A DNA stretch of 64,000 nt from positions 992,001 to 1,056,000 of the forward strand of contig NZ_JABFBC010000001.1 of assembly GCF_013093415.1 (NCBI RefSeq), written 5' to 3'. The notes under the pieces were generated by a model. It did not search any database and was not told the origin of the DNA. It saw only the letters and a program-made list of their open reading frames with translations. The position numbers and the translations under genes are program-made. Shown piece after piece: positions 1 to 64,000 of the stretch; within the stretch, counting starts at the first letter, position 1; every line of letters starts with the position of its first letter. Source of the DNA: Halovulum dunhuangense. GTDB lineage: Bacteria > Pseudomonadota > Alphaproteobacteria > Rhodobacterales > Rhodobacteraceae.

Positions 1-27
1 GAAACACCGAGATTCGAGGCTTAAATC

Positions 28-2151
28 ATGGCACGCGTTTACCCGCTCCAGCGCTACCGCAATTTCGGGATCATGGCGCATATCGACGCCGGCAAGACCA
101 CGACGACCGAGCGTATCCTTTTCTACACCGGCAAGTCGCACAAGCTGGGCGAGGTGCATGACGGCGCCGCGACCATGGACTGGATGGAGCAGGAGCAGGA
201 GCGTGGCATCACGATCACCTCGGCTGCGACCACGACGTTCTGGCAGCGCCAGGACGATCCCGGCACCGAAGGCATGGATGACACGAAGTTCCGCTTCAAC
301 ATCATCGACACCCCGGGCCACGTCGACTTCACCATCGAGGTGGAGCGTTCGCTCGCCGTGCTCGACGGTGCCGTTTGCGTTCTCGACGCCAACGCCGGTG
401 TCGAGCCGCAGACCGAGACCGTGTGGCGTCAGGCCGACCGCTACAAGGTGCCGCGCATCGTGTTCGTCAACAAGATGGACAAGATCGGCGCCGACTTCTT
501 CAACTGCGTGAAGATGATCAAGGATCGCACCGGCGCCACGCCGTGCCCGATCCAGCTGCCGATCGGCGCCGAGGACAAGCTCGAGGGCGTGATCGACCTG
601 GTGACCATGGAAGAGTGGGTCTGGCAGGGCGAGGACCTTGGTGCGTCGTGGGTGCGCCGTCCGATCCGTGACGAGCTGAAGGACCTGGCCGACGAGTGGC
701 ATGCCACCATGGTCGAACTGGCCGTGGAAATGGACGATGCCGCCATGGAAGCGTATCTCGAGGGCACCGAGCCCGAGATCGACGAACTGCGCAAGCTGAT
801 CCGCAAGGGCACCCTGTCCATGTCGTTCGTTCCCGTGATCGCGGGCTCGGCGTTCAAGAACAAGGGCGTCCAACCCATGCTCAACGCCGTGATCGACTAC
901 CTGCCCAGCCCGCTGGACGTGCCCCCCTACATGGGCTTCCTGCCGGACGACGAGACCGAGACCCGGAACGTGGAGCGCCGCGCCGATGACGCGCAGCCCT
1001 TCGCCGGCCTCGCGTTCAAGATCATGAACGACCCGTTCGTCGGCTCGCTGACCTTCACCCGCATCTATTCGGGTCAGATCCGCAAGGGCGACCAGCTGCT
1101 CAACTCGACCAAGGGCAAGAACGAGCGCGTCGGCCGCATGATGATGATGCACTCGAACAACCGCGAAGAGATCGACGAGGCCTTTGCGGGCGACATCATC
1201 GCGCTGGCGGGTCTGAAGGATACCACCACGGGCGACACGCTCTGCGACAAGGCAAAGCCGGTGGTTCTGGAAACCATGACCTTCCCGATCCCCGTGATCG
1301 AGAAGGCGGTGGAGCCGAAGTCGAAGGCCGACCAGGAAAAGATGGCGATGGCGCTCCAGCGTCTGGCCGCCGAGGACCCGTCCTTCCAGGTGTCGACCGA
1401 CGTCGAATCCGGTCAGACCATCATGAAGGGTATGGGCGAACTCCACCTCGACATCCTGATCGACCGCATGCGTCGCGAGTTCAAGGTCGAGTGCAACGTG
1501 GGTGCGCCGCAGGTGGCCTACCGCGAGACGATCTCGCACAAGATCGAGCACACCTACACCCACAAGAAGCAGTCGGGTGGGTCGGGCCAGTACGCCGAAG
1601 TCAAGCTGGTCATCGAGCCGACCGAAGCGGGCGAAGGCTACAGCTTCGAAAGCAAGATCGTGGGCGGTTCGGTGCCGAAGGAATACATCCCCGGCGTCGA
1701 AAAGGGCATCCAGTCGGTGATGGACTCCGGTCCGCTCGCAGGGTTCCCGGTGATCGACTTCAAGGTCGCGCTGATCGACGGCAAGTTCCACGACGTGGAC
1801 TCCAGCGTTCTCGCCTTCGAGATCGCCGCCCGTGCGTGCATGCGCGAAGGCCTTCGCAAGGCCGGCGCCAAGCTGCTCGAGCCGATCATGAAGGTCGAGG
1901 TCGTGACGCCGGAGGAATATACCGGTGGCATCATCGGCGATCTGACCTCGCGGCGCGGCATGGTTCAGGGGCAGGACAGCCGCGGCAACGCGAACGTCAT
2001 CAACGCCTTCGTGCCGCTCGCGAACATGTTCGGCTACATCGACAACCTGCGCTCCATGAGCCAGGGCCGCGCGGTGTTCACCATGCAGTTCGATCACTAC
2101 GAGCCGGTTCCGCAGAACATCTCGGAAGAGATCCAGGCGAAATACGCGTAA
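28..2151 (+). CDS. fusA: Elongation factor G
   Basis: Translation elongation factor G (707 aa), the cytoplasmic GTPase that drives ribosomal translocation and, with the recycling factor, ribosome splitting. The G1 P-loop AHIDAGKT lies near residues 17-24, followed by the G3 motif DTPGH and the G4 motif NKMD. The C-terminal half contains the usual EF-G domains. The length is normal. A GAGGC ribosome site lies about ten bases before the ATG. Only 27 bases of upstream sequence are present, so rpsG and rpsL, which normally precede fusA, would lie outside the window. tuf follows after 44 bases. Confidence 0.98.
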
Positions 2152-2195
2152 GCGCGCGCCCGCGCTTGCGACCACAGGATTGACAGGAGGCCAAG

Positions 2196-3371
2196 ATGGC
2201 AAAGGCAAAGTTTGAGCGTACGAAACCGCACTGCAACATCGGGACGATCGGGCACGTTGACCACGGCAAGACGTCTCTGACGGCGGCGATCACGAAGTAT
2301 TTCGGCGAGTACAAGGCGTACGACCAGATCGACGCGGCGCCCGAGGAGAAGGCGCGCGGGATCACGATCTCGACGGCGCATGTGGAATACGAGACGCCGG
2401 CGCGGCACTACGCGCATGTCGACTGCCCTGGCCACGCGGACTACGTGAAGAACATGATCACGGGTGCGGCGCAGATGGACGGCGCGATCCTTGTGGTGAA
2501 CGCGGCCGACGGCCCGATGCCGCAGACGCGCGAGCACATCCTTCTGGCGCGCCAGGTCGGCGTTCCGGCGCTGGTGGTGTTCCTGAACAAGGTCGACCAG
2601 GTGGACGACCCGGAACTGCTGGAACTGGTCGAGATGGAAGTGCGCGAGCTGTTGAGCTCGTACGACTTCCCCGGCGACGACATTCCGGTGATCTCGGGCT
2701 CGGCGCTGGCGGCGCTTGAGGACCGCGATCCCGAGATCGGCGAGAACCAGATCCGCGCGCTGATGCAGGCGGTCGACGAGTACATCCCGCAGCCCGAGCG
2801 TCCGATCGACCAGCCGTTCCTGATGCCGATCGAGGACGTGTTCTCGATCTCGGGCCGCGGCACGGTCGTGACGGGTCGTGTCGAGCGCGGCGTGATCAAC
2901 GTGGGCGACGAGATCGAGATCGTGGGCATCCGCCCGACGAAGAAGACGACCTGCACGGGCGTCGAGATGTTCCGCAAGCTGCTGGACCGCGGCGAGGCGG
3001 GCGACAACATCGGCGCGCTGCTGCGCGGTGTGGACCGCGAGGGCGTGGAGCGTGGTCAGGTGCTGTGCAAGCCGGGTTCGGTGAAGCCGCACACGAAGTT
3101 CGAGGCGGAGGCCTACATCCTGACCAAGGAAGAGGGTGGCCGTCACACGCCGTTCTTCGCGAACTACCGTCCGCAGTTCTACTTCCGGACGACGGACGTG
3201 ACCGGGACGGTTCAGCTTCCCGAGGGGACCGAGATGGTGATGCCCGGGGACAACCTGAAGTTCAACGTCGAGCTGATCGCGCCGATCGCGATGGAGGAGA
3301 AGCTGCGCTTCGCCATCCGCGAAGGCGGCCGCACGGTTGGCGCCGGCGTCGTCTCCAAGATCATCGAGTAA
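2196..3371 (+). CDS. tuf: Elongation factor Tu
   Basis: Elongation factor Tu (391 aa), which carries aminoacyl-tRNA to the ribosome. The G1 motif GHVDHGKT is at residues 19-26, then DCPGH and NKVD. AGGAGG precedes the ATG. Codon choice differs from fusA and the ribosomal genes: the first ten threonines are all ACG, and GCG is strongly preferred for alanine, whereas fusA mixes ACC/ACG and GCC/GCG. Many proteobacteria carry two tuf copies kept alike by gene conversion, which might explain this (inference). A large hairpin separates it from rpsJ. Confidence 0.98.
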
Positions 3372-3379
3372 GGGCAACC

Positions 3380-3418
3380 CCGACCCTGGCCGCGCACACA
3401 TCGCGCGGCCAGGATCGG
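3380..3418 (+). promoter_or_regulatory. Hairpin between tuf and rpsJ
   Basis: Perfect 11-bp stem (3385-3395 with 3403-3413, 7-nt loop), extended by four more pairs after a single mismatch. No T-run follows, so it looks more like an attenuator, a processing site or mRNA stabiliser than a strong intrinsic terminator. It lies in the leader of the S10 operon, where ribosomal-protein feedback sites occur in other bacteria; that role is inference. Confidence 0.5.
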
Positions 3419-3436
3419 CGCACGAAGGCGACCGAC

Positions 3437-3745
3437 ATGCAAAGCCAAAATATCAGAATCCGGCTCAAAGCCTTCGATTACCGTGTGCTGGACGCCAGCA
3501 CCGCGGAAATCGTGAGCACGGCCAAGCGGACCGGTGCGCGCGTGCGCGGCCCGATCCCGCTTCCGAACAAGATCGAGAAATTCACCGTTCTTCGTGGTCC
3601 GCACATCGACAAGAAGTCGCGTGAACAATTCGAGATCCGGACGCACAAGCGTCTGCTGGATATTGTCGATCCGACCCCCCAGACCGTGGACGCGCTGATG
3701 AAGCTCGACCTCGCCGCTGGTGTGGATGTCGAGATCAAGCTCTAA
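3437..3745 (+). CDS. rpsJ: 30S ribosomal protein S10
   Basis: S10 (102 aa), small-subunit head protein that also acts as NusE in transcription antitermination. The sequence begins [14 protein letters not shown] and carries the characteristic [14 protein letters not shown] and [11 protein letters not shown] segments. The ATG at 3437 gives the normal length; the reading frame is open further upstream, into tuf, but no homology supports an extension. First gene of the S10 operon. Confidence 0.97.
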
Positions 3746-3760
3746 GGGAGCGTGAAACAC

Positions 3761-4582
3761 ATGCGTTCTGGAGTTATCGCACGGAAGCTGGGCATGACCC
3801 GGCTGTTCATGGAGGATGGCCGGCAGGTTCCGGTTACCGTCCTTCACATGGACGGCTGCCAGGTCGTGGCGCAGCGCACCGGAGACAAGGACGGCTACAC
3901 CGCCGTTCAGCTGGGTGTGGGCACGGCCCGCGCCAAGAACACCTCGAAGCCGATGCGCGGCCACTTCGCCGCCGCAAAGGTCGAGCCGAAGCGCAAGCTG
4001 GCCGAGTTCCGGGTTTCCCCCGAGAACCTGATCGGCGTGGGCGAGGAGATCACGGCCGACCACTACTTCGAGGGTCAGTTCGTCGACATCGCCGGCACGA
4101 CCATCGGCAAGGGCTTTGCCGGTGCCATGAAGCGGCACAACTTCGGCGGTCTGCGCGCCTCGCACGGCGTGTCGATCAGCCACCGCTCGCATGGCTCGAC
4201 CGGCCAGTGCCAGGACCCCGGCCGGGTGTTCAAGGGCAAGAAGATGGCCGGTCACATGGGCGCGGTGCGCGTCACCACGCAGAACCTGCAGGTCGTCCGG
4301 ACCGACAGCGAGCGTGGTCTGATCATGGTCAAGGGTGCCGTGCCCGGTTCAAAGGGTGGCTGGGTCACGATCAAGGACGCGGTGAAGAAGCCGACGCCCG
4401 AGAACATCGTTCTGCCCGCCGCGCTGAAATCCGCAGCCGAAGAGGCCAAGCGTCTTGCCGAGGAAGCCGCCGCACAGGCCGCTGCCGAGGAGGAAGCCGC
4501 CGCCAAGGCCGCGGCCGAGGCCGAGCAGGCTGCGATCGAGGCCGCTGAGGGCGATGCGCCCGAGGGAGGCGAGGACAAATGA
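3761..4582 (+). CDS. rplC: 50S ribosomal protein L3 with Ala/Glu-rich tail
   Basis: L3 (273 aa from this start), an early-assembling 23S rRNA-binding protein. The start [14 protein letters not shown] matches the family. A GTG at 3752 is also in frame but lies against the GGGAG ribosome site, so the ATG at 3761 is preferred. The L3 core ends near residue 219; residues 220-273 form an unusual tail of Ala, Glu and Lys that looks like a charged helix and makes the protein about 60 residues longer than the E. coli protein. The last codon overlaps the rplD start (ATGA). Confidence 0.96.
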
Positions 4583-5199
4583 AGACCGATGTAATCACGC
4601 TCGATGCCGGCAAGGCCGGGACGATCGACCTTGCGGACGAGATCTTCGGGCTCGAGCCGCGGGCCGACGTGCTCCAGCGCGTCGTGCGCTGGCAGCTTGC
4701 CAAGCGCCAGGCGGGCACCCACAAGGTCAAGACCCGCTCGGAGACGAGCTACTCGACCAAGAAGATCTACCGCCAGAAGGGCACCGGTGGCGCACGCCAC
4801 GGCGACCGGAATGCGCCGATCTTCCGCAAGGGCGGCATCTACAAGGGTCCGACCCCGCGCAGCCACGCCCACGACCTGCCCAAGAAGTTCCGGGCGCTGG
4901 GTCTGAAGCATGCGCTGAGCGCGAAGGCCGGTGCTGGCGCGCTGATCGTGCTAGAGTCGGCCGACATGTCGGAAGGCAAGACCAAGGATCTGGCCAAGGC
5001 GCTGAAGGCGCTTGGGCTGAAGCGCGCGCTCGTCATCGACGGGCCGGAGCTGAACGCGAATTTCGCTCTTGCCGCGCGCAACATCGACGGTCTCGATGTG
5101 CTGCCCAGCCAGGGTGCGAATGTCTATGACATCCTGCGCCGTGACACGCTGGTCATCACCAAGGCCGGCGTCGAAGCACTGGAGGCCCGGCTGAAATGA
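4579..5199 (+). CDS. rplD: 50S ribosomal protein L4
   Basis: L4 (206 aa), a 23S rRNA-binding protein of the exit tunnel; in E. coli it represses its own operon. The segment with [23 protein letters not shown] (split over residues about 60-85) is the conserved extended loop that reaches into the tunnel. It overlaps rplC by four bases and rplW by four bases, so translation of the three is probably coupled. Confidence 0.97.
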
Positions 5200-5492
5200 C
5201 CGAGAAGGCAGCACTCTACGACGTGATCCGCAAGCCGATCATCACCGAGAAGGCCACCATGGCCTCTGAAAACGGTGCGGTCGTCTTCGAGGTGGCGATC
5301 GATGCGAACAAGCCGCTGATCAAGGAAGCGGTGGAGGCCCTGTTCGGGGTCAAGGTGAAGGCCGTGAACACGACCATCACCAAGGGCAAGACCAAGCGTT
5401 TCCGGGGTCGTCCGGGCACGCGGAAGGATGTGAAGAAGGCCTATGTGACGCTCGAAGAGGGTAACACCATCGACGTCACGACGGGTCTGTAA
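5196..5492 (+). CDS. rplW: 50S ribosomal protein L23
   Basis: L23 (98 aa), at the exit of the peptide tunnel, where trigger factor and SRP dock. The protein carries [13 protein letters not shown] near the N-terminus and the basic loop [17 protein letters not shown]. Its start overlaps the rplD stop by ATGA; rplB follows after 24 bases. Confidence 0.97.
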
Positions 5493-5516
5493 GCAAAGCA
5501 AACGGAAGACAGCAAG

Positions 5517-6356
5517 ATGGCACTCAAGTCGTACAAGCCGACATCGCCTGGCCAGCGCGGGCTGGTTCTGATCGACCGTTCGGAGCTTTGGAAAGGCCGC
5601 CCTGTCAAGGCCCTCACCGAGGGTTTGAGCAAGAAGGCGGGCCGGAACAACACCGGACGGATCACCATGCGCCGCCGTGGCGGCGGCGCAAAGCGGCTCT
5701 ACCGCATCGTCGATTTCAAGCGCCGCAAGTTCGACATGCCGGCGCTGGTCGAGCGGATCGAGTACGATCCGAACCGGACCGCGTTCATCGCGCTCATCCG
5801 CTACGATGATGGCGAGGCGGCCTACATCCTGGCGCCGCAGCGCCTGGCCGTTGGCGACAAGGTCGAGGCCGGCGCCAAGGTGGACGTCAAGCCGGGCAAT
5901 GCGATGCCCTTCATCGGCATGCCGATCGGGACGATCGTCCACAACATCGAGCTGAAACCCGGCAAGGGTGGCCAGCTGGCGCGTGCCGCGGGCACATACG
6001 CGCAGTTCGTGGGCCGTGACGGCGGCTATGCGCAGATCCGCCTGTCCTCGGGCGAGCTGCGGATGGTCCGCCAGGAATGCATGGCGACCGTTGGTGCCGT
6101 GTCGAACCCCGACCACTCCAACCAGAATATCGGCAAGGCCGGCCGCAACCGTCACCTGGGCAAGCGTCCCAGCGTGCGCGGTGTCGTGATGAACCCGATC
6201 GATCACCCGCATGGTGGCGGCGAGGGCCGGACCTCGGGCGGCCGTCATCCGGTTACGCCCTGGGGCAAGCCGACCAAGGGTGCCAAGACGCGCACCAACA
6301 AGGCGACCGACAAGTTCATCATCCGGTCGCGCCACGCGCGGAAGAAGGGGCGCTAA
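5517..6356 (+). CDS. rplB: 50S ribosomal protein L2
   Basis: L2 (279 aa), needed for subunit association and peptidyl transferase activity. The N-terminal [15 protein letters not shown] and the C-terminal [14 protein letters not shown] motif, including the histidine close to the peptidyl transferase centre, are both present. Length is normal. Only three bases separate it from rpsS. Confidence 0.98.
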
Positions 6357-6359
6357 CTC

Positions 6360-6638
6360 ATGGCACGTTCTGTTTGGAAGGGCCCGTTCGTCGATTCCTA
6401 CGTCCTGAAGAAGGCCGAGAAGGCACGGGAATCGGGCCGTAACGAAGTCATCAAGATCTGGTCGCGTCGCTCGACGATCCTGCCCCAGTTCGTGGGCCTG
6501 ACGTTCGGCGTCTACAACGGTCAGAAGCATATCCCGGTGTCCGTCACCGAGGACATGATCGGCCAGAAATTCGGCGAGTACTCGCCCACCCGCACCTATT
6601 ACGGGCACGCGGCGGACAAGAAAGCGAAGCGGAAGTAA
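6360..6638 (+). CDS. rpsS: 30S ribosomal protein S19
   Basis: S19 (92 aa), a head protein near the A site. Starts [12 protein letters not shown] and contains the family block [16 protein letters not shown] and the segment [23 protein letters not shown]. Tightly packed between rplB and rplV (three-base gaps on each side). Confidence 0.97.
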
Positions 6639-6641
6639 GCC

Positions 6642-7021
6642 ATGGGCAAGGAAAAGAACCCCCGCCGCGTGGCGGACAACGAGGCGATGGCCGTCAGCCG
6701 GATGCTGCGGACGTCGCCCCAGAAGCTGAACCTGGTCGCGGCGATGATCCGGGGCAAGCCGGTTGCAAAGGCGCTGAACGATCTGACCTTCTCGAAGAAG
6801 CGCATCGCGGAGGATGTGAAGAAGACCCTTCAGTCCGCGATCGCCAACGCCGAGAACAACCACAACCTCGATGTGGACGAGTTGGTCGTCGCCGAGGCCT
6901 TTGTCGGCAAGAACCTGGTGATGAAGCGCGGCCGCCCGCGGGCGCGTGGTCGCTACGGCAAGATCCTGAAGCCGTTCAGCCAAGTCACGATCAAGGTGCG
7001 CCAAGTTGAGGAGCAAGCCTA

Positions 7022-7022
<1 letters not shown>
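6642..7022 (+). CDS. rplV: 50S ribosomal protein L22
   Basis: L22 (126 aa), lining the exit tunnel. The helix [21 protein letters not shown] and the C-terminal beta-hairpin [19 protein letters not shown], which carries the tunnel loop, are visible. Its stop overlaps the rpsC start by one base. Confidence 0.97.
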
Positions 7023-7720
<698 letters not shown>

Positions 7721-7732
7721 GGAGATTGAGAG

Positions 7733-8146
7733 ATGCTTTCACCGAAGCGAACGAAATTCCGCAAGCAGCACAAGGGCCGCATTCATGGCGAGGCGAAGGG
7801 CGGGTTTGACCTGAACTTCGGCGCCTTCGGCCTGAAGGCGACCGAGCCCGAGCGGATCACCGCGCGGCAGATCGAGGCGGCCCGCCGCGCGATCACCCGC
7901 CACATGAAGCGCCAGGGCCGGGTCTGGATCCGGATCTTCCCGGACGTGCCCGTGTCGAAGAAGCCCACCGAAGTCCGCATGGGCAAGGGTAAGGGTTCGG
8001 TCGAATACTGGGCGGCCAAGGTCAAGCCGGGCCGCATCATGTTCGAACTGGACGGCGTCCCCGAGGACGTCGCGAAGGAAGCCCTGCGCCTTGCCGCGAT
8101 GAAGCTGCCGATCAAGTGCCGCTTCGTCCAGCGCGAGGACTGGTAA
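7733..8146 (+). CDS. rplP: 50S ribosomal protein L16
   Basis: L16 (137 aa), near the tRNA A site and the central protuberance. Begins [16 protein letters not shown] and contains the [20 protein letters not shown] block that holds the arginine hydroxylated in some bacteria. It is followed by a 252-base spacer with a terminator-like hairpin, where rpmC usually follows closely. Confidence 0.97.
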
Positions 8147-8183
8147 TACGGGGCGGCCGCAACGCCGCGCTGAGAGAGATCAG

Positions 8184-8214
8184 GAACCCCCGGCACCGAC
8201 CGGGGGTTTCATTT
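8184..8214 (+). terminator. Terminator-like hairpin between rplP and rpmC
   Basis: A 9-bp stem (8185-8193 with 8200-8208), loop of six, followed by TTTCATTTT. It has the form of an intrinsic terminator although it lies inside the S10 operon, so read-through or an internal promoter would be needed to express rpmC onward. Between 8215 and 8398 I see no convincing gene. A weak promoter-like pair TTGCTT (8288-8293), 17-base spacer, TAGGCA (8311-8316) is the only candidate. Confidence 0.65.
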
Positions 8215-8398
8215 TGAGGAAGGCGGCCTCCTTGTCGCGGGGATGCCCGGAAACCGTGGGTATCCGGAGCGCGGGGCAGAACGGGGCTTGCTTTATGGGG
8301 CTGGGCGGGTTAGGCAGCGCGCTCATTCATGAACTCCACCGGAATCATGGTGACCCGTCTTGGGGCCTGCCGGTGATGTCGAGAAGGAAAATTGGCTC

Positions 8399-8605
8399 AT
8401 GGACGCCACCGAACTGCGTGGACAGACGCCCGATGAGCTGCGAAAGCAGCTTGAGTCGCTGAAGAAGGAGGCGTTCAACCTCCGTTTCCAGGCGGCCACC
8501 GGACAACTCGAGAACACCGCCCGCATGCGGGTCGTGCGCCGCAACGTGGCGCGCGTGAAGACCATTCTTAACGAAAAGGCGGCTGCCGCCGCCCAGGAGG
8601 CGTAA
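8399..8605 (+). CDS. rpmC: 50S ribosomal protein L29
   Basis: L29 (68 aa), beside L23 at the tunnel exit. The ATG at 8399 ([14 protein letters not shown]) follows a GAGAAGGAAA ribosome site. In-frame codons upstream as far as 8360 do not resemble L29, so the shorter start is chosen. The block [20 protein letters not shown] is the family signature. Three bases separate it from rpsQ. Confidence 0.95.
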
Positions 8606-8608
8606 GAC

Positions 8609-8839
8609 ATGCCCAAGCGTATCCTTCAGGGCACCGTCACCTCCGACAAGAATGCCCAGACCGTGACCGTCAGCGTCGAGCGCCGGTTCACGCACCCGGT
8701 TCTGAAAAAGACGATCCGGAAGTCGAAGAAGTATCGTGCGCATGACGCAAACGATCAGTTCAAGGTGGGCGATGTCGTTCGAATTCGCGAATGCGCGCCG
8801 ATCTCGAAGACCAAACGCTGGGAAGTGATCGCCGAATAA
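8609..8839 (+). CDS. rpsQ: 30S ribosomal protein S17
   Basis: S17 (76 aa), an OB-fold 16S rRNA-binding protein needed early in small-subunit assembly. Shows [18 protein letters not shown] and the C-terminal [18 protein letters not shown] motif. The 60-base spacer to rplN holds a small 6-bp hairpin (8866-8871 with 8877-8882). Confidence 0.96.
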
Positions 8840-8899
8840 GGCGATCCTGCCAGTCAATCGAAACCGTGGGACGGGTTCCCACAGGTCGGGAGTAACCAA

Positions 8900-9268
8900 A
8901 TGATCCAGATGCAGACCAATCTGGATGTCGCTGACAACTCCGGCGCACGCCGGGTGCAGTGCATCAAGGTCCTGGGTGGGTCCAAGCGCAAGTACGCTTC
9001 CGTCGGCGACATCATCGTGGTGTCGGTGAAGGAAGCCATTCCGCGCGGTCGCGTCAAGAAAGGCGACGTCCGCAAGGCCGTCGTCGTGCGCACCGCCAAG
9101 GAAGTCCGCCGCGAGGATGGCACCTCGATCCGCTTTGATCGTAACGCCGCCGTCATCCTGAACAACCAGGGCGAACCGGTCGGCACCCGTATCTTCGGGC
9201 CGGTCGTGCGCGAGCTGCGGGCGAAGAACTTCATGAAGATCATCTCGCTTGCTCCGGAGGTGCTGTAA
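8900..9268 (+). CDS. rplN: 50S ribosomal protein L14
   Basis: L14 (122 aa), at the subunit interface. Begins [19 protein letters not shown] and contains the family block [19 protein letters not shown]. Length is exactly that expected. The stop overlaps the rplX start by one base. Confidence 0.97.
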
Positions 9269-9582
9269 TGGCTGCAAAGCTCCGCAAAGGTGACAAGGTC
9301 ATCGTGCTGACCGGCAAGGACAAGGGCCGTCAGGGCGAGATCACGCAGGTGATGCCGAAGGAAGGCAAGGCCGTTGTCGATGGCATCAACATCGCCATCC
9401 GCCACACCCGTCAGAGCCAGACCTCGCAGGGTGGGCGCATTCCCAAGGCAATGCCGATCCAGCTGTCGAACCTGGCGCTGGTCGATCCCAAGGAAGGCGG
9501 ACCGACCCGTGTCGGCTTCCGCATGGAAGGCGACAAGAAAGTGCGCGTCGCCAAGAAATCGGGGACTGTGATCGATGCTTGA
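9268..9582 (+). CDS. rplX: 50S ribosomal protein L24
   Basis: L24 (104 aa), a KOW-domain assembly initiator that binds the 5' part of 23S rRNA. The KOW motif [19 protein letters not shown] is at residues about 7-25. Its 3' end overlaps the start of rplE by eight bases. Confidence 0.97.
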
Positions 9583-10135
9583 TACCGCGACCTACACCCC
9601 CCGCCTGAAGTCGATCTATGCCGGGACCATCCGGCCCGCTCTTAAGGAAGAGTTCGGCTACAAGAACGACATGCAGATCCCCAAGCTCGAGAAGATCGTG
9701 CTGAACATGGGGATCGGCGAGGCCGTCTCCGACAGCAAGAAGATCAAGTCGGCGCATGACGATCTCATGAAGATCGCCGGCCAGAAGCCGGTCATCACCA
9801 AGGCGAAGAAGTCGATCGCCGGGTTCAAGCTGCGCGAGCAGATGCCCGTCGGTGTGAAGGTGACCCTGCGTGGCGACCGGATGTACGAATTCCTCGACCG
9901 CCTGGTGACCATCGCGATGCCCCGCATCCGCGACTTCCGCGGCGTTTCCGGCAAGAGCTTCGACAGCCGTGGCAACTACGCCATGGGCCTGAAGGAGCAC
10001 ATCGTGTTCCCCGAGATCAACTATGACCAGGTCGATGAGGTCTGGGGCATGGACATCGTTATCTGCACGTCCGCGAAGACCGACGCGGAAGCCAAGGCGC
10101 TGTTGAAGCATTTCAACATGCCCTTCTCGTCGTAA
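9575..10135 (+). CDS. rplE: 50S ribosomal protein L5
   Basis: L5 (186 aa), which binds 5S rRNA in the central protuberance. The block [16 protein letters not shown] and the segment [19 protein letters not shown] are typical. It starts inside rplX and is followed after 19 bases by rpsN. Confidence 0.97.
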
Positions 10136-10154
10136 GCGCGGAGGAGATCGAACA

Positions 10155-10460
10155 ATGGCGAAAGTCAGCATGATCGAGCGGCAGAAGAAGCGCGAGAAGC
10201 TGGTGGCCCGTTATGCCGCCAAGCGCGCCGCGCTGAAACAGATCGCTCTGAACGACGACCTGCCGATGGAAGAGCGTTTCAAGGCCCGCCTGAAACTGGC
10301 GAAGCTGCCGCGCAATTCCTCGGCGACCCGTCTGAACAACCGCTGCCAGGTGTCGGGCCGCCCCAAGGCCTATTACCGGAAGCTGAAGATGTCCCGTATC
10401 GCTCTGCGCGATCTGGCCTCCCGCGGAGAGATCCCGGGCATGGTCAAGTCGAGCTGGTAA
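10155..10460 (+). CDS. rpsN: 30S ribosomal protein S14 (zinc-free type)
   Basis: S14 (101 aa), in the head of the small subunit. The long form with a single cysteine in [20 protein letters not shown] indicates the zinc-independent version rather than the short four-cysteine type. GGAGG precedes both this gene and the next one. Confidence 0.97.
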
Positions 10461-10472
10461 GGAGGATTAGAG

Positions 10473-10871
10473 ATGGCAATGAACGATCCTCTCGGCGATA
10501 TGCTCACCCGCATCCGCAATGCGCAGATGCGGCACAAATCGACCGTGCGTACCCCGGCCTCCAAGGTCCGTGCCTGGGTGCTCGACGTGCTTCTGGCCGA
10601 GGGTTACATCCGCGGCTACGAGCCGGTGACCAGCGCTGCCGGTCATCCGGAGCTTGAAATCAGCCTGAAGTACTATGACGGCGAGCCGGTGATCCGCGAA
10701 CTCAAGCGCGTATCCAAGCCGGGCCGCCGCGTGTATTCCGGTGTCCGCGAGATCCCGCAGGTCCGTCAGGGCCTGGGTGTGGCGATCGTCTCCACGCCCA
10801 AGGGTATCATGTCCGATGCACAGGCCCGCGCCGACAATGTCGGTGGCGAGGTTCTGTGCACCGTGTTCTGA
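10473..10871 (+). CDS. rpsH: 30S ribosomal protein S8
   Basis: S8 (132 aa), a 16S rRNA central-domain binder and, in E. coli, the repressor of the spc operon. Begins [16 protein letters not shown] (after MA) and ends with the family motif [28 protein letters not shown] site lies before the ATG. Confidence 0.97.
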
Positions 10872-10881
10872 GGAGGAGGCC

Positions 10882-11415
10882 ATGTCTCGTATTGGGAAGA
10901 AACCGGTCGGGCTGCCCAGCGGCGTGACCGCCACGGTCTCCGGCCAGACCATCGAGGTGAAGGGGCCCAAGGGCGTCCGCAAGTTCACCGCGACGGACGA
11001 TGTGGACATCAAGCTGGAGGAAGGCGCGGTCCGCGTCTCTCCGCGCGGCACGTCCAAGCGTGCCCGTCAGCAGTGGGGTACCTCGCGCACGCAGGTTCAG
11101 AACCTGGTTACCGGCGTGACCACCGGCTTCAAGAAAGAGCTGGAGATCAACGGTGTCGGTTATCGTGCAGCCGTACAGGGCAAGGTCCTGAAGCTGGCGC
11201 TTGGCTACAGCCACGACGTCGACTTCGAGATCCCCGCCGATGTGACCATTCAGGCGCCCAAGCCGACCGAAATAGTGATCGAGGGTATCGATCAGCAGAT
11301 CGTGGGCCAGGTTGCCGCCAACATTCGTGCCTGGCGCGGGCCGGAGCCCTACAAGGGCAAGGGCATCAAGTACAAGGACGAGTTCATCTTCCGCAAGGAA
11401 GGCAAGAAGAAGTAA
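10882..11415 (+). CDS. rplF: 50S ribosomal protein L6
   Basis: L6 (177 aa), near the GTPase centre. The ATG at 10882 is preceded by AGGAGGAGG; the open frame upstream overlaps rpsH and is not L6-like. Starts [15 protein letters not shown], and the C-terminal [21 protein letters not shown] is diagnostic. Confidence 0.97.
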
Positions 11416-11427
11416 GGGCGCAAGGAC

Positions 11428-11787
11428 ATGGCAAACAGCAAACGTGATCTGTTCCGTACGCGCCGCATGCGCGTTCGCAGCAAGCTGCGGAAGACGTCCA
11501 ATGGCCGTCCCCGCCTGAGCGTCCACCGCTCGTCCAAGAACATCTCGGTCCAGCTGATCGACGACGTTCAGGGCGTGACCCTTGCTTCCGCCTCCTCGCT
11601 GGAGAAGGAACTGGGCATCGTGGGCAAGAACAACGTCGAGGCTGCCGCGAAGATCGGCGCCGCCATCGCGGAGCGCGCCAGGAAGGCGGGCATCGAGGAG
11701 GTCTACTTCGACCGCGGCGGTTTCCTGTTTCACGGCAAGGTGAAGGCACTCGCCGACGCTGCCCGTGAAGGTGGTCTGAAATTCTGA
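11428..11787 (+). CDS. rplR: 50S ribosomal protein L18
   Basis: L18 (119 aa), a 5S rRNA-binding protein. Basic N-terminal part followed by [20 protein letters not shown] and the C-terminal [20 protein letters not shown]. Twelve bases from rplF and from rpsE. Confidence 0.97.
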
Positions 11788-11799
11788 GGAGCGACGAGA

Positions 11800-12369
11800 A
11801 TGGCTAGAGAAGACAATCGCCGCGACCGTCGCGACCGCGACGAGACCCCCGAATTCGCAGACCGCCTGGTCGCGATCAACCGGGTGTCGAAAACGGTGAA
11901 GGGCGGCAAGCGCTTCGGCTTTGCGGCACTCGTCGTGGTTGGCGACCAGAAGGGCCGTGTCGGCTTCGGCAAGGGCAAGGCCAAGGAAGTGCCCGAGGCG
12001 ATCCGCAAGGCGACCGAAGCGGCGAAGCGCGGCATGATCCGCGTTCCGCTGCGCGAGGGCCGCACGCTGCACCACGACATGCAGGGCCGTCACGGCGCCG
12101 GCAAGGTGGTGATGCGTACGGCGCCGGCCGGTACGGGGATCATCGCGGGCGGCCCGATGCGCGCCGTGTTCGAGATGCTTGGCATCCAGGACGTGGTGGC
12201 GAAATCGACGGGTTCGCAGAACCCCTACAACATGATCCGCGCCACCATCGACGGTCTGAAGAAGGAAGCCAGCCCCCGCCACGTCGCCGCGCGCCGTGGC
12301 AAGAAGGTGGCCGACATCCTGCCGAAGGCTGACGCCGCACCGGCCGCGGCCGAAACCGCGGAGGCCTGA
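11800..12369 (+). CDS. rpsE: 30S ribosomal protein S5
   Basis: S5 (189 aa), an accuracy-related protein at the mRNA entry. The double-stranded RNA-binding-like domain includes [20 protein letters not shown] and [20 protein letters not shown]; the C-terminal domain has [20 protein letters not shown]. It ends in a short Ala/Pro/Glu tail (about 15 residues). rpmD follows after five bases. Confidence 0.97.
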
Positions 12370-12374
12370 GATCC

Positions 12375-12569
12375 ATGGCAACCAAGAAGACCATAGTCGT
12401 CAAGCAGATCGGTTCGCCGATCCGCCGCCCCGAAGTCCAGCGCCAGACCCTGATCGGGCTGGGGCTGAACAAGATGCACAAGACCCGCGAGCTTGAGGAT
12501 ACGCCTGCCATCCGTGGCATGGTCGCCAAGATCCCGCACCTGGTCGAGATCATCGAAGAGCGGGGCTGA
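12375..12569 (+). CDS. rpmD: 50S ribosomal protein L30
   Basis: L30 (64 aa), a small large-subunit protein with the short bacterial form. The block [20 protein letters not shown] and [20 protein letters not shown] identify it. It is followed by two consecutive terminator-like hairpins, so it may mark the end of a transcript. Confidence 0.95.
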
Positions 12570-12583
12570 GGCCCAATCTGTTT

Positions 12584-12610
12584 CGGGCGGGCCCACGGCT
12601 CGCCCGTTTT
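12584..12610 (+). terminator. First of two tandem terminators after rpmD
   Basis: 10-bp stem (12584-12593 with 12597-12606, one G-U pair, 3-nt loop) directly followed by TTTT. Form of a strong intrinsic terminator inside the spc region. Confidence 0.75.
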
Positions 12611-12613
12611 ACT

Positions 12614-12636
12614 GGCGCGGTTCCCCCGCGCCTTTC
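12614..12636 (+). terminator. Second tandem terminator upstream of rplO
   Basis: Perfect 7-bp stem GGCGCGG/CCGCGCC (12614-12620 with 12626-12632, 5-nt loop) followed by TTTCC. It sits four bases after the T-run of the previous hairpin. A further weak dyad, CACCCC...GGGGTG, lies at about 12656-12680 before the rplO ribosome site. Confidence 0.6.
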
Positions 12637-12703
12637 CGGTTCAACAAGTCGTGTCCACCCCATTCGACGCTGACGGGGTGCGTCCGGCAAAAGGAGAAGC
12701 GTC

Positions 12704-13186
12704 ATGAAACTGAACGAACTTCGCGACAACGAAGGCGCCGCCCGCAAGAAGAAGCGCATCGCGCGTGGCCCCGGCTCGGGCAAGGGCAAGACCGCGGGCC
12801 GTGGTATCAAGGGTCAGAAATCGCGGTCGGGCGTTGCGATCAACGCTTACGAGGGTGGCCAGATGCCGCTCTACCAGCGGCTGCCCAAGCGCGGCTTCAA
12901 CAAGCCGAACGCCAAGAAATTCGCCGTGGTGAACCTGTCGCTGCTTCAGAAGTTCGTCGACGCCGGCAAGATCGACGCCAAGGCTGCGGTGACCGAGGAT
13001 GTGCTGGTTGCGAGTGGGCTCGTGCGGCGCAAGCTGGACGGTATCCGCCTGCTTGCCAAGGGCGAGATCACCTCGAAGCTGGATATCTCCGTCACCGGCG
13101 CCTCCAAGGCTGCCGTCGAGGCGGTCGAGAAGGCCGGCGGCAAGGTGACGCTGTCCGCGCCAGTGGCAGAAGCGGCCGCGGAATAA
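12704..13186 (+). CDS. rplO: 50S ribosomal protein L15
   Basis: L15 (160 aa), an assembly protein of the large subunit. The Gly/Lys-rich N-terminal part with [20 protein letters not shown] and the motif [15 protein letters not shown] are diagnostic. GGAGAAG precedes the ATG. Its 135-base upstream spacer carries the two terminators, so it may rely on read-through or on a promoter I cannot clearly see. Confidence 0.96.
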
Positions 13187-13234
13187 GGTTGTGGGGCCGC
13201 GCCCCACGCCTTACATCGATACCTGACAGTTTTC

Positions 13235-13267
13235 GCGCCGCTGAACGCTGACTGCGTTCCGCGGCGC
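13235..13267 (+). promoter_or_regulatory. Long hairpin in the secY leader
   Basis: A 13-bp stem with one T/C mismatch (13235-13241 with 13261-13267, then 13243-13248 with 13254-13259, loop TGACT) that ends just before the GGGAGG ribosome site at about 13275. A second 7-bp hairpin GTGGGGC/GCCCCAC lies at 13191-13207. They could attenuate secY, stabilise upstream mRNA or act as a partial terminator. Confidence 0.55.
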
Positions 13268-13286
13268 CGTCTTGGGAGGCCAGCAC

Positions 13287-14633
13287 ATGGCATCAGCAGC
13301 GGAGCAGATGGCCGCCAACCTGAATTGGGCGTCCTTCGGCAAGGCAAAGGAACTGCAGGCGCGTATCTGGTTCGCGCTGGGGCTTCTGATCGTCTACCGG
13401 GTCGGGACCTATATCCCGGTGCCGGGGATCGACACCATCGAGCTTGCCCGTTTCTTCGAGCAGGCGCAGGGCGGCATCGGGGGCATGCTCAACATGTTCA
13501 CCGGCGGCGCGGTCGGCCGCATGGCGATCTTTGCGCTGGGCATCATGCCCTACATTTCCGCTTCGATCATCGTGCAGCTCATGGCGGCCATGGTGCCCAG
13601 CCTGGAGCAGCTGAAGAAGGAAGGCGAGCAGGGCCGCCAGAAGCTGAACCAGTACACGCGCTACGGCACCGTCTTCCTGGCCGTTTTCCAGGCCTATGGC
13701 ATCGCCGTCGGTCTGGAGGGGCAGGGCCTGGTGCTTGATCCGGGCTGGTTCTTCCGCGCTTCCTGCGTCATCACGCTGGTGGGTGGGACGATGTTCCTGC
13801 TGTGGCTGGGTGAGCAGATCACCGCCCGCGGCATCGGCAACGGGGTCTCGCTGATCATCTTCGTGGGCATCATCGCCGAGCTTCCCGCCGCGCTCGCGCA
13901 GTTCTTCAGCCAGGGCCGGTCCGGCGCGCTGAGCCCCGCCATCATCATCGGCATCCTGGTCATGGTCGTCGCGGTGATCATGTTCGTGGTGTTCATGGAG
14001 CGGGCGCTGCGCAAGATCCATATCCAGTATCCGCGCCGTCAGGTCGGCCAGAAGGTCTATGGCGGCGAGAGCAGCCACCTGCCGGTCAAGCTGAACCCCG
14101 CCGGCGTCATTCCCCCGATCTTCGCCTCGTCGCTGCTGCTTCTGCCGACGACGGTCGCCACCTTCTCGGGTGGCACGGGGACTGGCGTGATGAGCTGGGT
14201 GGCGGCCTATTTCGGCCGTGGCCAGCCGCTCTACCTGATCACGTTCACGGCGCTGATCGTCTTCTTCTGCTACTTCTACACGGCCAACGTATCCTTCAAG
14301 TCCGAGGATGTGGCCGACAACCTGAAGAAGCAGGGCGGCTTCGTTCCGGGTATCCGTCCGGGCGCGCGCACGGTGGACTACCTCGACTATGTCGTCAGTC
14401 GTCTGCTGGTGGTCGGCTCTGCCTATATTGCCGCGGTCTGCCTGTTGCCCGAAATTCTGATTTCGCAACTCGCGATCCCGTTCTACTTTGGCGGCACGTC
14501 GCTGCTGATCGTGGTCTCGGTGACGATGGATACGATAACGCAGGTCCAGTCCCACATGCTGGCGCACCAGTACGAAGGGCTGATCGAAAAATCGCGCCTG
14601 CGCAGCAAGGGACGGAAGAAGACTCGCCGATGA
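13287..14633 (+). CDS. secY: Preprotein translocase subunit SecY
   Basis: SecY (448 aa), the ten-helix inner-membrane channel of the Sec system, working with SecE, SecG and SecA. The start at 13287 ([18 protein letters not shown]) lies at proper distance from GGGAGG; a TTG at 13272 is in frame but too close to it. Typical blocks include [14 protein letters not shown], the plug region [18 protein letters not shown], and the cytoplasmic loop [15 protein letters not shown]. Overlaps adk by four bases. Confidence 0.98.
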
Positions 14634-15286
14634 ATATCATCCTTTTGGGACCGCCGGGTGCCGGCAAGGGCACCCAGGCACAGAAACTCGTGGCCGAACG
14701 TGGCATGGTCCAACTCTCGACCGGGGACATGTTGCGGGCCGCGCGGACATCGGGCACCGATCTGGGCGACCAGGTTGCCGAGATCATGGACAAGGGCGGC
14801 CTTGTTACCGATGCGATCGTCATCGGGCTGATCGAGGAACAGCTCGATGCCGGTGTCGGTGCGAATGGCATCATCTTCGACGGTTTCCCGCGGACCCTGG
14901 GCCAGGCCGATGCTCTCGGCCGCCTGCTGCTGTCCAAGGGCAAGACGCTCGACGCGGTGATCGAGATGAAAATCGGCGACGACGAGGAACTCGTCCGCCG
15001 CGTGTCTGGTCGCTACACCTGCGCCAATTGCGGGGCCGTCTATCACGACCAGACCCGCAAGCCGGCGAAGGAGGGCGTCTGCGATGCCTGCGGCAGCACA
15101 AGCTTCAAGCGTCGGCCGGACGACAATGCCGAGACGATGCGCACCCGGCTTCTGGCCTACTACAAGGACACATCGCCGCTGATCGGCTACTACTACGCCA
15201 AGGGCAGTCTCAGAAGCATCGACGGCCTGGGCGAGATCGATGCGGTGGCGGCGGCCGTTGCCGGCGCGATCGACAGCACGTCCTGA
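14630..15286 (+). CDS. adk: Adenylate kinase
   Basis: Adenylate kinase (218 aa), converting ATP + AMP to two ADP in the cytoplasm. P-loop GPPGAGKGT at residues 7-15; AMP-binding [13 protein letters not shown]; the long lid (residues about 125-162) carries two CxxC pairs (CANC and CDAC) as in zinc-binding adenylate kinases. Coupled to secY by an ATGA overlap, the standard alphaproteobacterial arrangement. It ends just before a promoter for the rpsM transcript. Confidence 0.97.
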
Positions 15287-15302
15287 GATACCTGATGGGG
15301 GC

Positions 15303-15330
15303 TTGACAGGCCCCTCTCTATTCCTAATGT
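15303..15330 (+). promoter_or_regulatory. Sigma-70-type promoter for rpsM-rpsK-rpoA-rplQ
   Basis: TTGACA at 15303-15308, a 16-base spacer, TAATGT at 15325-15330. The -35 box lies in the loop of a GGGGC/GCCCC hairpin (15298-15302 with 15310-15314) that is followed by TCTCTATT, so the same bases may act as a weak terminator for adk. Confidence 0.6.
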
Positions 15331-15340
15331 GCAACTTCTT

Positions 15341-15371
15341 CTGCAAGAACGAGTCGCGACCCGTCTTGCAG
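15341..15371 (+). promoter_or_regulatory. Hairpin in the rpsM 5' leader
   Basis: CTGCAAGA at 15341-15348 pairs perfectly with TCTTGCAG at 15364-15371; two further pairs form inside after a one-base bulge, and the inner part is GTCGCGAC. With the promoter above, it would lie at the start of a roughly 120-base leader. A feedback site for S4 or another ribosomal protein is possible but is inference. Confidence 0.5.
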
Positions 15372-15459
15372 CCCGCGCCCGCCAGGCGTTCGTCCGGTGG
15401 GCATTTGTTGTGAAAAAAGGTTCTGGTGCTACGGAACCGCAACGAGACGGAGACTTGAT

Positions 15460-15828
15460 TTGGCTCGTATCGCAGGGGTGAACATCCCCACCAACAAGCG
15501 CGTGCATGTCGCGCTGACCTATATCCACGGGATTGGCCCCGCCACCGCCAAGGAAATCTGCCAGGCCGTCGGTATCGACTCGGCCCGCCGCGTGAACGAG
15601 CTCTCGGACGCCGAGGTGCTTCAGGTGCGCGAGCATATCGACGCCAACTTCATGGTCGAGGGTGACCTGCGCCGCGAGCGTTCCATGAACATCAAGCGGC
15701 TGATGGACCTGGGCTGCTATCGCGGTCTGCGCCATCGCCGTGGTCTGCCGGTGCGCGGTCAGCGGACCCACACCAATGCCCGCACCCGCAAGGGCCCCGC
15801 CAAGCCGATCGCCGGCAAGAAGAAATAA
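15460..15828 (+). CDS. rpsM: 30S ribosomal protein S13
   Basis: S13 (122 aa), a head protein contacting tRNA and the large subunit. The TTG start at 15460 reads (M)[14 protein letters not shown], gives exactly the usual length, and follows GACGGAGA. In-frame codons upstream are unrelated to S13. The block [20 protein letters not shown] is diagnostic. Twelve bases separate it from rpsK. Confidence 0.95.
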
Positions 15829-15840
15829 GGGGGCAGGACA

Positions 15841-16233
15841 ATGGCACGTGATACCAAGCTTCGGGCCAAGAAGAAGGTCAAGAAGAACATCACCGCAGGC
15901 GTCGCGCATGTGAACGCCAGCTTCAACAACACCAAGATCCTGATCGCCGACGTGCAGGGCAACGCCATTTCCTGGTCGTCTGCCGGCACGATGGGCTTCA
16001 AGGGGTCGCGCAAGTCCACGCCCTATGCCGCCCAGATGGCCGCCGAAGACGCCGGTCGCAAGGCGCAGGAACACGGCATGCGCACCCTCGAGGTCGAGGT
16101 GCAGGGGGCCGGCTCGGGCCGGGAAAGCGCACTGCGCGCCCTGTCGGCCGTCGGGTTCACCATCACGGCGATCCGTGACGTGACGCCGATCGCGCACAAC
16201 GGCTGCCGTCCGCCGAAGCGCCGTCGCGTCTGA
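15841..16233 (+). CDS. rpsK: 30S ribosomal protein S11
   Basis: S11 (130 aa), on the platform near the E site. Contains [19 protein letters not shown], the glycine-rich [13 protein letters not shown] and the C-terminal [18 protein letters not shown]. The 118-base spacer to rpoA contains a 9-bp stem (16250-16258 with 16270-16278). Confidence 0.97.
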
Positions 16234-16249
16234 CGCTGCGATTTTAGGG

Positions 16250-16283
16250 GGTCAGCGGAGCCATGTGCCCCGCTGGCCGTTCC
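16250..16283 (+). promoter_or_regulatory. Hairpin in the rpsK-rpoA spacer
   Basis: GGTCAGCGG (16250-16258) pairs with CCGCTGGCC (16270-16278), one T-G pair, 11-nt loop, then GTTCC and later TTT. Possible attenuator between S11 and the RNA polymerase alpha gene. Confidence 0.4.
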
Positions 16284-16351
16284 TGTTTGAAAAGACCCTC
16301 GAGGGCGACCTCTCCCGGATCGGAGCGGCTCGCGAGAATGGAGGCCCGAAC

Positions 16352-17368
16352 ATGATCCACAAGAACTGGCAGGAACTTATCCGTCCCACGCAGCTTGACA
16401 TCAAGCCAGGCGCTGATGCGCGGCGCATGGCCACCGCCATCGCCGAGCCGCTGGAGCGTGGCTTCGGCCTGACGCTCGGCAACGCGCTGCGGCGCGTGCT
16501 GCTGTCGTCGCTTCAGGGCGCCGCGATCACCAGCGTCCAGATCGACAACGTGCTGCACGAGTTTTCCAGCGTCGATGGCGTGCGCGAGGACGTGACCGAC
16601 ATCGTGCTGAACCTGAAGGGCGTGAGCCTGAAGATGGAAGTCGAAGGGCCGAAGCGCCTCTCGATCAGCAAGCAGGGGCCCGGCGTGGTCACCGCGGGCG
16701 ACATCACCGAAACCAACGGCATCGAGATCCTGAACCGCGATCATGTGATCTGTCACCTCGACGAAGGTGCCTCGCTGTACATGGAACTGACGGTCGAGAC
16801 CGGCAAAGGCTATGTCGCTGCCGACAAGAACCGCCCCGAGGATGCGCCGATCGGCATGATCTCGGTCGATGCGCTGTTCTCGCCGGTCAAGAAGGTCAGC
16901 TACAAGGTCGAGCCGACCCGCGAGGGCCAGGTGCTGGACTACGACAAGCTGACCCTGAGCGTGGAAACCGACGGATCGGTCACGCCCGAGGATGCCATCG
17001 CTTACGCCGCGCGGATCCTTCAGGACCAGCTGCAGGTCTTCGTCAACTTCGAGGAGCCGGAAGCTGCCGGCCGCGGCGAGGAAGAGGAAGAACTCGAGTT
17101 CAATCCGCTGCTGCTGAAGAAGGTGGACGAGCTGGAGCTTTCGGTGCGTTCGGCCAACTGCCTGAAGAACGACAACATCGTCTATATCGGCGACCTGATC
17201 CAGAAGACCGAAGCCGAGATGCTGCGCACCCCGAACTTCGGCCGCAAGTCGCTGAACGAGATCAAGGAAGTGCTGACCGGCATGGGTCTGCACCTGGGCA
17301 TGGACATCGTCGACTGGCCGCCCGAGAACATCGAGGAACTGGCCAAGAAGTACGAGGACCAGTTCTGA
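16352..17368 (+). CDS. rpoA: RNA polymerase subunit alpha
   Basis: RNA polymerase alpha (338 aa), which nucleates core assembly (N-terminal domain, residues about 1-235) and contacts DNA and activators (C-terminal domain, about 250-330). Visible motifs are [21 protein letters not shown] and the C-terminal [21 protein letters not shown] and [17 protein letters not shown]. The start [14 protein letters not shown] fits the family; the in-frame extension to 16265 does not. Confidence 0.98.
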
Positions 17369-17375
17369 AAAAGCC

Positions 17376-17403
17376 GCGCCCCGGGCCCATCGGCCCGGGG
17401 TGC
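17376..17403 (+). promoter_or_regulatory. GC-rich hairpin between rpoA and rplQ
   Basis: Perfect 9-bp stem (17379-17387 with 17392-17400), extended by three more pairs including a G-U, loop of four. No T-run, so probably an mRNA-processing or pausing element rather than a full terminator. Confidence 0.45.
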
Positions 17404-17489
17404 ATATCGACAAGATGGGCAATCCCGCCCCAAGGAGAGTGGACCCTTACGCAGGGCCACCGGACAAAGCATAAAGAAGGAACTTCATC

Positions 17490-17909
17490 ATGCGTCACGG
17501 TAACGGCTACCGCAAACTGAACCGCACCCACGAGCATCGCAAGGCGATGTTCGCGAACATGGCCTGCTCGCTGCTCGAGCATGAGCAGATCAAGACCACC
17601 CTGCCCAAGGCCAAGGAACTGAAGCGCATCGCCGACAAGCTGATCACGCTGGGCAAGCGCGGCGACCTGCATGCGCGCCGTCTGGCCGCCTCCCGCCTCA
17701 AGCAGGATGCCGTCGTGGCGAAGCTGTTCGACACGCTGGGCCCGCGCTACAAGGAGCGCAATGGCGGCTATGTTCGCGTGCTGAAGGCCGGCTTCCGCTA
17801 TGGCGACATGGCCCCGATGGCCATCATCGAACTCGTGGACCGCGATCCCGATGCGAAGGGCGCCTCTGACCGGGCCCGCCTCGCCGCCGAGGAAGCCGCA
17901 GAGGAGTGA
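17490..17909 (+). CDS. rplQ: 50S ribosomal protein L17
   Basis: L17 (139 aa), last gene of the alpha operon. Starts [20 protein letters not shown] and contains [19 protein letters not shown] and [21 protein letters not shown] strong terminator follows 24 bases after the stop. Confidence 0.97.
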
Positions 17910-17933
17910 TCCTCGCCGCGCCGCGCCGATTGC

Positions 17934-17966
17934 AAGGCCGCCCGCCCGGGCGGCCTTTGTCTTTTG
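17934..17966 (+). terminator. Terminator of the alpha operon
   Basis: 10-bp stem (17934-17943 with 17948-17957, 4-nt loop) followed by TTTGTCTTTT. Good intrinsic terminator closing the ribosomal cluster. Confidence 0.85.
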
Positions 17967-18040
17967 GGCCGGCGGTTGACGCCCCGATCCGGGGTGCACA
18001 TATCCGGCCCAACCGGACTTCCTGTCGCGAGCATCGCAAC

Positions 18041-19423
18041 ATGACCCGCCTTCTGCTGACAGTCGCGCTGATCCTCGGCCTTTCGGTCGCGCCCGTCGCC
18101 AGCGCGCAGGAGCGCGTGCCCGCATCGCGCGAGGAAATCACCCTCAGCTACGCGCCGGTGGTGCGCCAGACCGTGCCCGCGGTCGTGAACATCTACGCCT
18201 CGCGGTTGGTGCCGACGCGGGTCAGCCCCTTTGCCGGCGATCCGTTCTTCGAGCAGTTCTTCGGAAATCGCACTGTCCCCCGGGTGCAGAATGCGCTTGG
18301 CTCGGGCGTGATCCTGGGCGAGGACGGGATCGTGGTGTCGAACTTCCACGTTGTGGGCGACGCGACAGAGATCCGGGTGGTCCTGTCCGACCGGCGCGAA
18401 TTCGATGCCCGCGTCCTGCTGGCAGACGAGGCGCGCGACATCGCAGTCCTTCAGATCGAGGCGGATGTGCCCCTGCCGTTCCTGGAGTTCGCGGACAGCG
18501 ACGCGGCCGAGGTGGGCGACCTGGTGCTGGCGATCGGCAATCCGTTCGGCGTGGGACAGACGGTCACGAGTGGCATCGTCTCGGGCCTGGCGCGAACGCT
18601 GGCATCCGAGGCGACGGCGCAGGCCTACTACATCCAGACCGATGCGGCGATCAATCCGGGAAATTCGGGCGGCGCGCTGGTGGACATGCAGGGCCGCCTT
18701 CTGGGGGTGAACACGGCGATCCTGTCGCGGTCAGGTGGGTCGCAAGGCATCGGTTTCGCCATCCCCGCAAACCTTGTACGCGCCTATGTCGAGCAGGCGC
18801 GGCAGGGGGGCGGAAGGCTGGTGCCGCCCTGGTCGGGCATGCTGGCCCAGACCGTGGAGACGGATCTTGCAGCCGCGCTGGGCCTAACGCTTCCCGAGGG
18901 TATCCTCGTGTCGGACCTGCACCCGGAAAGTCCCTTTGCCGCGGCGGGGCTTCGGCCGGGCGACGTGGTCCTGTCGGTGGACGGGCTTCCCGTGCACAGC
19001 ATGTCGGAACTCGACTATCGCCTGCTTACGCGAAAGGAAAAGACGGCCCGGATTACCTGGCTGCGCGACGGCCAGAAGCGGACCGCCGAGGTTGCGATCA
19101 TCGCCCCGCCGGAAAGCCCGCCCCGCGATCCACGCCAGGTCGGCGGCAGCGGTCCGCTGGCCGGGCTGGCCGTCGAGACGGTCAATCCGGCCGTGATCGC
19201 GGAGCGCGGGCTTCCGCTGGATGCGCAGGGCGTGATCGTGGCCGAAGCACCCGGGGTCGCCGGTCGGATCGGCCTGAGGCCGGGGGACATCCTGCTTGCG
19301 ATCGACGGTCGCGAGATCCGGACGACCCGCGAGGCCGTGGCACTTGCGAGCCGGCTTTCCGGCGGGGCCGAGTTGCTGTTGCTGCGCGAGGGGCGGCGGC
19401 TTGCGCTGCGCTTTCGCGGTTGA
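18041..19423 (+). CDS. Periplasmic HtrA/Deg-type serine protease
   Basis: Do/HtrA-type serine endoprotease (460 aa) that degrades or refolds damaged envelope proteins. Signal peptide at residues 1-22 with cleavage near VASA/Q. The trypsin-like domain carries the triad His103 (NFHVV), Asp133 (RDIAVL) and Ser209 (PGNSGGAL). Two PDZ domains follow (about residues 270-355 and 370-455), each with a LRPGD motif. The frame is open upstream to 17906, but the signal peptide fixes the ATG at 18041. Which paralogue (DegP, DegQ or DegS-like) cannot be decided here. rarA follows after 42 bases. Confidence 0.93.
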   Translation: MTRLLLTVALILGLSVAPVASAQERVPASREEITLSYAPVVRQTVPAVVNIYASRLVPTRVSPFAGDPFFEQFFGNRTVPRVQNALGSGVILGEDGIVVSNFHVVGDATEIRVVLSDRREFDARVLLADEARDIAVLQIEADVPLPFLEFADSDAAEVGDLVLAIGNPFGVGQTVTSGIVSGLARTLASEATAQAYYIQTDAAINPGNSGGALVDMQGRLLGVNTAILSRSGGSQGIGFAIPANLVRAYVEQARQGGGRLVPPWSGMLAQTVETDLAAALGLTLPEGILVSDLHPESPFAAAGLRPGDVVLSVDGLPVHSMSELDYRLLTRKEKTARITWLRDGQKRTAEVAIIAPPESPPRDPRQVGGSGPLAGLAVETVNPAVIAERGLPLDAQGVIVAEAPGVAGRIGLRPGDILLAIDGREIRTTREAVALASRLSGGAELLLLREGRRLALRFRG

Positions 19424-19465
19424 GATCCCTTCCGCCCCCGCATCACAGCGGATAACCTTACGCCG

Positions 19466-20800
19466 ATGCCGGATCTGTTCGACACAATCGGCCCGAAAGA
19501 GGGGCCCACGCCCGAGCGTGCAGGCCCGCGCCCGCTTGCCGACCGCATGCGACCCGAAAGCCTGGACGAGGTGATCGGACAGGATCACCTGCTGGGCCCC
19601 GAAGGCAGCCTGCGGGCGATGCTGGACGCCGGGACGCTTCCCTCGCTGATCCTGTGGGGGCCGCCGGGGGTGGGCAAGACGACGATCGCGCAGCTTCTCG
19701 CGAAGGAGACCGACCTGGCCTTCGTGCAGATCAGCGCGATCTTCACCGGTGTGCCGGAATTGCGGAAGGTGTTCGAGGCGGCGCAGCTGCGGCATCGCAA
19801 CGGCAAGGGCACACTTCTGTTCGTGGACGAGATCCACCGCTTCAACAAGGCGCAGCAGGACGGCTTTCTGCCGCACATGGAGCGGGGAACCATCGTGCTG
19901 GTCGGCGCCACGACCGAGAACCCCTCATTCGAGTTGAACTCCGCGCTTCTGAGCCGCGCGCAGGTGCTGGTGCTGAACCGGCTGGAGCCGCGCGACCTGG
20001 AACGGATCATGAGCAGGGCCGAGAAGAAGATGGGCCGCGCCCTTCCGGTGACGGCAGAGGCGCGGGATCTGCTGGTCGGCATGGCCGACGGCGACGGCCG
20101 CGCGCTTCTGAACCTGCTCGAACAGGCCTTCGGCTGGGAGGGCGGGCCGGTCGATCCCGCTGGCCTGGAAAAGCGGCTGAGCCGCACCGCGCCGAAATAC
20201 GACAAGTCGGGCGATGCGCATTACAACCTGATCTCGGCGCTGCACAAGTCGGTGCGCGGCTCTGACCCCGACGCCGCGCTCTACTGGTTCGCCCGGATGC
20301 TGGAGGGGGGCGAGGATCCGCGCTACCTGGCCAGGCGCATAACCCGCATGGCCGTCGAGGATATCGGCCTGGCCGACCCGCAGGCGCAGGCGCATTGCCT
20401 GTCGGCATGGGAAACCTATGAGCGGCTTGGAAGCCCCGAGGGGGAACTCGCGCTGGCGAACGCGCTTGTCTATCTGGCGCTCGCACCGAAATCGAACGCG
20501 GTCTACAGCGCCTACAAGTCGGCGCGGCGGCTGGCAAAGGAAACGGGGTCCACCCCGCCGCCCAAGCACATCCTGAATGCCCCCACCGGGCTGATGAAGG
20601 ATCAGGGCTACGGTGCGGGCTATGCCTATGACCACGACGCGCCGGACGCGTTCTCGGGCCAGGACTACTTCCCCGACGAGTTGCCGCGCCCTGTGCTGTA
20701 CCTGCCGCCCGACCGGGGCTTCGAGCGGGAACTCAAGAAACGGGTCGAGTATTTCGCGCGGCTTCGGGTGAAACGGAAGGAAGACGGTGGCGCGGCTTGA
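19466..20800 (+). CDS. rarA: Replication-associated recombination protein A (AAA+ ATPase)
   Basis: RarA/MgsA (444 aa), an AAA+ ATPase related to clamp-loader subunits and eukaryotic WRNIP1 that acts at stalled forks. Walker A GPPGVGKTT is at residues 65-73, Walker B LLFVDEIHRFN near residue 115, and the sensor region GATTENPSFELN follows. The C-terminal helical part contains LISALHKSVRGSDPDAALYW and the late NAPTGLMKDQGYG block. It lies between the protease gene and crcB, all in the same direction. Confidence 0.95.
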   Translation: MPDLFDTIGPKEGPTPERAGPRPLADRMRPESLDEVIGQDHLLGPEGSLRAMLDAGTLPSLILWGPPGVGKTTIAQLLAKETDLAFVQISAIFTGVPELRKVFEAAQLRHRNGKGTLLFVDEIHRFNKAQQDGFLPHMERGTIVLVGATTENPSFELNSALLSRAQVLVLNRLEPRDLERIMSRAEKKMGRALPVTAEARDLLVGMADGDGRALLNLLEQAFGWEGGPVDPAGLEKRLSRTAPKYDKSGDAHYNLISALHKSVRGSDPDAALYWFARMLEGGEDPRYLARRITRMAVEDIGLADPQAQAHCLSAWETYERLGSPEGELALANALVYLALAPKSNAVYSAYKSARRLAKETGSTPPPKHILNAPTGLMKDQGYGAGYAYDHDAPDAFSGQDYFPDELPRPVLYLPPDRGFERELKKRVEYFARLRVKRKEDGGAA

Positions 20801-20857
20801 CAAGCCTTGCGCGGGCCATGATGTGAAGCGGCTGATCGTAGCGAAGGGACAGGCAGG

Positions 20858-21226
20858 ATGGCGGTAGTGTTGCAGGTGGCGCTGGGTGGCGCACTGGGCG
20901 CAAGCCTGCGGTATCTTGCCGTCTCGCAGGCGGCGCGGCTCATGGGGCCGGGATTTCCGTGGGGGACATTGGCCGTCAACCTTGCCGGTTGCCTGCTGAT
21001 GGGCCTGATCGTGGGGGCGATCGGCGCGCGCAGCGCGCTGTCGCCGTTTCTGCTGACGGGCCTGCTGGGCGGCTTCACCACCTTCTCCGCGTTTTCGCTC
21101 GATGTGCTGGGCCTGATGGAGCGGGGCGAGATGGGCCTTGCGGCAATCTATGTCGCGGGCAGCGTGGCGGGCTCGATCCTCTTCTGCTTCGCAGGCTACG
21201 CGCTGGCACGGGCGGTATTGGCATGA
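20858..21226 (+). CDS. crcB: Fluoride channel CrcB (Fluc)
   Basis: CrcB/Fluc fluoride exporter (122 aa), a four-helix inner-membrane protein working as an antiparallel dimer. The motifs GGALGASLRYL, GTLAVNLAGC and TGLLGGFTTFSAFSLD are diagnostic. No fluoride riboswitch is visible in the 57 bases upstream. The stop overlaps the start of the pseudouridine synthase gene (ATGA), suggesting an operon. Confidence 0.94.
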   Translation: MAVVLQVALGGALGASLRYLAVSQAARLMGPGFPWGTLAVNLAGCLLMGLIVGAIGARSALSPFLLTGLLGGFTTFSAFSLDVLGLMERGEMGLAAIYVAGSVAGSILFCFAGYALARAVLA

Positions 21227-22272
21227 GCGGTGTGCAGACCATCACGCTTGGCGCGGATGCCGAGGATCAGAGGCTGGACCGCTGGTTCCGCAAGCAGTTC
21301 CCGCATGTGCCCCAGGGCCGGATCGAGAAGATGTGCCGCAAGGGCGAAATCCGGCTGGATGGCGGGCGGGTCAAGGCCTCCACCCGGCTGGCGCCGGGCC
21401 AGTCGCTGCGCATCCCGCCGCTGCCCGAGACGGCCGCGCCCGATGTCGCGCGTCCCGTCGTGTCCCGGGTCTCCGAGGCGGATGCCGCCATGATCCGCGC
21501 CTGCGTCATCTATCGCGACGACCACATCATCGCGCTGAACAAGCCGGCCGGGCTGCCCGTGCAGGGCGGCTCTGGCCAGGCGCGCCATGTGGACGGGCTG
21601 GCCGAGGCGCTGCGCTTCGGGATGGAGGACAAGCCGCGCCTTGTCCATCGGCTCGACAAGGACACCTCGGGCGTGCTGCTGCTGGCGCGCACCGGGACGG
21701 CCGCCGCGAAACTGGCCAAGGCGTTCCAGTCCCGCAGGACGCGCAAGATCTACTGGGCGGTGGTGGCGGGCGTGCCGAAGCCCGCCTCGGGCACCATCCG
21801 GTACGGGCTGGTCAAGGCCCCCGGCCACGGGCCCAAGGGCGAGGGCGAGAAAATGATCTGCGTGCATCCCGACAAGGTCGCCACGACCGAAGGCGCGAAA
21901 CACGCGACGACCGACTACACCGTGATTTCGGCCGCAGCCAAGCGGGCTGCCTGGGTGGCGCTTGCGCCGATCACCGGGCGCACGCACCAACTGCGCGCCC
22001 ACATGGCAGAGCTTGGTCATCCCATCGTGGGGGATGGCAAGTACGGGACCAACGCGCAGGAGAACATGGGCGATGGCTGGGGCGCGCAGCTTGGCGGCGC
22101 GGTCAGCCGCAAGCTGCATCTTCATGCGCGCCACCTTCGGCTGACGCATCCCGTCACCGGCGCGACGCTGGCGCTTACGGCGCCGCTGCCAGAGCACATG
22201 GCCCGCACCTGGGAACTGTTCGGCTGGAACCCCGCCGAGGCCGCGCCCGACCCCTTCGAGGAACTGGAATGA
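21223..22272 (+). CDS. rluC: RluA-family 23S rRNA pseudouridine synthase (RluC-like)
   Basis: Pseudouridine synthase (349 aa) of the RluA/RluC family, which isomerises uridines in rRNA. An N-terminal S4-type RNA-binding domain (residues about 14-75, with GRIEKMCRKGEIRLDG) precedes the catalytic domain with VHRLDKDTSGVLLLAR, whose first Asp is the catalytic residue. RluC is the usual assignment in this order; RluD is possible. The start is fixed by the four-base overlap with crcB and the S4 domain. ATGA overlap with the next gene. Confidence 0.9.
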   Translation: MSGVQTITLGADAEDQRLDRWFRKQFPHVPQGRIEKMCRKGEIRLDGGRVKASTRLAPGQSLRIPPLPETAAPDVARPVVSRVSEADAAMIRACVIYRDDHIIALNKPAGLPVQGGSGQARHVDGLAEALRFGMEDKPRLVHRLDKDTSGVLLLARTGTAAAKLAKAFQSRRTRKIYWAVVAGVPKPASGTIRYGLVKAPGHGPKGEGEKMICVHPDKVATTEGAKHATTDYTVISAAAKRAAWVALAPITGRTHQLRAHMAELGHPIVGDGKYGTNAQENMGDGWGAQLGGAVSRKLHLHARHLRLTHPVTGATLALTAPLPEHMARTWELFGWNPAEAAPDPFEELE

Positions 22273-22985
22273 ACTGGACGACCCGCCGCAGGTTCTGGAC
22301 AACCGTCGCCCCGGTTCCGTCCGAGGATGGCTGGACGGTGGTACTTGATGCGCGCCCGCTGCGCACGCCGGCCAAGGCGCCGCTGATCCTGCCCTCCGCC
22401 CCGCTGGCAGAGGCGATCGCCGCTGAGTGGGACAGCCAGCGCGAAGAGATCCGCCCGCAGGACATGCCACTGACCCGCGCGGCCAATTCGGCCATCGACA
22501 AGGTGCGTCCGGCCCGTGCCGCCGTGGTCACGATGCTGGCGGAATATGGCGGCTCTGATCTTCTGTGCTACCGTGCCGACGGACCCGAAGGGCTTGTCGC
22601 CCGGCAGTGCGAGCGATGGGACCGTTGGATAGGCTGGGCCGAGGCAGAGCTTTCTGCGCCGCTGACGCTGGTACAGGGGGTCATGCACTGCGAACAGCCC
22701 GAGGCAAGCCTGTCGCGGCTTCAGGATGCGGTGGCGGCACATGACGCGTTCGAACTGGCTGCCCTGCACGATCTGGTGACGCTTTCGGGATCGCTCGTGC
22801 TTGGACTGGCGGTCAGCCGGGGCGTGCTCGATCCGCAGGAGGCGTGGCGCCTGAGTCGCCTCGATGAGGACTGGCAGGCGGAGCTGTGGGGCGAGGATGC
22901 CGAGGCCGCCAGAGCCGCCGCCGAACGCGAAGCCGCCTTTCTGTCCGCGAAAATGTTCCTGGACCTGGTGCGCGCGACCGACTGA
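22269..22985 (+). CDS. ATP12-family F1-ATPase assembly chaperone
   Basis: ATP12-type chaperone (238 aa); in mitochondria ATP12 binds the F1 alpha subunit during ATP synthase assembly, and a homologue is typical of alphaproteobacteria. Seen are RRFWTTVAPVPSEDGWTVVLDARPLRTPAKAPL near the start (read in pieces), LAEAIAAEWDSQ, DMPLTRAANSAID and the FELAALHDLVTLSGSLVLGLA region. Overlaps rluC by ATGA and is not followed by a clear T-run terminator, only a small GCCTG/CAGGC hairpin at 23004-23018. Confidence 0.9.
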   Translation: MNWTTRRRFWTTVAPVPSEDGWTVVLDARPLRTPAKAPLILPSAPLAEAIAAEWDSQREEIRPQDMPLTRAANSAIDKVRPARAAVVTMLAEYGGSDLLCYRADGPEGLVARQCERWDRWIGWAEAELSAPLTLVQGVMHCEQPEASLSRLQDAVAAHDAFELAALHDLVTLSGSLVLGLAVSRGVLDPQEAWRLSRLDEDWQAELWGEDAEAARAAAEREAAFLSAKMFLDLVRATD

Positions 22986-23003
22986 TCGAACGGAACCGCC
23001 AGT

Positions 23004-23106
23004 GCCTGTTTTGCAGGCTATGACCCCCAAATCTGCTTTCAAACCGCTTGGGATTGCCCGGCAGACGTCATTTTGACGCCTGCGCAGGCAGATTGCAGGC
23101 TTGACC
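23004..23106 (+). promoter_or_regulatory. bztA upstream region with repeated GCAGGC motifs
   Basis: Within the 242-base spacer before bztA, the motif GCAGGC or its complement occurs in an inverted pair at 23004-23018, a perfect 12-bp palindrome GCCTGCGCAGGC at 23078-23089 and a single copy in TTGCAGGC at 23093-23100. It is followed immediately by the -35-like TTGACC at 23101-23106. These could be operator half-sites for a regulator of amino-acid uptake; the -10 is not clear to me. Confidence 0.4.
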
Positions 23107-23227
23107 TTTGAGCCGGTTATTTCAATGTTGGTCCACTGGTTCGGGAGTGGAACCCTGTAAAAAGAACTCTGGGAGAGCGCCCGGGCAAACGCGGCTCATC
23201 GGGCCGCACCATCAGGATGAGGTTAAA

Positions 23228-24244
23228 ATGAAGAAGATTGCATTCGCTGGCGCACTGGCTGCCGCCTCCGTTGCAGGTGGCACTGCCGGTGCGGCCACGC
23301 TCGATGACGTACGGGCTGCCGACAGCCTGAAATGTGGTGTGAATACCGGTCTGGTCGGCTTCGCGGCCCCCGATGCTAACGGCGTGTGGGGCGGCTTTGA
23401 CGTCGCGGTATGCCGTGCCGTCGCTGCTGCCGTGCTGGGGGATGCGACCAAGGTCGAATTCGTCCCGACCACCGGGCAGACCCGCTTCACCGCCCTCGCC
23501 TCCGGCGAGGTGGATGTCCTGTCGCGCAACACGACCTGGACCTTCTCGCGCGATGTGGACCTGAAGTTCACCTTCACCGGCGTCAACTACTACGACGGTC
23601 AGGGCTTCATGGTGCGCAAGGATCTGGGCGTCAGCTCGGCGACCGAGCTTGATGGCGCCACCGTCTGCATCCAGACCGGCACCACGACCGAGCTCAACCT
23701 GGCCGACTACTTCCGCGCCAACAACATGAGCTACGAGCCGGTCCCGATCGAGACCAATGCCGAGGGCCAGCAGCAGTATCTGGCCGGCGCCTGCGACGCC
23801 TACACCACCGACGTGTCGGGCCTGGCCGCGACCCGCGCCACCTTCGAGGATGCGGATGCGCACATGCTGCTGCCCGAGATCGTGTCCAAGGAGCCGCTTG
23901 GCCCGCTCGTGCGCCACGGTGACGATCAGTGGGCGGATATCGTGCGCTGGACGCTGAACGCCCTGATCGCCGCCGAAGAGTACGGCGTGACCTCGGCCAA
24001 CCTCGAGCAGATGGCCGCCGGAACCAACAACCCGGAAATCAACCGTCTGCTGGGCACCGAGGGCGATCTGGGCGCGATGCTCGGCCTCGACAAGGACTGG
24101 GCCAAGCGCGCGATCGCGGCCGGCGGCAACTATGGCGAGATCTTTGCCGCCACCATCGGCGAGGGCACCCCGATCGGTCTGGCGCGTGGTCTGAACGCGC
24201 AGTGGACCCAGGGCGGGCTGCTCTACGCGCCGCCGTTCCGCTGA
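23228..24244 (+). CDS. bztA: General L-amino-acid ABC transporter, periplasmic binding protein
   Basis: Solute-binding protein (338 aa) of the BztABCD/AapJQMP importer, which takes up glutamate, glutamine, aspartate, asparagine and other L-amino acids. The first 23 residues are a signal peptide (MKKIAFAGALAAASVAGGTAGA). The family-3 binding fold shows LKCGVNTGLVGFAAPDANGVW, RFTALASGEVDVLSRNTTWT and TEGDLGAMLGLDKDW. A GATGAGG site lies before the ATG at 23228; upstream in-frame codons are noncoding. Followed by a 13-bp hairpin, then the permease genes. Confidence 0.94.
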   Translation: MKKIAFAGALAAASVAGGTAGAATLDDVRAADSLKCGVNTGLVGFAAPDANGVWGGFDVAVCRAVAAAVLGDATKVEFVPTTGQTRFTALASGEVDVLSRNTTWTFSRDVDLKFTFTGVNYYDGQGFMVRKDLGVSSATELDGATVCIQTGTTTELNLADYFRANNMSYEPVPIETNAEGQQQYLAGACDAYTTDVSGLAATRATFEDADAHMLLPEIVSKEPLGPLVRHGDDQWADIVRWTLNALIAAEEYGVTSANLEQMAAGTNNPEINRLLGTEGDLGAMLGLDKDWAKRAIAAGGNYGEIFAATIGEGTPIGLARGLNAQWTQGGLLYAPPFR

Positions 24245-24255
24245 TCTGAACCAGG

Positions 24256-24285
24256 CCGGGCGCGTCAGCTTCCTGACGCGCCCGG
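24256..24285 (+). promoter_or_regulatory. 13-bp hairpin between bztA and bztB
   Basis: Perfect 13-bp stem (24256-24268 with 24273-24285) with a CTTC tetraloop, starting 11 bases after the bztA stop. It lacks a T-run. It probably protects bztA mRNA from 3' decay or causes partial termination, so that binding protein is made in excess over permease (inference from known binding-protein operons). Confidence 0.65.
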
Positions 24286-24380
24286 TTCGCTTCGTCAGAA
24301 GACTGACCGGGCTGGGGCAGGGCCGATCAACGGACCGCACGACAACCAGCGCAGCAGACCAACAGCAAGGGGTGCGGTTC

Positions 24381-25592
24381 ATGTCCGCTATTTCCGACGA
24401 GACGGAACAGTCCTTCCGTCTGAGCATGCTGCTTTACGATACGCGCTATCGTTCGCTCACCATCCAGGTGATCGCCTCGATCGTCATCATGCTTTCCCTG
24501 TCGTGGCTGGTCTGGAACACGATCCAGAACCTTCAGTCGCTGGGCAAGGACTTCAACTTCGGATTTTTGACCCAGCGCGCCGGCTACGACATCAACCAGC
24601 GCCTGGTCGAATACAGCTCTGAAAGCACGCATGGCCGCGCGGCGCTCGTCGGGATCCTGAACACCATCCTCGTGGCGGTGCTAGGCTGCGCGCTGGCGAC
24701 CGTGCTGGGCGTCATCGCCGGTGTCCTGCGCCTGTCCAAGAACTGGATCGTGGCGCGGCTGATGGGCGTCTATGTCGAGGCCTTCCGCAACGTGCCCCTG
24801 CTGCTGTGGATCCTGCTGATCTTCGCGATCATGTCCGAATCCATGCCGCAGCCCCGCGATTTCCGCGAGGGGGGCGATGCGTCGATGCTGTTCGGCTCCA
24901 TCGCCATCACCAACCGCGGAATCTATATTCCCACGCTCGAATGGGGGGCCGGCTCGAACATCCTTGTCGCGGTGTTCATCGCATCGATCGGCGGCATCTG
25001 GGCCTTTCGCCGCTACGCCCGCAAGCGGCAGGAAGCAACGGGCGAGATACTGCCCGTGCTCTGGGTGTCGCTCGGCCTGCTGATCCTGCCCTCTGCGCTG
25101 TTCTACTTCATCCTCGGGCGGCCCGTTTCGGTGCTGTACCCGGAACTCGGCGGCTTCAACTTCAGCGGCGGTGTCCACCTGCGTAACTCGCTGATCGCGC
25201 TGTGGCTGGCGCTTTCGCTCTATACCGGGGCCTTCATCGCCGAGATCGTCCGCGGTGGCATCCTCGCCATTTCCAAGGGGCAGACCGAGGCGGCCTTTGC
25301 GTTGGGCCTGCGACCGGGGCGCACCATGCGCCTGGTGATCCTGCCGCAGGCGCTGCGGGTCATCATTCCACCGCTTATCTCTCAATATCTGAACCTGACG
25401 AAGAACTCCTCGCTCGCCATCGCGGTCGGTTACATGGATGTCCGCTCGACACTCGGGGGCATCACCATCAACCAGACCGGCCGGGAACTGGAGGGGATGC
25501 TGCTACTGGGTGGCTTCTACCTCGTGCTCAGCCTCGTCATCTCGGGGGCGATGAACGTCTACAATTCCTCCGTCAAGCTGAAGGAGCGGTGA
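24381..25592 (+). CDS. bztB: Amino-acid ABC transporter permease BztB/AapQ
   Basis: Inner-membrane permease (403 aa) of the amino-acid importer. The N-terminal part has a helix near residues 25-45 and the HisM-type permease domain. The conserved EAA loop is EAAFALGLRPGRTMRLVILPQALR (read in two parts) near residue 300. The ATG at 24381 is eight bases after AGGGG; a GTG at 24372 overlaps that site and is less likely. Stop and next start are separated by one base. Confidence 0.93.
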   Translation: MSAISDETEQSFRLSMLLYDTRYRSLTIQVIASIVIMLSLSWLVWNTIQNLQSLGKDFNFGFLTQRAGYDINQRLVEYSSESTHGRAALVGILNTILVAVLGCALATVLGVIAGVLRLSKNWIVARLMGVYVEAFRNVPLLLWILLIFAIMSESMPQPRDFREGGDASMLFGSIAITNRGIYIPTLEWGAGSNILVAVFIASIGGIWAFRRYARKRQEATGEILPVLWVSLGLLILPSALFYFILGRPVSVLYPELGGFNFSGGVHLRNSLIALWLALSLYTGAFIAEIVRGGILAISKGQTEAAFALGLRPGRTMRLVILPQALRVIIPPLISQYLNLTKNSSLAIAVGYMDVRSTLGGITINQTGRELEGMLLLGGFYLVLSLVISGAMNVYNSSVKLKER

Positions 25593-25593
25593 G

Positions 25594-26910
25594 ATGAGCG
25601 AAACCCACGCGAATACCGTCTCCTTCGTCCGTGACACCATGCTGCCCGAGCAGGAACCGCCCGTGACCGAACGGGGTGTGGTGAAATGGGTGCGGGAAAA
25701 CCTGTTCTCCGGCTGGCTGAACAGCATCCTCACGCTGCTGTCGCTGCTGGCCGTGTGGCAGATCCTGGGCCATATCCTGCCCTGGTTCGTGAACTCGGTG
25801 TGGAGTGCGTCCTCCCTGACCGAATGCCGCCAGATCCGTGACCAGGTCTTGGGGTCGGATGCATCCTCTGCCTGCTTCGCCGTCATCAGCGACCGCTGGC
25901 AGCAGATGCTGTTCGGCTTCTATCCGAACGACGCCTACTGGCGCCCCGTTCTGGCGTTGATCCTGTTCGGCGCCGCGATCGCGCCGGTCCTGTTCATGTC
26001 GGTGCCGCGCAAGCTTCTGGCCTTTACCGCGGCCTATCCCTTCGTGATGTATGCCCTGCTCTGGGGCGGCACGATCTGGGGGCCGCTGATGGTCGCGGCC
26101 GGCTTCGGGATCGGCTATGTCGCGCTGGGCCTTGCCGGCCGCGCGGCGGGGACGCTTGTGGGCATCCTCGCCGCCGTCGCGTCGGCCGTGATCTGGTGGC
26201 TGTTCCTGGCCGGCCCCGTTGCCGGTGTGCTCGCCTCGGCCCTGCCGATCGGGCTGGAGCCGGTCCCGTCCGATGATTTCGGCGGCTTCATGCTGTCCTT
26301 CATCATCGGCATCACCGGCATCATCCTGTCGCTGCCACTGGGCATCCTGCTGGCACTGGGGCGGCAGTCGAACCTGTTCATCATCAACAAGTTCTCGGTC
26401 ATCTTCATCGAGGTGATCCGGGGTGTGCCGCTGATCGTGTGGCTCTTCACCGCCTCGCTGCTGCTGAACTACTTCCTGCCGCCGGGGACGAATTTCGACC
26501 TGATGCTGCGGGTCATCATCATGGTGACGCTGTTCGCCTCGGCCTATATCGCCGAGGTGGTGCGCGGCGGCCTCGCCGCCCTGCCGCGTGGCCAGTACGA
26601 GGCCGCCGACAGCCTGGGCCTCGACTACTGGAAGGCGCAGCGCCTGATCATCATGCCGCAGGCGCTGAAGATCTCCATCCCGGGTATCGTCAACACCTTC
26701 ATCGGCCTGTTCAAGGACACGACCCTGGTGGTGTTCATCGGGCTGCTCGATCCCATCGGGCTTACGAACTCGATCCGTGCCTCGACCGACTGGAACGGCA
26801 TCTACTGGGAACTGTTCGTCTTTGTCGGGCTGATGTTCTTCGTCTGCTGCTACGGCATGTCCCGCTATTCCCAACATCTGGAGCGCAAGCTGCGCACCGA
26901 TCATCGGTAA
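25594..26910 (+). CDS. bztC: Amino-acid ABC transporter permease BztC/AapM
   Basis: Second permease (438 aa). It has a long N-terminal part with several helices before the transport domain, as is usual for BztC/AapM. EAA loop: YEAADSLGLDYWKAQRLIIM followed by PQALKISIPGIVNTFIGLFK. Forms the heterodimeric channel with BztB. bztD follows after 12 bases. Confidence 0.93.
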   Translation: MSETHANTVSFVRDTMLPEQEPPVTERGVVKWVRENLFSGWLNSILTLLSLLAVWQILGHILPWFVNSVWSASSLTECRQIRDQVLGSDASSACFAVISDRWQQMLFGFYPNDAYWRPVLALILFGAAIAPVLFMSVPRKLLAFTAAYPFVMYALLWGGTIWGPLMVAAGFGIGYVALGLAGRAAGTLVGILAAVASAVIWWLFLAGPVAGVLASALPIGLEPVPSDDFGGFMLSFIIGITGIILSLPLGILLALGRQSNLFIINKFSVIFIEVIRGVPLIVWLFTASLLLNYFLPPGTNFDLMLRVIIMVTLFASAYIAEVVRGGLAALPRGQYEAADSLGLDYWKAQRLIIMPQALKISIPGIVNTFIGLFKDTTLVVFIGLLDPIGLTNSIRASTDWNGIYWELFVFVGLMFFVCCYGMSRYSQHLERKLRTDHR

Positions 26911-26922
26911 GGAGTCCCGCCT

Positions 26923-27714
26923 ATGTCAGAGCTTGCGAGCCAGCGCGAAATCGACCGCAGCCAGATGCAGATCTCGGAAGAGGTCGCGATCCAGATCTCG
27001 GGCATGAACAAGTGGTTCGGACAGTTCCATGTTCTTCGCGATATCAACCTGACCGTCTATCGCGGCGAGCGCATCGTGATCTGCGGACCCTCCGGGTCGG
27101 GCAAGTCGACGTTGATCCGCTGCATCAACCGGCTTGAGGAACACCAGAAGGGCCGGATCGTGGTGGATGGGACCGAACTGTCGAACGACCTGAAGAACAT
27201 CGACAAGATCCGGTCCGAAGTCGGGATGGTGTTCCAGCACTTCAACCTGTTCCCGCATCTGACCATCCTCGAGAACTGCACCCTCGCACCGATCTGGGTC
27301 CGCAAGACCCCGAAGAAGGAAGCCGAGGAAATCGCCATGCACTACCTGAACAAGGTGAAGATCCCCGAGCAGGCGCACAAGTATCCGGGCCAGCTGTCGG
27401 GCGGCCAGCAGCAGCGCGTGGCGATTGCCCGGTCACTGTGCATGAAGCCGCGGATCATGCTTTTCGACGAGCCCACGTCGGCGCTGGACCCCGAGATGAT
27501 CAAGGAGGTGCTCGATACCATGATCGAGCTGGCCGAAGAGGGGATGACCATGCTGTGCGTGACCCACGAGATGGGATTTGCCCGGCAGGTCGCGAACCGC
27601 GTGATCTTCATGGACCAGGGCCAGATCGTCGAGCAGAACGAGCCGGAAGAATTCTTCCTCAACCCGCAGAGCGACCGGACCAAGCTGTTCCTGAGCCAGA
27701 TCCTGGGTCACTGA
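26923..27714 (+). CDS. bztD: Amino-acid ABC transporter ATP-binding protein BztD/AapP
   Basis: Cytoplasmic ATPase (263 aa). Walker [10 protein letters not shown] near residues 56-64, Q-loop in [14 protein letters not shown] signature [15 protein letters not shown] and Walker [14 protein letters not shown]; the switch histidine is in CVTHEMGFA. Last gene of the bzt operon. A 13-bp hairpin lies 16 bases downstream. Confidence 0.95.
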
Positions 27715-27730
27715 GACCTGCAAGCCATCG

Positions 27731-27761
27731 GGCCTGCGCGCGGGCCGTCCGCGCGCAGGCC
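27731..27761. terminator. Bidirectional hairpin between bztD and sixA
   Basis: Perfect 13-bp stem (27731-27743 with 27749-27761, loop GCCGT) between convergent genes. No T-run on either strand; position suggests it ends transcription from both sides or protects the 3' ends. Confidence 0.6.
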
Positions 27762-27763
27762 GG

Positions 27764-28270
27764 TCAATCGTCGCCTGCCGCGCGAAGCTTGCGTGGCACG
27801 GTCCAGTCGATCAGACGGCCCGGGCGCTGGATGGCCTGCGCCCAATCCACGCCCTCGAACCCGATGATTGCCGTGGCCCCCGTCGGCACCGCCGCCAGGT
27901 CCGCCGGCACGCGCTCGGCGCGCAACAGGTTCAGCATCGCATCGCCAAGGCCCGGATTGTGGCCTGTCACCGCAAGGCACGCGCCCGTGCCCTCGGCACC
28001 GATCAGCCGCAGGATCGTGGCCACCGAGGCATCGTAAAGCGCTGTCGGGTGATCCGTCGCGCAATCGAGTGCAATCCTGTCCCAGGTCTCGCGCGTGCGA
28101 AGCGCGGGCGAGACGATCGCATGGGTCGGGACATGGCCGCGCCGGCGGAGCCAATCCCCCAGCAGCACTGCGTCCTTCCGGCCTCGTGCCGCAAGGGGTC
28201 GGTCGAAATCGGACTGATCGGGTCCGGCCGGTTCGGCCTTGGCATGGCGCATCAGGACAAGGGTCTTCAT
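27764..28270 (-). CDS. sixA: SixA-type histidine phosphatase
   Basis: Histidine phosphatase of the SixA branch (168 aa), which in E. coli removes phosphate from histidine residues of phosphotransfer proteins. The catalytic motif LMRHAKAE lies at residues 6-13; the second histidine is in VTGHNPGLGD. The arginine in SPALRTRETW also fits. Cytoplasmic, no signal peptide. Substrate is unknown. GGAGCC precedes the ATG. Lies 64 bases downstream of argB. Confidence 0.85.
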   Translation of the reverse strand: MKTLVLMRHAKAEPAGPDQSDFDRPLAARGRKDAVLLGDWLRRRGHVPTHAIVSPALRTRETWDRIALDCATDHPTALYDASVATILRLIGAEGTGACLAVTGHNPGLGDAMLNLLRAERVPADLAAVPTGATAIIGFEGVDWAQAIQRPGRLIDWTVPRKLRAAGDD

Positions 28271-28334
28271 CGATGGCTCCGGCTGGCTGGCCCTGCATCG
28301 GACCCCAGCCGCTGCCCCAAATCAAGCGCCAGCG

Positions 28335-29210
28335 TCACAGCCGGATCAGGCTGCCCGCACCATGGGCGGTGAACAGCTCAAGCAGAACGGCATGCGGCGC
28401 ACGACCGTCTATGATGACGACCGCCCGCGTACCACCCTCCAGCGCTTCCAGCGCGGTTTCCGTCTTGGGGATCATGCCGCCCGCAATCACGCCGTCCGCC
28501 GTCAGCTGGCGCACCTGGTCGGCGGTCAGCTGGGTGATGACATCGCCGTCGGCATCCTTCACGCCCGCCACGTCGGTCAGCAGCAGCAGGCGGTCTGCCT
28601 TCATCGCGGCGGCGATGGCGCCGGCGGCCGTGTCGCCGTTGATGTTGAAGGTCTCGCCATTCGCGCCCACGCCGATCGGCGCCACCACCGGGATGAAATC
28701 GCTGTCGAGGAAAGTGCGCAGGACGGCAGGGTTCACCTTCTTCGGGTTGCCCACGAAACCCAGGTCCTCGCCCTTCGGGCCGAGCGCCTTTTCGCAGATC
28801 ATGAGGCTGGCGTCCTTGCCGTTCAGGCCAACCGCCTTGCCGCCCACGGTGTTGATCGCCTGCACGATGCGCTTGTTGACCGAGCCGGACAGCACCATCT
28901 CGACCACTTCGACGGTGGCTGCGTCGGTGACGCGCTTGCCGCCTACGAAATGCGATTCGATGCCCAGCCGGTCGAGCATCTGGTTGATCATCGGCCCGCC
29001 GCCATGCACCAGCACCGGGTGCACGTTGCATTGCTTCATCAGGACGATGTCGCGGGCAAAGCTCAGCATCGCCTTGTCGTCGCCCATCGCGTGGCCGCCG
29101 ATCTTGATGACCACGACCGCGCCATCATAGCGCTGGAGATAGGGCAGCGCCTCGCTCAATGTGCGGGCGGTGGCGATCCAGTCGCGGTTCATGGCGGCAG
29201 ATTTCTCCAT
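28335..29210 (-). CDS. argB: Acetylglutamate kinase
   Basis: N-acetylglutamate kinase (291 aa from 29210), second step of arginine synthesis. The fold starts with [14 protein letters not shown], followed by [16 protein letters not shown] and the effector/ATP region with [20 protein letters not shown]. Two starts are possible: ATG at 29210 ([11 protein letters not shown]) and ATG at 29192 (MNRDWIATA); both have modest ribosome sites. The in-frame region up to 29399 overlaps the divergent lipoprotein gene and is not ArgB-like. Confidence 0.95.
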
Positions 29211-29292
29211 CTTGGTCGTGTCCCTGATGTGTTCCGGTGGCGTTTTAGCTAGATTGCCCCCGTGAAGCCACTGCAAATGCGGAAGCCGCCCC

Positions 29293-29829
29293 ATGATCCG
29301 GCCAGTCCTGCTTGCCTCCATCATCGGCCTGTCGGCCTGCGCGGTCGGGCCCGGCATCCCCGATCCCAGCCGGGCGGATAGCTGTCGCGCGGCTTTCATG
29401 GATTACGACAGGGAGTTGCGCGCCAGTCCGCGTTTCTTCGAGGGCGTGCTGGTTGTCGGGGGGATGGATGCGCCCTCGGGCGCGTTCGCGGCCGAAAGCC
29501 GGATCCTGCAACTGGGCTGCACCGTCTTTCCCAACCGGATGCCGGACATCGCGGCGCTTGACCTGAGCGCCTTTGCCATGCCTGCGGGCGGTGTCGCGGC
29601 GCCCCGGAAGATGCTGCACCTCGCGACCGTCACCACCAATACCAGCGAGGCCGAACTCGTCCGTCTCGCGCGCCGGCTAGGCTATCCCGTGACCGTTCGG
29701 GGGGCGGACAGGTTGGGGCGGCGCGTCTTTCTGGGACCGCTCACAACCGACGCCGCGCAGCGGCAGGCCTTGGCGCTTGCCCGGGCGCTTGGCTTCGACG
29801 CGGCTTACCTGCTCACCCGCGTGCCATAG
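29293..29829 (+). CDS. Putative lipoprotein with SPOR-like C-terminus
   Basis: Predicted envelope lipoprotein (178 aa), function unknown. A short signal sequence ends in the lipobox LSAC (Cys16). The middle is unfamiliar. The C-terminal 70 residues contain [20 protein letters not shown] and [19 protein letters not shown], the pattern of a SPOR peptidoglycan-binding repeat; this is a resemblance judged by eye. Divergent from argB and overlapping the 3' end of engB by 17 bases on the opposite strand. Confidence 0.75.
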
Positions 29830-30463
29830 CGGCGATGATGGCCCGCAGGGTGGCAAGCCCGGTCCCCTTCTCGGACGAGGTCAGCACGAGTTCGGGATAG
29901 GCTGCCGGATGCTTCGACAGCGCGCCGCGCACCTGCTCGATCACCTTGTCCAAGTCCTTCTGCAAGGGCTTGTCGGCCTTGGTCAGCACGACCTGGTAGG
30001 TCACGGCCGAGGCGTCGAGAAGATCCATGATCTCCTCGTCCACCTTCTTGATGCCGTGGCGCGCGTCGATCAGCAGAAAGGCCCGGCGCAGCGTGGCGCG
30101 CCCTGCGAGATAGGCCTTCAGCAGCCGCTGCCATTTCTCGACGACCGCCACGGGCGCCTCTGCATAGCCATAGCCGGGCAGGTCCACGAGGTAGAGCGGG
30201 CCAAGGGTGAAGTAGTTGATTTCCTGCGTCCGGCCGGGCGTGTTCGAGGCCCGCGCCAGCGCCTTGCGCCCGGTCAGCGCGTTGATGAGCGAGGATTTCC
30301 CCACGTTGGAGCGCCCGGCAAAGCAGATCTCCAGCCGATCGGCGGGGGGCACGCCGTCCATCGAGACGACACCCTTGAGGAATTCCGACTGCCCGGCGAA
30401 CAGCTTGCGCCCTTCCTCCTCCAGCTCGGGATCGGGGATGGGGGCGAGGGGAAAACGGATCAT
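29813..30463 (-). CDS. engB: Ribosome biogenesis GTP-binding protein EngB/YsxC
   Basis: EngB/YsxC GTPase (216 aa), required for large-subunit assembly in many bacteria. G1 GRSNVGKSS near residues 51-59, the threonine of G2 in TPGRTQEIN, G3 DLPGYGYAE and G4 TKADK. The start MIRFPLAPIPDPE at 30463 overlaps the acetyltransferase gene by ATGA; the in-frame region further upstream lies inside that gene. Confidence 0.95.
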   Translation of the reverse strand: MIRFPLAPIPDPELEEEGRKLFAGQSEFLKGVVSMDGVPPADRLEICFAGRSNVGKSSLINALTGRKALARASNTPGRTQEINYFTLGPLYLVDLPGYGYAEAPVAVVEKWQRLLKAYLAGRATLRRAFLLIDARHGIKKVDEEIMDLLDASAVTYQVVLTKADKPLQKDLDKVIEQVRGALSKHPAAYPELVLTSSEKGTGLATLRAIIAAMARG

Positions 30464-31101
30464 TCGGCTGCCTCCAGCGCGGTTATGTCGGTGCCGCGTA
30501 TGGCCCGCAGGTTGCGCGCGATCCGGTCCGACGGCCAGTCCCACCACGCGACGGCCAGAAGGCGCGCGACGGTTTCCTCGTCGAAGCGCTGGCGCACGGG
30601 CCGGGCAGGGTTCCCGGCGACCACCGCGAAGGGGGCCACGTCATGGGTGACGACGCTTCGCGCGGCTACGATGGCCCCCGCGCCGATGGTGACGCCGGGC
30701 ATGATCACCGCCTCCATCCCGATCCAGACATCGGGGCCGATGACGGTGTCGCCGCGCAGTCCCGCCGCGTAGGCGGATGGATCGAAGCCCTTGGCCCACG
30801 CGCCGCCATGGATCTCGAACGGGTAGGTAGAGAAGCCCGTGGTCAGATGGTTCGCGCCGTTCATAACGATCCGCACCCCGGTCGCGATGGCGGCAAAGCC
30901 GCCGATGGTCAGCCTGTCGCCGATGAAGTCGTGATGATGAAGCACGTTGCGGGTGAAGAACTCTGTCGCGTGCTCGGGATCGTCGTAATAGGCGAAGGGG
31001 CCGACCGTGACATTGGGGCGGTCCTTGGCCAGCGGCCGAAGGGCCACGACGCGGGGATGTTCCGGCAGCGGATGCAGCGTATCGGGGTCGGGCAGGGTCA
31101 T
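30460..31101 (-). CDS. Hexapeptide-repeat acetyltransferase of the CatB/Vat (XAT) type
   Basis: Left-handed beta-helix acetyltransferase (213 aa) resembling the xenobiotic acetyltransferases (CatB, Vat). Visible are DRLTIGGFAAIATGVRIVMN, the NHLTTGFSTYPF segment with the probable catalytic histidine, hexapeptide repeats in DVWIGMEAVIMPGVTIGAGA and the closing VVAGNPARPVRQRF. The acceptor is unknown; chromosomal members need not act on antibiotics. Overlaps MOSC and engB genes by four bases on each side, so it is translationally coupled to both. Confidence 0.85.
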   Translation of the reverse strand: MTLPDPDTLHPLPEHPRVVALRPLAKDRPNVTVGPFAYYDDPEHATEFFTRNVLHHHDFIGDRLTIGGFAAIATGVRIVMNGANHLTTGFSTYPFEIHGGAWAKGFDPSAYAAGLRGDTVIGPDVWIGMEAVIMPGVTIGAGAIVAARSVVTHDVAPFAVVAGNPARPVRQRFDEETVARLLAVAWWDWPSDRIARNLRAIRGTDITALEAAE

Positions 31102-31832
31102 GCGGGGCGCACCTCGTCACCTGTGGCAACGTTTCCAGAGGACAGCGCGACGGCATAGACGCCGAAGTCCTGGTGGCCCCAGCCTGCCTCGAGCGTCCCC
31201 AGAACGTCCGTGTCCGTGCGTCCGCTGTCGGGGTCTGCATGGGTGGCTGTGCAGCGGGTGATCCGCTCCCGCACCTCGAATGTGACATCGCCTACGGCCA
31301 CGCGGCGACCGATCCACTCGAACTCCTCCCAAGGGCCGCCGCCGTCGAACCAGATGTTCCCGCGAAAGCGGCGCGGGTCGAGCGCCCGGCCCACACGCTG
31401 CGAAAGTGCCCGAAGCGAGGCAAGGTTCAGGATCGCGATGGAAGGAAACGGGCTGTCGGTCATGCCGTCTTTCCCGGCCGGCACCAGCCGCGCCGGGGCG
31501 GCGCGATTGGGATTGCAGATCGGGCGCAGCCACTCAAGAAGCAAGTCGCCGTCGCGCATCGGGTCGATCACGATGGGTGCCAGGTCCGGATGGCTGAGGG
31601 CGACATGCTGGCCCTGTACCCGGGCCGTTACGGCCATCAGCGCGGGCGATTTCGCCCCACGCACGAAATTCGCGCAGGGCGACCAGCCGTCCGACAGGCG
31701 CGCCGCCTCGTGGGCTACCGCGTAGGCGCGATCCCAGGGAAGGGTGCGGCCGGCGCTGACCGCCGTTTCGGTCACCTCCTCGACGCCGACACCCTTGATC
31801 GGGTGCCGGAACAGGTGGGCGACCGAGCGCAC
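31098..31832 (-). CDS. MOSC-domain protein
   Basis: MOSC-domain protein (244 aa) related to the C-terminal domain of molybdenum cofactor sulfurase and to YiiM/YcbX-type amidoxime reductases. An N-terminal MOSC-associated beta barrel (residues about 1-90) is followed by the MOSC domain with RRFRGNIWFDGG and the conserved cysteine in ITRCTATHADP. It probably handles molybdenum cofactor or N-hydroxylated substrates. Starts with GTG one base after the yidC stop; ATGA overlap with the acetyltransferase gene. Confidence 0.85.
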   Translation of the reverse strand: MRSVAHLFRHPIKGVGVEEVTETAVSAGRTLPWDRAYAVAHEAARLSDGWSPCANFVRGAKSPALMAVTARVQGQHVALSHPDLAPIVIDPMRDGDLLLEWLRPICNPNRAAPARLVPAGKDGMTDSPFPSIAILNLASLRALSQRVGRALDPRRFRGNIWFDGGGPWEEFEWIGRRVAVGDVTFEVRERITRCTATHADPDSGRTDTDVLGTLEAGWGHQDFGVYAVALSSGNVATGDEVRPA

Positions 31833-31833
31833 G

Positions 31834-33645
31834 CTACTTTGCCTTGGATTTCGCGCGCTTCAGTCCGCCGAGGATGTTGCCGAACACGTCGGGCTTTACC
31901 CCCTGGCTGCGCATGATCAGGTACTGCTGGACAAAGGTGATGATGTTGTTGGCCGTCCAGTAGAGCACCAGGCCGCTGGCAAAGGTGCCCAGCATGAACA
32001 TGAAGATCCAGGGCATCCATGCGAACACCATCGCCTGCGTCTTGTCCGTGGGCGCGGGGTTCAGCTTCTGCTGCATCCACATGGTGATGCCCATCAGGAT
32101 CGGCAGCACCCCGATCGAGAAGATCGCGAAGAAGCTTTCCGGTCCCGGCGTGCCCCAGGGCAGAAGGCCGAACAGGTTCAGGACCGAACTCGGGTCGGGG
32201 GCGCTGAGGTCGCGGATCCAGCCGAAGAAGGGCGCATGACGCAATTCGATGGTGACGAAGATGACCTTGTAGAGCGAGAAGAAGATCGGGATCTGCAGAA
32301 GGATCGGCAGGCAGCCCGAGGCGGGGTTGACCTTTTCCTTCTTGTAGAGCGCCATCATCTCCTGCTGGAGCTTCATCCGGTCGTCGCCCGCACGCTCCTT
32401 TATCTTTTCCATCTCGGGCTGAAGCTGCTTCATCTTCGACATCGAGACGTAGGACTTGTAGGCTAGCGGCAGCAGCAGCGCCTTGATGACCAGCGTCAGG
32501 CCGATGATCGCGATGCCCATGTTGCCGATCAGGACGTTGAACCAGTGCAGCGCCTGGAAGATCGGCTTGGTCAGGAAATAGAACCAGCCCCAGTCGATTG
32601 CATCCACGAACTGGTTGATCCCCAGCGTCTCCTCGTAGTCGGCGATGGCGCGGTACTCCTTCGCGCCGGCGAAGAAATAGGTCGTGCTTTCACCCGTTGT
32701 GCCGGGCGCGACTTCGACCGTGGGGAGGCGGATGTCGGTCTGGAAGATGTCGCTCGTCGGGTTGTGCTTGGCCACTGCGGTGAAGGACTGGCCGGACTGC
32801 GGGATCAGCGTCGTCATCCAGTAGTGATCGGTGAAGCCGATCCAGCCATTCCCGGCCACATCCGTGCGCTCGGTCGCGGCGGCCTCGTTCGCCGCGAACT
32901 CGAAGTCGCGGACATCGTCGTAGCCCACCTCGTTCAGCGTGCCGTCCGAGGACTGGATGACGCCTTCGTGCAGGATGAAGAAGTTCATCAGGTCCGACGG
33001 CTCGCCCTCGCGCGCGATGATGCCGTAGGGGGCCAGGCGCACGGCCGCTTCGGTGGCGTTCTCGACCGACTGCGTGATCGTGAACAGGTAGTTGTCGTCC
33101 ACCGCGATGGTCTTGCGGAAGACAAGGCCCGCGCCGTTTTCCCAGACCAGCGTGACGGGGTTGCCGGGGGTCAGCGTCTCGCCGCTTTCCAGCTGCCAGG
33201 GCGTGTTCGGGCCCGGCACCTGTTCCGCCGGAAGCCCGCCGCCGCCGACCCAGCCGTGCAGCGCATAATACGCGTTGGGGGATCCCGCGGGCGACAGAAG
33301 CGTCACGTTCTCGCTGTCGGGCTCGACCGTCTCGCGGTAGTCGTCGAGCAGCAGATCGTCGATCCGTCCGCCGGTCAGCGACAGCGACCCGGTCAGGCGG
33401 GGCGAGTCGATGCTCACGCGGGGCGCGGCGGCGATGGCTGCGGCGCGGCTCTGCTCGGGCGCTGTCAGCCCGGGCGCCGTCGCCTGACCGGTGGGCGCGG
33501 TGGGGGGCAGGACACCCTCGGCGACCTCGGCCTGATCGATGGCCTGATCCTGCGGCGGCGGTGGCGGAAACAGGATGAACCACACGAGGATCACGAGGAA
33601 GCTCAGCGCGGTGGCAAGGATCAGGTTCTTGTTCTGGTCGTCCAT
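31834..33645 (-). CDS. yidC: Membrane protein insertase YidC
   Basis: YidC/Oxa1 insertase (603 aa) that inserts and folds inner-membrane proteins alone or with SecYEG. The first helix is NLILATALSFLVILVWFILF, followed by a Pro-rich linker, the large periplasmic beta domain (about residues 60-340) and the five-helix core with KALLLPLAYKSYVSMSKMKQ and NPASGCLPILLQIPIFFSLY (split here). The C-terminus is short and basic. Head of a coupled run yidC-MOSC-acetyltransferase-engB. Confidence 0.97.
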   Translation of the reverse strand: MDDQNKNLILATALSFLVILVWFILFPPPPPQDQAIDQAEVAEGVLPPTAPTGQATAPGLTAPEQSRAAAIAAAPRVSIDSPRLTGSLSLTGGRIDDLLLDDYRETVEPDSENVTLLSPAGSPNAYYALHGWVGGGGLPAEQVPGPNTPWQLESGETLTPGNPVTLVWENGAGLVFRKTIAVDDNYLFTITQSVENATEAAVRLAPYGIIAREGEPSDLMNFFILHEGVIQSSDGTLNEVGYDDVRDFEFAANEAAATERTDVAGNGWIGFTDHYWMTTLIPQSGQSFTAVAKHNPTSDIFQTDIRLPTVEVAPGTTGESTTYFFAGAKEYRAIADYEETLGINQFVDAIDWGWFYFLTKPIFQALHWFNVLIGNMGIAIIGLTLVIKALLLPLAYKSYVSMSKMKQLQPEMEKIKERAGDDRMKLQQEMMALYKKEKVNPASGCLPILLQIPIFFSLYKVIFVTIELRHAPFFGWIRDLSAPDPSSVLNLFGLLPWGTPGPESFFAIFSIGVLPILMGITMWMQQKLNPAPTDKTQAMVFAWMPWIFMFMLGTFASGLVLYWTANNIITFVQQYLIMRSQGVKPDVFGNILGGLKRAKSKAK

Positions 33646-33751
33646 CAGGTCGCTCCGGTCCTACGGGGACATATTGCGCGGGTTCAACAGGGCTGGCGGC
33701 CAAAGGTCAAGGGGGCAGGGCGCCACGCCTGGCCCCGCCCGCAGCCCGTTG

Positions 33752-34588
33752 TCAGTTCTCCCGTTCGGGCAGTGTCAGCCCCGCGAAATCGAAATGCCGC
33801 GGGTCCAGCAAGTGGCTGGGGTTCATGTTGGTCAGCGCGCGGAAGATCTTCTGCCGCCGCCCCGGCGCGCGCGACTCCCATTCGTCCAGCATCCGCTTGA
33901 TCTGCTGGCGCTGCAGCCCGTCCTGGCTGCCGCACAGATCGCAGGGAATGATCGGATAGTTCATGGCGCGCGCAAATCGTTCGCAATCCTCTTCCGCCAC
34001 ATGGGCGAGCGGGCGATAGACATAAAGATCGCCCTCGTCGTTCACCAGCTTGGGCGGCATCGCCGACAGCTTGCCGCCATGAAACAGGTTCATGAAGAAG
34101 GTCTCGAGGATGTCGTCGCGGTGGTGGCCCAGCACGATCGCAGTGCACCCCTCCTCGCGCGCGATGCGATACAGATGCCCGCGCCGCAGCCGCGAGCAGA
34201 GCGCGCAATAGGTGCGGTTCGCGGGCACCTTGTCCACCACGATGGAATAGGTGTCGCGATACTCGATCCGGTGCGGAACGCCCTTTTCGGTCAGGAACTG
34301 CGGCAGCACGGTCGCGGGAAAGCCCGGCTGGCCCTGGTCCAGGTTGCAGGCCAGAAGCTCGACCGGCAGCAGGCCGCGCCATTTCAGTTCGTGGAGCACC
34401 GCCAGCAGCGTGTAGCTGTCCTTGCCGCCCGACAGGCAGACCAGCCATTTCCCGCCCGGCTCGACCATGCCATAGGCGTCGATCGCCTCGCGGGTTTCGC
34501 GCACGATGCGCTTGCGCAGCTTCTTGAACTCGGTGCTCGAGGGGGCGCCGGCGAACAGCGGGTGGATCTCTTCGGACTCGTCGAACAT
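33752..34588 (-). CDS. ttcA: tRNA 2-thiocytidine(32) synthetase TtcA
   Basis: TtcA (278 aa), an iron-sulfur enzyme that thiolates cytidine 32 in certain tRNAs. The PP-loop SGGKDS is at residues 53-58; two cysteine pairs, CALC (in [10 protein letters not shown]) and CDLC (in PCDLCGSQ), bind the cluster. [17 protein letters not shown] is a family block. About 100 bases upstream of yidC on the same strand, so it may be cotranscribed with it. Confidence 0.94.
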
Positions 34589-34668
34589 GGGCAGGCGCCT
34601 ATCTCAGGGCTGTGCGGCCGGTTTCCGGCTGCTGCCTATCACAGATACGGCGTGGAAAGGAATTGCCG

Positions 34669-35190
34669 ATGCGCGTGCTCGCCCTTGGTCTTCTGCTTAT
34701 TCTGTCGGCCTGTGCGGGGCGTCCGTCTCTCGAGGATGCGCCGCTCGGGACCCGCGCGCTGAACCTCGAGGAGTATTTCGACGGCGAGCTGCGCGCCTGG
34801 GGCCAGTTCCAGGACCGTTTCGGCACGGTCAGGCGCCGCTTCGAGGTGGACATCCTCGGCGACTGGGATGGCGAACGCCTGCGCCTTGTCGAGGATTTCA
34901 CCTATGAGGACGGCTCGACCGAGCAGCGGGTCTGGACCCTGCGCAAGACCGGCCCCGACACATGGGAAGGGACGGCCCCCGGCGTGATCGGCACCGCCAC
35001 CGGCGAAGAGCGGGGCGACAGCTTCAACTGGCGCTATGTGATCGACCTGCCGGTGCCGGACGGCACCCTGCGCGTCGCCTTCGACGACTGGATGTGGCTT
35101 CTCGACGAGCGACGCCTGCTGAACCGCGCCTACATGGACAGGTTCGGCGTCGAGATCGGCGAAGTGGTGATCTTCTTCGAGAAGCTCTGA
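34669..35190 (+). CDS. DUF3833-family lipoprotein
   Basis: Lipoprotein of the DUF3833 family (173 aa), function unknown. Signal sequence with lipobox LSAC (Cys15). The body shows LEEYFDGELRAWGQFQDRFG, FEVDILGDWDG, LVEDFTYEDGSTEQRVW and FDDWMWLLDERRLLNRAYMD, typical of the family and suggesting a lipocalin-like beta barrel. Start chosen at 34669 after GGAAAGGAA; the upstream extension lacks a signal peptide. Convergent with the copper chaperone gene (nine bases apart). Confidence 0.85.
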   Translation: MRVLALGLLLILSACAGRPSLEDAPLGTRALNLEEYFDGELRAWGQFQDRFGTVRRRFEVDILGDWDGERLRLVEDFTYEDGSTEQRVWTLRKTGPDTWEGTAPGVIGTATGEERGDSFNWRYVIDLPVPDGTLRVAFDDWMWLLDERRLLNRAYMDRFGVEIGEVVIFFEKL

Positions 35191-35199
35191 GCGCCCCGC

Positions 35200-35673
35200 T
35201 CAGTGACCCTCGTGGCCCATCGTGCCGGTGGTCACGGCGGGCCTATCCTCGATCTCGAAGCTGACAGTGATCTCGCCCGCGCGCTCGAACACCAGGGTCA
35301 CGTCGTTCGCCTCGCCCGTGACGAAAGGCGCCTGGAGGCCCGTGAACATGACGTGCAGCCCGCCGGGCATGAAGCTGACGCTCTCGCCGGCCGGGATCGG
35401 AACGCCGGCTTCCTGTTCGATCATGCGCATGACGCCGTCGGCACCCGCTTCGGTGATGTGGATCTGCGCATCGGCGAAACCGGCGCTGGCCGACAGAAGC
35501 ACCTCGGCTTCGGTGCCTGTGTTCCTGATGGTCATGTAGCCGGCCCCGGCGCGTGCCACCGGCGGCGTTGCGTAGGAATGCGGATGCTCGATCACCAGGT
35601 CACCGAGCTTGTAGTCATGCGCGATCACCGCCGTCGGCAGCAGCGTCGCGAGGAGAAGGGCGCGAAAGGCCAT
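35200..35673 (-). CDS. PCu(A)C-type periplasmic copper chaperone
   Basis: Periplasmic copper(I) chaperone of the PCu(A)C family (157 aa), which delivers copper to cytochrome oxidase assembly. Signal peptide to about residue 18. The binding pattern is visible as H(I)TEAGADGVMRM and MPGGLHVM. The C-terminus GTMGHEGH adds possible metal ligands. A 10-bp perfect inverted repeat covers the ribosome site directly before the ATG. Same strand as, and 100 bases downstream of, the DUF305 gene. Confidence 0.92.
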   Translation of the reverse strand: MAFRALLLATLLPTAVIAHDYKLGDLVIEHPHSYATPPVARAGAGYMTIRNTGTEAEVLLSASAGFADAQIHITEAGADGVMRMIEQEAGVPIPAGESVSFMPGGLHVMFTGLQAPFVTGEANDVTLVFERAGEITVSFEIEDRPAVTTGTMGHEGH

Positions 35674-35674
35674 G

Positions 35675-35707
35675 ATCTGTCCCGTTCGGTTCGTTTCCGG
35701 GACAGAT
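35675..35707 (-). promoter_or_regulatory. Stem covering the ribosome site of the PCu(A)C gene
   Basis: ATCTGTCCCG at 35675-35684 and CGGGACAGAT at 35698-35707 are perfect complements with a 13-nt loop. On the mRNA the second arm contains GGGACAG, the only Shine-Dalgarno-like sequence, one base before the ATG. The stem would block translation unless opened; alternatively it is a DNA operator. Confidence 0.55.
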
Positions 35708-35773
35708 AGGGCGCGCCGGTCGGCCACCGCAACGCGACGCCGTCGCGCTGCGGCCGGATGACGCAAGCCTGGG

Positions 35774-36163
35774 TTACTGCGCGTTCGCTTCCAGCCACGC
35801 CCTCAGGAAGGCGATTTCTTCTTCCTGGGCGGCGATGATCTCCTGCGCGAGGGCCTTCAGTTCCGCGTCCTCGCCGTATTCCAGAACGATCCGCGCCATG
35901 TCGATCGCGCCCTGGTGGTGCGGGATCATGCCCTGGGCGAAGTCCACGTCCGGATCGCCCGTCAGGTCCGTGGTCATGTCGGCATGCATGCGGTTGTTGG
36001 CCTCGATCAGGGCCTGCGTCGCCGGGTTGGGCGCCGCTTCCATCGCGTGACCGGAATGGTCCATTGCGCCCATGGCGTGGCCCGAATGATCCTGGGCCTG
36101 TGCCCCAAGCGCGGCAAGGCTGACCAGCGCGGTCGCCGTGATCCGAAATGTCCGGTTCTTCAT
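35774..36163 (-). CDS. DUF305 copper-binding periplasmic protein
   Basis: DUF305 protein (129 aa), a ferritin-like helical family linked to copper handling. A signal peptide ends near GAQA/Q. It is followed by a His/Met-rich stretch with two HSGHAM repeats and the family core GMIPHHQGAIDMARIVLEYG. The ATG at 36163 is eight bases from GGAG; the ATG at 36169 is too close. A CueR-type dyad lies about 55 bases upstream, supporting copper control. Confidence 0.9.
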   Translation of the reverse strand: MKNRTFRITATALVSLAALGAQAQDHSGHAMGAMDHSGHAMEAAPNPATQALIEANNRMHADMTTDLTGDPDVDFAQGMIPHHQGAIDMARIVLEYGEDAELKALAQEIIAAQEEEIAFLRAWLEANAQ

Positions 36164-36211
36164 CTGCATGCTCCGTTCATTGGTGGTGCATTGCGCACCC
36201 CTGCGGCGAGG

Positions 36212-36242
36212 CAGATGGGGCTTCCCCCTGCTGGAAGGTCAA
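36212..36242 (-). promoter_or_regulatory. CueR/MerR-type copper promoter for the DUF305 gene
   Basis: On the minus strand, -35 TTGACC (36237-36242) is followed by a 19-base spacer holding the dyad ACCTTCC-N7-GGAAGCC (36219-36239), then CATCTG (36212-36217) as -10. The long spacer and CCTTCC-N7-GGAAGG-like dyad match the operator of copper-responsive CueR; one position deviates. No cueR gene is in the window. Confidence 0.65.
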
Positions 36243-36276
36243 GGCGCGCGATCTGAAATTTCCGCGAGGCGCGCCA

Positions 36277-36498
36277 TCAGTCCGGGACGTTGTCGATGCC
36301 CGATCCGCCCCAGGGGTGGCAGCGCAGAAGCCTGCGCAGGGTCAGCCAGCCACCGCGCAGGGCGCCGTGCCGCTCCAGCGCCTCGAGCGCATAGGCAGAG
36401 CAGGTGGGGTGGTAGCGGCAGGACCGTCCGACCCAGGGGCTGAGGATCAGCCGATAGGCCCGGACGGGCAGGGCCACGATATGGGCGAGGGGGGTCAC
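36277..36498 (-). CDS. yidD: Membrane protein insertion efficiency factor YidD
   Basis: YidD (73 aa), a small membrane-associated protein that assists YidC-dependent insertion. Motifs: [21 protein letters not shown] with its conserved cysteines, and [18 protein letters not shown]. Overlaps rnpA by ATGA. In the usual order rpmH-rnpA-yidD-yidC, yidC would be close; here 2.6 kb of other genes intervene. Confidence 0.93.
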
Positions 36499-36875
36499 TG
36501 CCCTTGCCTTCGGTCCGCATGGATGCGGGAAAGCGCCTGCTCCAGGTCGGCCAGCATCAGCGCAAAGGGCCGGTTGGCCGTTTCGTCGGCCCGGCCGATC
36601 AGGACATAGTCCCAGCCGTCATGGCCCTGCCGTGGCAGGATCGCCCGAGCGATCTCGCGCAGGCGCCGCTTGGCGCGATTGCGGGCAACGGAATTACCGA
36701 CCTTCTTCGAGCAGGTGAAGCCGACCCTGATACCGGTTGCCGGCTCTTCCACCCCGCGCCGGCGCGCCTGCAGGACGAAGCCGGGGGTCGCCTGTCGTCT
36801 TGCCCGCGCCGCGGCCAGGAAATCGGCGCGCTTGCGCAGGACGCTCAGCACGGGAAAAGACACCGCCGGAGCCAT
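36495..36875 (-). CDS. rnpA: Ribonuclease P protein component
   Basis: RNase P protein (126 aa), the partner of the catalytic RNA in tRNA 5' maturation. The motif [20 protein letters not shown] is diagnostic. The ATG at 36875 has GGGAAAG upstream; a start 16 codons earlier is possible but gives an unconserved extension. Lies 77 bases after rpmH and overlaps yidD. Confidence 0.94.
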
Positions 36876-36952
36876 GTCTTTCCCGCCTGAAGGGGTGGGA
36901 GAGGACGACTCCGGCGATGCCATGATTCTGTCGATCCGGGCAGAGCCCGGTA

Positions 36953-37087
36953 TCAGGCGGTCAGCCGCTTGCGGCCCTGGGCGCGGCGACGCGCGATCAC
37001 CTTGCGGCCATTCTTGGTGGCCATGCGGGCCCGGAAACCGTGGCGGCGCTTGCGCACCAGATTCGAGGGCTGATAGGTCCGTTTCAT
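36953..37087 (-). CDS. rpmH: 50S ribosomal protein L34
   Basis: L34 (44 aa), found by translating the region directly. It reads [20 protein letters not shown] and continues with [20 protein letters not shown] before ending RLTA. A GGAGAAG ribosome site lies upstream and a near-consensus promoter at 37147-37175 drives it. First gene of the rpmH-rnpA-yidD operon. Confidence 0.97.
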
Positions 37088-37146
37088 CGGTCTTCTCCAC
37101 GAAGCGTTGGCGGGCGGTCCCGCGGCCGTAAAATCTCAGAACCCGG

Positions 37147-37175
37147 CTTCTAGGGACTCGCGCGGCCGGTGTCAA
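37147..37175 (-). promoter_or_regulatory. Promoter of rpmH
   Basis: Minus strand: TTGACA (37170-37175), 17-base spacer, TAGAAG (37147-37152), about 60 bases before the rpmH ATG. Very good match to a housekeeping promoter. Confidence 0.75.
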
Positions 37176-37281
37176 TTGCAGGGCACGCCATTCCGCGCCG
37201 TTTTTCCAGGGCGCTACCCGGGGCCGCCTGCCGAACCTGTGCGGCCGCATCCTCACACGGGCGGCATCCCGCAGCCGCGTG

Positions 37282-37313
37282 GTTACAGGCAGGTACAGAC
37301 CATCTGTAACATA
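37282..37313 (+). promoter_or_regulatory. Operator-like repeats before the TVP38 gene
   Basis: GTTACAG at 37282-37288 and CTGTAAC at 37304-37310 form a perfect inverted repeat; a third half-site TACAG (37294-37298) pairs with the right arm at a 5-base spacing. The same bases contain a promoter-like TTACAG (37283-37288), 18-base spacer, TAACAT (37307-37312). The whole 318-base stretch 37088-37405 otherwise holds only the rpmH promoter and no gene I can support. Confidence 0.5.
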
Positions 37314-37405
37314 GAGAAGCGGTTCATCAATGCGGCGTGAGCCCACTATCGCGGAGGCGCCCGATAGGGCATCCCCAAGCCTGCAACGGATTTGGGACAA
37401 CCGGG

Positions 37406-38137
37406 ATGACAAGGCCGATGACACCGGCGCAGACGCCGAACTGGCGCAGGCTTTCGCCGCTCTTGATCATAGCCCTGGTGGCGGCCGCGGGTTTCTTCTG
37501 GCGCGATGCCTTCAGCTTTCAGACCCTGGCCGACAATCGCGAGCGGCTGATCGCCTGGCGCGACGCAAGCTACGGGCTGGCGGTAGCGGGCTACATGCTG
37601 GCCTATGTCGCGGTGGTCGCCTTCTCGCTGCCCGGTGCGACGGTCATGACGCTGGCGGGCGGTTTCCTGTTCGGGTTGATCCCGGGCGCGCCGGTGATCG
37701 TCATCTCGGCCACCATCGGCGCGACGCTGATATTTCTGGCCGCGCGCACCGGACTTGGCGATGCGTTGCAGGCGCGGATGGACGCCAATCCCGGAACCAT
37801 GAGCCGGATCCGCGACGGATTGCGGGAAAACGAGGTGAGCTACCTTCTGCTCATGCGCCTGGTCCCGGCGATCCCGTTCTTCGTCGCAAACCTTGCGCCC
37901 GCCCTGCTGGGGGTGCGGCTGCGCAATTTCGTGCTCACGACGTTTTTCGGGATCATGCCCGGCACGGTCGTCTACACATGGGTCGGCGCCGGTCTTTCCG
38001 GGGTCTTCGCCAGGGACGAAACGCCCGATCTGGGCATTCTCTTCGAATGGCAGGTGCTGGGGCCCATCCTTGCGCTCTGCGCCTTGTCGGCCCTGCCTAT
38101 CCTTCTCAAGACTATCCGCAAGCGCGGGAAAGGATGA
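37406..38137 (+). CDS. TVP38/TMEM64 (DedA-like) membrane protein
   Basis: Inner-membrane protein of the VTT/TVP38 family (243 aa), related to DedA proteins and eukaryotic TMEM64. Several helices are visible (residues about 15-33, 55-75, 80-110, 155-180, 215-235). The family core has FSLPGATVMTLAGGFLFGL and LLLMRLVPAIPFFVANLAPA followed by GVRLRNFVLTTFFGIMPGTVVY (in parts). Start ATG at 37406 is chosen by similarity; an upstream GTG at 37337 is possible. Ends in an ATGA overlap region with the flavoprotein gene, a pairing known in other bacteria. Confidence 0.85.
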   Translation: MTRPMTPAQTPNWRRLSPLLIIALVAAAGFFWRDAFSFQTLADNRERLIAWRDASYGLAVAGYMLAYVAVVAFSLPGATVMTLAGGFLFGLIPGAPVIVISATIGATLIFLAARTGLGDALQARMDANPGTMSRIRDGLRENEVSYLLLMRLVPAIPFFVANLAPALLGVRLRNFVLTTFFGIMPGTVVYTWVGAGLSGVFARDETPDLGILFEWQVLGPILALCALSALPILLKTIRKRGKG

Positions 38138-38139
38138 TC

Positions 38140-39558
38140 ATGGGCGAGCATATCCATACCGACCTTCTGGTGATCGGCGCCGGCTCGGGCGGGCTTTCGG
38201 TTGCGGCGGGGGCCGTGCAGATGGGGGCGCGCGTCGTCCTGCTGGAGGGCGGGCGCATGGGCGGCGACTGCCTCAACCGTGGCTGCGTCCCGTCGAAGGC
38301 GCTGATCGCGGCCGGAAAGCACGCCCATGCCTTCGGCACCGGCACGCCCTTCGGCGTGTCCCGGGCCAAGCCCCGGGTCGACTTCGCCCGTGCAAGCGCC
38401 CATGTGCGATCGGTGATCGAGACCATCGCGCCCCATGACAGCCAGGAACGGTTCGAGGCGCTGGGCGTGCGGGTGATCCGCGAATTCGGCCGCTTCATCG
38501 CCCATGACACCGTGGATGCAGGGCCCTGGCGCATCACGGCGCGGCGCATCGTGATCGCCACAGGCTCTTCGCCGATGGTTCCGCCGGTTCCCGGTCTCGA
38601 GGCGGTGCCGTATCTTACCAACGAGTCGGTCTTCGACCTGGAGCAGCGGCCGGACAACCTGCTGGTGATCGGCGGCGGGCCGATCGGGCTGGAGCTGGCG
38701 CAGGCGCATCACCGGCTGGGCGCGCGTGTCACGGTGCTGGAGGCCGCGCGCGCGCTGGGCCGTGAGGATCCCGAGATCGCCGCGCTGGCGCTGGCCCGGC
38801 TGCGCGATGAGGGCATCGACATCCGCGAAGGCGCAAAGGTCACGGCGATCTCGGGCGAGCCGGGTGCGATCACGGCGCAGCTCGAGGGGGGCGAAACCGT
38901 GACCGGAAGCCACCTGCTGGTCGCCGTCGGTCGCAAGCCCTCGATCGCGGCGCTCGACCTCGAACGCGCCGGCATCGCCCATGACCGCGGCGGGGTCATC
39001 GTCGATGCGGGGCTGCGGACGTCGAACAAGCGCGTCTTCGCCGTGGGCGATGTCATTTCGGGCGGGCTGCAATTCACCCATGTCGCCGGTTATCATGCGG
39101 GCATCGTGATCCGCCGTGCCCTGTTCGGCCTTCCGGCGCGCGCGCGCACCGATCACCTGCCACGCGCCACCTATATCGACCCCGAGATCGCCCAGGTCGG
39201 CCTGACCGAGGAAGAAGCCCGTCGCAGGCATGGCGTCCATCTTGAGGTGCTGCGCGCCGAATTCGCCGGCAACGATCGTGCGCAGGCGGAACGGCTGACC
39301 ACGGGCTTCATCAAGGTGCTGGCGGTCAAGGGTCGGCCGGTCGGCGCCTCCATCGTCGGGGCCCAGGCCGGAGAGCTGATCCAGGTCTGGTCCCTGGCCA
39401 TCGCCAACCGGCTGAAGCTGTCCGCGTTCGCCAACATGGTCGCGCCCTATCCCACGCTGGGAGAGCTGTCCAAGCGCGCCGCCGGGCAATATTTCGCCCC
39501 CCGCCTGTTCGAAAGCGAGCGGGTGAAGCGAATCGTCCGTTTCGTGCAACGGTTCTGA
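38140..39558 (+). CDS. MerA-like FAD-dependent disulfide oxidoreductase
   Basis: Pyridine nucleotide-disulfide oxidoreductase (472 aa), related to dihydrolipoamide dehydrogenase and mercuric reductase. FAD motif GAGSGG at residues 13-18, redox pair Cys44 and Cys49 (CLNRGC), NAD motif VIGGGPIGLE and GDVISGGLQFTHVA. It lacks the N-terminal metal-binding domain and the C-terminal cysteine pair of true mercuric reductase (it ends FVQRF). The usual HPT catalytic segment reads YPT, as in MerA-like proteins. Real substrate unknown. ATG at 38140 fits GGGAAAGG better than the one at 38134. Confidence 0.88.
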   Translation: MGEHIHTDLLVIGAGSGGLSVAAGAVQMGARVVLLEGGRMGGDCLNRGCVPSKALIAAGKHAHAFGTGTPFGVSRAKPRVDFARASAHVRSVIETIAPHDSQERFEALGVRVIREFGRFIAHDTVDAGPWRITARRIVIATGSSPMVPPVPGLEAVPYLTNESVFDLEQRPDNLLVIGGGPIGLELAQAHHRLGARVTVLEAARALGREDPEIAALALARLRDEGIDIREGAKVTAISGEPGAITAQLEGGETVTGSHLLVAVGRKPSIAALDLERAGIAHDRGGVIVDAGLRTSNKRVFAVGDVISGGLQFTHVAGYHAGIVIRRALFGLPARARTDHLPRATYIDPEIAQVGLTEEEARRRHGVHLEVLRAEFAGNDRAQAERLTTGFIKVLAVKGRPVGASIVGAQAGELIQVWSLAIANRLKLSAFANMVAPYPTLGELSKRAAGQYFAPRLFESERVKRIVRFVQRF

Positions 39559-39621
39559 CGGGGTTGTTCGTACAAGAGGTCAGCCCTAGATACCGATGGA
39601 CACGGGATTTTCACGCTTGGC

Positions 39622-41028
39622 ATGATGAAATTCGTCAACTCGCTGACCGGGCGTTTCCTGGTCCTGACGGTCATCTTCGTCATGCTGGCGGAGGTGCTGA
39701 TCTTCCTTCCTTCCGTGGCGCGGTTTCGCGTCGACTACCTGCAGGAACGGCTTGAACTGAGCCAGCTTGCCTCGCTTGCGCTGCTGGCGACCCCCGACGA
39801 GATGGTGGCCACGGAACTGGAGGCAGAACTCCTCGAGAATGCCGAGGTGCTGAACGTCGTGCTGCGGCGCGACGCGCTGCGCGAGCTCATCCTGTCCAGC
39901 CCCATGCCCGCCATGGTGGACGAGACATATGACCTGCGGGACACGCAGCCCCTGACGCTGATCGGAGATGCCATCGGCACCATGCTGCGCAGCGACGACC
40001 GGGTGATCCGGGTCATCGGCGTGCCGGTGAAGGGCGGCGGCGTGCTGATCGAGATAACGCTCCACGAACGCCCCCTGCGCAATGCGATGCTGGCCTATGG
40101 CTGGAACATCCTGCTGCTCAGCCTTGCCATATCGGTATTCACGGCGCTGTTCCTGTTCCTTGCTGCGCGACGCTTCATCGTGGTTCCCATCGCGCGCGTG
40201 GTGGGAAGCATGGCCAGCTATCGCGACGACCCCGAGGATGTGAGCCGGATCATCACGCCCGTCTCGCGCGTGACCGAACTGCGCGAGGCAGAGGTGGCGC
40301 TGGCCGACCTCCAGACCCGCCTGACGCAATCGCTGAAACAGAAGGAACGTCTTGCGGCGCTGGGGGGCGCGGTGTCGCGCATCAGCCATGACCTTCGCAA
40401 CATGCTGACGACGGCGCAACTGCTGGCCGACCGGATGGAGCGCAGCGACGATCCCGCCGTGCGCCGCACCGCGCCCAAGCTGCTCGGCTCGCTGGACCGG
40501 GCGATCAACCTGTGCGAGGGCACGCTTGCCTATGGCAAGGCCGAGGAACCTGAGCCCCGGATCCGCAGCATGCGCCTTGCCCCCCTTGTGCGCGACGTGC
40601 TCGAGGCGGACGGGCTGCGCGCAAGCGAGGAAAAGGTGCAGCTTACGGCGGATATCCCCGAAGAACTGGCGCTTTCGGCCGATCCCGAGCAGCTTTACCG
40701 CGTGCTGATGAACCTTGTGCGCAATGCGCGCCAGGCCATCCTCGGGGCGGGAAAACCCGGAGAGATCGCGATCCTTGCCCGTGCCACCGCCACCCAATGC
40801 GAGATCGAGGTCCGCGACAGCGGCCCCGGCCTGCCCCCGAAGGCGCTGGAAAACATTTTCAAGCCGTTCCGCGGTGGGGCCCGGCGCGGTGGGACCGGGC
40901 TGGGGCTGGCCATCGCGGCCGAACTTGTCCGCGGCCATGGCGGCACTCTGGAACTGGTGGAAACCTCGGAAAAAGGGACGCGCTTCCGCATCCGGCTGCC
41001 GATCCGCAAGGCCGGTCAGGCGGCGTGA
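39622..41028 (+). CDS. Orphan sensor histidine kinase
   Basis: Membrane sensor kinase (468 aa). Helices at residues about 10-30 and 160-182 enclose a periplasmic sensor domain of about 130 residues with no recognisable fold. A HAMP-like linker leads to the phosphoacceptor His256 in ISHDLRNML, then N-box NLVRNARQAI, G1 DSGPGLP and G2 GGTGLGLAIA. No response regulator lies next to it, so its partner must be elsewhere. It follows the flavoprotein gene by 63 bases on the same strand. Confidence 0.88.
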   Translation: MMKFVNSLTGRFLVLTVIFVMLAEVLIFLPSVARFRVDYLQERLELSQLASLALLATPDEMVATELEAELLENAEVLNVVLRRDALRELILSSPMPAMVDETYDLRDTQPLTLIGDAIGTMLRSDDRVIRVIGVPVKGGGVLIEITLHERPLRNAMLAYGWNILLLSLAISVFTALFLFLAARRFIVVPIARVVGSMASYRDDPEDVSRIITPVSRVTELREAEVALADLQTRLTQSLKQKERLAALGGAVSRISHDLRNMLTTAQLLADRMERSDDPAVRRTAPKLLGSLDRAINLCEGTLAYGKAEEPEPRIRSMRLAPLVRDVLEADGLRASEEKVQLTADIPEELALSADPEQLYRVLMNLVRNARQAILGAGKPGEIAILARATATQCEIEVRDSGPGLPPKALENIFKPFRGGARRGGTGLGLAIAAELVRGHGGTLELVETSEKGTRFRIRLPIRKAGQAA

Positions 41029-41086
41029 GATTCCTGCCGGTTAGGGGTTGCAAACCCCCGGAGCCAAGAGTATCACCCGGCCTCAC

Positions 41087-41163
41087 GGACCGATAGCTCA
41101 GTTGGATAGAGTACTTGACTACGAATCAAGGGGTCGGGGGTTCGAATCCTCCTCGGTCCGCCA
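41087..41163 (+). tRNA. tRNA-Arg (anticodon ACG)
   Basis: 77-nt tRNA with encoded CCA. Acceptor GGACCGA (41087-41093) pairs with TCGGTCC (41153-41159). Anticodon stem CTTGA/TCAAG holds the loop CTACGAA, so the anticodon is ACG (41121-41123), presumably edited to inosine and reading CGU, CGC and CGA. The T arm contains GGTTCGAATCC. Confidence 0.97.
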
Positions 41164-41307
41164 CCTGATCCCAAGGTGGCGACACGTTCCGGAAAATAAT
41201 CGTGGAATAAGGTCGGCAGGTTGCCGGCCGCCGATATGCCGTGTCCTGCCGCCTTCAGCGGATCGCCGCGCCATCCCGGAAATCACCCCGCCTGATGGAA
41301 GCAGAAC

Positions 41308-41340
41308 GGCCCGCCGGGACGTACCCGGTCGGGCCTTGTG
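41308..41340. terminator. Hairpin between tRNA-Arg and dppF
   Basis: 11-bp stem with one bulged T (41308-41318 with 41324-41335, loop ACGTA), then TTGTGTT on the plus strand. It lies between convergent transcripts and may end either. The rest of 41164-41369 shows nothing else. Confidence 0.5.
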
Positions 41341-41369
41341 TTGAAGCCATCAACGCGCCGCGCAGCGCG

Positions 41370-42356
41370 TCAGGCGGCGCGGCCTTCCTCCACCGCGTGA
41401 CAGGCGACGCCACCGCGAAGCTGCGGCACCTCGCGCCGGCAGCGCTCGTTGGCCAGCGGGCAGCGCGGATGGAACGTGCAGCCCGGCGGCGGCGACAGGG
41501 GCGAGGGGATCTCTCCCTCGACCTTCTTGCGGCGGCGGCCGGTCATGTCGATGTCGGGCACGGCGTCGAGCAGCATCCGCGTGTAGGGATGCTTCGGCGC
41601 ATCGAACAGATCGGCCGCGGGGCTCACCTCGGCCAGGCGGCCCAGATAGAGCACGCCGATATCGTCCGCCATGTGCCGCACGACCTGAAGGTTGTGCGAG
41701 ATGAACACATAGGTCAGCCCGAATTCCTTTTGCAGATCCTTCATCAGGTTCAGGATCTGGGCCTGCACCGACACGTCGAGCGCCGAGGTCGGCTCGTCGC
41801 AGACGATGAACTCGGGGTTCGCCGCCAAGGCCCGCGCGATGGCGATGCGCTGGCGCTGCCCGCCCGAGAACTGGTGCGGGAATTTCACCCCATCCTCCGG
41901 CGACAGCCCCACCAGCGTCAGCAACTCGCCCACGCGCTTGAGCCGCGCGGCCCTGTCCATCGACCGCTCGAATACACGCAGCGGCTCGGCGATGATGTCG
42001 CTGACGCGCCAGCGCGGATTGAGACTGGCCAGCGGATCCTGAAAGATCATCTGGAACCGGCGCCTCAGCCGCCGCGCCTCGGCCCCGGACAGACCGCGTG
42101 CCAGCGACTGGCCGTCGAAGAAGATCTCTCCGGCGCTGGGCTTCAGAAGCCCGACGATCAGCCGGGCGATGGTGGACTTGCCAGAGCCGCTTTCGCCCAC
42201 CAACGCGAATGTCTCGCCCCGCCGGACGGTGAAGCTGACATCGTCCACCGCCTTCACATACAGCTTTTCCAGCCCTTCGAGCTTGCGATTGAGCCAGGGT
42301 TGGGACACGTCGAACCTGCGCGACAGGTTGCGGACATCGAGAAGAACGTCGCTCAT
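41370..42356 (-). CDS. dppF: Peptide ABC transporter ATP-binding protein (DppF/OppF type)
   Basis: Second ATPase (328 aa) of a dipeptide/oligopeptide-type importer. Walker A GESGSGKST near residues 53-61, signature FSGGQRQRIAIARAL, Walker [14 protein letters not shown], and the C-terminal cysteine region CTFHPRCPLANERC that may bind an iron-sulfur cluster as in OppD/DppD proteins. Last gene of the operon; overlaps dppD by ATGA. The exact substrate (dipeptide, oligopeptide or other) is not decided by sequence. Confidence 0.92.
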   Translation of the reverse strand: MSDVLLDVRNLSRRFDVSQPWLNRKLEGLEKLYVKAVDDVSFTVRRGETFALVGESGSGKSTIARLIVGLLKPSAGEIFFDGQSLARGLSGAEARRLRRRFQMIFQDPLASLNPRWRVSDIIAEPLRVFERSMDRAARLKRVGELLTLVGLSPEDGVKFPHQFSGGQRQRIAIARALAANPEFIVCDEPTSALDVSVQAQILNLMKDLQKEFGLTYVFISHNLQVVRHMADDIGVLYLGRLAEVSPAADLFDAPKHPYTRMLLDAVPDIDMTGRRRKKVEGEIPSPLSPPPGCTFHPRCPLANERCRREVPQLRGGVACHAVEEGRAA

Positions 42357-43333
42357 GCTTCGGTCACTCCCGGATAGAGCCAGCAGGACACCTGCCGGCC
42401 GGGCTCGATTTCGGACAGGGCCGGGCGATGGGTGCGGCAGCGGTCGAACACCCTGGGGCAGCGCGGGTTGAAGGCGCAGCCATTCGGGATGGCCGACAGC
42501 CGCGGCATGGCGCCGGGGATCTGCTGCAACCGCTCCAGGTTTTCGCCCAGCCGCGGGATCGCGCCCATCAGCCCCTCGGTATAGGGGTGGCGGGCGTTCA
42601 TGATGACGTCACGCACGGGCCCGATCTCGGCGATGCGGCCGGCATACATCACTGCCACGCGGTCGGCGGTTTCCGCGATCACGCCCATGTCGTGCGTGAC
42701 CAGAAGGATCGCTGCCCCGCGTTCGGCGCAGAGTTCCTTCATCACGTCGATGATCTGCGCCTGCACCGATACATCAAGCGCCGTGGTCGGCTCGTCCGCG
42801 ATCACCAGGTCCGGATCGGCACAAAGCGCCAGCGCGATCACCACGCGCTGCCGCATCCCGCCAGAGAACTGGTGCGGATAGTCGTCGATCCGGCGCCCGG
42901 CATCGGGGATGCCGACATCATCGAGCAGCTTGATCGCCCGCTTGCGCGCATCCTCCTGCGACAGGGGCAGGTGGGTGCGGATCGTCTCGATCAACTGGTC
43001 CGAGATCCGGTAGAGCGGGTTCAGCGAGGTCAGCGGATCCTGGAAGATCACGCCGATCCGCCGTCCGCGGATGGCCCGCATGTCGTCGGCGGGCAGGTTG
43101 TCGATGCGCTTGCCGCGCAGCCGGATCTCGCCCCGGGCGATGCGGCCCGGGCGCTCGATCAGGCCGATGATGGCGTTGCCGGTCATGGACTTGCCCGCGC
43201 CGGATTCGCCGACCATGCCCAGCACCTCGCCGGGCATGATGTCGAAGGAGATGTCCTCCACCGCGGTCAGGATGCCGTGGCGGGTGGGGAACTCGACCGT
43301 CAGGTTGCGGACGGAGAGAAGGGGTTCTGTCAC
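42353..43333 (-). CDS. dppD: Peptide ABC transporter ATP-binding protein (DppD/OppD type)
   Basis: First ATPase (326 aa). Walker A GESGAGKSM near residues 40-48 (final residue Met rather than Ser/Thr, as in many OppD-type proteins), signature FSGGMRQRVVIALAL, Walker B LVIADEPTTALDV, and C-terminal CAFNPRCPRVFDRC. GTG start with AGGAGGG upstream. Works with dppF as a heterodimer. Confidence 0.92.
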   Translation of the reverse strand: MTEPLLSVRNLTVEFPTRHGILTAVEDISFDIMPGEVLGMVGESGAGKSMTGNAIIGLIERPGRIARGEIRLRGKRIDNLPADDMRAIRGRRIGVIFQDPLTSLNPLYRISDQLIETIRTHLPLSQEDARKRAIKLLDDVGIPDAGRRIDDYPHQFSGGMRQRVVIALALCADPDLVIADEPTTALDVSVQAQIIDVMKELCAERGAAILLVTHDMGVIAETADRVAVMYAGRIAEIGPVRDVIMNARHPYTEGLMGAIPRLGENLERLQQIPGAMPRLSAIPNGCAFNPRCPRVFDRCRTHRPALSEIEPGRQVSCWLYPGVTEA

Positions 43334-43342
43334 TGTGCCCTC

Positions 43343-44293
43343 CTATCGCAGCTTGGGGTTCAGCGCATCGCGCAGCCAGTCGCCCAGCAGGTTGACCGAC
43401 AGCGCCAGCAGCACCAGCGTCACCGCGGGGAAGAACAGGATCCACCACTCGCCCGAGAACAGGTATTGCTGACCGATCCGGATCAGCGTGCCCAGCGAGG
43501 GCTGGGTCGGCGGCACACCCACGCCAAGGAAGGACAGCGTCGCCTCCTCGATGATGGCAAGCGCCAGGCCGATCGTGCCGATCACCAGCACCGGCCCCAT
43601 GACGTTGGGCAGGATGTGGCGGATCAGGATCAGGATCGGATGCACGCCCATGATGCGGGCGGCGGATACATAGTCCTTCTCGCGCTCGACCATGGTCGCG
43701 CCGCGCACGGTACGCGCGAACTGCGCCCAGTTGGACAGGCCGATGGCGAAGATCAGGACATAGATCGCCATGCTTTCCTGCTGGCTGGGCGGGATCACGC
43801 CCCGCGCGATGCCGAAGATCAGCAGCGCGATAAGGATGGCCGGAAAGCTGAGCTGGATGTCGGCCACGCGCATGATGACCGCGTCGATCGTGCCGCCGTT
43901 GTAGCCCGCGACAAGGCCAAGCCCCACGCCCAGGGTCATCGCGAACATGGTCGCGAGAAAGCCCACCAGAAGCGAGACGCGGCTGCCATACATGATGGTG
44001 GACAGCACGTCGCGGCCCTGGTTGTCGGCGCCCATGACGAAATAGTTCCCGGTGAAGGCGCTTTCGCTGGCGGGCGGGGTGAAGCCGTCCATCAGGTTCA
44101 GGCTGGCCGGGTTGAACGGGTTGTAGGGTGCGATCCATGGCGCAAGGATCGCCATCAGGATCAGCGAGAACGCGACCAGCGTCGCTATGATGGTCACCGG
44201 AGAGCGCTTCCACGAATAGAAGATGTCACTGTCCAGGAACTGCCGCAGCCGGCCCGCGGGGCGGGCGCTGGGGATCATGTCTTCAGTGCTCAT
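43343..44293 (-). CDS. dppC: Peptide ABC transporter permease (DppC type)
   Basis: Permease (316 aa) with six predicted helices. The EAA loop reads YVSAARIMGVHPILILIRHI followed by LPNVMGPVLV. The N-terminal region contains the OppC-type segment with ILAPWIAPYNPFNP. Three bases separate it from dppB. Confidence 0.92.
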   Translation of the reverse strand: MSTEDMIPSARPAGRLRQFLDSDIFYSWKRSPVTIIATLVAFSLILMAILAPWIAPYNPFNPASLNLMDGFTPPASESAFTGNYFVMGADNQGRDVLSTIMYGSRVSLLVGFLATMFAMTLGVGLGLVAGYNGGTIDAVIMRVADIQLSFPAILIALLIFGIARGVIPPSQQESMAIYVLIFAIGLSNWAQFARTVRGATMVEREKDYVSAARIMGVHPILILIRHILPNVMGPVLVIGTIGLALAIIEEATLSFLGVGVPPTQPSLGTLIRIGQQYLFSGEWWILFFPAVTLVLLALSVNLLGDWLRDALNPKLR

Positions 44294-44296
44294 GGG

Positions 44297-45280
44297 TCAT
44301 TTCCCCGACCCGCCGCCATCAAGCCGAAGGCGCGGATCCACGAAGTAGTAGAGAATATCGACGATCAGGTTGATCAGGACGAACACCAGCGCGATGAACA
44401 TCAGGTAGGCGGCCATCACCGGCACATCGACCACCTGCACCGAGGTGATGAACAGCGAGCCCACGCCGGGCCACTGGAACACCGTCTCGGTCACGATGGC
44501 GAAAGCGATCACCGACCCGAGTTGCAGGCCGGTGATGGTGATGACGGGCACCAGCGTGTTCTTCAGCGCATGTCCGAAGTTGATCGCCCGCTGGCTCAGA
44601 CCGCGCGCGCGGGCAAAGCGGATGTATTCGGTGCGCAGCACCTCCAGCATCTCGGCCCGCACAAGCCGCATGATCAGTGTCAGCTGGAACAGCGACAGGG
44701 TGATCGCCGGCAGGATCAGCGACTTCAGCCCGCTTTCGGTCAGAAGCCCGGTGCGCCACCAGCCAAGGTCGACCACGTCCCCGCGCCCGAAGGAGGGCAG
44801 CCACCCCAGTTCGACCGAGAAGACGTAGATCAGCCCGATACCTATCAGGAATGTCGGCAGCGACACGCCCACCAGAGAGGCGGCCATGATCCCCGCGCTG
44901 AACAGGCTTTTCGGCCGAAGCGCGGTGAACACGCCCAGCACCACCCCGAAGATCAGCGCCAGCGACGCCGAGGCGAATGCCAGTTCGATCGTGGCCGGCA
45001 GGCGGCTCAGGATCAACTCCGAGACGGGTTGTTGCAGACGGTAGGAAATCCCGAACTCACCCTGGATCGCGTTTCCGATGAAGCGGAAGAACTGCACGAT
45101 CGCAGGGTCGTTCAGGCCCAGCCGGTCGCGCATGATTTCCTGATCCTCGAGCCGGGTTTCGACGCCCACCATGCTGGCGATGGGATCGCCCACATAGCGG
45201 AACACCACGAAGGCGATCAGCGCCACGAACAGCATGACGACGACCGACTGGATCAGGCGTCTTATGATGAAGGCCAGCAT
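44297..45280 (-). CDS. dppB: Peptide ABC transporter permease (DppB type)
   Basis: Permease (327 aa). Begins MLAFIIRRLIQSVVVMLFVA, typical of DppB/OppB, and has the EAA loop FARARGLSQRAINFGHALKN with TLVPVITITG. GGGAGG precedes the ATG. The 75-base spacer to dppA contains a full terminator-like hairpin. Confidence 0.92.
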   Translation of the reverse strand: MLAFIIRRLIQSVVVMLFVALIAFVVFRYVGDPIASMVGVETRLEDQEIMRDRLGLNDPAIVQFFRFIGNAIQGEFGISYRLQQPVSELILSRLPATIELAFASASLALIFGVVLGVFTALRPKSLFSAGIMAASLVGVSLPTFLIGIGLIYVFSVELGWLPSFGRGDVVDLGWWRTGLLTESGLKSLILPAITLSLFQLTLIMRLVRAEMLEVLRTEYIRFARARGLSQRAINFGHALKNTLVPVITITGLQLGSVIAFAIVTETVFQWPGVGSLFITSVQVVDVPVMAAYLMFIALVFVLINLIVDILYYFVDPRLRLDGGGSGK

Positions 45281-45301
45281 CGGCCACCTCCCTCACGAAA
45301 T

Positions 45302-45336
45302 GCAAAACGCCGCGCCGGGGTGTGCCCGGCGCGGCG
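45302..45336 (-). terminator. Terminator-like hairpin between dppA and dppB
   Basis: Perfect 12-bp GC stem (45308-45319 with 45325-45336, 5-nt loop) followed on the minus strand by TTTTGCA. It lies just after the binding-protein gene and before the first permease gene, so most transcripts may stop here and leave the transporter genes less expressed. Confidence 0.7.
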
Positions 45337-45355
45337 ATGAGCTGTCAGCGATCCC

Positions 45356-46939
45356 TTACTCGGCGAAGGTGACCGAGGTCATCAGCGGCTGGTTCTCGGG
45401 GTGAACCGGCAGCGTGATGCGGTCCTTCATCGCATAGGCCAGCACCTGGTTGTGGATCGGCAGAAGGACGCGGTCCTGTTTCACGACCTGCCAGATCTCG
45501 GCGATGGTCGCGTTGCGCTTCTCCAGGTCGGTCTCGGTGCCGAGCGACTCGATCATCGCGTCAAGCTCGGGGTTCGAGTAGAGACCGCCATTGTAGGCGC
45601 CGTAGCTGCCTTCCTTGCTGTGCACCAGATCGTTGAACACATAGGCGGAGTCGAACGTCGGCACGCCCCAGCCCAGCAGGTAGAAGTCGGTCTGGTTGTT
45701 GGTCACCAGCGGCGAGTGCTGCGCGACCGGGCGCGAGGCCAGCGTCACGTTGATGCCGATGCGGCCCAGCATGCTGACCACCGCCTGGCTGATCGCTTCG
45801 TCGTTGACGTAGCGGTTGTTCGGCGTGTCGAGCGTCACGGTAAAGCCGTCCGGATAGCCCGCTTCGGCCAGCAGCGCCTGCGCACGCTCGATGTCGGGTG
45901 CGGGATAGGCGTCCAGTTCTTCGGTCCAGCCGTTCACGAAGGGCGGGTTGGCGACGCCGGTCGGGATCGACTGGCCGCGCATCACGACGGCCTTGATCGC
46001 GTCGCGGTCGACCGCCAGTTCCATCGCCTCGCGCACGCGCGGATCGTTGAACGGGTTGCGGTCTGTGATGTTGGACGAGGCCAGCGGCGCATCGCCGAAC
46101 TTGTAGCCGAAATAGATCACGCGGTTTTCCGGCCCGGTCTCGACCTTGATCCCGTCGGTCGAGGAAAGGCGCTCGATGTCCTGAACGGGCACGTCCTGCA
46201 CGATGTCCACCTCGCCCGAGAGCAGCGCGGCCACGCGGGTCGCGGCATCGGCGATGGGCAGGTAGATGATCTCGGTCACTGCCGGCTTCTGCTCGGCCCA
46301 ATGGTTCTCGTTGATCGAGAGGACCGACCGCACGTCGACTTCGCGCGATTGCAGGATGTAGGGGCCGGTGCCGTTGGTGTTGCGGACGGCGTAGTTGTCT
46401 TCGCCGGCGGCGTAGTCCTGCACCTCGACAACGTCGTTCGTCTCGGCCCAGGTCTTGTCCATGATGAAGGTGTTGGTCAGGTTGTTCGGATAAAGCGGCG
46501 CCGGGCCGTTCATCTTCACTTCGACCGTGTAGTCGTCTACCGCGATCACCTCGGCCACGTCCACATGCAGTTGGCGCATGTTCGACTTCTCGGACCGCGC
46601 ACGGTCGAGCGAGAACACGACATCCTCGGCGGTGAAGGCGGCACCATCATGGAAAGTCACGCCCTCGCGCAGCGTGAAAACCCAGGTGGTCGGGTCGTCG
46701 GCCTTGATCTCCCACGAGGTGGCCAGCCGGGCCTGGAGGTTGCCCTCCACGTCGCGATCCACCAGCGTCTCGTAGATGTGGTGCGCGAAGTTGTGCGTCG
46801 GGCCCTGGTTCTGCGAGTGCGGGTCGAGTGTCAGCGCGTCCGATGCGCGGGCCCAGCGGATGGTCTCTGCCGAGGCGGCCGACACGATCAGCGTCGAGGC
46901 CAGAAGTGCTGCGCCGAGGCGCCTGAAAGTCGTTGTCAT
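45356..46939 (-). CDS. dppA: Peptide ABC transporter substrate-binding protein (family 5)
   Basis: Periplasmic solute-binding protein (527 aa) of the DppA/OppA class. Signal peptide MTTTFRRLGAALLASTLIVS with cleavage near ASA/E. Family signatures include DPHSQNQGPTHNFAHHIYE, LREGVTFHDGAAFTAEDVVF and AMELAVDRDAIKAVVMRG. The start at 46939 follows GGAGC; upstream in-frame codons are not protein-like. First gene of dppABCDF. Regulation not clear: I see no convincing promoter in the 338 bases 46940-47277. Confidence 0.93.
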   Translation of the reverse strand: MTTTFRRLGAALLASTLIVSAASAETIRWARASDALTLDPHSQNQGPTHNFAHHIYETLVDRDVEGNLQARLATSWEIKADDPTTWVFTLREGVTFHDGAAFTAEDVVFSLDRARSEKSNMRQLHVDVAEVIAVDDYTVEVKMNGPAPLYPNNLTNTFIMDKTWAETNDVVEVQDYAAGEDNYAVRNTNGTGPYILQSREVDVRSVLSINENHWAEQKPAVTEIIYLPIADAATRVAALLSGEVDIVQDVPVQDIERLSSTDGIKVETGPENRVIYFGYKFGDAPLASSNITDRNPFNDPRVREAMELAVDRDAIKAVVMRGQSIPTGVANPPFVNGWTEELDAYPAPDIERAQALLAEAGYPDGFTVTLDTPNNRYVNDEAISQAVVSMLGRIGINVTLASRPVAQHSPLVTNNQTDFYLLGWGVPTFDSAYVFNDLVHSKEGSYGAYNGGLYSNPELDAMIESLGTETDLEKRNATIAEIWQVVKQDRVLLPIHNQVLAYAMKDRITLPVHPENQPLMTSVTFAE

Positions 46940-47155
46940 CTGGATAGCTCCAAGAAAAGGGTTTGGGCCTTTTCCCGCATGACCCGGCGCATTTGCCTGC
47001 CGGGATTGCGGCATCAGCCCCACTGACAAAGGACAGAAACCGATAATCCGCAACCACGCAATCCCCAATTTTGACCAATCGGTTCAGATCCGCGCCCATG
47101 GCCGCGCACCCCTGCATCAGTGGCGCTCCGTCGCGGCTGAAACGCGTAATCGGCC

Positions 47156-47184
47156 TTGCATCCGACCGCAGATGCGAAATACTT
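47156..47184 (+). promoter_or_regulatory. Possible promoter for the GAF gene
   Basis: TTGCAT (47156-47161), 17-base spacer, ATACTT (47179-47184). If real, the transcript starts near 47191, which would exclude the longer upstream starts of the GAF gene. Confidence 0.35.
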
Positions 47185-47277
47185 GAGCCGTCTGATCAGG
47201 GGGCTGTCAGACTTTTCCGGTGGCAACGCGCGTCTATTGAGCGCGGATTATTGAGGTTTGGCCCCTTGAGGCATATT

Positions 47278-47847
47278 TTGCAAATTGGCGCACGCTTCGG
47301 CCTGCGCGATCTTGGTTTGTTGGAACCGCAGCCGGAGCCGGAGTTCGACGCGTTGGTCGAACTTGCCCGGAGCGCCCTGGGCTGCGAAATGGCGGCGCTT
47401 TCCTTCATCGACGACGAGGGGCAGCGCCAGGTGTTCAAGGCGCAGGCCGGCCTTCCGGCGCAGCTTTCGGACGAACGGCAGACGTCGCTGGCGCTGTCCT
47501 ACTGCGTCCATGCGCGCGACGCCGACTCGATACTCGAGATCACGGATGCGCGGCGGAGCAACCAGTTCGAGATGCATCCCGCGCTCACGGAACTGGGCTT
47601 CGTTGCCTATCTGGGCTGCCCGGTCCACGGGCCCGCGCGGGATCCCGTCGGCGTGATCTGCGTTATTTCCAGAACCCCCCGGATCTGGTCCGCCAGGGAC
47701 CGCGAGAACATCGCGCGGCTTGCGCGCCTCACCTCGACGCAGATCCTGTTGCGGGCGGCGATGAGCACCGTGAAGATCCTGGCCAAGGCCCGCGAGGGCG
47801 TGACCACGGGACAAAAGCGGACCGCACCCTTGCAGCACGAAGGATGA
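47278..47847 (+). CDS. GAF-domain protein
   Basis: Small cytoplasmic protein (189 aa from this start) made almost entirely of one GAF domain, a sensor fold that binds small molecules. Visible are FDALVELARSALGCEMAALS followed by FIDDEGQRQVFKAQAGLP, the SYCVHARD segment, LGFVAYLGCPVHGPARDPVG and a final helix. The start is uncertain: the TTG at 47278 has GAGG six bases upstream, while the frame is open to 47071 (TTG) and 47098 (ATG) with no good ribosome site. No output domain is fused, so its role is unknown. Divergent from dppA. Confidence 0.75.
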   Translation: MQIGARFGLRDLGLLEPQPEPEFDALVELARSALGCEMAALSFIDDEGQRQVFKAQAGLPAQLSDERQTSLALSYCVHARDADSILEITDARRSNQFEMHPALTELGFVAYLGCPVHGPARDPVGVICVISRTPRIWSARDRENIARLARLTSTQILLRAAMSTVKILAKAREGVTTGQKRTAPLQHEG

Positions 47848-47938
47848 ACCGGCCCGGCCCGGCGCGCGGCCGCTGTTTGCCGGTCGCGCGGTCTTGTGCA
47901 TCATGTGCCGGGTCAGGGATCCAATGCGAGGTGAAGAC

Positions 47939-48847
47939 GTGACCGACGCCGACTGGATTGCCGTTGATTGGGGGATGACCAATCTGCGCGCCTGGGCGAT
48001 CGGTGCGGATGGCGGGGTGCTGGACAGTGCCCGCAGCGCGGATGGCATGGGCATGCTCGATGCCGGACAGGCCGCGTTCGAGGCTGCCCTGATCCGGGTG
48101 ATCGACCCGTGGCTTCCCGGAAGTCACGCCCGCGACGTTGTCATCTGCGGGACCGCGGGGGCGCGACAGGGTTGGCACGAGGTGCCCTACAGGCCTGTCC
48201 CGGCACCCGCTCATGACCGCCGCGCCGTCACCACTGCCCCCGCCAGGGATCCGAGGGTTCGGGTCTCTGTCATCCATGGCATGTCACAGACCAACCCCCC
48301 GGACGTCATGCGCGGAGAAGAGACGCAGGTCGCCGGTCTTCTGCTGCGATCGCCCGATTTCCAGGGGGTCGTGGCGCTGCCTGGAACCCATGCCAAGTGG
48401 GCCCGCATCGTGGATGGCGAGATATTCCACTTTGCCAGCTTCATGACCGGCGAGTTGTTCGCCCTGCTGGCCGAAAGATCGGTGCTGCGCCACTCGCTCG
48501 ATCCGCAGGGTCACGATGCCGAAGCCTTTACCGATGCCTTCGAGGAAACGCTGTCGCGCCCGGAACGCGCGGCCGCCCGGGTGCTGGGGCTGCGGTCCGA
48601 GGATCTGCTGCTGGACGCGGATCCCCGGGCGGCGGCATCGCGGTTGAGCGGCTATCTTCTGGGGCTGGAATTCGCGGGCGCGCGGGCCTACTGGCTGGGC
48701 CAGCCGATCGCGCTTCTGGCCTCGGGTGCGCTGGCCGAACGCTACCGGACCGCGCTTGAGGTGGTCGGTGCGGATTACCGGGTACACGACCCCGAGGCAT
48801 GTGTGCTGGACGGGTTGCGCGCGGTGCGGGCCGGGCTGCGGGGCTGA
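47939..48847 (+). CDS. dgoK: 2-dehydro-3-deoxygalactonokinase
   Basis: DgoK (302 aa), which phosphorylates 2-dehydro-3-deoxygalactonate in the De Ley-Doudoroff galactose pathway. Motifs: WIAVDWGMTNLRAW at the N-terminus, CGTAGARQGWHEVPY and ALPGTHAKWARI. The GTG at 47939 follows GAGGTGA; an ATG at 47924 is less well placed. Its usual partner, the aldolase dgoA, is not adjacent. Ends seven bases from the convergent Nudix gene. Confidence 0.88.
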   Translation: MTDADWIAVDWGMTNLRAWAIGADGGVLDSARSADGMGMLDAGQAAFEAALIRVIDPWLPGSHARDVVICGTAGARQGWHEVPYRPVPAPAHDRRAVTTAPARDPRVRVSVIHGMSQTNPPDVMRGEETQVAGLLLRSPDFQGVVALPGTHAKWARIVDGEIFHFASFMTGELFALLAERSVLRHSLDPQGHDAEAFTDAFEETLSRPERAAARVLGLRSEDLLLDADPRAAASRLSGYLLGLEFAGARAYWLGQPIALLASGALAERYRTALEVVGADYRVHDPEACVLDGLRAVRAGLRG

Positions 48848-48854
48848 CAGCAGG

Positions 48855-49358
48855 TCAGTCGCCGGATTTCTTCGTCTTGGCGGCCTTTTCGAAGTTGCGC
48901 GCGAATTTCCGGATCATGCGCGAAAGCTCGGGTTCGTCCACAGCCTCCATCGCCTTCCTCGGCCGCATCCACTTCCGCCGCCGCTCGGCGCGTTCGGGGA
49001 AATCGCGGCTTTTCGTTTCTACCGCCAGCGGGAAAATCTGCACCGTGCAGGTGATGTAGCGATCCTTCGACAGGTATTTCGCGTAGCTGTAGAAGCCGAG
49101 CGAGTGCGCCACCGCCTTGCCGCGGACACCGGCCTCTTCCCACGCCTCCTGTGCCGCCGCTTCCCATCCGGTCTTGCCATGCATCGGCCAGCCCTTGGGC
49201 GTCACCCAACGCCGGGTCCTGCGCGACGAGATCAGCAGGATCCGCAGCTTTCCCTTCTTCACGCGGTAGCACAGCGCGCCATATTGCAGCCGGCTGCGCG
49301 GGATGCGTCTTTCCTGTCTTGCGAGCGCGTGACGTCTTTTCGACGAAGTCTTTGCCAT
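48855..49358 (-). CDS. Nudix hydrolase
   Basis: Nudix-family hydrolase (167 aa), removing nucleoside-diphosphate-linked or diphospho groups from an unknown substrate. The Nudix box reads GWPMHGKTGWEAAAQEAWEE then AGV: the catalytic helix (EAWEEAG) is intact, but the first glutamate is Lys and the arginine is Gln. The PKGWPMHGKT form resembles diphosphoinositol-polyphosphate-type members. Basic C-terminus. Start at 49358; upstream in-frame codons run into the divergent transporter gene. Confidence 0.85.
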   Translation of the reverse strand: MAKTSSKRRHALARQERRIPRSRLQYGALCYRVKKGKLRILLISSRRTRRWVTPKGWPMHGKTGWEAAAQEAWEEAGVRGKAVAHSLGFYSYAKYLSKDRYITCTVQIFPLAVETKSRDFPERAERRRKWMRPRKAMEAVDEPELSRMIRKFARNFEKAAKTKKSGD

Positions 49359-49461
49359 CTGCCCCCTCTGTCGACGCTCGTTGTCGCCTTCGCCCTTTCG
49401 CCACTTGTCTCCGGCCGCGCATCCGGTAACAGGAACCGGAATACGCAGGACGGAGGCTGGC

Positions 49462-50358
49462 GTGGATCTCTGGATACCAATAACGATCGCCGCCGCCTTT
49501 GCACAGAACCTTCGGTTCATGCTGCAAAAAACGCTCAAGGGGCGGCTCAGTACCCTTGGTGTCACCTTTTCGCGCTTTGTCTATGCCGCGCCCCTGGCCT
49601 GGGTCGTGGTGGCGGGGCTTCTGATGCAGCCGGGGGTGGACTGGCCCGGCCTCACGCCGCGCGCGCTGGCTTTCGGCGCGGTGGGGGCGGTTGCGCAGAT
49701 CGTGGCGACCGCGCTGGTCGTCACCCTTTTCTCGCTGCGAAACTTCGCGGTCGGCATCGCCTTTTCCAAGACCGAGACGGTGATGACGGCACTCCTGTCC
49801 GCGGCCATCCTGGCAGAGCCCGTCACCGGCGGCGCCTGGGTCGCGATCCTCGTAACGGTCGCAGGCGTTCTGCTGATGTCGGGCCTGCCGTCGCGCGGAA
49901 ACCTGACCGGCGGGATGCTCTCGCGCGCGGCGGGCATCGGCATCGCCTCGGGCGCGATATTCGCCATGGCCTCGATCGGCTATCGGGGCGCGTCGCTTTC
50001 CCTGGCGCAGGGGGATTTCCTGATCCGCGCGGCGGTGACGCTGGCGCTTGTCACCACGTTCCAGACCGTGCTGATGGCCGTCTGGCTTGCCTTTCGCGAA
50101 CCCGGAGAGATCGGCCGCGTGATCGGGGCATGGCGCATTGCCGCCTGGGTCGGGCTGACGGGAATGCTGGGAAGCCTCGGCTGGTTCTCCGCCTTCACGC
50201 TGATGAACGCTGCCTATGTCAAGGCGCTGGGCCAGATCGAGCTGGTCTTCACCGTGCTTGCCTCGGTGTTCTTCTTCCGCGAGCGCATCACCAGGGCGGA
50301 AGCCGCTGGCATCGTGCTTGTCGCGGGCGGCATCATCCTGCTTGTGCTGATCGGCTGA
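49462..50358 (+). CDS. EamA/DMT-family transporter
   Basis: Drug/metabolite-type transporter (298 aa) with about ten membrane helices in two EamA repeats (residues about 5-140 and 155-298). The substrate is unknown. GTG start six bases after GGAGG at about 49452; the open frame upstream lacks a helix. The C-terminus ends in the helix AGIVLVAGGIILLVLIG. Convergent with soeC, six bases apart. Confidence 0.88.
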   Translation: MDLWIPITIAAAFAQNLRFMLQKTLKGRLSTLGVTFSRFVYAAPLAWVVVAGLLMQPGVDWPGLTPRALAFGAVGAVAQIVATALVVTLFSLRNFAVGIAFSKTETVMTALLSAAILAEPVTGGAWVAILVTVAGVLLMSGLPSRGNLTGGMLSRAAGIGIASGAIFAMASIGYRGASLSLAQGDFLIRAAVTLALVTTFQTVLMAVWLAFREPGEIGRVIGAWRIAAWVGLTGMLGSLGWFSAFTLMNAAYVKALGQIELVFTVLASVFFFRERITRAEAAGIVLVAGGIILLVLIG

Positions 50359-50364
50359 AAGCCC

Positions 50365-51240
50365 TCAGCGCTTTCCGTAATAGAGCCCAACGACATGCTC
50401 GGCCTCGGCGTAGAACAGCCAGCGCGCGGTCAGCACCCCGGTGAGGTGCGCGATCACCATGAGGCCACCCAGCAGATGCTTGGGGTCGGTCATCAGCCCC
50501 GCCGCAGCCGGGAACACCACCGCAAGGCCGAGCGCGATCATCCGCAGCTTGGCGGCGTGCTTGCGGCCAACGCGGAAAGCCATTTCCTTCAGCAGGTAGT
50601 TTCCGCCGGTATGCGGCGCTTCCAGCAGGCGGACCTTGCCCAGATGGCCCAGGCCCGTCGCCGTCTCCATCGTGCTGCCGGATTGCGCCAGCGCCTTGTC
50701 GCCCCGGGTCCAGGCGGCGACCTGCGCGATGCCCAGCGCCACCAGCAGCCAGGCGGAAGCCGTGATCTTGCCCGCCAGCAGCCCGCCGCCCGCCAGCCCG
50801 TAGAGCAGGAACAGAAGCGGCGTCAGCGGGTCGTGCCAGCGCGGGACCGAGCGCAGCTGCGCATAGATCATCGCCGTGCATCCGATCGTCACCAGCGCAA
50901 GCAGTGCCGCCAGCCCGCCCAGCAACGGTGCCGGCTGGCCTTGCAGCACGATGATCCCGGAATAGAGCGTGAACACCCCTATCGTGACGATTGCGGCCAC
51001 CCCCTCGCGGCTGAGCCAGGAGGATCGCCACTGGGACAGCGCGCGCCAGGCGCGTTCGGGATGGCCGAGATGCCAGAGCGAGGCGAGCAGCCCGATCCCT
51101 GCCAGCGCAAGCGCCAGCAGGGCAAAGACGGCCATCACCCAGCCCCCTTTTTCGGGCGGGTCGATGCCCAGCCAGACCATCAGCCCGAAGCCAAGCCCCG
51201 AGAGCGTCGTGAAAACGATGAGCGAAGGTGCGGGATGCAT
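50365..51240 (-). CDS. soeC: SoeC/DmsC-type membrane anchor subunit
   Basis: Membrane subunit (291 aa) with eight predicted helices, of the DmsC type, that passes electrons between the iron-sulfur subunit and quinone. Visible: SLIVFTTLSGLGFGLMVWLG at the start, LLASLWHLGHPERAWRALSQ and SWLSREG, which are conserved in DmsC anchors. Starts one base after the soeB stop. With soeA and soeB it would form a sulfite-oxidising complex facing the cytoplasm (inference from composition). Confidence 0.8.
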   Translation of the reverse strand: MHPAPSLIVFTTLSGLGFGLMVWLGIDPPEKGGWVMAVFALLALALAGIGLLASLWHLGHPERAWRALSQWRSSWLSREGVAAIVTIGVFTLYSGIIVLQGQPAPLLGGLAALLALVTIGCTAMIYAQLRSVPRWHDPLTPLLFLLYGLAGGGLLAGKITASAWLLVALGIAQVAAWTRGDKALAQSGSTMETATGLGHLGKVRLLEAPHTGGNYLLKEMAFRVGRKHAAKLRMIALGLAVVFPAAAGLMTDPKHLLGGLMVIAHLTGVLTARWLFYAEAEHVVGLYYGKR

Positions 51241-51241
51241 G

Positions 51242-51991
51242 TCAGAGCCTTGAAAGCGTGCGGTCGATCCAGCCGAAGAAGCCGCCCGCTCCTTCGGTGC
51301 CTTCGGCCAGCAGCGGGCCCAGCACGTCGATCTGGGGGGCGGTGTCGGTCTTGGGGCGGGGAGGCAGGTACTTGTTCACGGGCTTCGTGCCCTGTTCCGG
51401 CATCAGGTCCATCCCGCCGCGATCCTCGACCAGCTTGAAGATGCTGCTTTCTGGATCGGACAGGTCGCCGAAATGCCGCGCCCCCGCCGGGCATGTCCGC
51501 ACGCAGGAGGGGACGCGATCCACTTCGGGGATATTCTCGTTGTAGATGCGGTCCACGCACAGGGTGCATTTCTTCATCACCCGCTCTGCGCCGTCCATCT
51601 CGCGCGCGCCGTAGGGGCAGGCCCAGGCGCACAGGCCGCAGCCGATGCAGGCGCTTTCGTTGACCAGGACGATGCCGTCCTCGACCCGCTTGTAGCTTGC
51701 GCCGGTGGGGCAGACGGTGACGCAGGGCGCATCCTCGCAGTGCAGGCAGGATTTCGGGAAATGCACGACCTGCGCCGGTTTCTCCGGCTGCTTCACCTCG
51801 AAGGTGTGGACCCGGTTCAGGAAGGTGCCGACCGGATCCGCGCCATATGGGTCCTGGTCCGACAGCGGCGCGCCGTAGCTGCCGGTGTTCCATTCCTTGC
51901 AGGATATCACGCAGGCATGGCACCCCACGCAGGTGTCGAGATCGATCACAAGGCCGAGCTTCTTGCCGGTCTTTTCGGGCAGGCTGGTCAT
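51242..51991 (-). CDS. soeB: SoeB/DmsB-type four-cluster iron-sulfur subunit
   Basis: Electron-transfer subunit (249 aa) with four [4Fe-4S] motifs: CVGCHACVISC (residues 21-31), CLHCEDAPCVTVC, CIGCGLCAWAC and CTLC with the later CVRTC. No signal peptide. It links the molybdenum subunit to the membrane anchor. Its ATG overlaps the stop of the hydrolase gene (51988-51991), so the hydrolase sits directly in the translation chain. Confidence 0.87.
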   Translation of the reverse strand: MTSLPEKTGKKLGLVIDLDTCVGCHACVISCKEWNTGSYGAPLSDQDPYGADPVGTFLNRVHTFEVKQPEKPAQVVHFPKSCLHCEDAPCVTVCPTGASYKRVEDGIVLVNESACIGCGLCAWACPYGAREMDGAERVMKKCTLCVDRIYNENIPEVDRVPSCVRTCPAGARHFGDLSDPESSIFKLVEDRGGMDLMPEQGTKPVNKYLPPRPKTDTAPQIDVLGPLLAEGTEGAGGFFGWIDRTLSRL

Positions 51992-52836
51992 GCGGCGGCC
52001 CTTCTGCTGGTTGCAAGATCGCGCAGGGCGTCGTTGAAGGCCTGCGCCTGTTCGAAGAACGGCATGTGCCCGGTGAAGGGCAGGATCAAGCGCCCGGCAT
52101 GGGGCATCAGCCGGGCGGCTTCGTCGGCCGTGGCGGGGGCGACGACCGCATCCTCTGCACCGTGAACGATCAGCGCGGGGCAGGTGATCCGCGCATATGC
52201 GGGGCGCAGGTCGCGGTCGGCCGCGAACATCGCACGGCGCACATGGGCAGGGACCAGCATGTTCAGGCCCACCATTTCGGCATATGTTTCCGCGGGCAGG
52301 GGGCGGAAGCTGCAGGCGGCGACGAAATCCATGGTCGCGGCCACCCGGCGCGGATCGTCGGCGGTATAGAGATCGCGGTTCATGCCGGGGCTTTTCGGCC
52401 CGACCATCCAGTCGGGCCGGGCGCTTCCGGTGGCGAGGATTGCGCCCGCCAGGACGATCCCGCCAAGCTTCGCGTCGCCATGCGCCTCGAGATATTCTCC
52501 GATCACCCGACCGCCATAGGACCAGCCGACGAGGACAGGGCGATCAAGCCGCAGCGCGTCGATCAGCGCCGCGATATCGCCAGCCCAGGCCGCACCATCG
52601 GCGTAGGCGGCGCCATCCTCGGGCTTGTCCGACATGCCATGCCCGCGCAGGTCCAGGGCGACAAGCCGGAAGCTGTCCCCCAGGTCGCTGTCGAACTGGC
52701 GTTGCCAGCAGCGGTGATGCTGCGACCAGCCGTGGATGAACAGGATCGCCGGTGCGTCCTTGGGGCCGCGCTCGCGCACATGAAGCCGGACGCCGCCCGC
52801 GCCGGTCACGTCATGGACACGCTCTTCCCCGCTCAT
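51988..52836 (-). CDS. Alpha/beta hydrolase inserted in the soe-like operon
   Basis: Alpha/beta hydrolase (282 aa), class of haloperoxidase- or epoxide-hydrolase-like enzymes. Oxyanion HGW in FIHGWSQHHRCW, nucleophile Ser106 in VGWSYGG, probable acid Asp229 in HGAEDAVV and His257 in FTGHMPFFE. No signal peptide. The ATG at 52836 has AAGGA six bases upstream and overlaps the soeA stop; its own stop overlaps the soeB start. Function in this context is unknown; it is not a subunit of any described DmsABC-type enzyme I know of. Confidence 0.85.
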   Translation of the reverse strand: MSGEERVHDVTGAGGVRLHVRERGPKDAPAILFIHGWSQHHRCWQRQFDSDLGDSFRLVALDLRGHGMSDKPEDGAAYADGAAWAGDIAALIDALRLDRPVLVGWSYGGRVIGEYLEAHGDAKLGGIVLAGAILATGSARPDWMVGPKSPGMNRDLYTADDPRRVAATMDFVAACSFRPLPAETYAEMVGLNMLVPAHVRRAMFAADRDLRPAYARITCPALIVHGAEDAVVAPATADEAARLMPHAGRLILPFTGHMPFFEQAQAFNDALRDLATSRRAAA

Positions 52837-55640
52837 GTCCATTCCTTGCCATAGGCGATCTGCCCGGGGCCGGTGCCGACCGGCGAGGCCTGTGCCGGCA
52901 GGGCAGGCTCTGACTGCTCGGTGCGCGGCGCCTTCTCGATCCGCACGCGCAGGTCGTACCACGCCGCCTGTCCCGTCACCGGGTCCGAGTTCGACCAGCG
53001 CAGCCCGTCGCCCTTCGGCGGCAGCAATTCGTGGATCAGGTGGTTCAGCAGGAAGCCCCGCGTTGCCTCGGGGGCGTCGGGTTCCAACGCCCAGGCGCCC
53101 TTGCGCTTGCCGATGGCGTTCCATGTCCAGACCGTGCTGGGGTTGAGCGCGTCCATCCGCACCACAGGTACGCGGATGCGCCCGTGATGCGAGGTCAGAT
53201 AGGCCCAGTCGCCCTCCTCGAAGCCGTGCTTCTCCCACACGTCGCCCGAGACATAGAGCGGGTTCGCCCCGTGGATCTGCCGCAGCCACGCGTTCTGCGA
53301 CCCCCAGGAGTGATACATCGCCGCGGGTCGCTGCGTGATCGCGTGCAGCGGATAGTCCGCCACGTCGATGCGCGTCTCCTCGAAGGGCAGATACCAGACC
53401 GGCAGCGGGTCCATCGCCTCGCGCAGGCGATCGCGCAGATGCTCGGGCGGCTGCCGCTCTCCCTTGCCTTCGGCGGCCAGCTGGAACTTGCGCATCGGCT
53501 CGACGTAAAGCTGGAACAGGTACGGCTCGGGCGCGTCAGAGGGGTAGAAGCCCATCTCGGCGGCCCAGGTCTGATAGGCCATGTTCACGGGCTTGTAATA
53601 CAGCGCCTCCTCGGGGATATGCTCGATCCAGAAGCCGCCGTTCCGCTTGTAGGCCTCGATCTGGTCGGGGTTCGGCGCGCCGCGCCCGCGGCTCTTGCCG
53701 TCCGGGCCGCGGAAGCCGGCCAGCGGCCCGATGCCCGGGCGACGCTGGTGGTTGACCATGTAATCGGCGTAGTCGCGGTAGATGGCGCTGCCCGCATCGT
53801 CCACCATGCCCGGCAGGCCCAGCTTCGCGCCGAGTTGCAGAAGCGCCGTCTGGAAGCCCCGCACCTCGCGGTCGGGCTCCACCACCGGCCAGCGGATCGC
53901 GTCCGCCGCAGCTTCCGGCTCGCAGATCGGGCGGTCGAGCAGGCTGATGCAGTCGTGCCGTTCCAGATAGGTGGTGTCCGGCAGGATCAGGTCGGCATAG
54001 GCGACCATCTCTGACGAGTAGGCGTCGGCATAGATGATCTTCGGGATCCGGTACTCGCCATCCTCGCCCTTGTCGGTCAGCATCTGCATGACCTGCGCGG
54101 TGTTCATCGACGAGTTCCACGCCATGTTGGCCATGTAGAGGAACAGCACGTCGATCGGGTACGGATCGCCCGCATGCGCGTTCGAGATGACCATGTGCAT
54201 CATCCCGTGCGCGGACAGGGGCGCCTCCCAGGTGAAGGCCTTGTCGATGCGCCGGGCGCTGCCATCGGCGTGCAGCAGCAGGTCTTCGGGCCCGCGCGGA
54301 TAGCCCAGATGCGGCCCGTCCAGCGGCTTGCCCGGCGTCACCCCCGCATGGGGGCGCGGATGCGCCGATACGGGCTTGGGGTAGGGCGGCTTGAAGCGGA
54401 AGCCGCCCGGCACCTCGACGCTGCCCAGCAGAAGCTGAAGCATGTGCAGCGCGCGGGCAGTCTGGAAGCCGTTGGAATGGGCCGAGATGCCCCGCATCGC
54501 GTGGAAGCTGACCGGGCGGCCCTTCATGGTCGCGTGCCGCTCGCCCCGGAAATCGGTCCAGGGCTGGTCGATCTCGATCGCCTGGTCAAAGGCGACATGC
54601 GCCAGTTCCGCGGCGATGCGCCTGATCGTCTCCACCGGCACGCCGCAGCGCGCCGACACCGCCTCGGGCGCGTGGGACGGGTCGAGATAGCGTTCCGCCA
54701 GTTTCTGGAACACGGGCGACATGCCGTGATAGTTGCCATGCAGCGCGGGCTTCACCCCGGGCGCATCAAAGGGCTTGAGGCTTTCGCTCACCCGGTCCCA
54801 GACCAGTTCCTTGCCGTTCTCGTCGCGCGCGAACAGCCCGTCCGCGTCCAGCAGAACCGGCGCGTTGGTCATCCGGCAAAGGTAATCCAGATCGATCTTC
54901 CCGGCCTTCAGCAACTCGTGCACCAGCGCCAGGATGAACAGCCCGTCGGTGCCGGGCGTGATCGAGACCCATTCGTCGGCCACGGCGTTGTAGCCGGTCC
55001 GCACCGGGTTCACGCCGATCACCTTGGCGCCGCGTTCCTTCAGCCGGCCCAGACCCATCTTGATCGGGTTGGAATCGTGATCCTCGGCCACGCCGAAGAT
55101 CATGAACAGCTTCGTATGCTCCCAGTCGGGGGCGCCGAATTCCCAGAACGCGCCGCCCAGCGTGTAGATGCCCGCCGCCGCCATGTTGACCGAGCAGAAG
55201 CCGCCATGCGCGGCGTAATTCGGCGTGCCGAACTGCTGTGCCCACCAGCCGGTGAAGGATTGCGACTGGTCGCGCCCGGTGAAGAAGGCCAGCTTCTCGG
55301 GGGCGCTTTCGCGGACCGGCGCAAGCCAGCTGGTCGCAAGCTCCAGCGCCTCGTCCCACGAGATTTCCTCGAACTCGCCCGAGCCGCGCGGCCCGGTGCG
55401 CTTCAGCGGCGCGCGCAGGCGCGCCGGCGATGTGTGCTGCATGATCCCGGCAGAACCCTTGGCGCACAGGACGCCGCGGTTCACGGGATGGGCGCGGTTG
55501 CCCTCGATGTATTTGACCTTGCCGTCCTTGATATGGACGTTGATGCCGCAGCGGCACGCGCACATGTAACAAGTCGTCTGTGCAATGCTGTCCGCCACCT
55601 GCGGAGATAGGTCTATCCGCGGTTGCTTGTGACTGCTCAT
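52833..55640 (-). CDS. soeA: Molybdopterin oxidoreductase large subunit (SoeA-like)
   Basis: Catalytic subunit (935 aa) of the DMSO reductase superfamily, binding bis-molybdopterin guanine dinucleotide and one [4Fe-4S] cluster through Cys24, Cys27, Cys31 and Cys59. There is no twin-arginine signal, so it stays in the cytoplasm, as described for SoeA sulfite dehydrogenase. Other blocks: NPVRTGYNAVADEWVSITPG, LILPDTTYLERHDC and the C-terminal cofactor-binding part with QRPAAMYHSWGSQNAWLRQI. The ATG at 55640 follows GGGGAGGAAG. Assignment to sulfite oxidation is by overall resemblance and lack of a signal; thiosulfate or polysulfide chemistry is not excluded. Confidence 0.82.
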   Translation of the reverse strand: MSSHKQPRIDLSPQVADSIAQTTCYMCACRCGINVHIKDGKVKYIEGNRAHPVNRGVLCAKGSAGIMQHTSPARLRAPLKRTGPRGSGEFEEISWDEALELATSWLAPVRESAPEKLAFFTGRDQSQSFTGWWAQQFGTPNYAAHGGFCSVNMAAAGIYTLGGAFWEFGAPDWEHTKLFMIFGVAEDHDSNPIKMGLGRLKERGAKVIGVNPVRTGYNAVADEWVSITPGTDGLFILALVHELLKAGKIDLDYLCRMTNAPVLLDADGLFARDENGKELVWDRVSESLKPFDAPGVKPALHGNYHGMSPVFQKLAERYLDPSHAPEAVSARCGVPVETIRRIAAELAHVAFDQAIEIDQPWTDFRGERHATMKGRPVSFHAMRGISAHSNGFQTARALHMLQLLLGSVEVPGGFRFKPPYPKPVSAHPRPHAGVTPGKPLDGPHLGYPRGPEDLLLHADGSARRIDKAFTWEAPLSAHGMMHMVISNAHAGDPYPIDVLFLYMANMAWNSSMNTAQVMQMLTDKGEDGEYRIPKIIYADAYSSEMVAYADLILPDTTYLERHDCISLLDRPICEPEAAADAIRWPVVEPDREVRGFQTALLQLGAKLGLPGMVDDAGSAIYRDYADYMVNHQRRPGIGPLAGFRGPDGKSRGRGAPNPDQIEAYKRNGGFWIEHIPEEALYYKPVNMAYQTWAAEMGFYPSDAPEPYLFQLYVEPMRKFQLAAEGKGERQPPEHLRDRLREAMDPLPVWYLPFEETRIDVADYPLHAITQRPAAMYHSWGSQNAWLRQIHGANPLYVSGDVWEKHGFEEGDWAYLTSHHGRIRVPVVRMDALNPSTVWTWNAIGKRKGAWALEPDAPEATRGFLLNHLIHELLPPKGDGLRWSNSDPVTGQAAWYDLRVRIEKAPRTEQSEPALPAQASPVGTGPGQIAYGKEWT

Positions 55641-55732
55641 GCTTCCTCCCCGAGTGTCGACAATACCCATTGCGTCGGCCGCGTCGAGAGGGGTTAAACG
55701 GTTTGGGAACGAAATCAGGGAATTTGAAGCGG

Positions 55733-56455
55733 ATGCTGGAAGCGATCGGTTTCGATGCGGATGACACGCTGTGGCAGAACGAACAGTTCTTCCGCATCAC
55801 CGAGGGACGGTTCCATGAATTGCTGAACGATTACGCCGCGCCCGACCACCTGGCCGAGCGCCTGCTCGCGGCCGAGCGGCGCAATCTCGCGCGATACGGC
55901 TTCGGGGTGAAGGGCTTTACCCTTTCGATGATCGAGACCGCGATCGAGGTGACCGAGGCGCGCGTTCCCGCCCATATCCTTCGCGACATCCTCGAGGCGG
56001 GCAAGGAGTTGCATGCGCACCCGATCGAGCTTCTGCCGAATGTCCGCCAGGTGGTTGAGCGGCTGGCCGACACGCACCGGCTGCTGCTGATCACCAAGGG
56101 CGACCTGTTCGACCAGGAACGCAAGCTTGCGCAATCGGGCCTGGGCGACCTGTTCGACGGCGTGGAGATCGTCAGCGACAAGACGCCCGGGACCTATGCC
56201 CGCATCTTCCGCGACCATGCCGGCGGGGCAGAGGCCGGGCTGATGGCGGGGAACTCGCTCAAGTCCGACGTGATCCCGATGATTCAAGCGGGGGGCTGGG
56301 GGGTGCATGTACCGCATGGCCTGACCTGGGCGCTGGAACATGCCGAGGCCCCGCGCGAGGCGGCTCGCTTCCGCAAGATCGACGACCTGGGTGGCCTGCT
56401 GCCGCTGGTCGAGGAAATCAATGCGGCTGGATCAGGATCGCTCGGAAGTCGTTGA
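55733..56455 (+). CDS. HAD-superfamily hydrolase
   Basis: Haloacid dehalogenase-type phosphatase (240 aa). Motif I FDADDTLW (residues 6-13) with the nucleophilic Asp, motif II LITKGD, motif III Lys in SDKTPG and motif IV GNSLKSDV. The cap domain lies after motif I. Substrate unknown. The TTG three codons earlier is too near the AGGGA site, so ATG at 55733 is chosen. Divergent from soeA; its last 38 bases overlap the 3' end of the glycerate kinase gene on the other strand. Confidence 0.87.
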   Translation: MLEAIGFDADDTLWQNEQFFRITEGRFHELLNDYAAPDHLAERLLAAERRNLARYGFGVKGFTLSMIETAIEVTEARVPAHILRDILEAGKELHAHPIELLPNVRQVVERLADTHRLLLITKGDLFDQERKLAQSGLGDLFDGVEIVSDKTPGTYARIFRDHAGGAEAGLMAGNSLKSDVIPMIQAGGWGVHVPHGLTWALEHAEAPREAARFRKIDDLGGLLPLVEEINAAGSGSLGSR

Positions 56456-57695
56456 CGTTGGTCAGGGTGGGCCCGGTCACCACCTGATCGTCGAGCAGCG
56501 CGAACAGGCCGTGCCCGTCGAAGCGGTGCAGGGCGGTTGCGATGGACATGCCGGCCGCTTCGGCGCGCGTCGGCGTGTCGGGGCCGACGATCGCCCCCGC
56601 CACTTCCTCGGCGCCATCGACGCCGTCGGTATCCCCGGCGATCGCCCATATGCCCCGCGCCCCGTCCAGCGCGTCGGCGAGGCCCAGAAGGAAGTCCACG
56701 TTGCGCCCGCCCTTGCCCAGCGCGCGACCGTCGCGCGGCAGGGTGACGGTGGTCTCTCCGCCCGAGATCAGCACCAGCGGCGCGTCCCCCGGCGTCATCG
56801 CGGCCTGCCTTTCCAGAGCAAGTGCGGCAAATTCGCGGCCGGTCGCGCGCGCCTCGCCCTCGATGGCGTCGCCCAGGATTTCAGCGGTGACGCCCGCTGT
56901 CCGCGCCACATCCGCCGCCGCCTCGAGCGAGGCCATGGGGGCCGCGACGACATGTGCCGTGGCATGGGCCAGGCGGGGGTCGCCCGGCTTCACGCTTTCC
57001 CGGGCGGGGTCGTTCAGCGCCGCGCGGATGCTGTCGGGCAGGTCCAGGTCGTATTTCGCGATCAGCGTCCGTGCATCGGCCAGCGTGGTCGGGTCGCCTA
57101 CCGTCGGACCCGAGGCGATGTTCACCGGATCGTCGCCCGGCACGTCCGAGATCAGCAGCGAGGTCATCCGCGCGGGCCAGGCCGCCGCCGCAAGCCGGCC
57201 GCCCGCCGTTCGGCTCAGATGCCGGCGGATGCAGTTCATTTCGTCGATGGACGCGCCCGAGGCCAGCAGCGCCCGGTTCAGGGCCTGCGCATCCTCGTGC
57301 GCCAGCCCCTCGGGCAGCAGCGTCAGCAGCGCGGAACCGCCGCCCGAGATCAGAGCCAGCACATGATCCTCGGGTCCGAGGCTTTCCAGCAGTGCGAGCA
57401 TGCGTTCGGCGGCCCGGGCCCCGGCCGCGTCGGGCACGGGATGGGCCGCCTCGACGATCTCGATCCGTGCGCAGGGCGCGGCATGGCCGTAGCGGGTGAC
57501 GACAAGTCCTGTCAGATCGCCCCCGTAGTGGCGTTCGACAACAGCCGCCATGGCGGCCGAGGCCTTGCCCGCGCCGATCACGACCAGCCGGCCCGGCACC
57601 GTTTCGGGCACATGCGGCGGCACGATCCGCTCGGGCAGGGCGGCGGATACGGCCGCGTCGAACAGGGCGCGCAGCAGGGTGCGGGGCTCGGTCAC
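56418..57695 (-). CDS. gckA: Glycerate 2-kinase (MOFRL family)
   Basis: Glycerate kinase of the DUF4147/MOFRL class (425 aa), giving 2-phosphoglycerate from D-glycerate in sugar-acid and glyoxylate/serine routes. N-terminal Rossmann-like domain with VVIGAGKASAAMA; ALISGGGSALL and LLISDVPGDDP; C-terminal MOFRL domain with LISGGETTVTL and GGRNVDFLLGLADAL. GTG start overlapping the lactonase stop (GTGA). Product position (2- or 3-phosphate) follows the family, not a test here. Confidence 0.88.
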   Translation of the reverse strand: MTEPRTLLRALFDAAVSAALPERIVPPHVPETVPGRLVVIGAGKASAAMAAVVERHYGGDLTGLVVTRYGHAAPCARIEIVEAAHPVPDAAGARAAERMLALLESLGPEDHVLALISGGGSALLTLLPEGLAHEDAQALNRALLASGASIDEMNCIRRHLSRTAGGRLAAAAWPARMTSLLISDVPGDDPVNIASGPTVGDPTTLADARTLIAKYDLDLPDSIRAALNDPARESVKPGDPRLAHATAHVVAAPMASLEAAADVARTAGVTAEILGDAIEGEARATGREFAALALERQAAMTPGDAPLVLISGGETTVTLPRDGRALGKGGRNVDFLLGLADALDGARGIWAIAGDTDGVDGAEEVAGAIVGPDTPTRAEAAGMSIATALHRFDGHGLFALLDDQVVTGPTLTNVNDFRAILIQPH

Positions 57696-58549
57696 AGGAT
57701 CACCTCGGGTTCGGGCAGCGCGCCGATGGGCAGGCGCGCGGTGAAGATCGATCCGGCCAGCGGCTCGGTCTCCAGCGTTCCCGCGTCTAGCCCCTGCCGG
57801 GCGCTGGTCACGAAAAGCCGCCCGTCGGGGGTCAGCGCGGGGCAGGTGGGGCGGCTGACGGGCAGCGTCACCTGCTCGCGGGCCAGCCCGTTGGTGCCGA
57901 TGCGGATGACGCGCGACCCGCCCCAGAGCGCGACCCAGAGCGCCCCGCTTTCGTCGGTCACCGCGCCGTCGGGCCGGGCCGTCGGATCATCGACAACGTG
58001 GAAAACCTCGGGCGCGCCGATCGGCCAGCCCTCGGGACCGAGCAGCCAGCGGTAGATGGTGGCAAGCCGGGTATCCGCGAAATAGGCGCAGCGGCCATCG
58101 GGCGAGAAGCAGATCGCGTTGGGCGTGGTCAGGCCGCGCCGCAGGCAGCGCAACGCGCCCCGGTACCAGCGGTAGAGCGCCCCCGCCTCGTGCTCGCCCT
58201 GCTTGCCCATGGTGCCGATCCAGAATCCGCCCTGCCGGTCGGCGCGCCCGTCATTGGAGCGGGTCGCAGGGTTGTCCGCCTCCAGCGGGCAAAGCGTGTC
58301 GCCCGCATGGGTGTCGGGGTCGAACAGCATCAGCCCTGTCTCGGTCGCGATCAGCAGCGCGCCCGTGCTGGTGCGCGCCGCCGCAGAGGCCATCTGGCCG
58401 CCCTCCCAGCTTTCCAGCGTCTTTCCTTCGGGATCGAGCCGGTAAAGCATGCATCCGGTGATGTCGAAGAACCACAGATGCGTGCCATCCCAGAGCGCGC
58501 CCTCGCCCAGTTCGCAGCGCATCTCCCTGAACAGTCCGGCCTGCACCAT
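57692..58549 (-). CDS. SMP-30/gluconolactonase family protein
   Basis: Six-bladed beta-propeller lactonase (285 aa) that hydrolyses sugar lactones. Metal ligands expected from the family are visible: Glu in GEGALWD, Asn/Asp in NDGRADRQGGFWIGTMG, Asn in TPNAICFSPDG and Asp in RPDGAVTDESGALWVALWGG (read in parts). Coupled to the glycerate kinase gene by a four-base overlap, consistent with a sugar-acid route ending in glycerate. Sugar specificity cannot be read from sequence. Confidence 0.87.
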   Translation of the reverse strand: MVQAGLFREMRCELGEGALWDGTHLWFFDITGCMLYRLDPEGKTLESWEGGQMASAAARTSTGALLIATETGLMLFDPDTHAGDTLCPLEADNPATRSNDGRADRQGGFWIGTMGKQGEHEAGALYRWYRGALRCLRRGLTTPNAICFSPDGRCAYFADTRLATIYRWLLGPEGWPIGAPEVFHVVDDPTARPDGAVTDESGALWVALWGGSRVIRIGTNGLAREQVTLPVSRPTCPALTPDGRLFVTSARQGLDAGTLETEPLAGSIFTARLPIGALPEPEVIL

Positions 58550-58732
58550 CGCTCTCCGCTAGCGGTTCCGGCGCGGACCCTGCCCCGAAACGGCGGCATC
58601 CGCAATCGCTTTGCGGCGCAGGCTGGTTGCCGGCCGCAACCACGCGGCGGCGGTTTATCGGGCATCACCGCACAGGGCTGGTCACGCGACCGGCAGCAGG
58701 CCCGCGAGATTGCCTGGCGGGTGCGACAACTC

Positions 58733-58769
58733 TTGCCATGCCCGGTTTACCTGATAGCTTCCTCCTCCC
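58733..58769 (+). promoter_or_regulatory. Promoter-like boxes right at the puuA start
   Basis: TTGCCA (58733-58738), 16-base spacer, TAGCTT (58755-58760). A transcript from it would begin about 0-3 bases before the puuA ATG at 58770. The interval to the ATG reads CCTCCTCCC, the opposite of a Shine-Dalgarno site. The remainder of 58550-58732 holds no other clear feature. Confidence 0.4.
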
Positions 58770-60128
58770 ATGAAAGACTCTGCCCAGGCGACCGATATCG
58801 ACAGCTGGATTGCGGCCCGACCCGAGCTGAAAAGCCTGCGGGTGGCGGTATGCGATTTGAACGGCTGCTACCGTGGCAAGCGCGTTCCCGTGGAGGGCGC
58901 GCTGAAAAGCCTGCGCGACGGGATCCGCATGCCGCTCACGCTCAGCGCGCAGGACATCTGGGGGCGCGATATCGTGGACAACCCCGCGCTCGAGGCCGGG
59001 GATGGCGACGGCATCGCGCGGCCCACTGGGCGCGCGCCGCTGGATGTGGACTGGCTGGAGCGTCCGTCGGCGCTGATGCCGCTCTGGATGTTCACCGAGG
59101 ATGGCAGACCCAGCCCGACCGATCCGCGCCAGGTGCTGGCGCGTGTGGTGGAACGCGCGGCGCGCGCGGGGCTGACGGCGGTGGTGGGCACCGAGCTGGA
59201 ATTCCACCTGATCGATGCAAGCGACCGTTTTCCGGCCGCCCCGATCTCGCCCGCGACGGGGCGGCGCCTGATGGCGGACGGGGTGCATGCGGTCGACGAT
59301 CTGGACGGTTTCGACGCGTTCTTCGACAGGCTCTACGCGGCGGCGGGTCGGTCGGGCGTGCCGGTGGACGCGGCGATCGCCGAAGGCAGCCCCGGCCAGT
59401 TCGAGGTGACGCTTCGCCACCAGGCCGATATCCTGAAAGCCGCCGACGATGCGCAGTTCCTGAAGCGCCTGGTGCGCGGGATCGCCCGCCAGCACGGGCT
59501 GGCGGCGACCTTCATGGCCAAGCCCTACCAGGATTATTCCGGCAACGGCTTTCATGTGCACATGAGCCTTCTGGACCGCGACGGGCGCAACATGTTCGAC
59601 GATGGCACCCCGCAGGGCTCTGCGATGCTGCGCCACGCGGTCGCCGGGTGCCTTGGGGTGCTGGAGCCGCTGACGCTGATCTTCGCGCCGCATCTGAACT
59701 CCTACCGCCGGCTTGCCCCGGGCAGCCATGCGCCCAGCTTCGTGTCCTGGGCCCATGAAAACCGATACGCCGCACTGCGCATCCCCGGCGGGCCCGGCTA
59801 TTCGCGGCGGCTGGAGCATCGCGTCTCGGGCGCGGACGCCAATCCCTACCTCGTTCTTGCCGTCGTGCTGGGCGCGGCCCTTGACGGGATCGAGGCCGGG
59901 CGCGAGCCGCCACCGGCCCTGGTGGGCAACCCGCTGGAGAGCGACCTGCCGCAGCTGACGGGAAGCTGGGAGCAGGCGATCACCGCCTTCCGGGACAGCG
60001 ACGCCGCCGCCGCGCTGCTGGGGCCCGAGATGGCGACGATCTTCGGCGCGGCGAAGGCGCAGGAATGGGAGCGGTTCACCGCGCGGATGAGCGAGTTCGA
60101 ACTGCAAAGCTATCTGGAGGTCGTGTGA
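58770..60128 (+). CDS. puuA: Glutamine-synthetase-like gamma-glutamylpolyamine synthetase
   Basis: GS-fold ligase (452 aa) that joins glutamate to putrescine or a related amine, the first step of the Puu pathway. The catalytic domain has the metal-binding GTELEFHLID, the AEGSPGQFEVTL motif, GNGFHVHMSL, the ATP-related NSYRRLAPGSHAP and the late RLEHRVSGADANPYL. An in-frame TAG at 58755 makes the ATG at 58770 the first start, yet no ribosome site is present. Followed by puuB and pot genes, which supports polyamine rather than ammonia use. Confidence 0.85.
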   Translation: MKDSAQATDIDSWIAARPELKSLRVAVCDLNGCYRGKRVPVEGALKSLRDGIRMPLTLSAQDIWGRDIVDNPALEAGDGDGIARPTGRAPLDVDWLERPSALMPLWMFTEDGRPSPTDPRQVLARVVERAARAGLTAVVGTELEFHLIDASDRFPAAPISPATGRRLMADGVHAVDDLDGFDAFFDRLYAAAGRSGVPVDAAIAEGSPGQFEVTLRHQADILKAADDAQFLKRLVRGIARQHGLAATFMAKPYQDYSGNGFHVHMSLLDRDGRNMFDDGTPQGSAMLRHAVAGCLGVLEPLTLIFAPHLNSYRRLAPGSHAPSFVSWAHENRYAALRIPGGPGYSRRLEHRVSGADANPYLVLAVVLGAALDGIEAGREPPPALVGNPLESDLPQLTGSWEQAITAFRDSDAAAALLGPEMATIFGAAKAQEWERFTARMSEFELQSYLEVV

Positions 60129-61480
60129 ACGCACCGGTCAAGGATGTCAGGCCGCAGGGCTTCGGGCTGGAAACCGACGGCGACGGATTGTCCGGGACGG
60201 GCGCGCGCGCCTATCCCGGCTCGTATTACGCGGCATCTGCCAATCCGGCGCCCGAGCGGCCTGCGGTCGAGGGCGCCGTGGACGCGGATGTCTGCATCGT
60301 GGGGGCAGGCTACACGGGCCTTTCCTGCGCGCTGGAGCTTGCCGAGCGCGGCTTGAAGGTCACCGTGGTCGAAGGGGCCAGGGTCGGCTGGGGCGCCTCG
60401 GGCCGTAATGGCGGCCAGCTGGTGAACGGGCTCAACGCCTCGCTCGAGAAGATCGGCCGCGTGTTCGGTCCCGAGACGCAGGCCTTTGTCGGCGGGCTCG
60501 TGACCGAAGGCGGACAGATCATCCGCGACCGCGTCGCCCGTTATGGCATCGATTGCGACCTGAAGCAGGGCAACATCTTTGCCGCCTATACCGACAAGCA
60601 GATGCAGGAGCTGGAGGCGAAGCGAAAGCTCTGGGCGCGCTTCGGCATGAACGATCACGAGATGCTGGACCGCAAGGCCATCCGCACGCATGTCGGAACC
60701 GATGCCTATGTCGGCGGCATGATCGACTGGTCGGGCGGGCATCTGCATCCCCTCAATCTTGCGCTGGGCGAGGCGGCGGCGGTCGAAAGCCTGGGGGGCA
60801 CCATCCACGAGCAGTCGCTGGTGACCGGGGCCGAGGTGGCAAGCGAGCGCCCCAGCATCCGGACCACCAATGGCGAGGTGCGGGCACGGGTGCTGGTGCT
60901 GTGCGGCAACGCCTATCTCGGGCGGACGGTGCCCCAGCTTGCGACGCGCGTGCTGGCGGCCTCCACCCAGATGATCGCGACCGAGCCGCTGGGCAAGCGG
61001 GCGGAGGAGATCCTGCCCACCGATCTGTGCGTCGAGGACCTGCGCTACATCCTCGATTACTACCGCCTGTCGGCGGATGGCCGGCTTCTGTTCGGCGGCG
61101 GGACCGTATATGGCGGATCCACCCCCGCGGATATCGAGGCGAAGCTGCGGCCGAACCTGGAGAAGCTGTTCCCGGCCCTTGAAGGCGTGCGCATCGACCA
61201 TGCCTGGTCCGGCAATTTCGCGCTGACATTCAGCCGCGTGCCGCAATTGGGAAAGCTCGGCCCCAACACCTATTTCGCGCACGGCTACTCTGGACACGGG
61301 GTCACGGGCAGCCATCTGTTCGGGAAGATTCTTGCCGATGCGATAACCGGTGATTTGACCCGGTTCGATACATTTGCCAGCCTGCCCTGGCGCCCCTTTC
61401 CAGGCGGGCAGACCTTTCGCGTACCTTATTCCATCCTCGGAAGCTGGTGGTACGGGCTGCGCGACAGACTGGGACTATAA
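60125..61480 (+). CDS. puuB: Gamma-glutamylputrescine oxidase (FAD-dependent)
   Basis: FAD-dependent oxidoreductase of the DadA/PuuB class (451 aa), oxidising gamma-glutamylputrescine to the aldehyde. Dinucleotide motif VGAGYTGLSCALELAERG near residues 59-76, ARVGWGASGRNGGQLVNG, and the C-terminal FAHGYSGHGVTGSHLFGK. GTG start overlapping the puuA stop (GTGTGA), with GGAGGTC upstream. Tight coupling with puuA fits consecutive steps. Confidence 0.9.
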   Translation: MNAPVKDVRPQGFGLETDGDGLSGTGARAYPGSYYAASANPAPERPAVEGAVDADVCIVGAGYTGLSCALELAERGLKVTVVEGARVGWGASGRNGGQLVNGLNASLEKIGRVFGPETQAFVGGLVTEGGQIIRDRVARYGIDCDLKQGNIFAAYTDKQMQELEAKRKLWARFGMNDHEMLDRKAIRTHVGTDAYVGGMIDWSGGHLHPLNLALGEAAAVESLGGTIHEQSLVTGAEVASERPSIRTTNGEVRARVLVLCGNAYLGRTVPQLATRVLAASTQMIATEPLGKRAEEILPTDLCVEDLRYILDYYRLSADGRLLFGGGTVYGGSTPADIEAKLRPNLEKLFPALEGVRIDHAWSGNFALTFSRVPQLGKLGPNTYFAHGYSGHGVTGSHLFGKILADAITGDLTRFDTFASLPWRPFPGGQTFRVPYSILGSWWYGLRDRLGL

Positions 61481-61516
61481 GACGACTGCGACTTCTAACC
61501 GGGAGAACCTCCAGCC

Positions 61517-62605
61517 ATGAAACAGCGCCTTGCGCTTGCCGTCTCCGCCGCCGCCCTCGCCGCCAGCCCGCTGGCCGCGCAGGAAGTGCTGAACATCTAT
61601 AACTGGTCCGACTACATCGCCGAGGACACGATCGAGAAGTTCACCGCCGAAACCGGTATCCAGGTGAATTACGACGTTTATGACGGCAACGAGGTGCTGG
61701 AAGCCAAGCTGCTGGCAGGCAACTCGGGCTACGACATCGTGGTCCCGACGTCCGATTTCTTCCAGCGCCAGATCGCTGCCGGGGTCTATCAGCCGCTCGA
61801 CAAGTCGAAGCTGCCCAACCTCGTCAACATGGACGAGAACCTGATGGCCCAGGCCGCCGCCTATGACCCGGACAACGAGCACGGCGTCATCTACATGTGG
61901 GGCACCACCGGCCTTGGCTACAATGTCGGCAAGGTCGAGGAGGCGCTCGGCGCCGAGGCGCCGACCGACAGCTGGGCGCTGATCTTCGAGGAAGAGAACA
62001 TCTCGAAATTGCAGAGCTGCGGCGTCACCATGCTCGACACGCCGACCGAGGCGCTGCCGGCGGCGTTGAACTACCTGGGCTATGATCCGAAATCCACCGA
62101 CGAGGCGGAACTCCAGGAAGCCGCGGACCTGTGGATGACGGTGCGGCCCTACATCCGCTACTTCCACTCCTCGCAGTACATCAACGACCTTGCGAATGGC
62201 GATATCTGCGTGGCGGTCGGCTATTCGGGCGACGTGTTCATCGCGCAGGCCCGCGCCGAGGAATCCGGCAACGGCGTCGAGATCGGCTATTCGATCCCGA
62301 ACGAGGGCGCGCTGCAGTGGTTCGACATCATGGCGATCCCGGTCGATGCGCAGAACCCCGACGCGGCGCACCAGTTCATCAACTTCGTGATGGACCCGCA
62401 GATCACCGCCGACATCACCAACTACGTCTGGTACGCCAACGCCAACAAGGCGTCGATGCCGCTGGTGGATCCCGAAGTGGCCAGCGATCCGGCGATCTTC
62501 CCGCCGGAAGAGGTGAAGGCGAACCTGTGGTCGGCGCAGACCTACGATGCGCGGACCGATCGCATCGTGACGCGGCTCTGGACGCAGATCACCACCGGTC
62601 AGTGA
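61517..62605 (+). CDS. potF: Putrescine/polyamine ABC transporter binding protein
   Basis: Periplasmic polyamine-binding protein (362 aa), PotF/PotD class. Signal peptide to about residue 22 (ending PLAAQ). Mature start EVLNIYNWSDYIAEDTIEKF is the family hallmark; later VPTSDFFQRQIAAGVYQPLD and SIPNEGALQWFDIMAIP. Linked to puuAB, so putrescine is the likely ligand. Followed by a 9-11-bp hairpin before potG. Confidence 0.92.
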   Translation: MKQRLALAVSAAALAASPLAAQEVLNIYNWSDYIAEDTIEKFTAETGIQVNYDVYDGNEVLEAKLLAGNSGYDIVVPTSDFFQRQIAAGVYQPLDKSKLPNLVNMDENLMAQAAAYDPDNEHGVIYMWGTTGLGYNVGKVEEALGAEAPTDSWALIFEEENISKLQSCGVTMLDTPTEALPAALNYLGYDPKSTDEAELQEAADLWMTVRPYIRYFHSSQYINDLANGDICVAVGYSGDVFIAQARAEESGNGVEIGYSIPNEGALQWFDIMAIPVDAQNPDAAHQFINFVMDPQITADITNYVWYANANKASMPLVDPEVASDPAIFPPEEVKANLWSAQTYDARTDRIVTRLWTQITTGQ

Positions 62606-62612
62606 CCGAATG

Positions 62613-62642
62613 CGGGCCGGCGGTTCACGCTGCCGGCCCGTT
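62613..62642 (+). promoter_or_regulatory. Hairpin between potF and potG
   Basis: CGGGCCGGC (62613-62621) pairs with GCCGGCCCG (62632-62640), extended inward by a G-U and a G-C pair, loop of six, then TTGC. Same position relative to the binding-protein gene as the hairpins after bztA and dppA. Confidence 0.6.
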
Positions 62643-62662
62643 GCAGCGCAAGGGCAGAGCAC

Positions 62663-63790
62663 ATGGCCGAGCAGATCACCGCCGCGGATATCAAGCCTTG
62701 GCGCAGCGACACCACCGCACCATTCATCCGTATTTCCCACCTGACCAAGACGTTCGGCGACTTCACCGCCGTCGATGACGTCTCGCTCGACATCTGGAAG
62801 GGAGAGATCTTCTGCCTTCTGGGGGGGTCGGGCTGCGGGAAGTCGACGCTTCTGCGCATGCTTGCCGGTTTCGAGGTGCCCACCGCCGGCAAGATCGAGA
62901 TCGACGGCCAGGACATGGCCGGGGTGCCGCCCAACGTGCGGCCCACCAACATGATGTTCCAGTCCTACGCGCTGTTCCCGCACATGACGGTCGAGAACAA
63001 CGTCGCCTACGGCCTGCGGCGAGAGGGGCTGCCGCGCGACGAGGTGCGCGACAAGGTCGCCGCCATGCTGAAGATGGTCCAGCTCGAGAAGTTCGCCGCG
63101 CGCAGACCGCACCAGTTGTCCGGCGGTCAGCGGCAGCGCGTGGCGCTGGCCCGGTCGCTGGTCAAGAAGCCCAAGCTTCTTCTGCTGGACGAGCCGCTTG
63201 GCGCACTCGACAAGAAGCTGCGCGAGGAGACCCAGTTCGAGCTGATGAACATCCAGGACCGTCTGGGCATCACCTTCATCGTGGTGACCCACGACCAGGA
63301 AGAGGCGATGACGCTCGCGACGCGCATCGGCGTGATGGATGCCGGCCGCATCGTCCAGGTCGGCGAGCCGCGCCAGATATACGAACACCCGCACTCGCGC
63401 TTCGTCGCGGATTTCATCGGTACCGTGAACCTGTTCGAGGGCAAGGTCGAGATCGCCGCCCCCGACCGGATGCGGGTGCAGACCGATGTGGGGCCGATCC
63501 TCGTGAACCCCGTCGAAGGCCTCAGCGCCAGCCAGTCCGTCGCCGTGGCCGTCCGCCCGGAAAAGATCGTGCTCGACCGCGAGCCGGTGCCGGGCGAGAA
63601 CACGCTGCAGGGAAAGGTGATGGATTACGCCTACATGGGCGACATCACCATCTACAAGCTGGGATTGCCGGGCGGCAAGACGATCAAGGTCAGCCAGGCA
63701 AACATGGGATACGACCGTAACCCGATCACCTGGGAAGAAGAGGTCTTCATAGGCTTTCCCGCCAGTGCCGGCGTGGTGCTGACCCGATGA
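62663..63790 (+). CDS. potG: Polyamine ABC transporter ATP-binding protein
   Basis: PotG/PotA-type ATPase (375 aa). Walker A GGSGCGKST near residues 53-61, Q-loop MFQSYALFPHMTV, signature LSGGQRQRVALARSL, Walker B LLLDEPLGALD and switch VVTHDQEEAMTLA. C-terminal TOBE domain (about residues 290-370). Overlaps potH by ATGA. Confidence 0.94.
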   Translation: MAEQITAADIKPWRSDTTAPFIRISHLTKTFGDFTAVDDVSLDIWKGEIFCLLGGSGCGKSTLLRMLAGFEVPTAGKIEIDGQDMAGVPPNVRPTNMMFQSYALFPHMTVENNVAYGLRREGLPRDEVRDKVAAMLKMVQLEKFAARRPHQLSGGQRQRVALARSLVKKPKLLLLDEPLGALDKKLREETQFELMNIQDRLGITFIVVTHDQEEAMTLATRIGVMDAGRIVQVGEPRQIYEHPHSRFVADFIGTVNLFEGKVEIAAPDRMRVQTDVGPILVNPVEGLSASQSVAVAVRPEKIVLDREPVPGENTLQGKVMDYAYMGDITIYKLGLPGGKTIKVSQANMGYDRNPITWEEEVFIGFPASAGVVLTR

Positions 63791-64000
63791 GCCGGCGCTG
63801 GCTGGTCATAGCCCTGCCGATGCTGTGGCTCGGCGTCTTCTTCCTGCTGCCCTTTCTCGAGGTGGCGCGGATCAGCCTGCTTGATCCGGCGATCGCGCGA
63901 CCACCCTACAGCGCGATGTTCGAGGCTGGCGTCTTCGCGGGCGATCTGGAGAATTACCTCTTCCTTCTCTCCGACAGCCTTTACGTCAACGCCTACCTGT
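63787..64000 (+). CDS. potH: Polyamine ABC transporter permease, partial at window edge
   Basis: First 71 codons of a PotH-type permease, cut by the end of the window. Begins MSRRWLVIALPMLWLGVFFL with a membrane helix, followed by EVARISLLDPAIARPPYS. Overlaps potG by four bases. potI is expected next outside the window. Confidence 0.88.
   Translation, partial: MSRRWLVIALPMLWLGVFFLLPFLEVARISLLDPAIARPPYSAMFEAGVFAGDLENYLFLLSDSLYVNAYL

Follow-up and report, generated by a model that had tools for sequence, protein, structure and literature searches.

A predicted CueR-type promoter upstream of a DUF305/CopM-family gene in Halovulum dunhuangense, with sister sites at copA-cueR and copZ

The window, a 64,000-nucleotide stretch of the Halovulum dunhuangense genome, carries a DUF305/CopM-family metallochaperone gene and, 101 bases past its stop codon on the same strand, a PCu(A)C copper chaperone gene that matched Pfam and no NCBIfam family (Table 1). 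The DUF305 domain still bears the Pfam label 'unknown function'. The protein scored 67.6 bits against PF03713 (cut-off, 27) and 119.7 bits against the CopM family NF049983 (cut-off, 90), and it is short and secreted-looking, with two DHSGHAM repeats, as the HSGHAM repeats of the initial annotation had indicated, plus MIPHHQGAIDMA, which contains a His-His (HH) pair. The first in-frame ATG, at 36169, would give 131 aa; the ATG at 36163 (129 aa) is the likelier start because a GGAG seven bases before it lies, by eye, at the proper distance. From this start codon to the CATCTG hexamer there are 48 nt, close to the 50 bases first estimated. Upstream lie yidD and rnpA, together with an rpmH-like ORF recognized by eye.

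Table 1. Features of the DUF305-PCu(A)C locus (positions in the window)
Feature	Position	Strand	Basis or remark
PCu(A)C copper chaperone gene; no other PCuAC match in the genome	35200..35673	-	Pfam
Perfect 10-bp inverted repeat ATCTGTCCCG-N13-CGGGACAGAT	35675..35707	-	z -4.05
GC-rich stem-loop, no T-run after it	35710..35769	-	Folding z -4.03 for the whole gap
DUF305/CopM-family metallochaperone gene	35774..36163	-	Pfam PF03713, NCBIfam NF049983
Probable ribosome-binding site GGAG	36171..36174	-	By eye
-10 element CATCTG	36212..36217	-	Sequence
Spacer, 19 nt	36218-36236	-	Sequence
CueR/HmrR-type operator ACCTTCC-N7-GGAAGCC, inside the spacer	36219..36239	-	Sequence; consensus in excerpts of PMC1526738
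-35 element TTGACC	36237..36242	-	Sequence; hexamer and register recur at the genome's copA and copZ promoters

The arrangement described initially, TTGACC and CATCTG on the minus strand enclosing a spacer with the ACCTTCC-N7-GGAAGCC dyad, was exact to the base (36242-36212). The arms of the dyad are 5 bp each (CTTCC/GGAAG), and its symmetry is lost at the right arm's two outermost bases, CC in place of GT; set against CCTTCC-N7-GGAAGG, the site has CCTTCC and GGAAG exactly, with a final C where the consensus has G. A TTGAC-type -35 element with a 19-bp spacer, as in CueR/HmrR promoters, is likewise present, and its spacer explains why a generic sigma-70 scan with a spacer limit of 18 did not report this promoter. 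CATCTG matches TATAAT at just 2/6 positions. It fits the -10 pattern of family CueR sites (Y-A-T-S-T; n = 30), in which A at the second position (28/30), T at the third (20/30), and T at the fifth (24/30) prevail, by its A at the second and T at the fifth position. According to excerpts of PMC1526738, the published signals are ACCTTCCC-(5)-TGGAAGGT for CueR and ACCTTCCAG-(3)-CTGGAAGG for HmrR. TTGACC, the 19-bp spacer, and the ACCTTCC-N7-GGAAG dyad resemble the promoters of these regulons (E. coli copA and cueO; actP-hmrR operons), whereas the right arm reads GGAAGCC here and GGAAGGT there, and the target here is a DUF305/CopM gene located apart from the copA locus.

The exact pattern TTGACCTTCC-N7-GGAAG occurred once in the window with 0 mismatches and only 3 times in the whole 3.66-Mb genome, compared with about 0.007 matches expected by chance (arithmetic for 15 fixed bases on both strands). 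The genome scan proposed in the initial annotation thus yielded two further copies of the dyad, both on the minus strand, one before copZ (C1:1747367) and the other before copA (C2:876952), where cueR lies directly behind copA as in actP-hmrR-type operons. Across the family, the exact pattern was found in 79/199 genomes. When 29 family loci and the 3 loci of this genome were inspected, with downstream genes named from protein starts, a gene for a copA-like ATPase, copZ, cueR, or a multicopper-oxidase-like protein lay directly downstream at 23 of the 29 family exact-site loci, the six without a clear downstream gene (L074, L083, L086, L094, L095, and L098), where the reading frame was chosen wrongly or not at all, being scored as misses.

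Could the site be a chance or relic sequence without function? Matches with three mismatches do come close to chance level, both in the window (3 observed against 1.28 expected at <=3 mismatches) and genome-wide (85 against 58 for the control), and such loose counts are uninformative by themselves. The window site, however, is an exact match on the correct strand and at the correct distance before a copper gene, its extended GGAAGCCCCATCTG tail recurs at the copZ site, and exact backward matches numbered zero among the matches listed for the 199 genomes, all of which makes a functionless sequence highly improbable. It is comparably hard to credit that a different MerR-family metal regulator (CadR/PbrR, ZntR, or MerR) uses the site; a long-spacer promoter with a dyad between the boxes is common to all of them (PMC1526738, in excerpt), but in the excerpted text of PMC5045206 the combination of C5/C6 and Lys14 is characteristic of CueR, G5/T6 and Glu14 being found with MerR and CadR-PbrR, and the sister sites stand before copA-cueR and copZ. 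The reading of the site as CueR-type had depended on a cueR homologue in the genome, and two proteins exceed the curated CueR cut-off (TIGR02044). Residues 13-14-15 of the recognition helix are Ala-Lys-Thr in the copA-linked CueR and Val-Lys-Met in a paralogue on contig C3. According to excerpts of PMC5045206, operator base 3 is linked to residue 13, T occurring with Ala and C with Val, and base 8 is linked to residue 15, A occurring with Met; we placed the paper's numbering on CCTTCC as bases 1-6 by inference from its table. In our sample of 16 loci having both CueR and operators, Met15 went with A8 in 20/22 sites, Val13 with C3/G16 in 2/2, and Thr15 with G8 in 2/2, there being just two Thr15 loci. 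The second CueR (C3:4485-5221, locus L037) is accompanied by two operators of the form TTGACCCTCC-N7-GGAGG, one before its own gene and one before a 65-aa ORF. Both of these operators have C at position 3, an apparent shift in operator specificity of the C3 protein that is in line with the published residue-base rule as excerpted. Binding of the window site by this second CueR, also or alone, would place DUF305 in its set of targets; the C3 protein scored 162.9 bits, above the CueR cut-off, and shares Lys14 with the copA-linked protein. We consider this improbable, given that its own two sites are unlike the window site and that, as a published tendency in the excerpts, Val13/Met15 go with C3/A8 operators, T3 and G8 being found instead at each of the three CTTCC sites. 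The Ala13-Lys14-Thr15 helix of the copA-linked CueR fits the operator bases T3/C6/G8, and from the residue-base rule and the differing sites of the C3 paralogue, this CueR is the one most likely to act at the window site.

Relatives of this DUF305 protein were mostly alphaproteobacterial. DUF305 was not matched in either of the two other genomes of the genus that were searched, so the site cannot be traced at this locus within the genus, and family and named genome collections were used for comparison instead. A same-strand site (<=2 mismatches) was present within 700 bp upstream at 32/80 named DUF305 loci, which are not 32 independent events because near duplicates are included (identical rows for L100/L101 and for L105/L107; L138/L154 nearly so), and by our own count the site was exact at 15/80; the reversed pattern gave 1 match at these 80 loci over both strands. 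A frequent layout among the 32 was cueR-copA divergent from copZ-DUF305, and the genera with a site included Paracoccus, Gemmobacter, Natronohydrobacter, Shinella, Nitratireductor, Pelagibacterium, Telmatospirillum, Aureimonas, Pseudomonas, and Xenophilus, among others. In the family sample, a same-strand upstream site was counted by hand at 5/30 DUF305 loci, our own included. CueR control of DUF305 thus appears, from the 32/80 named and 5/30 family loci, to be recurrent but not general. In G117 (L067), DUF305 and DUF3833 share one stretch, in which neither a site (<=3 mismatches) nor a PCu(A)C match was found. CueR-type sites before or near DUF305 were also seen outside the alphaproteobacteria, at L162, L173 (Pseudomonas sp. 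GD04091), and L179 (Xenophilus).

We therefore favor, with a probability of about 0.92, a CueR (HmrR)-controlled promoter that drives the DUF305 gene alongside copA and copZ. The two CueR homologues and the copA-cueR and copZ sister sites support the operator and promoter as first annotated, and with the exactness of the site, its sister copies, two encoded CueR proteins, the fit of the helix residues to this operator, and the recurrence of such sites before DUF305 in other genera, each observed directly, copper/CueR control of this gene is very likely on genomic grounds. Counting against it are the right arm, imperfect past GGAAG, the weak -10 element, and the lack of a site at most family DUF305 genes. 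By analogy with the known family, the CueR encoded behind copA would bind the CTTCC-N7-GGAAG dyad within the over-long 19-bp spacer, and the Cu(I)-bound protein would distort the DNA so that RNA polymerase could use TTGACC/CATCTG. The predicted result is that a secreted, copper-binding protein of the DUF305/CopM type is switched on along with the CopA exporter and the CopZ chaperone, the inducer, the export, and the copper binding being likewise taken from that family.

The CueR homologue of Rhodobacter sphaeroides is reportedly RSP_2889 (Peuser, 2011). CueP of Salmonella belongs to a protein family other than DUF305/CopM. According to excerpts of PMC4335983 and PMC7558416, it is a CueR-induced periplasmic copper-binding protein, and the DUF305 product resembles it as a predicted CueR-induced copper-binding protein outside the cytoplasm. 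Synechocystis CopM, a copper-induced DUF305 protein that is both periplasmic and extracellular and binds Cu, is of the same protein family (NF049983), and copper induction is predicted here as well; our protein differs from it in its single short domain, and its gene in the CueR-type promoter. Going by excerpts, earlier publications already describe this class of promoter, its regulator, and the copper-related role of DUF305/CopM (PMC1526738, PMC5045206, PMC4335983, PMC7558416, and PMC8456105). New here is the placing of this gene in the predicted CueR regulon, along with a preference for one of two CueR proteins as its regulator and a tally of DUF305 genes that have a CueR site upstream; no link between DUF305/CopM and CueR/MerR appeared in the searched titles and abstract openings, with RegPrecise and most subscription papers lying outside this search. 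The predicted regulon assignment (copA-cueR, copZ, and DUF305/CopM) is firm and testable, and the finding of DUF305/CopM genes downstream of CueR sites across many genera of proteobacteria speaks for a function of the family in defence against copper.

PCu(A)C is normally tied to cytochrome oxidase assembly, and it was present in 196/199 family genomes. The initial annotation held that this gene was probably co-induced with DUF305, which is stronger than the locus warrants. In favor of that view, the two genes share a strand, and a terminator scan found no T-run terminator in the 101-nt gap. A single copper-induced operon nevertheless falls a little short of even odds in our estimation, because the gap contains two strong hairpins and PCu(A)C probably, as we infer, has start signals of its own. 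The inverted repeat stops one base short of the PCu(A)C ATG and may hide its ribosome-binding site; no second copy of it was found genome-wide at <=3 mismatches. Also bearing against an operon is the genus-mate G002, whose version of this locus runs yidD-[unknown ORF]-PCu(A)C-DUF3833, with neither DUF305 nor the site, and neither was found at any of the 29 other PCu(A)C loci within 3-kb stretches, so that adjacency of DUF305 and PCu(A)C was seen in this genome only. In the other genus-mate, G001, yidD is followed by ttcA. Judging from very few genomes, PCu(A)C was probably at this locus first, and DUF305 with its promoter joined it later. A more elaborate scenario, in which the CueR promoter and DUF305 settled by PCu(A)C in this species alone and imposed copper-excess control on it, with the hairpin tuning the signal, seems unlikely. 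In a same-genus genome (L181:1748-2134, plus strand), an ORF of 116-128 aa lies between yidD and PCu(A)C, at the position that DUF305 occupies in the window species. It carries the Cys/His motifs ICGGHNT and CEACRL and is without a Pfam match, as is the unknown ORF that precedes PCu(A)C in G002.
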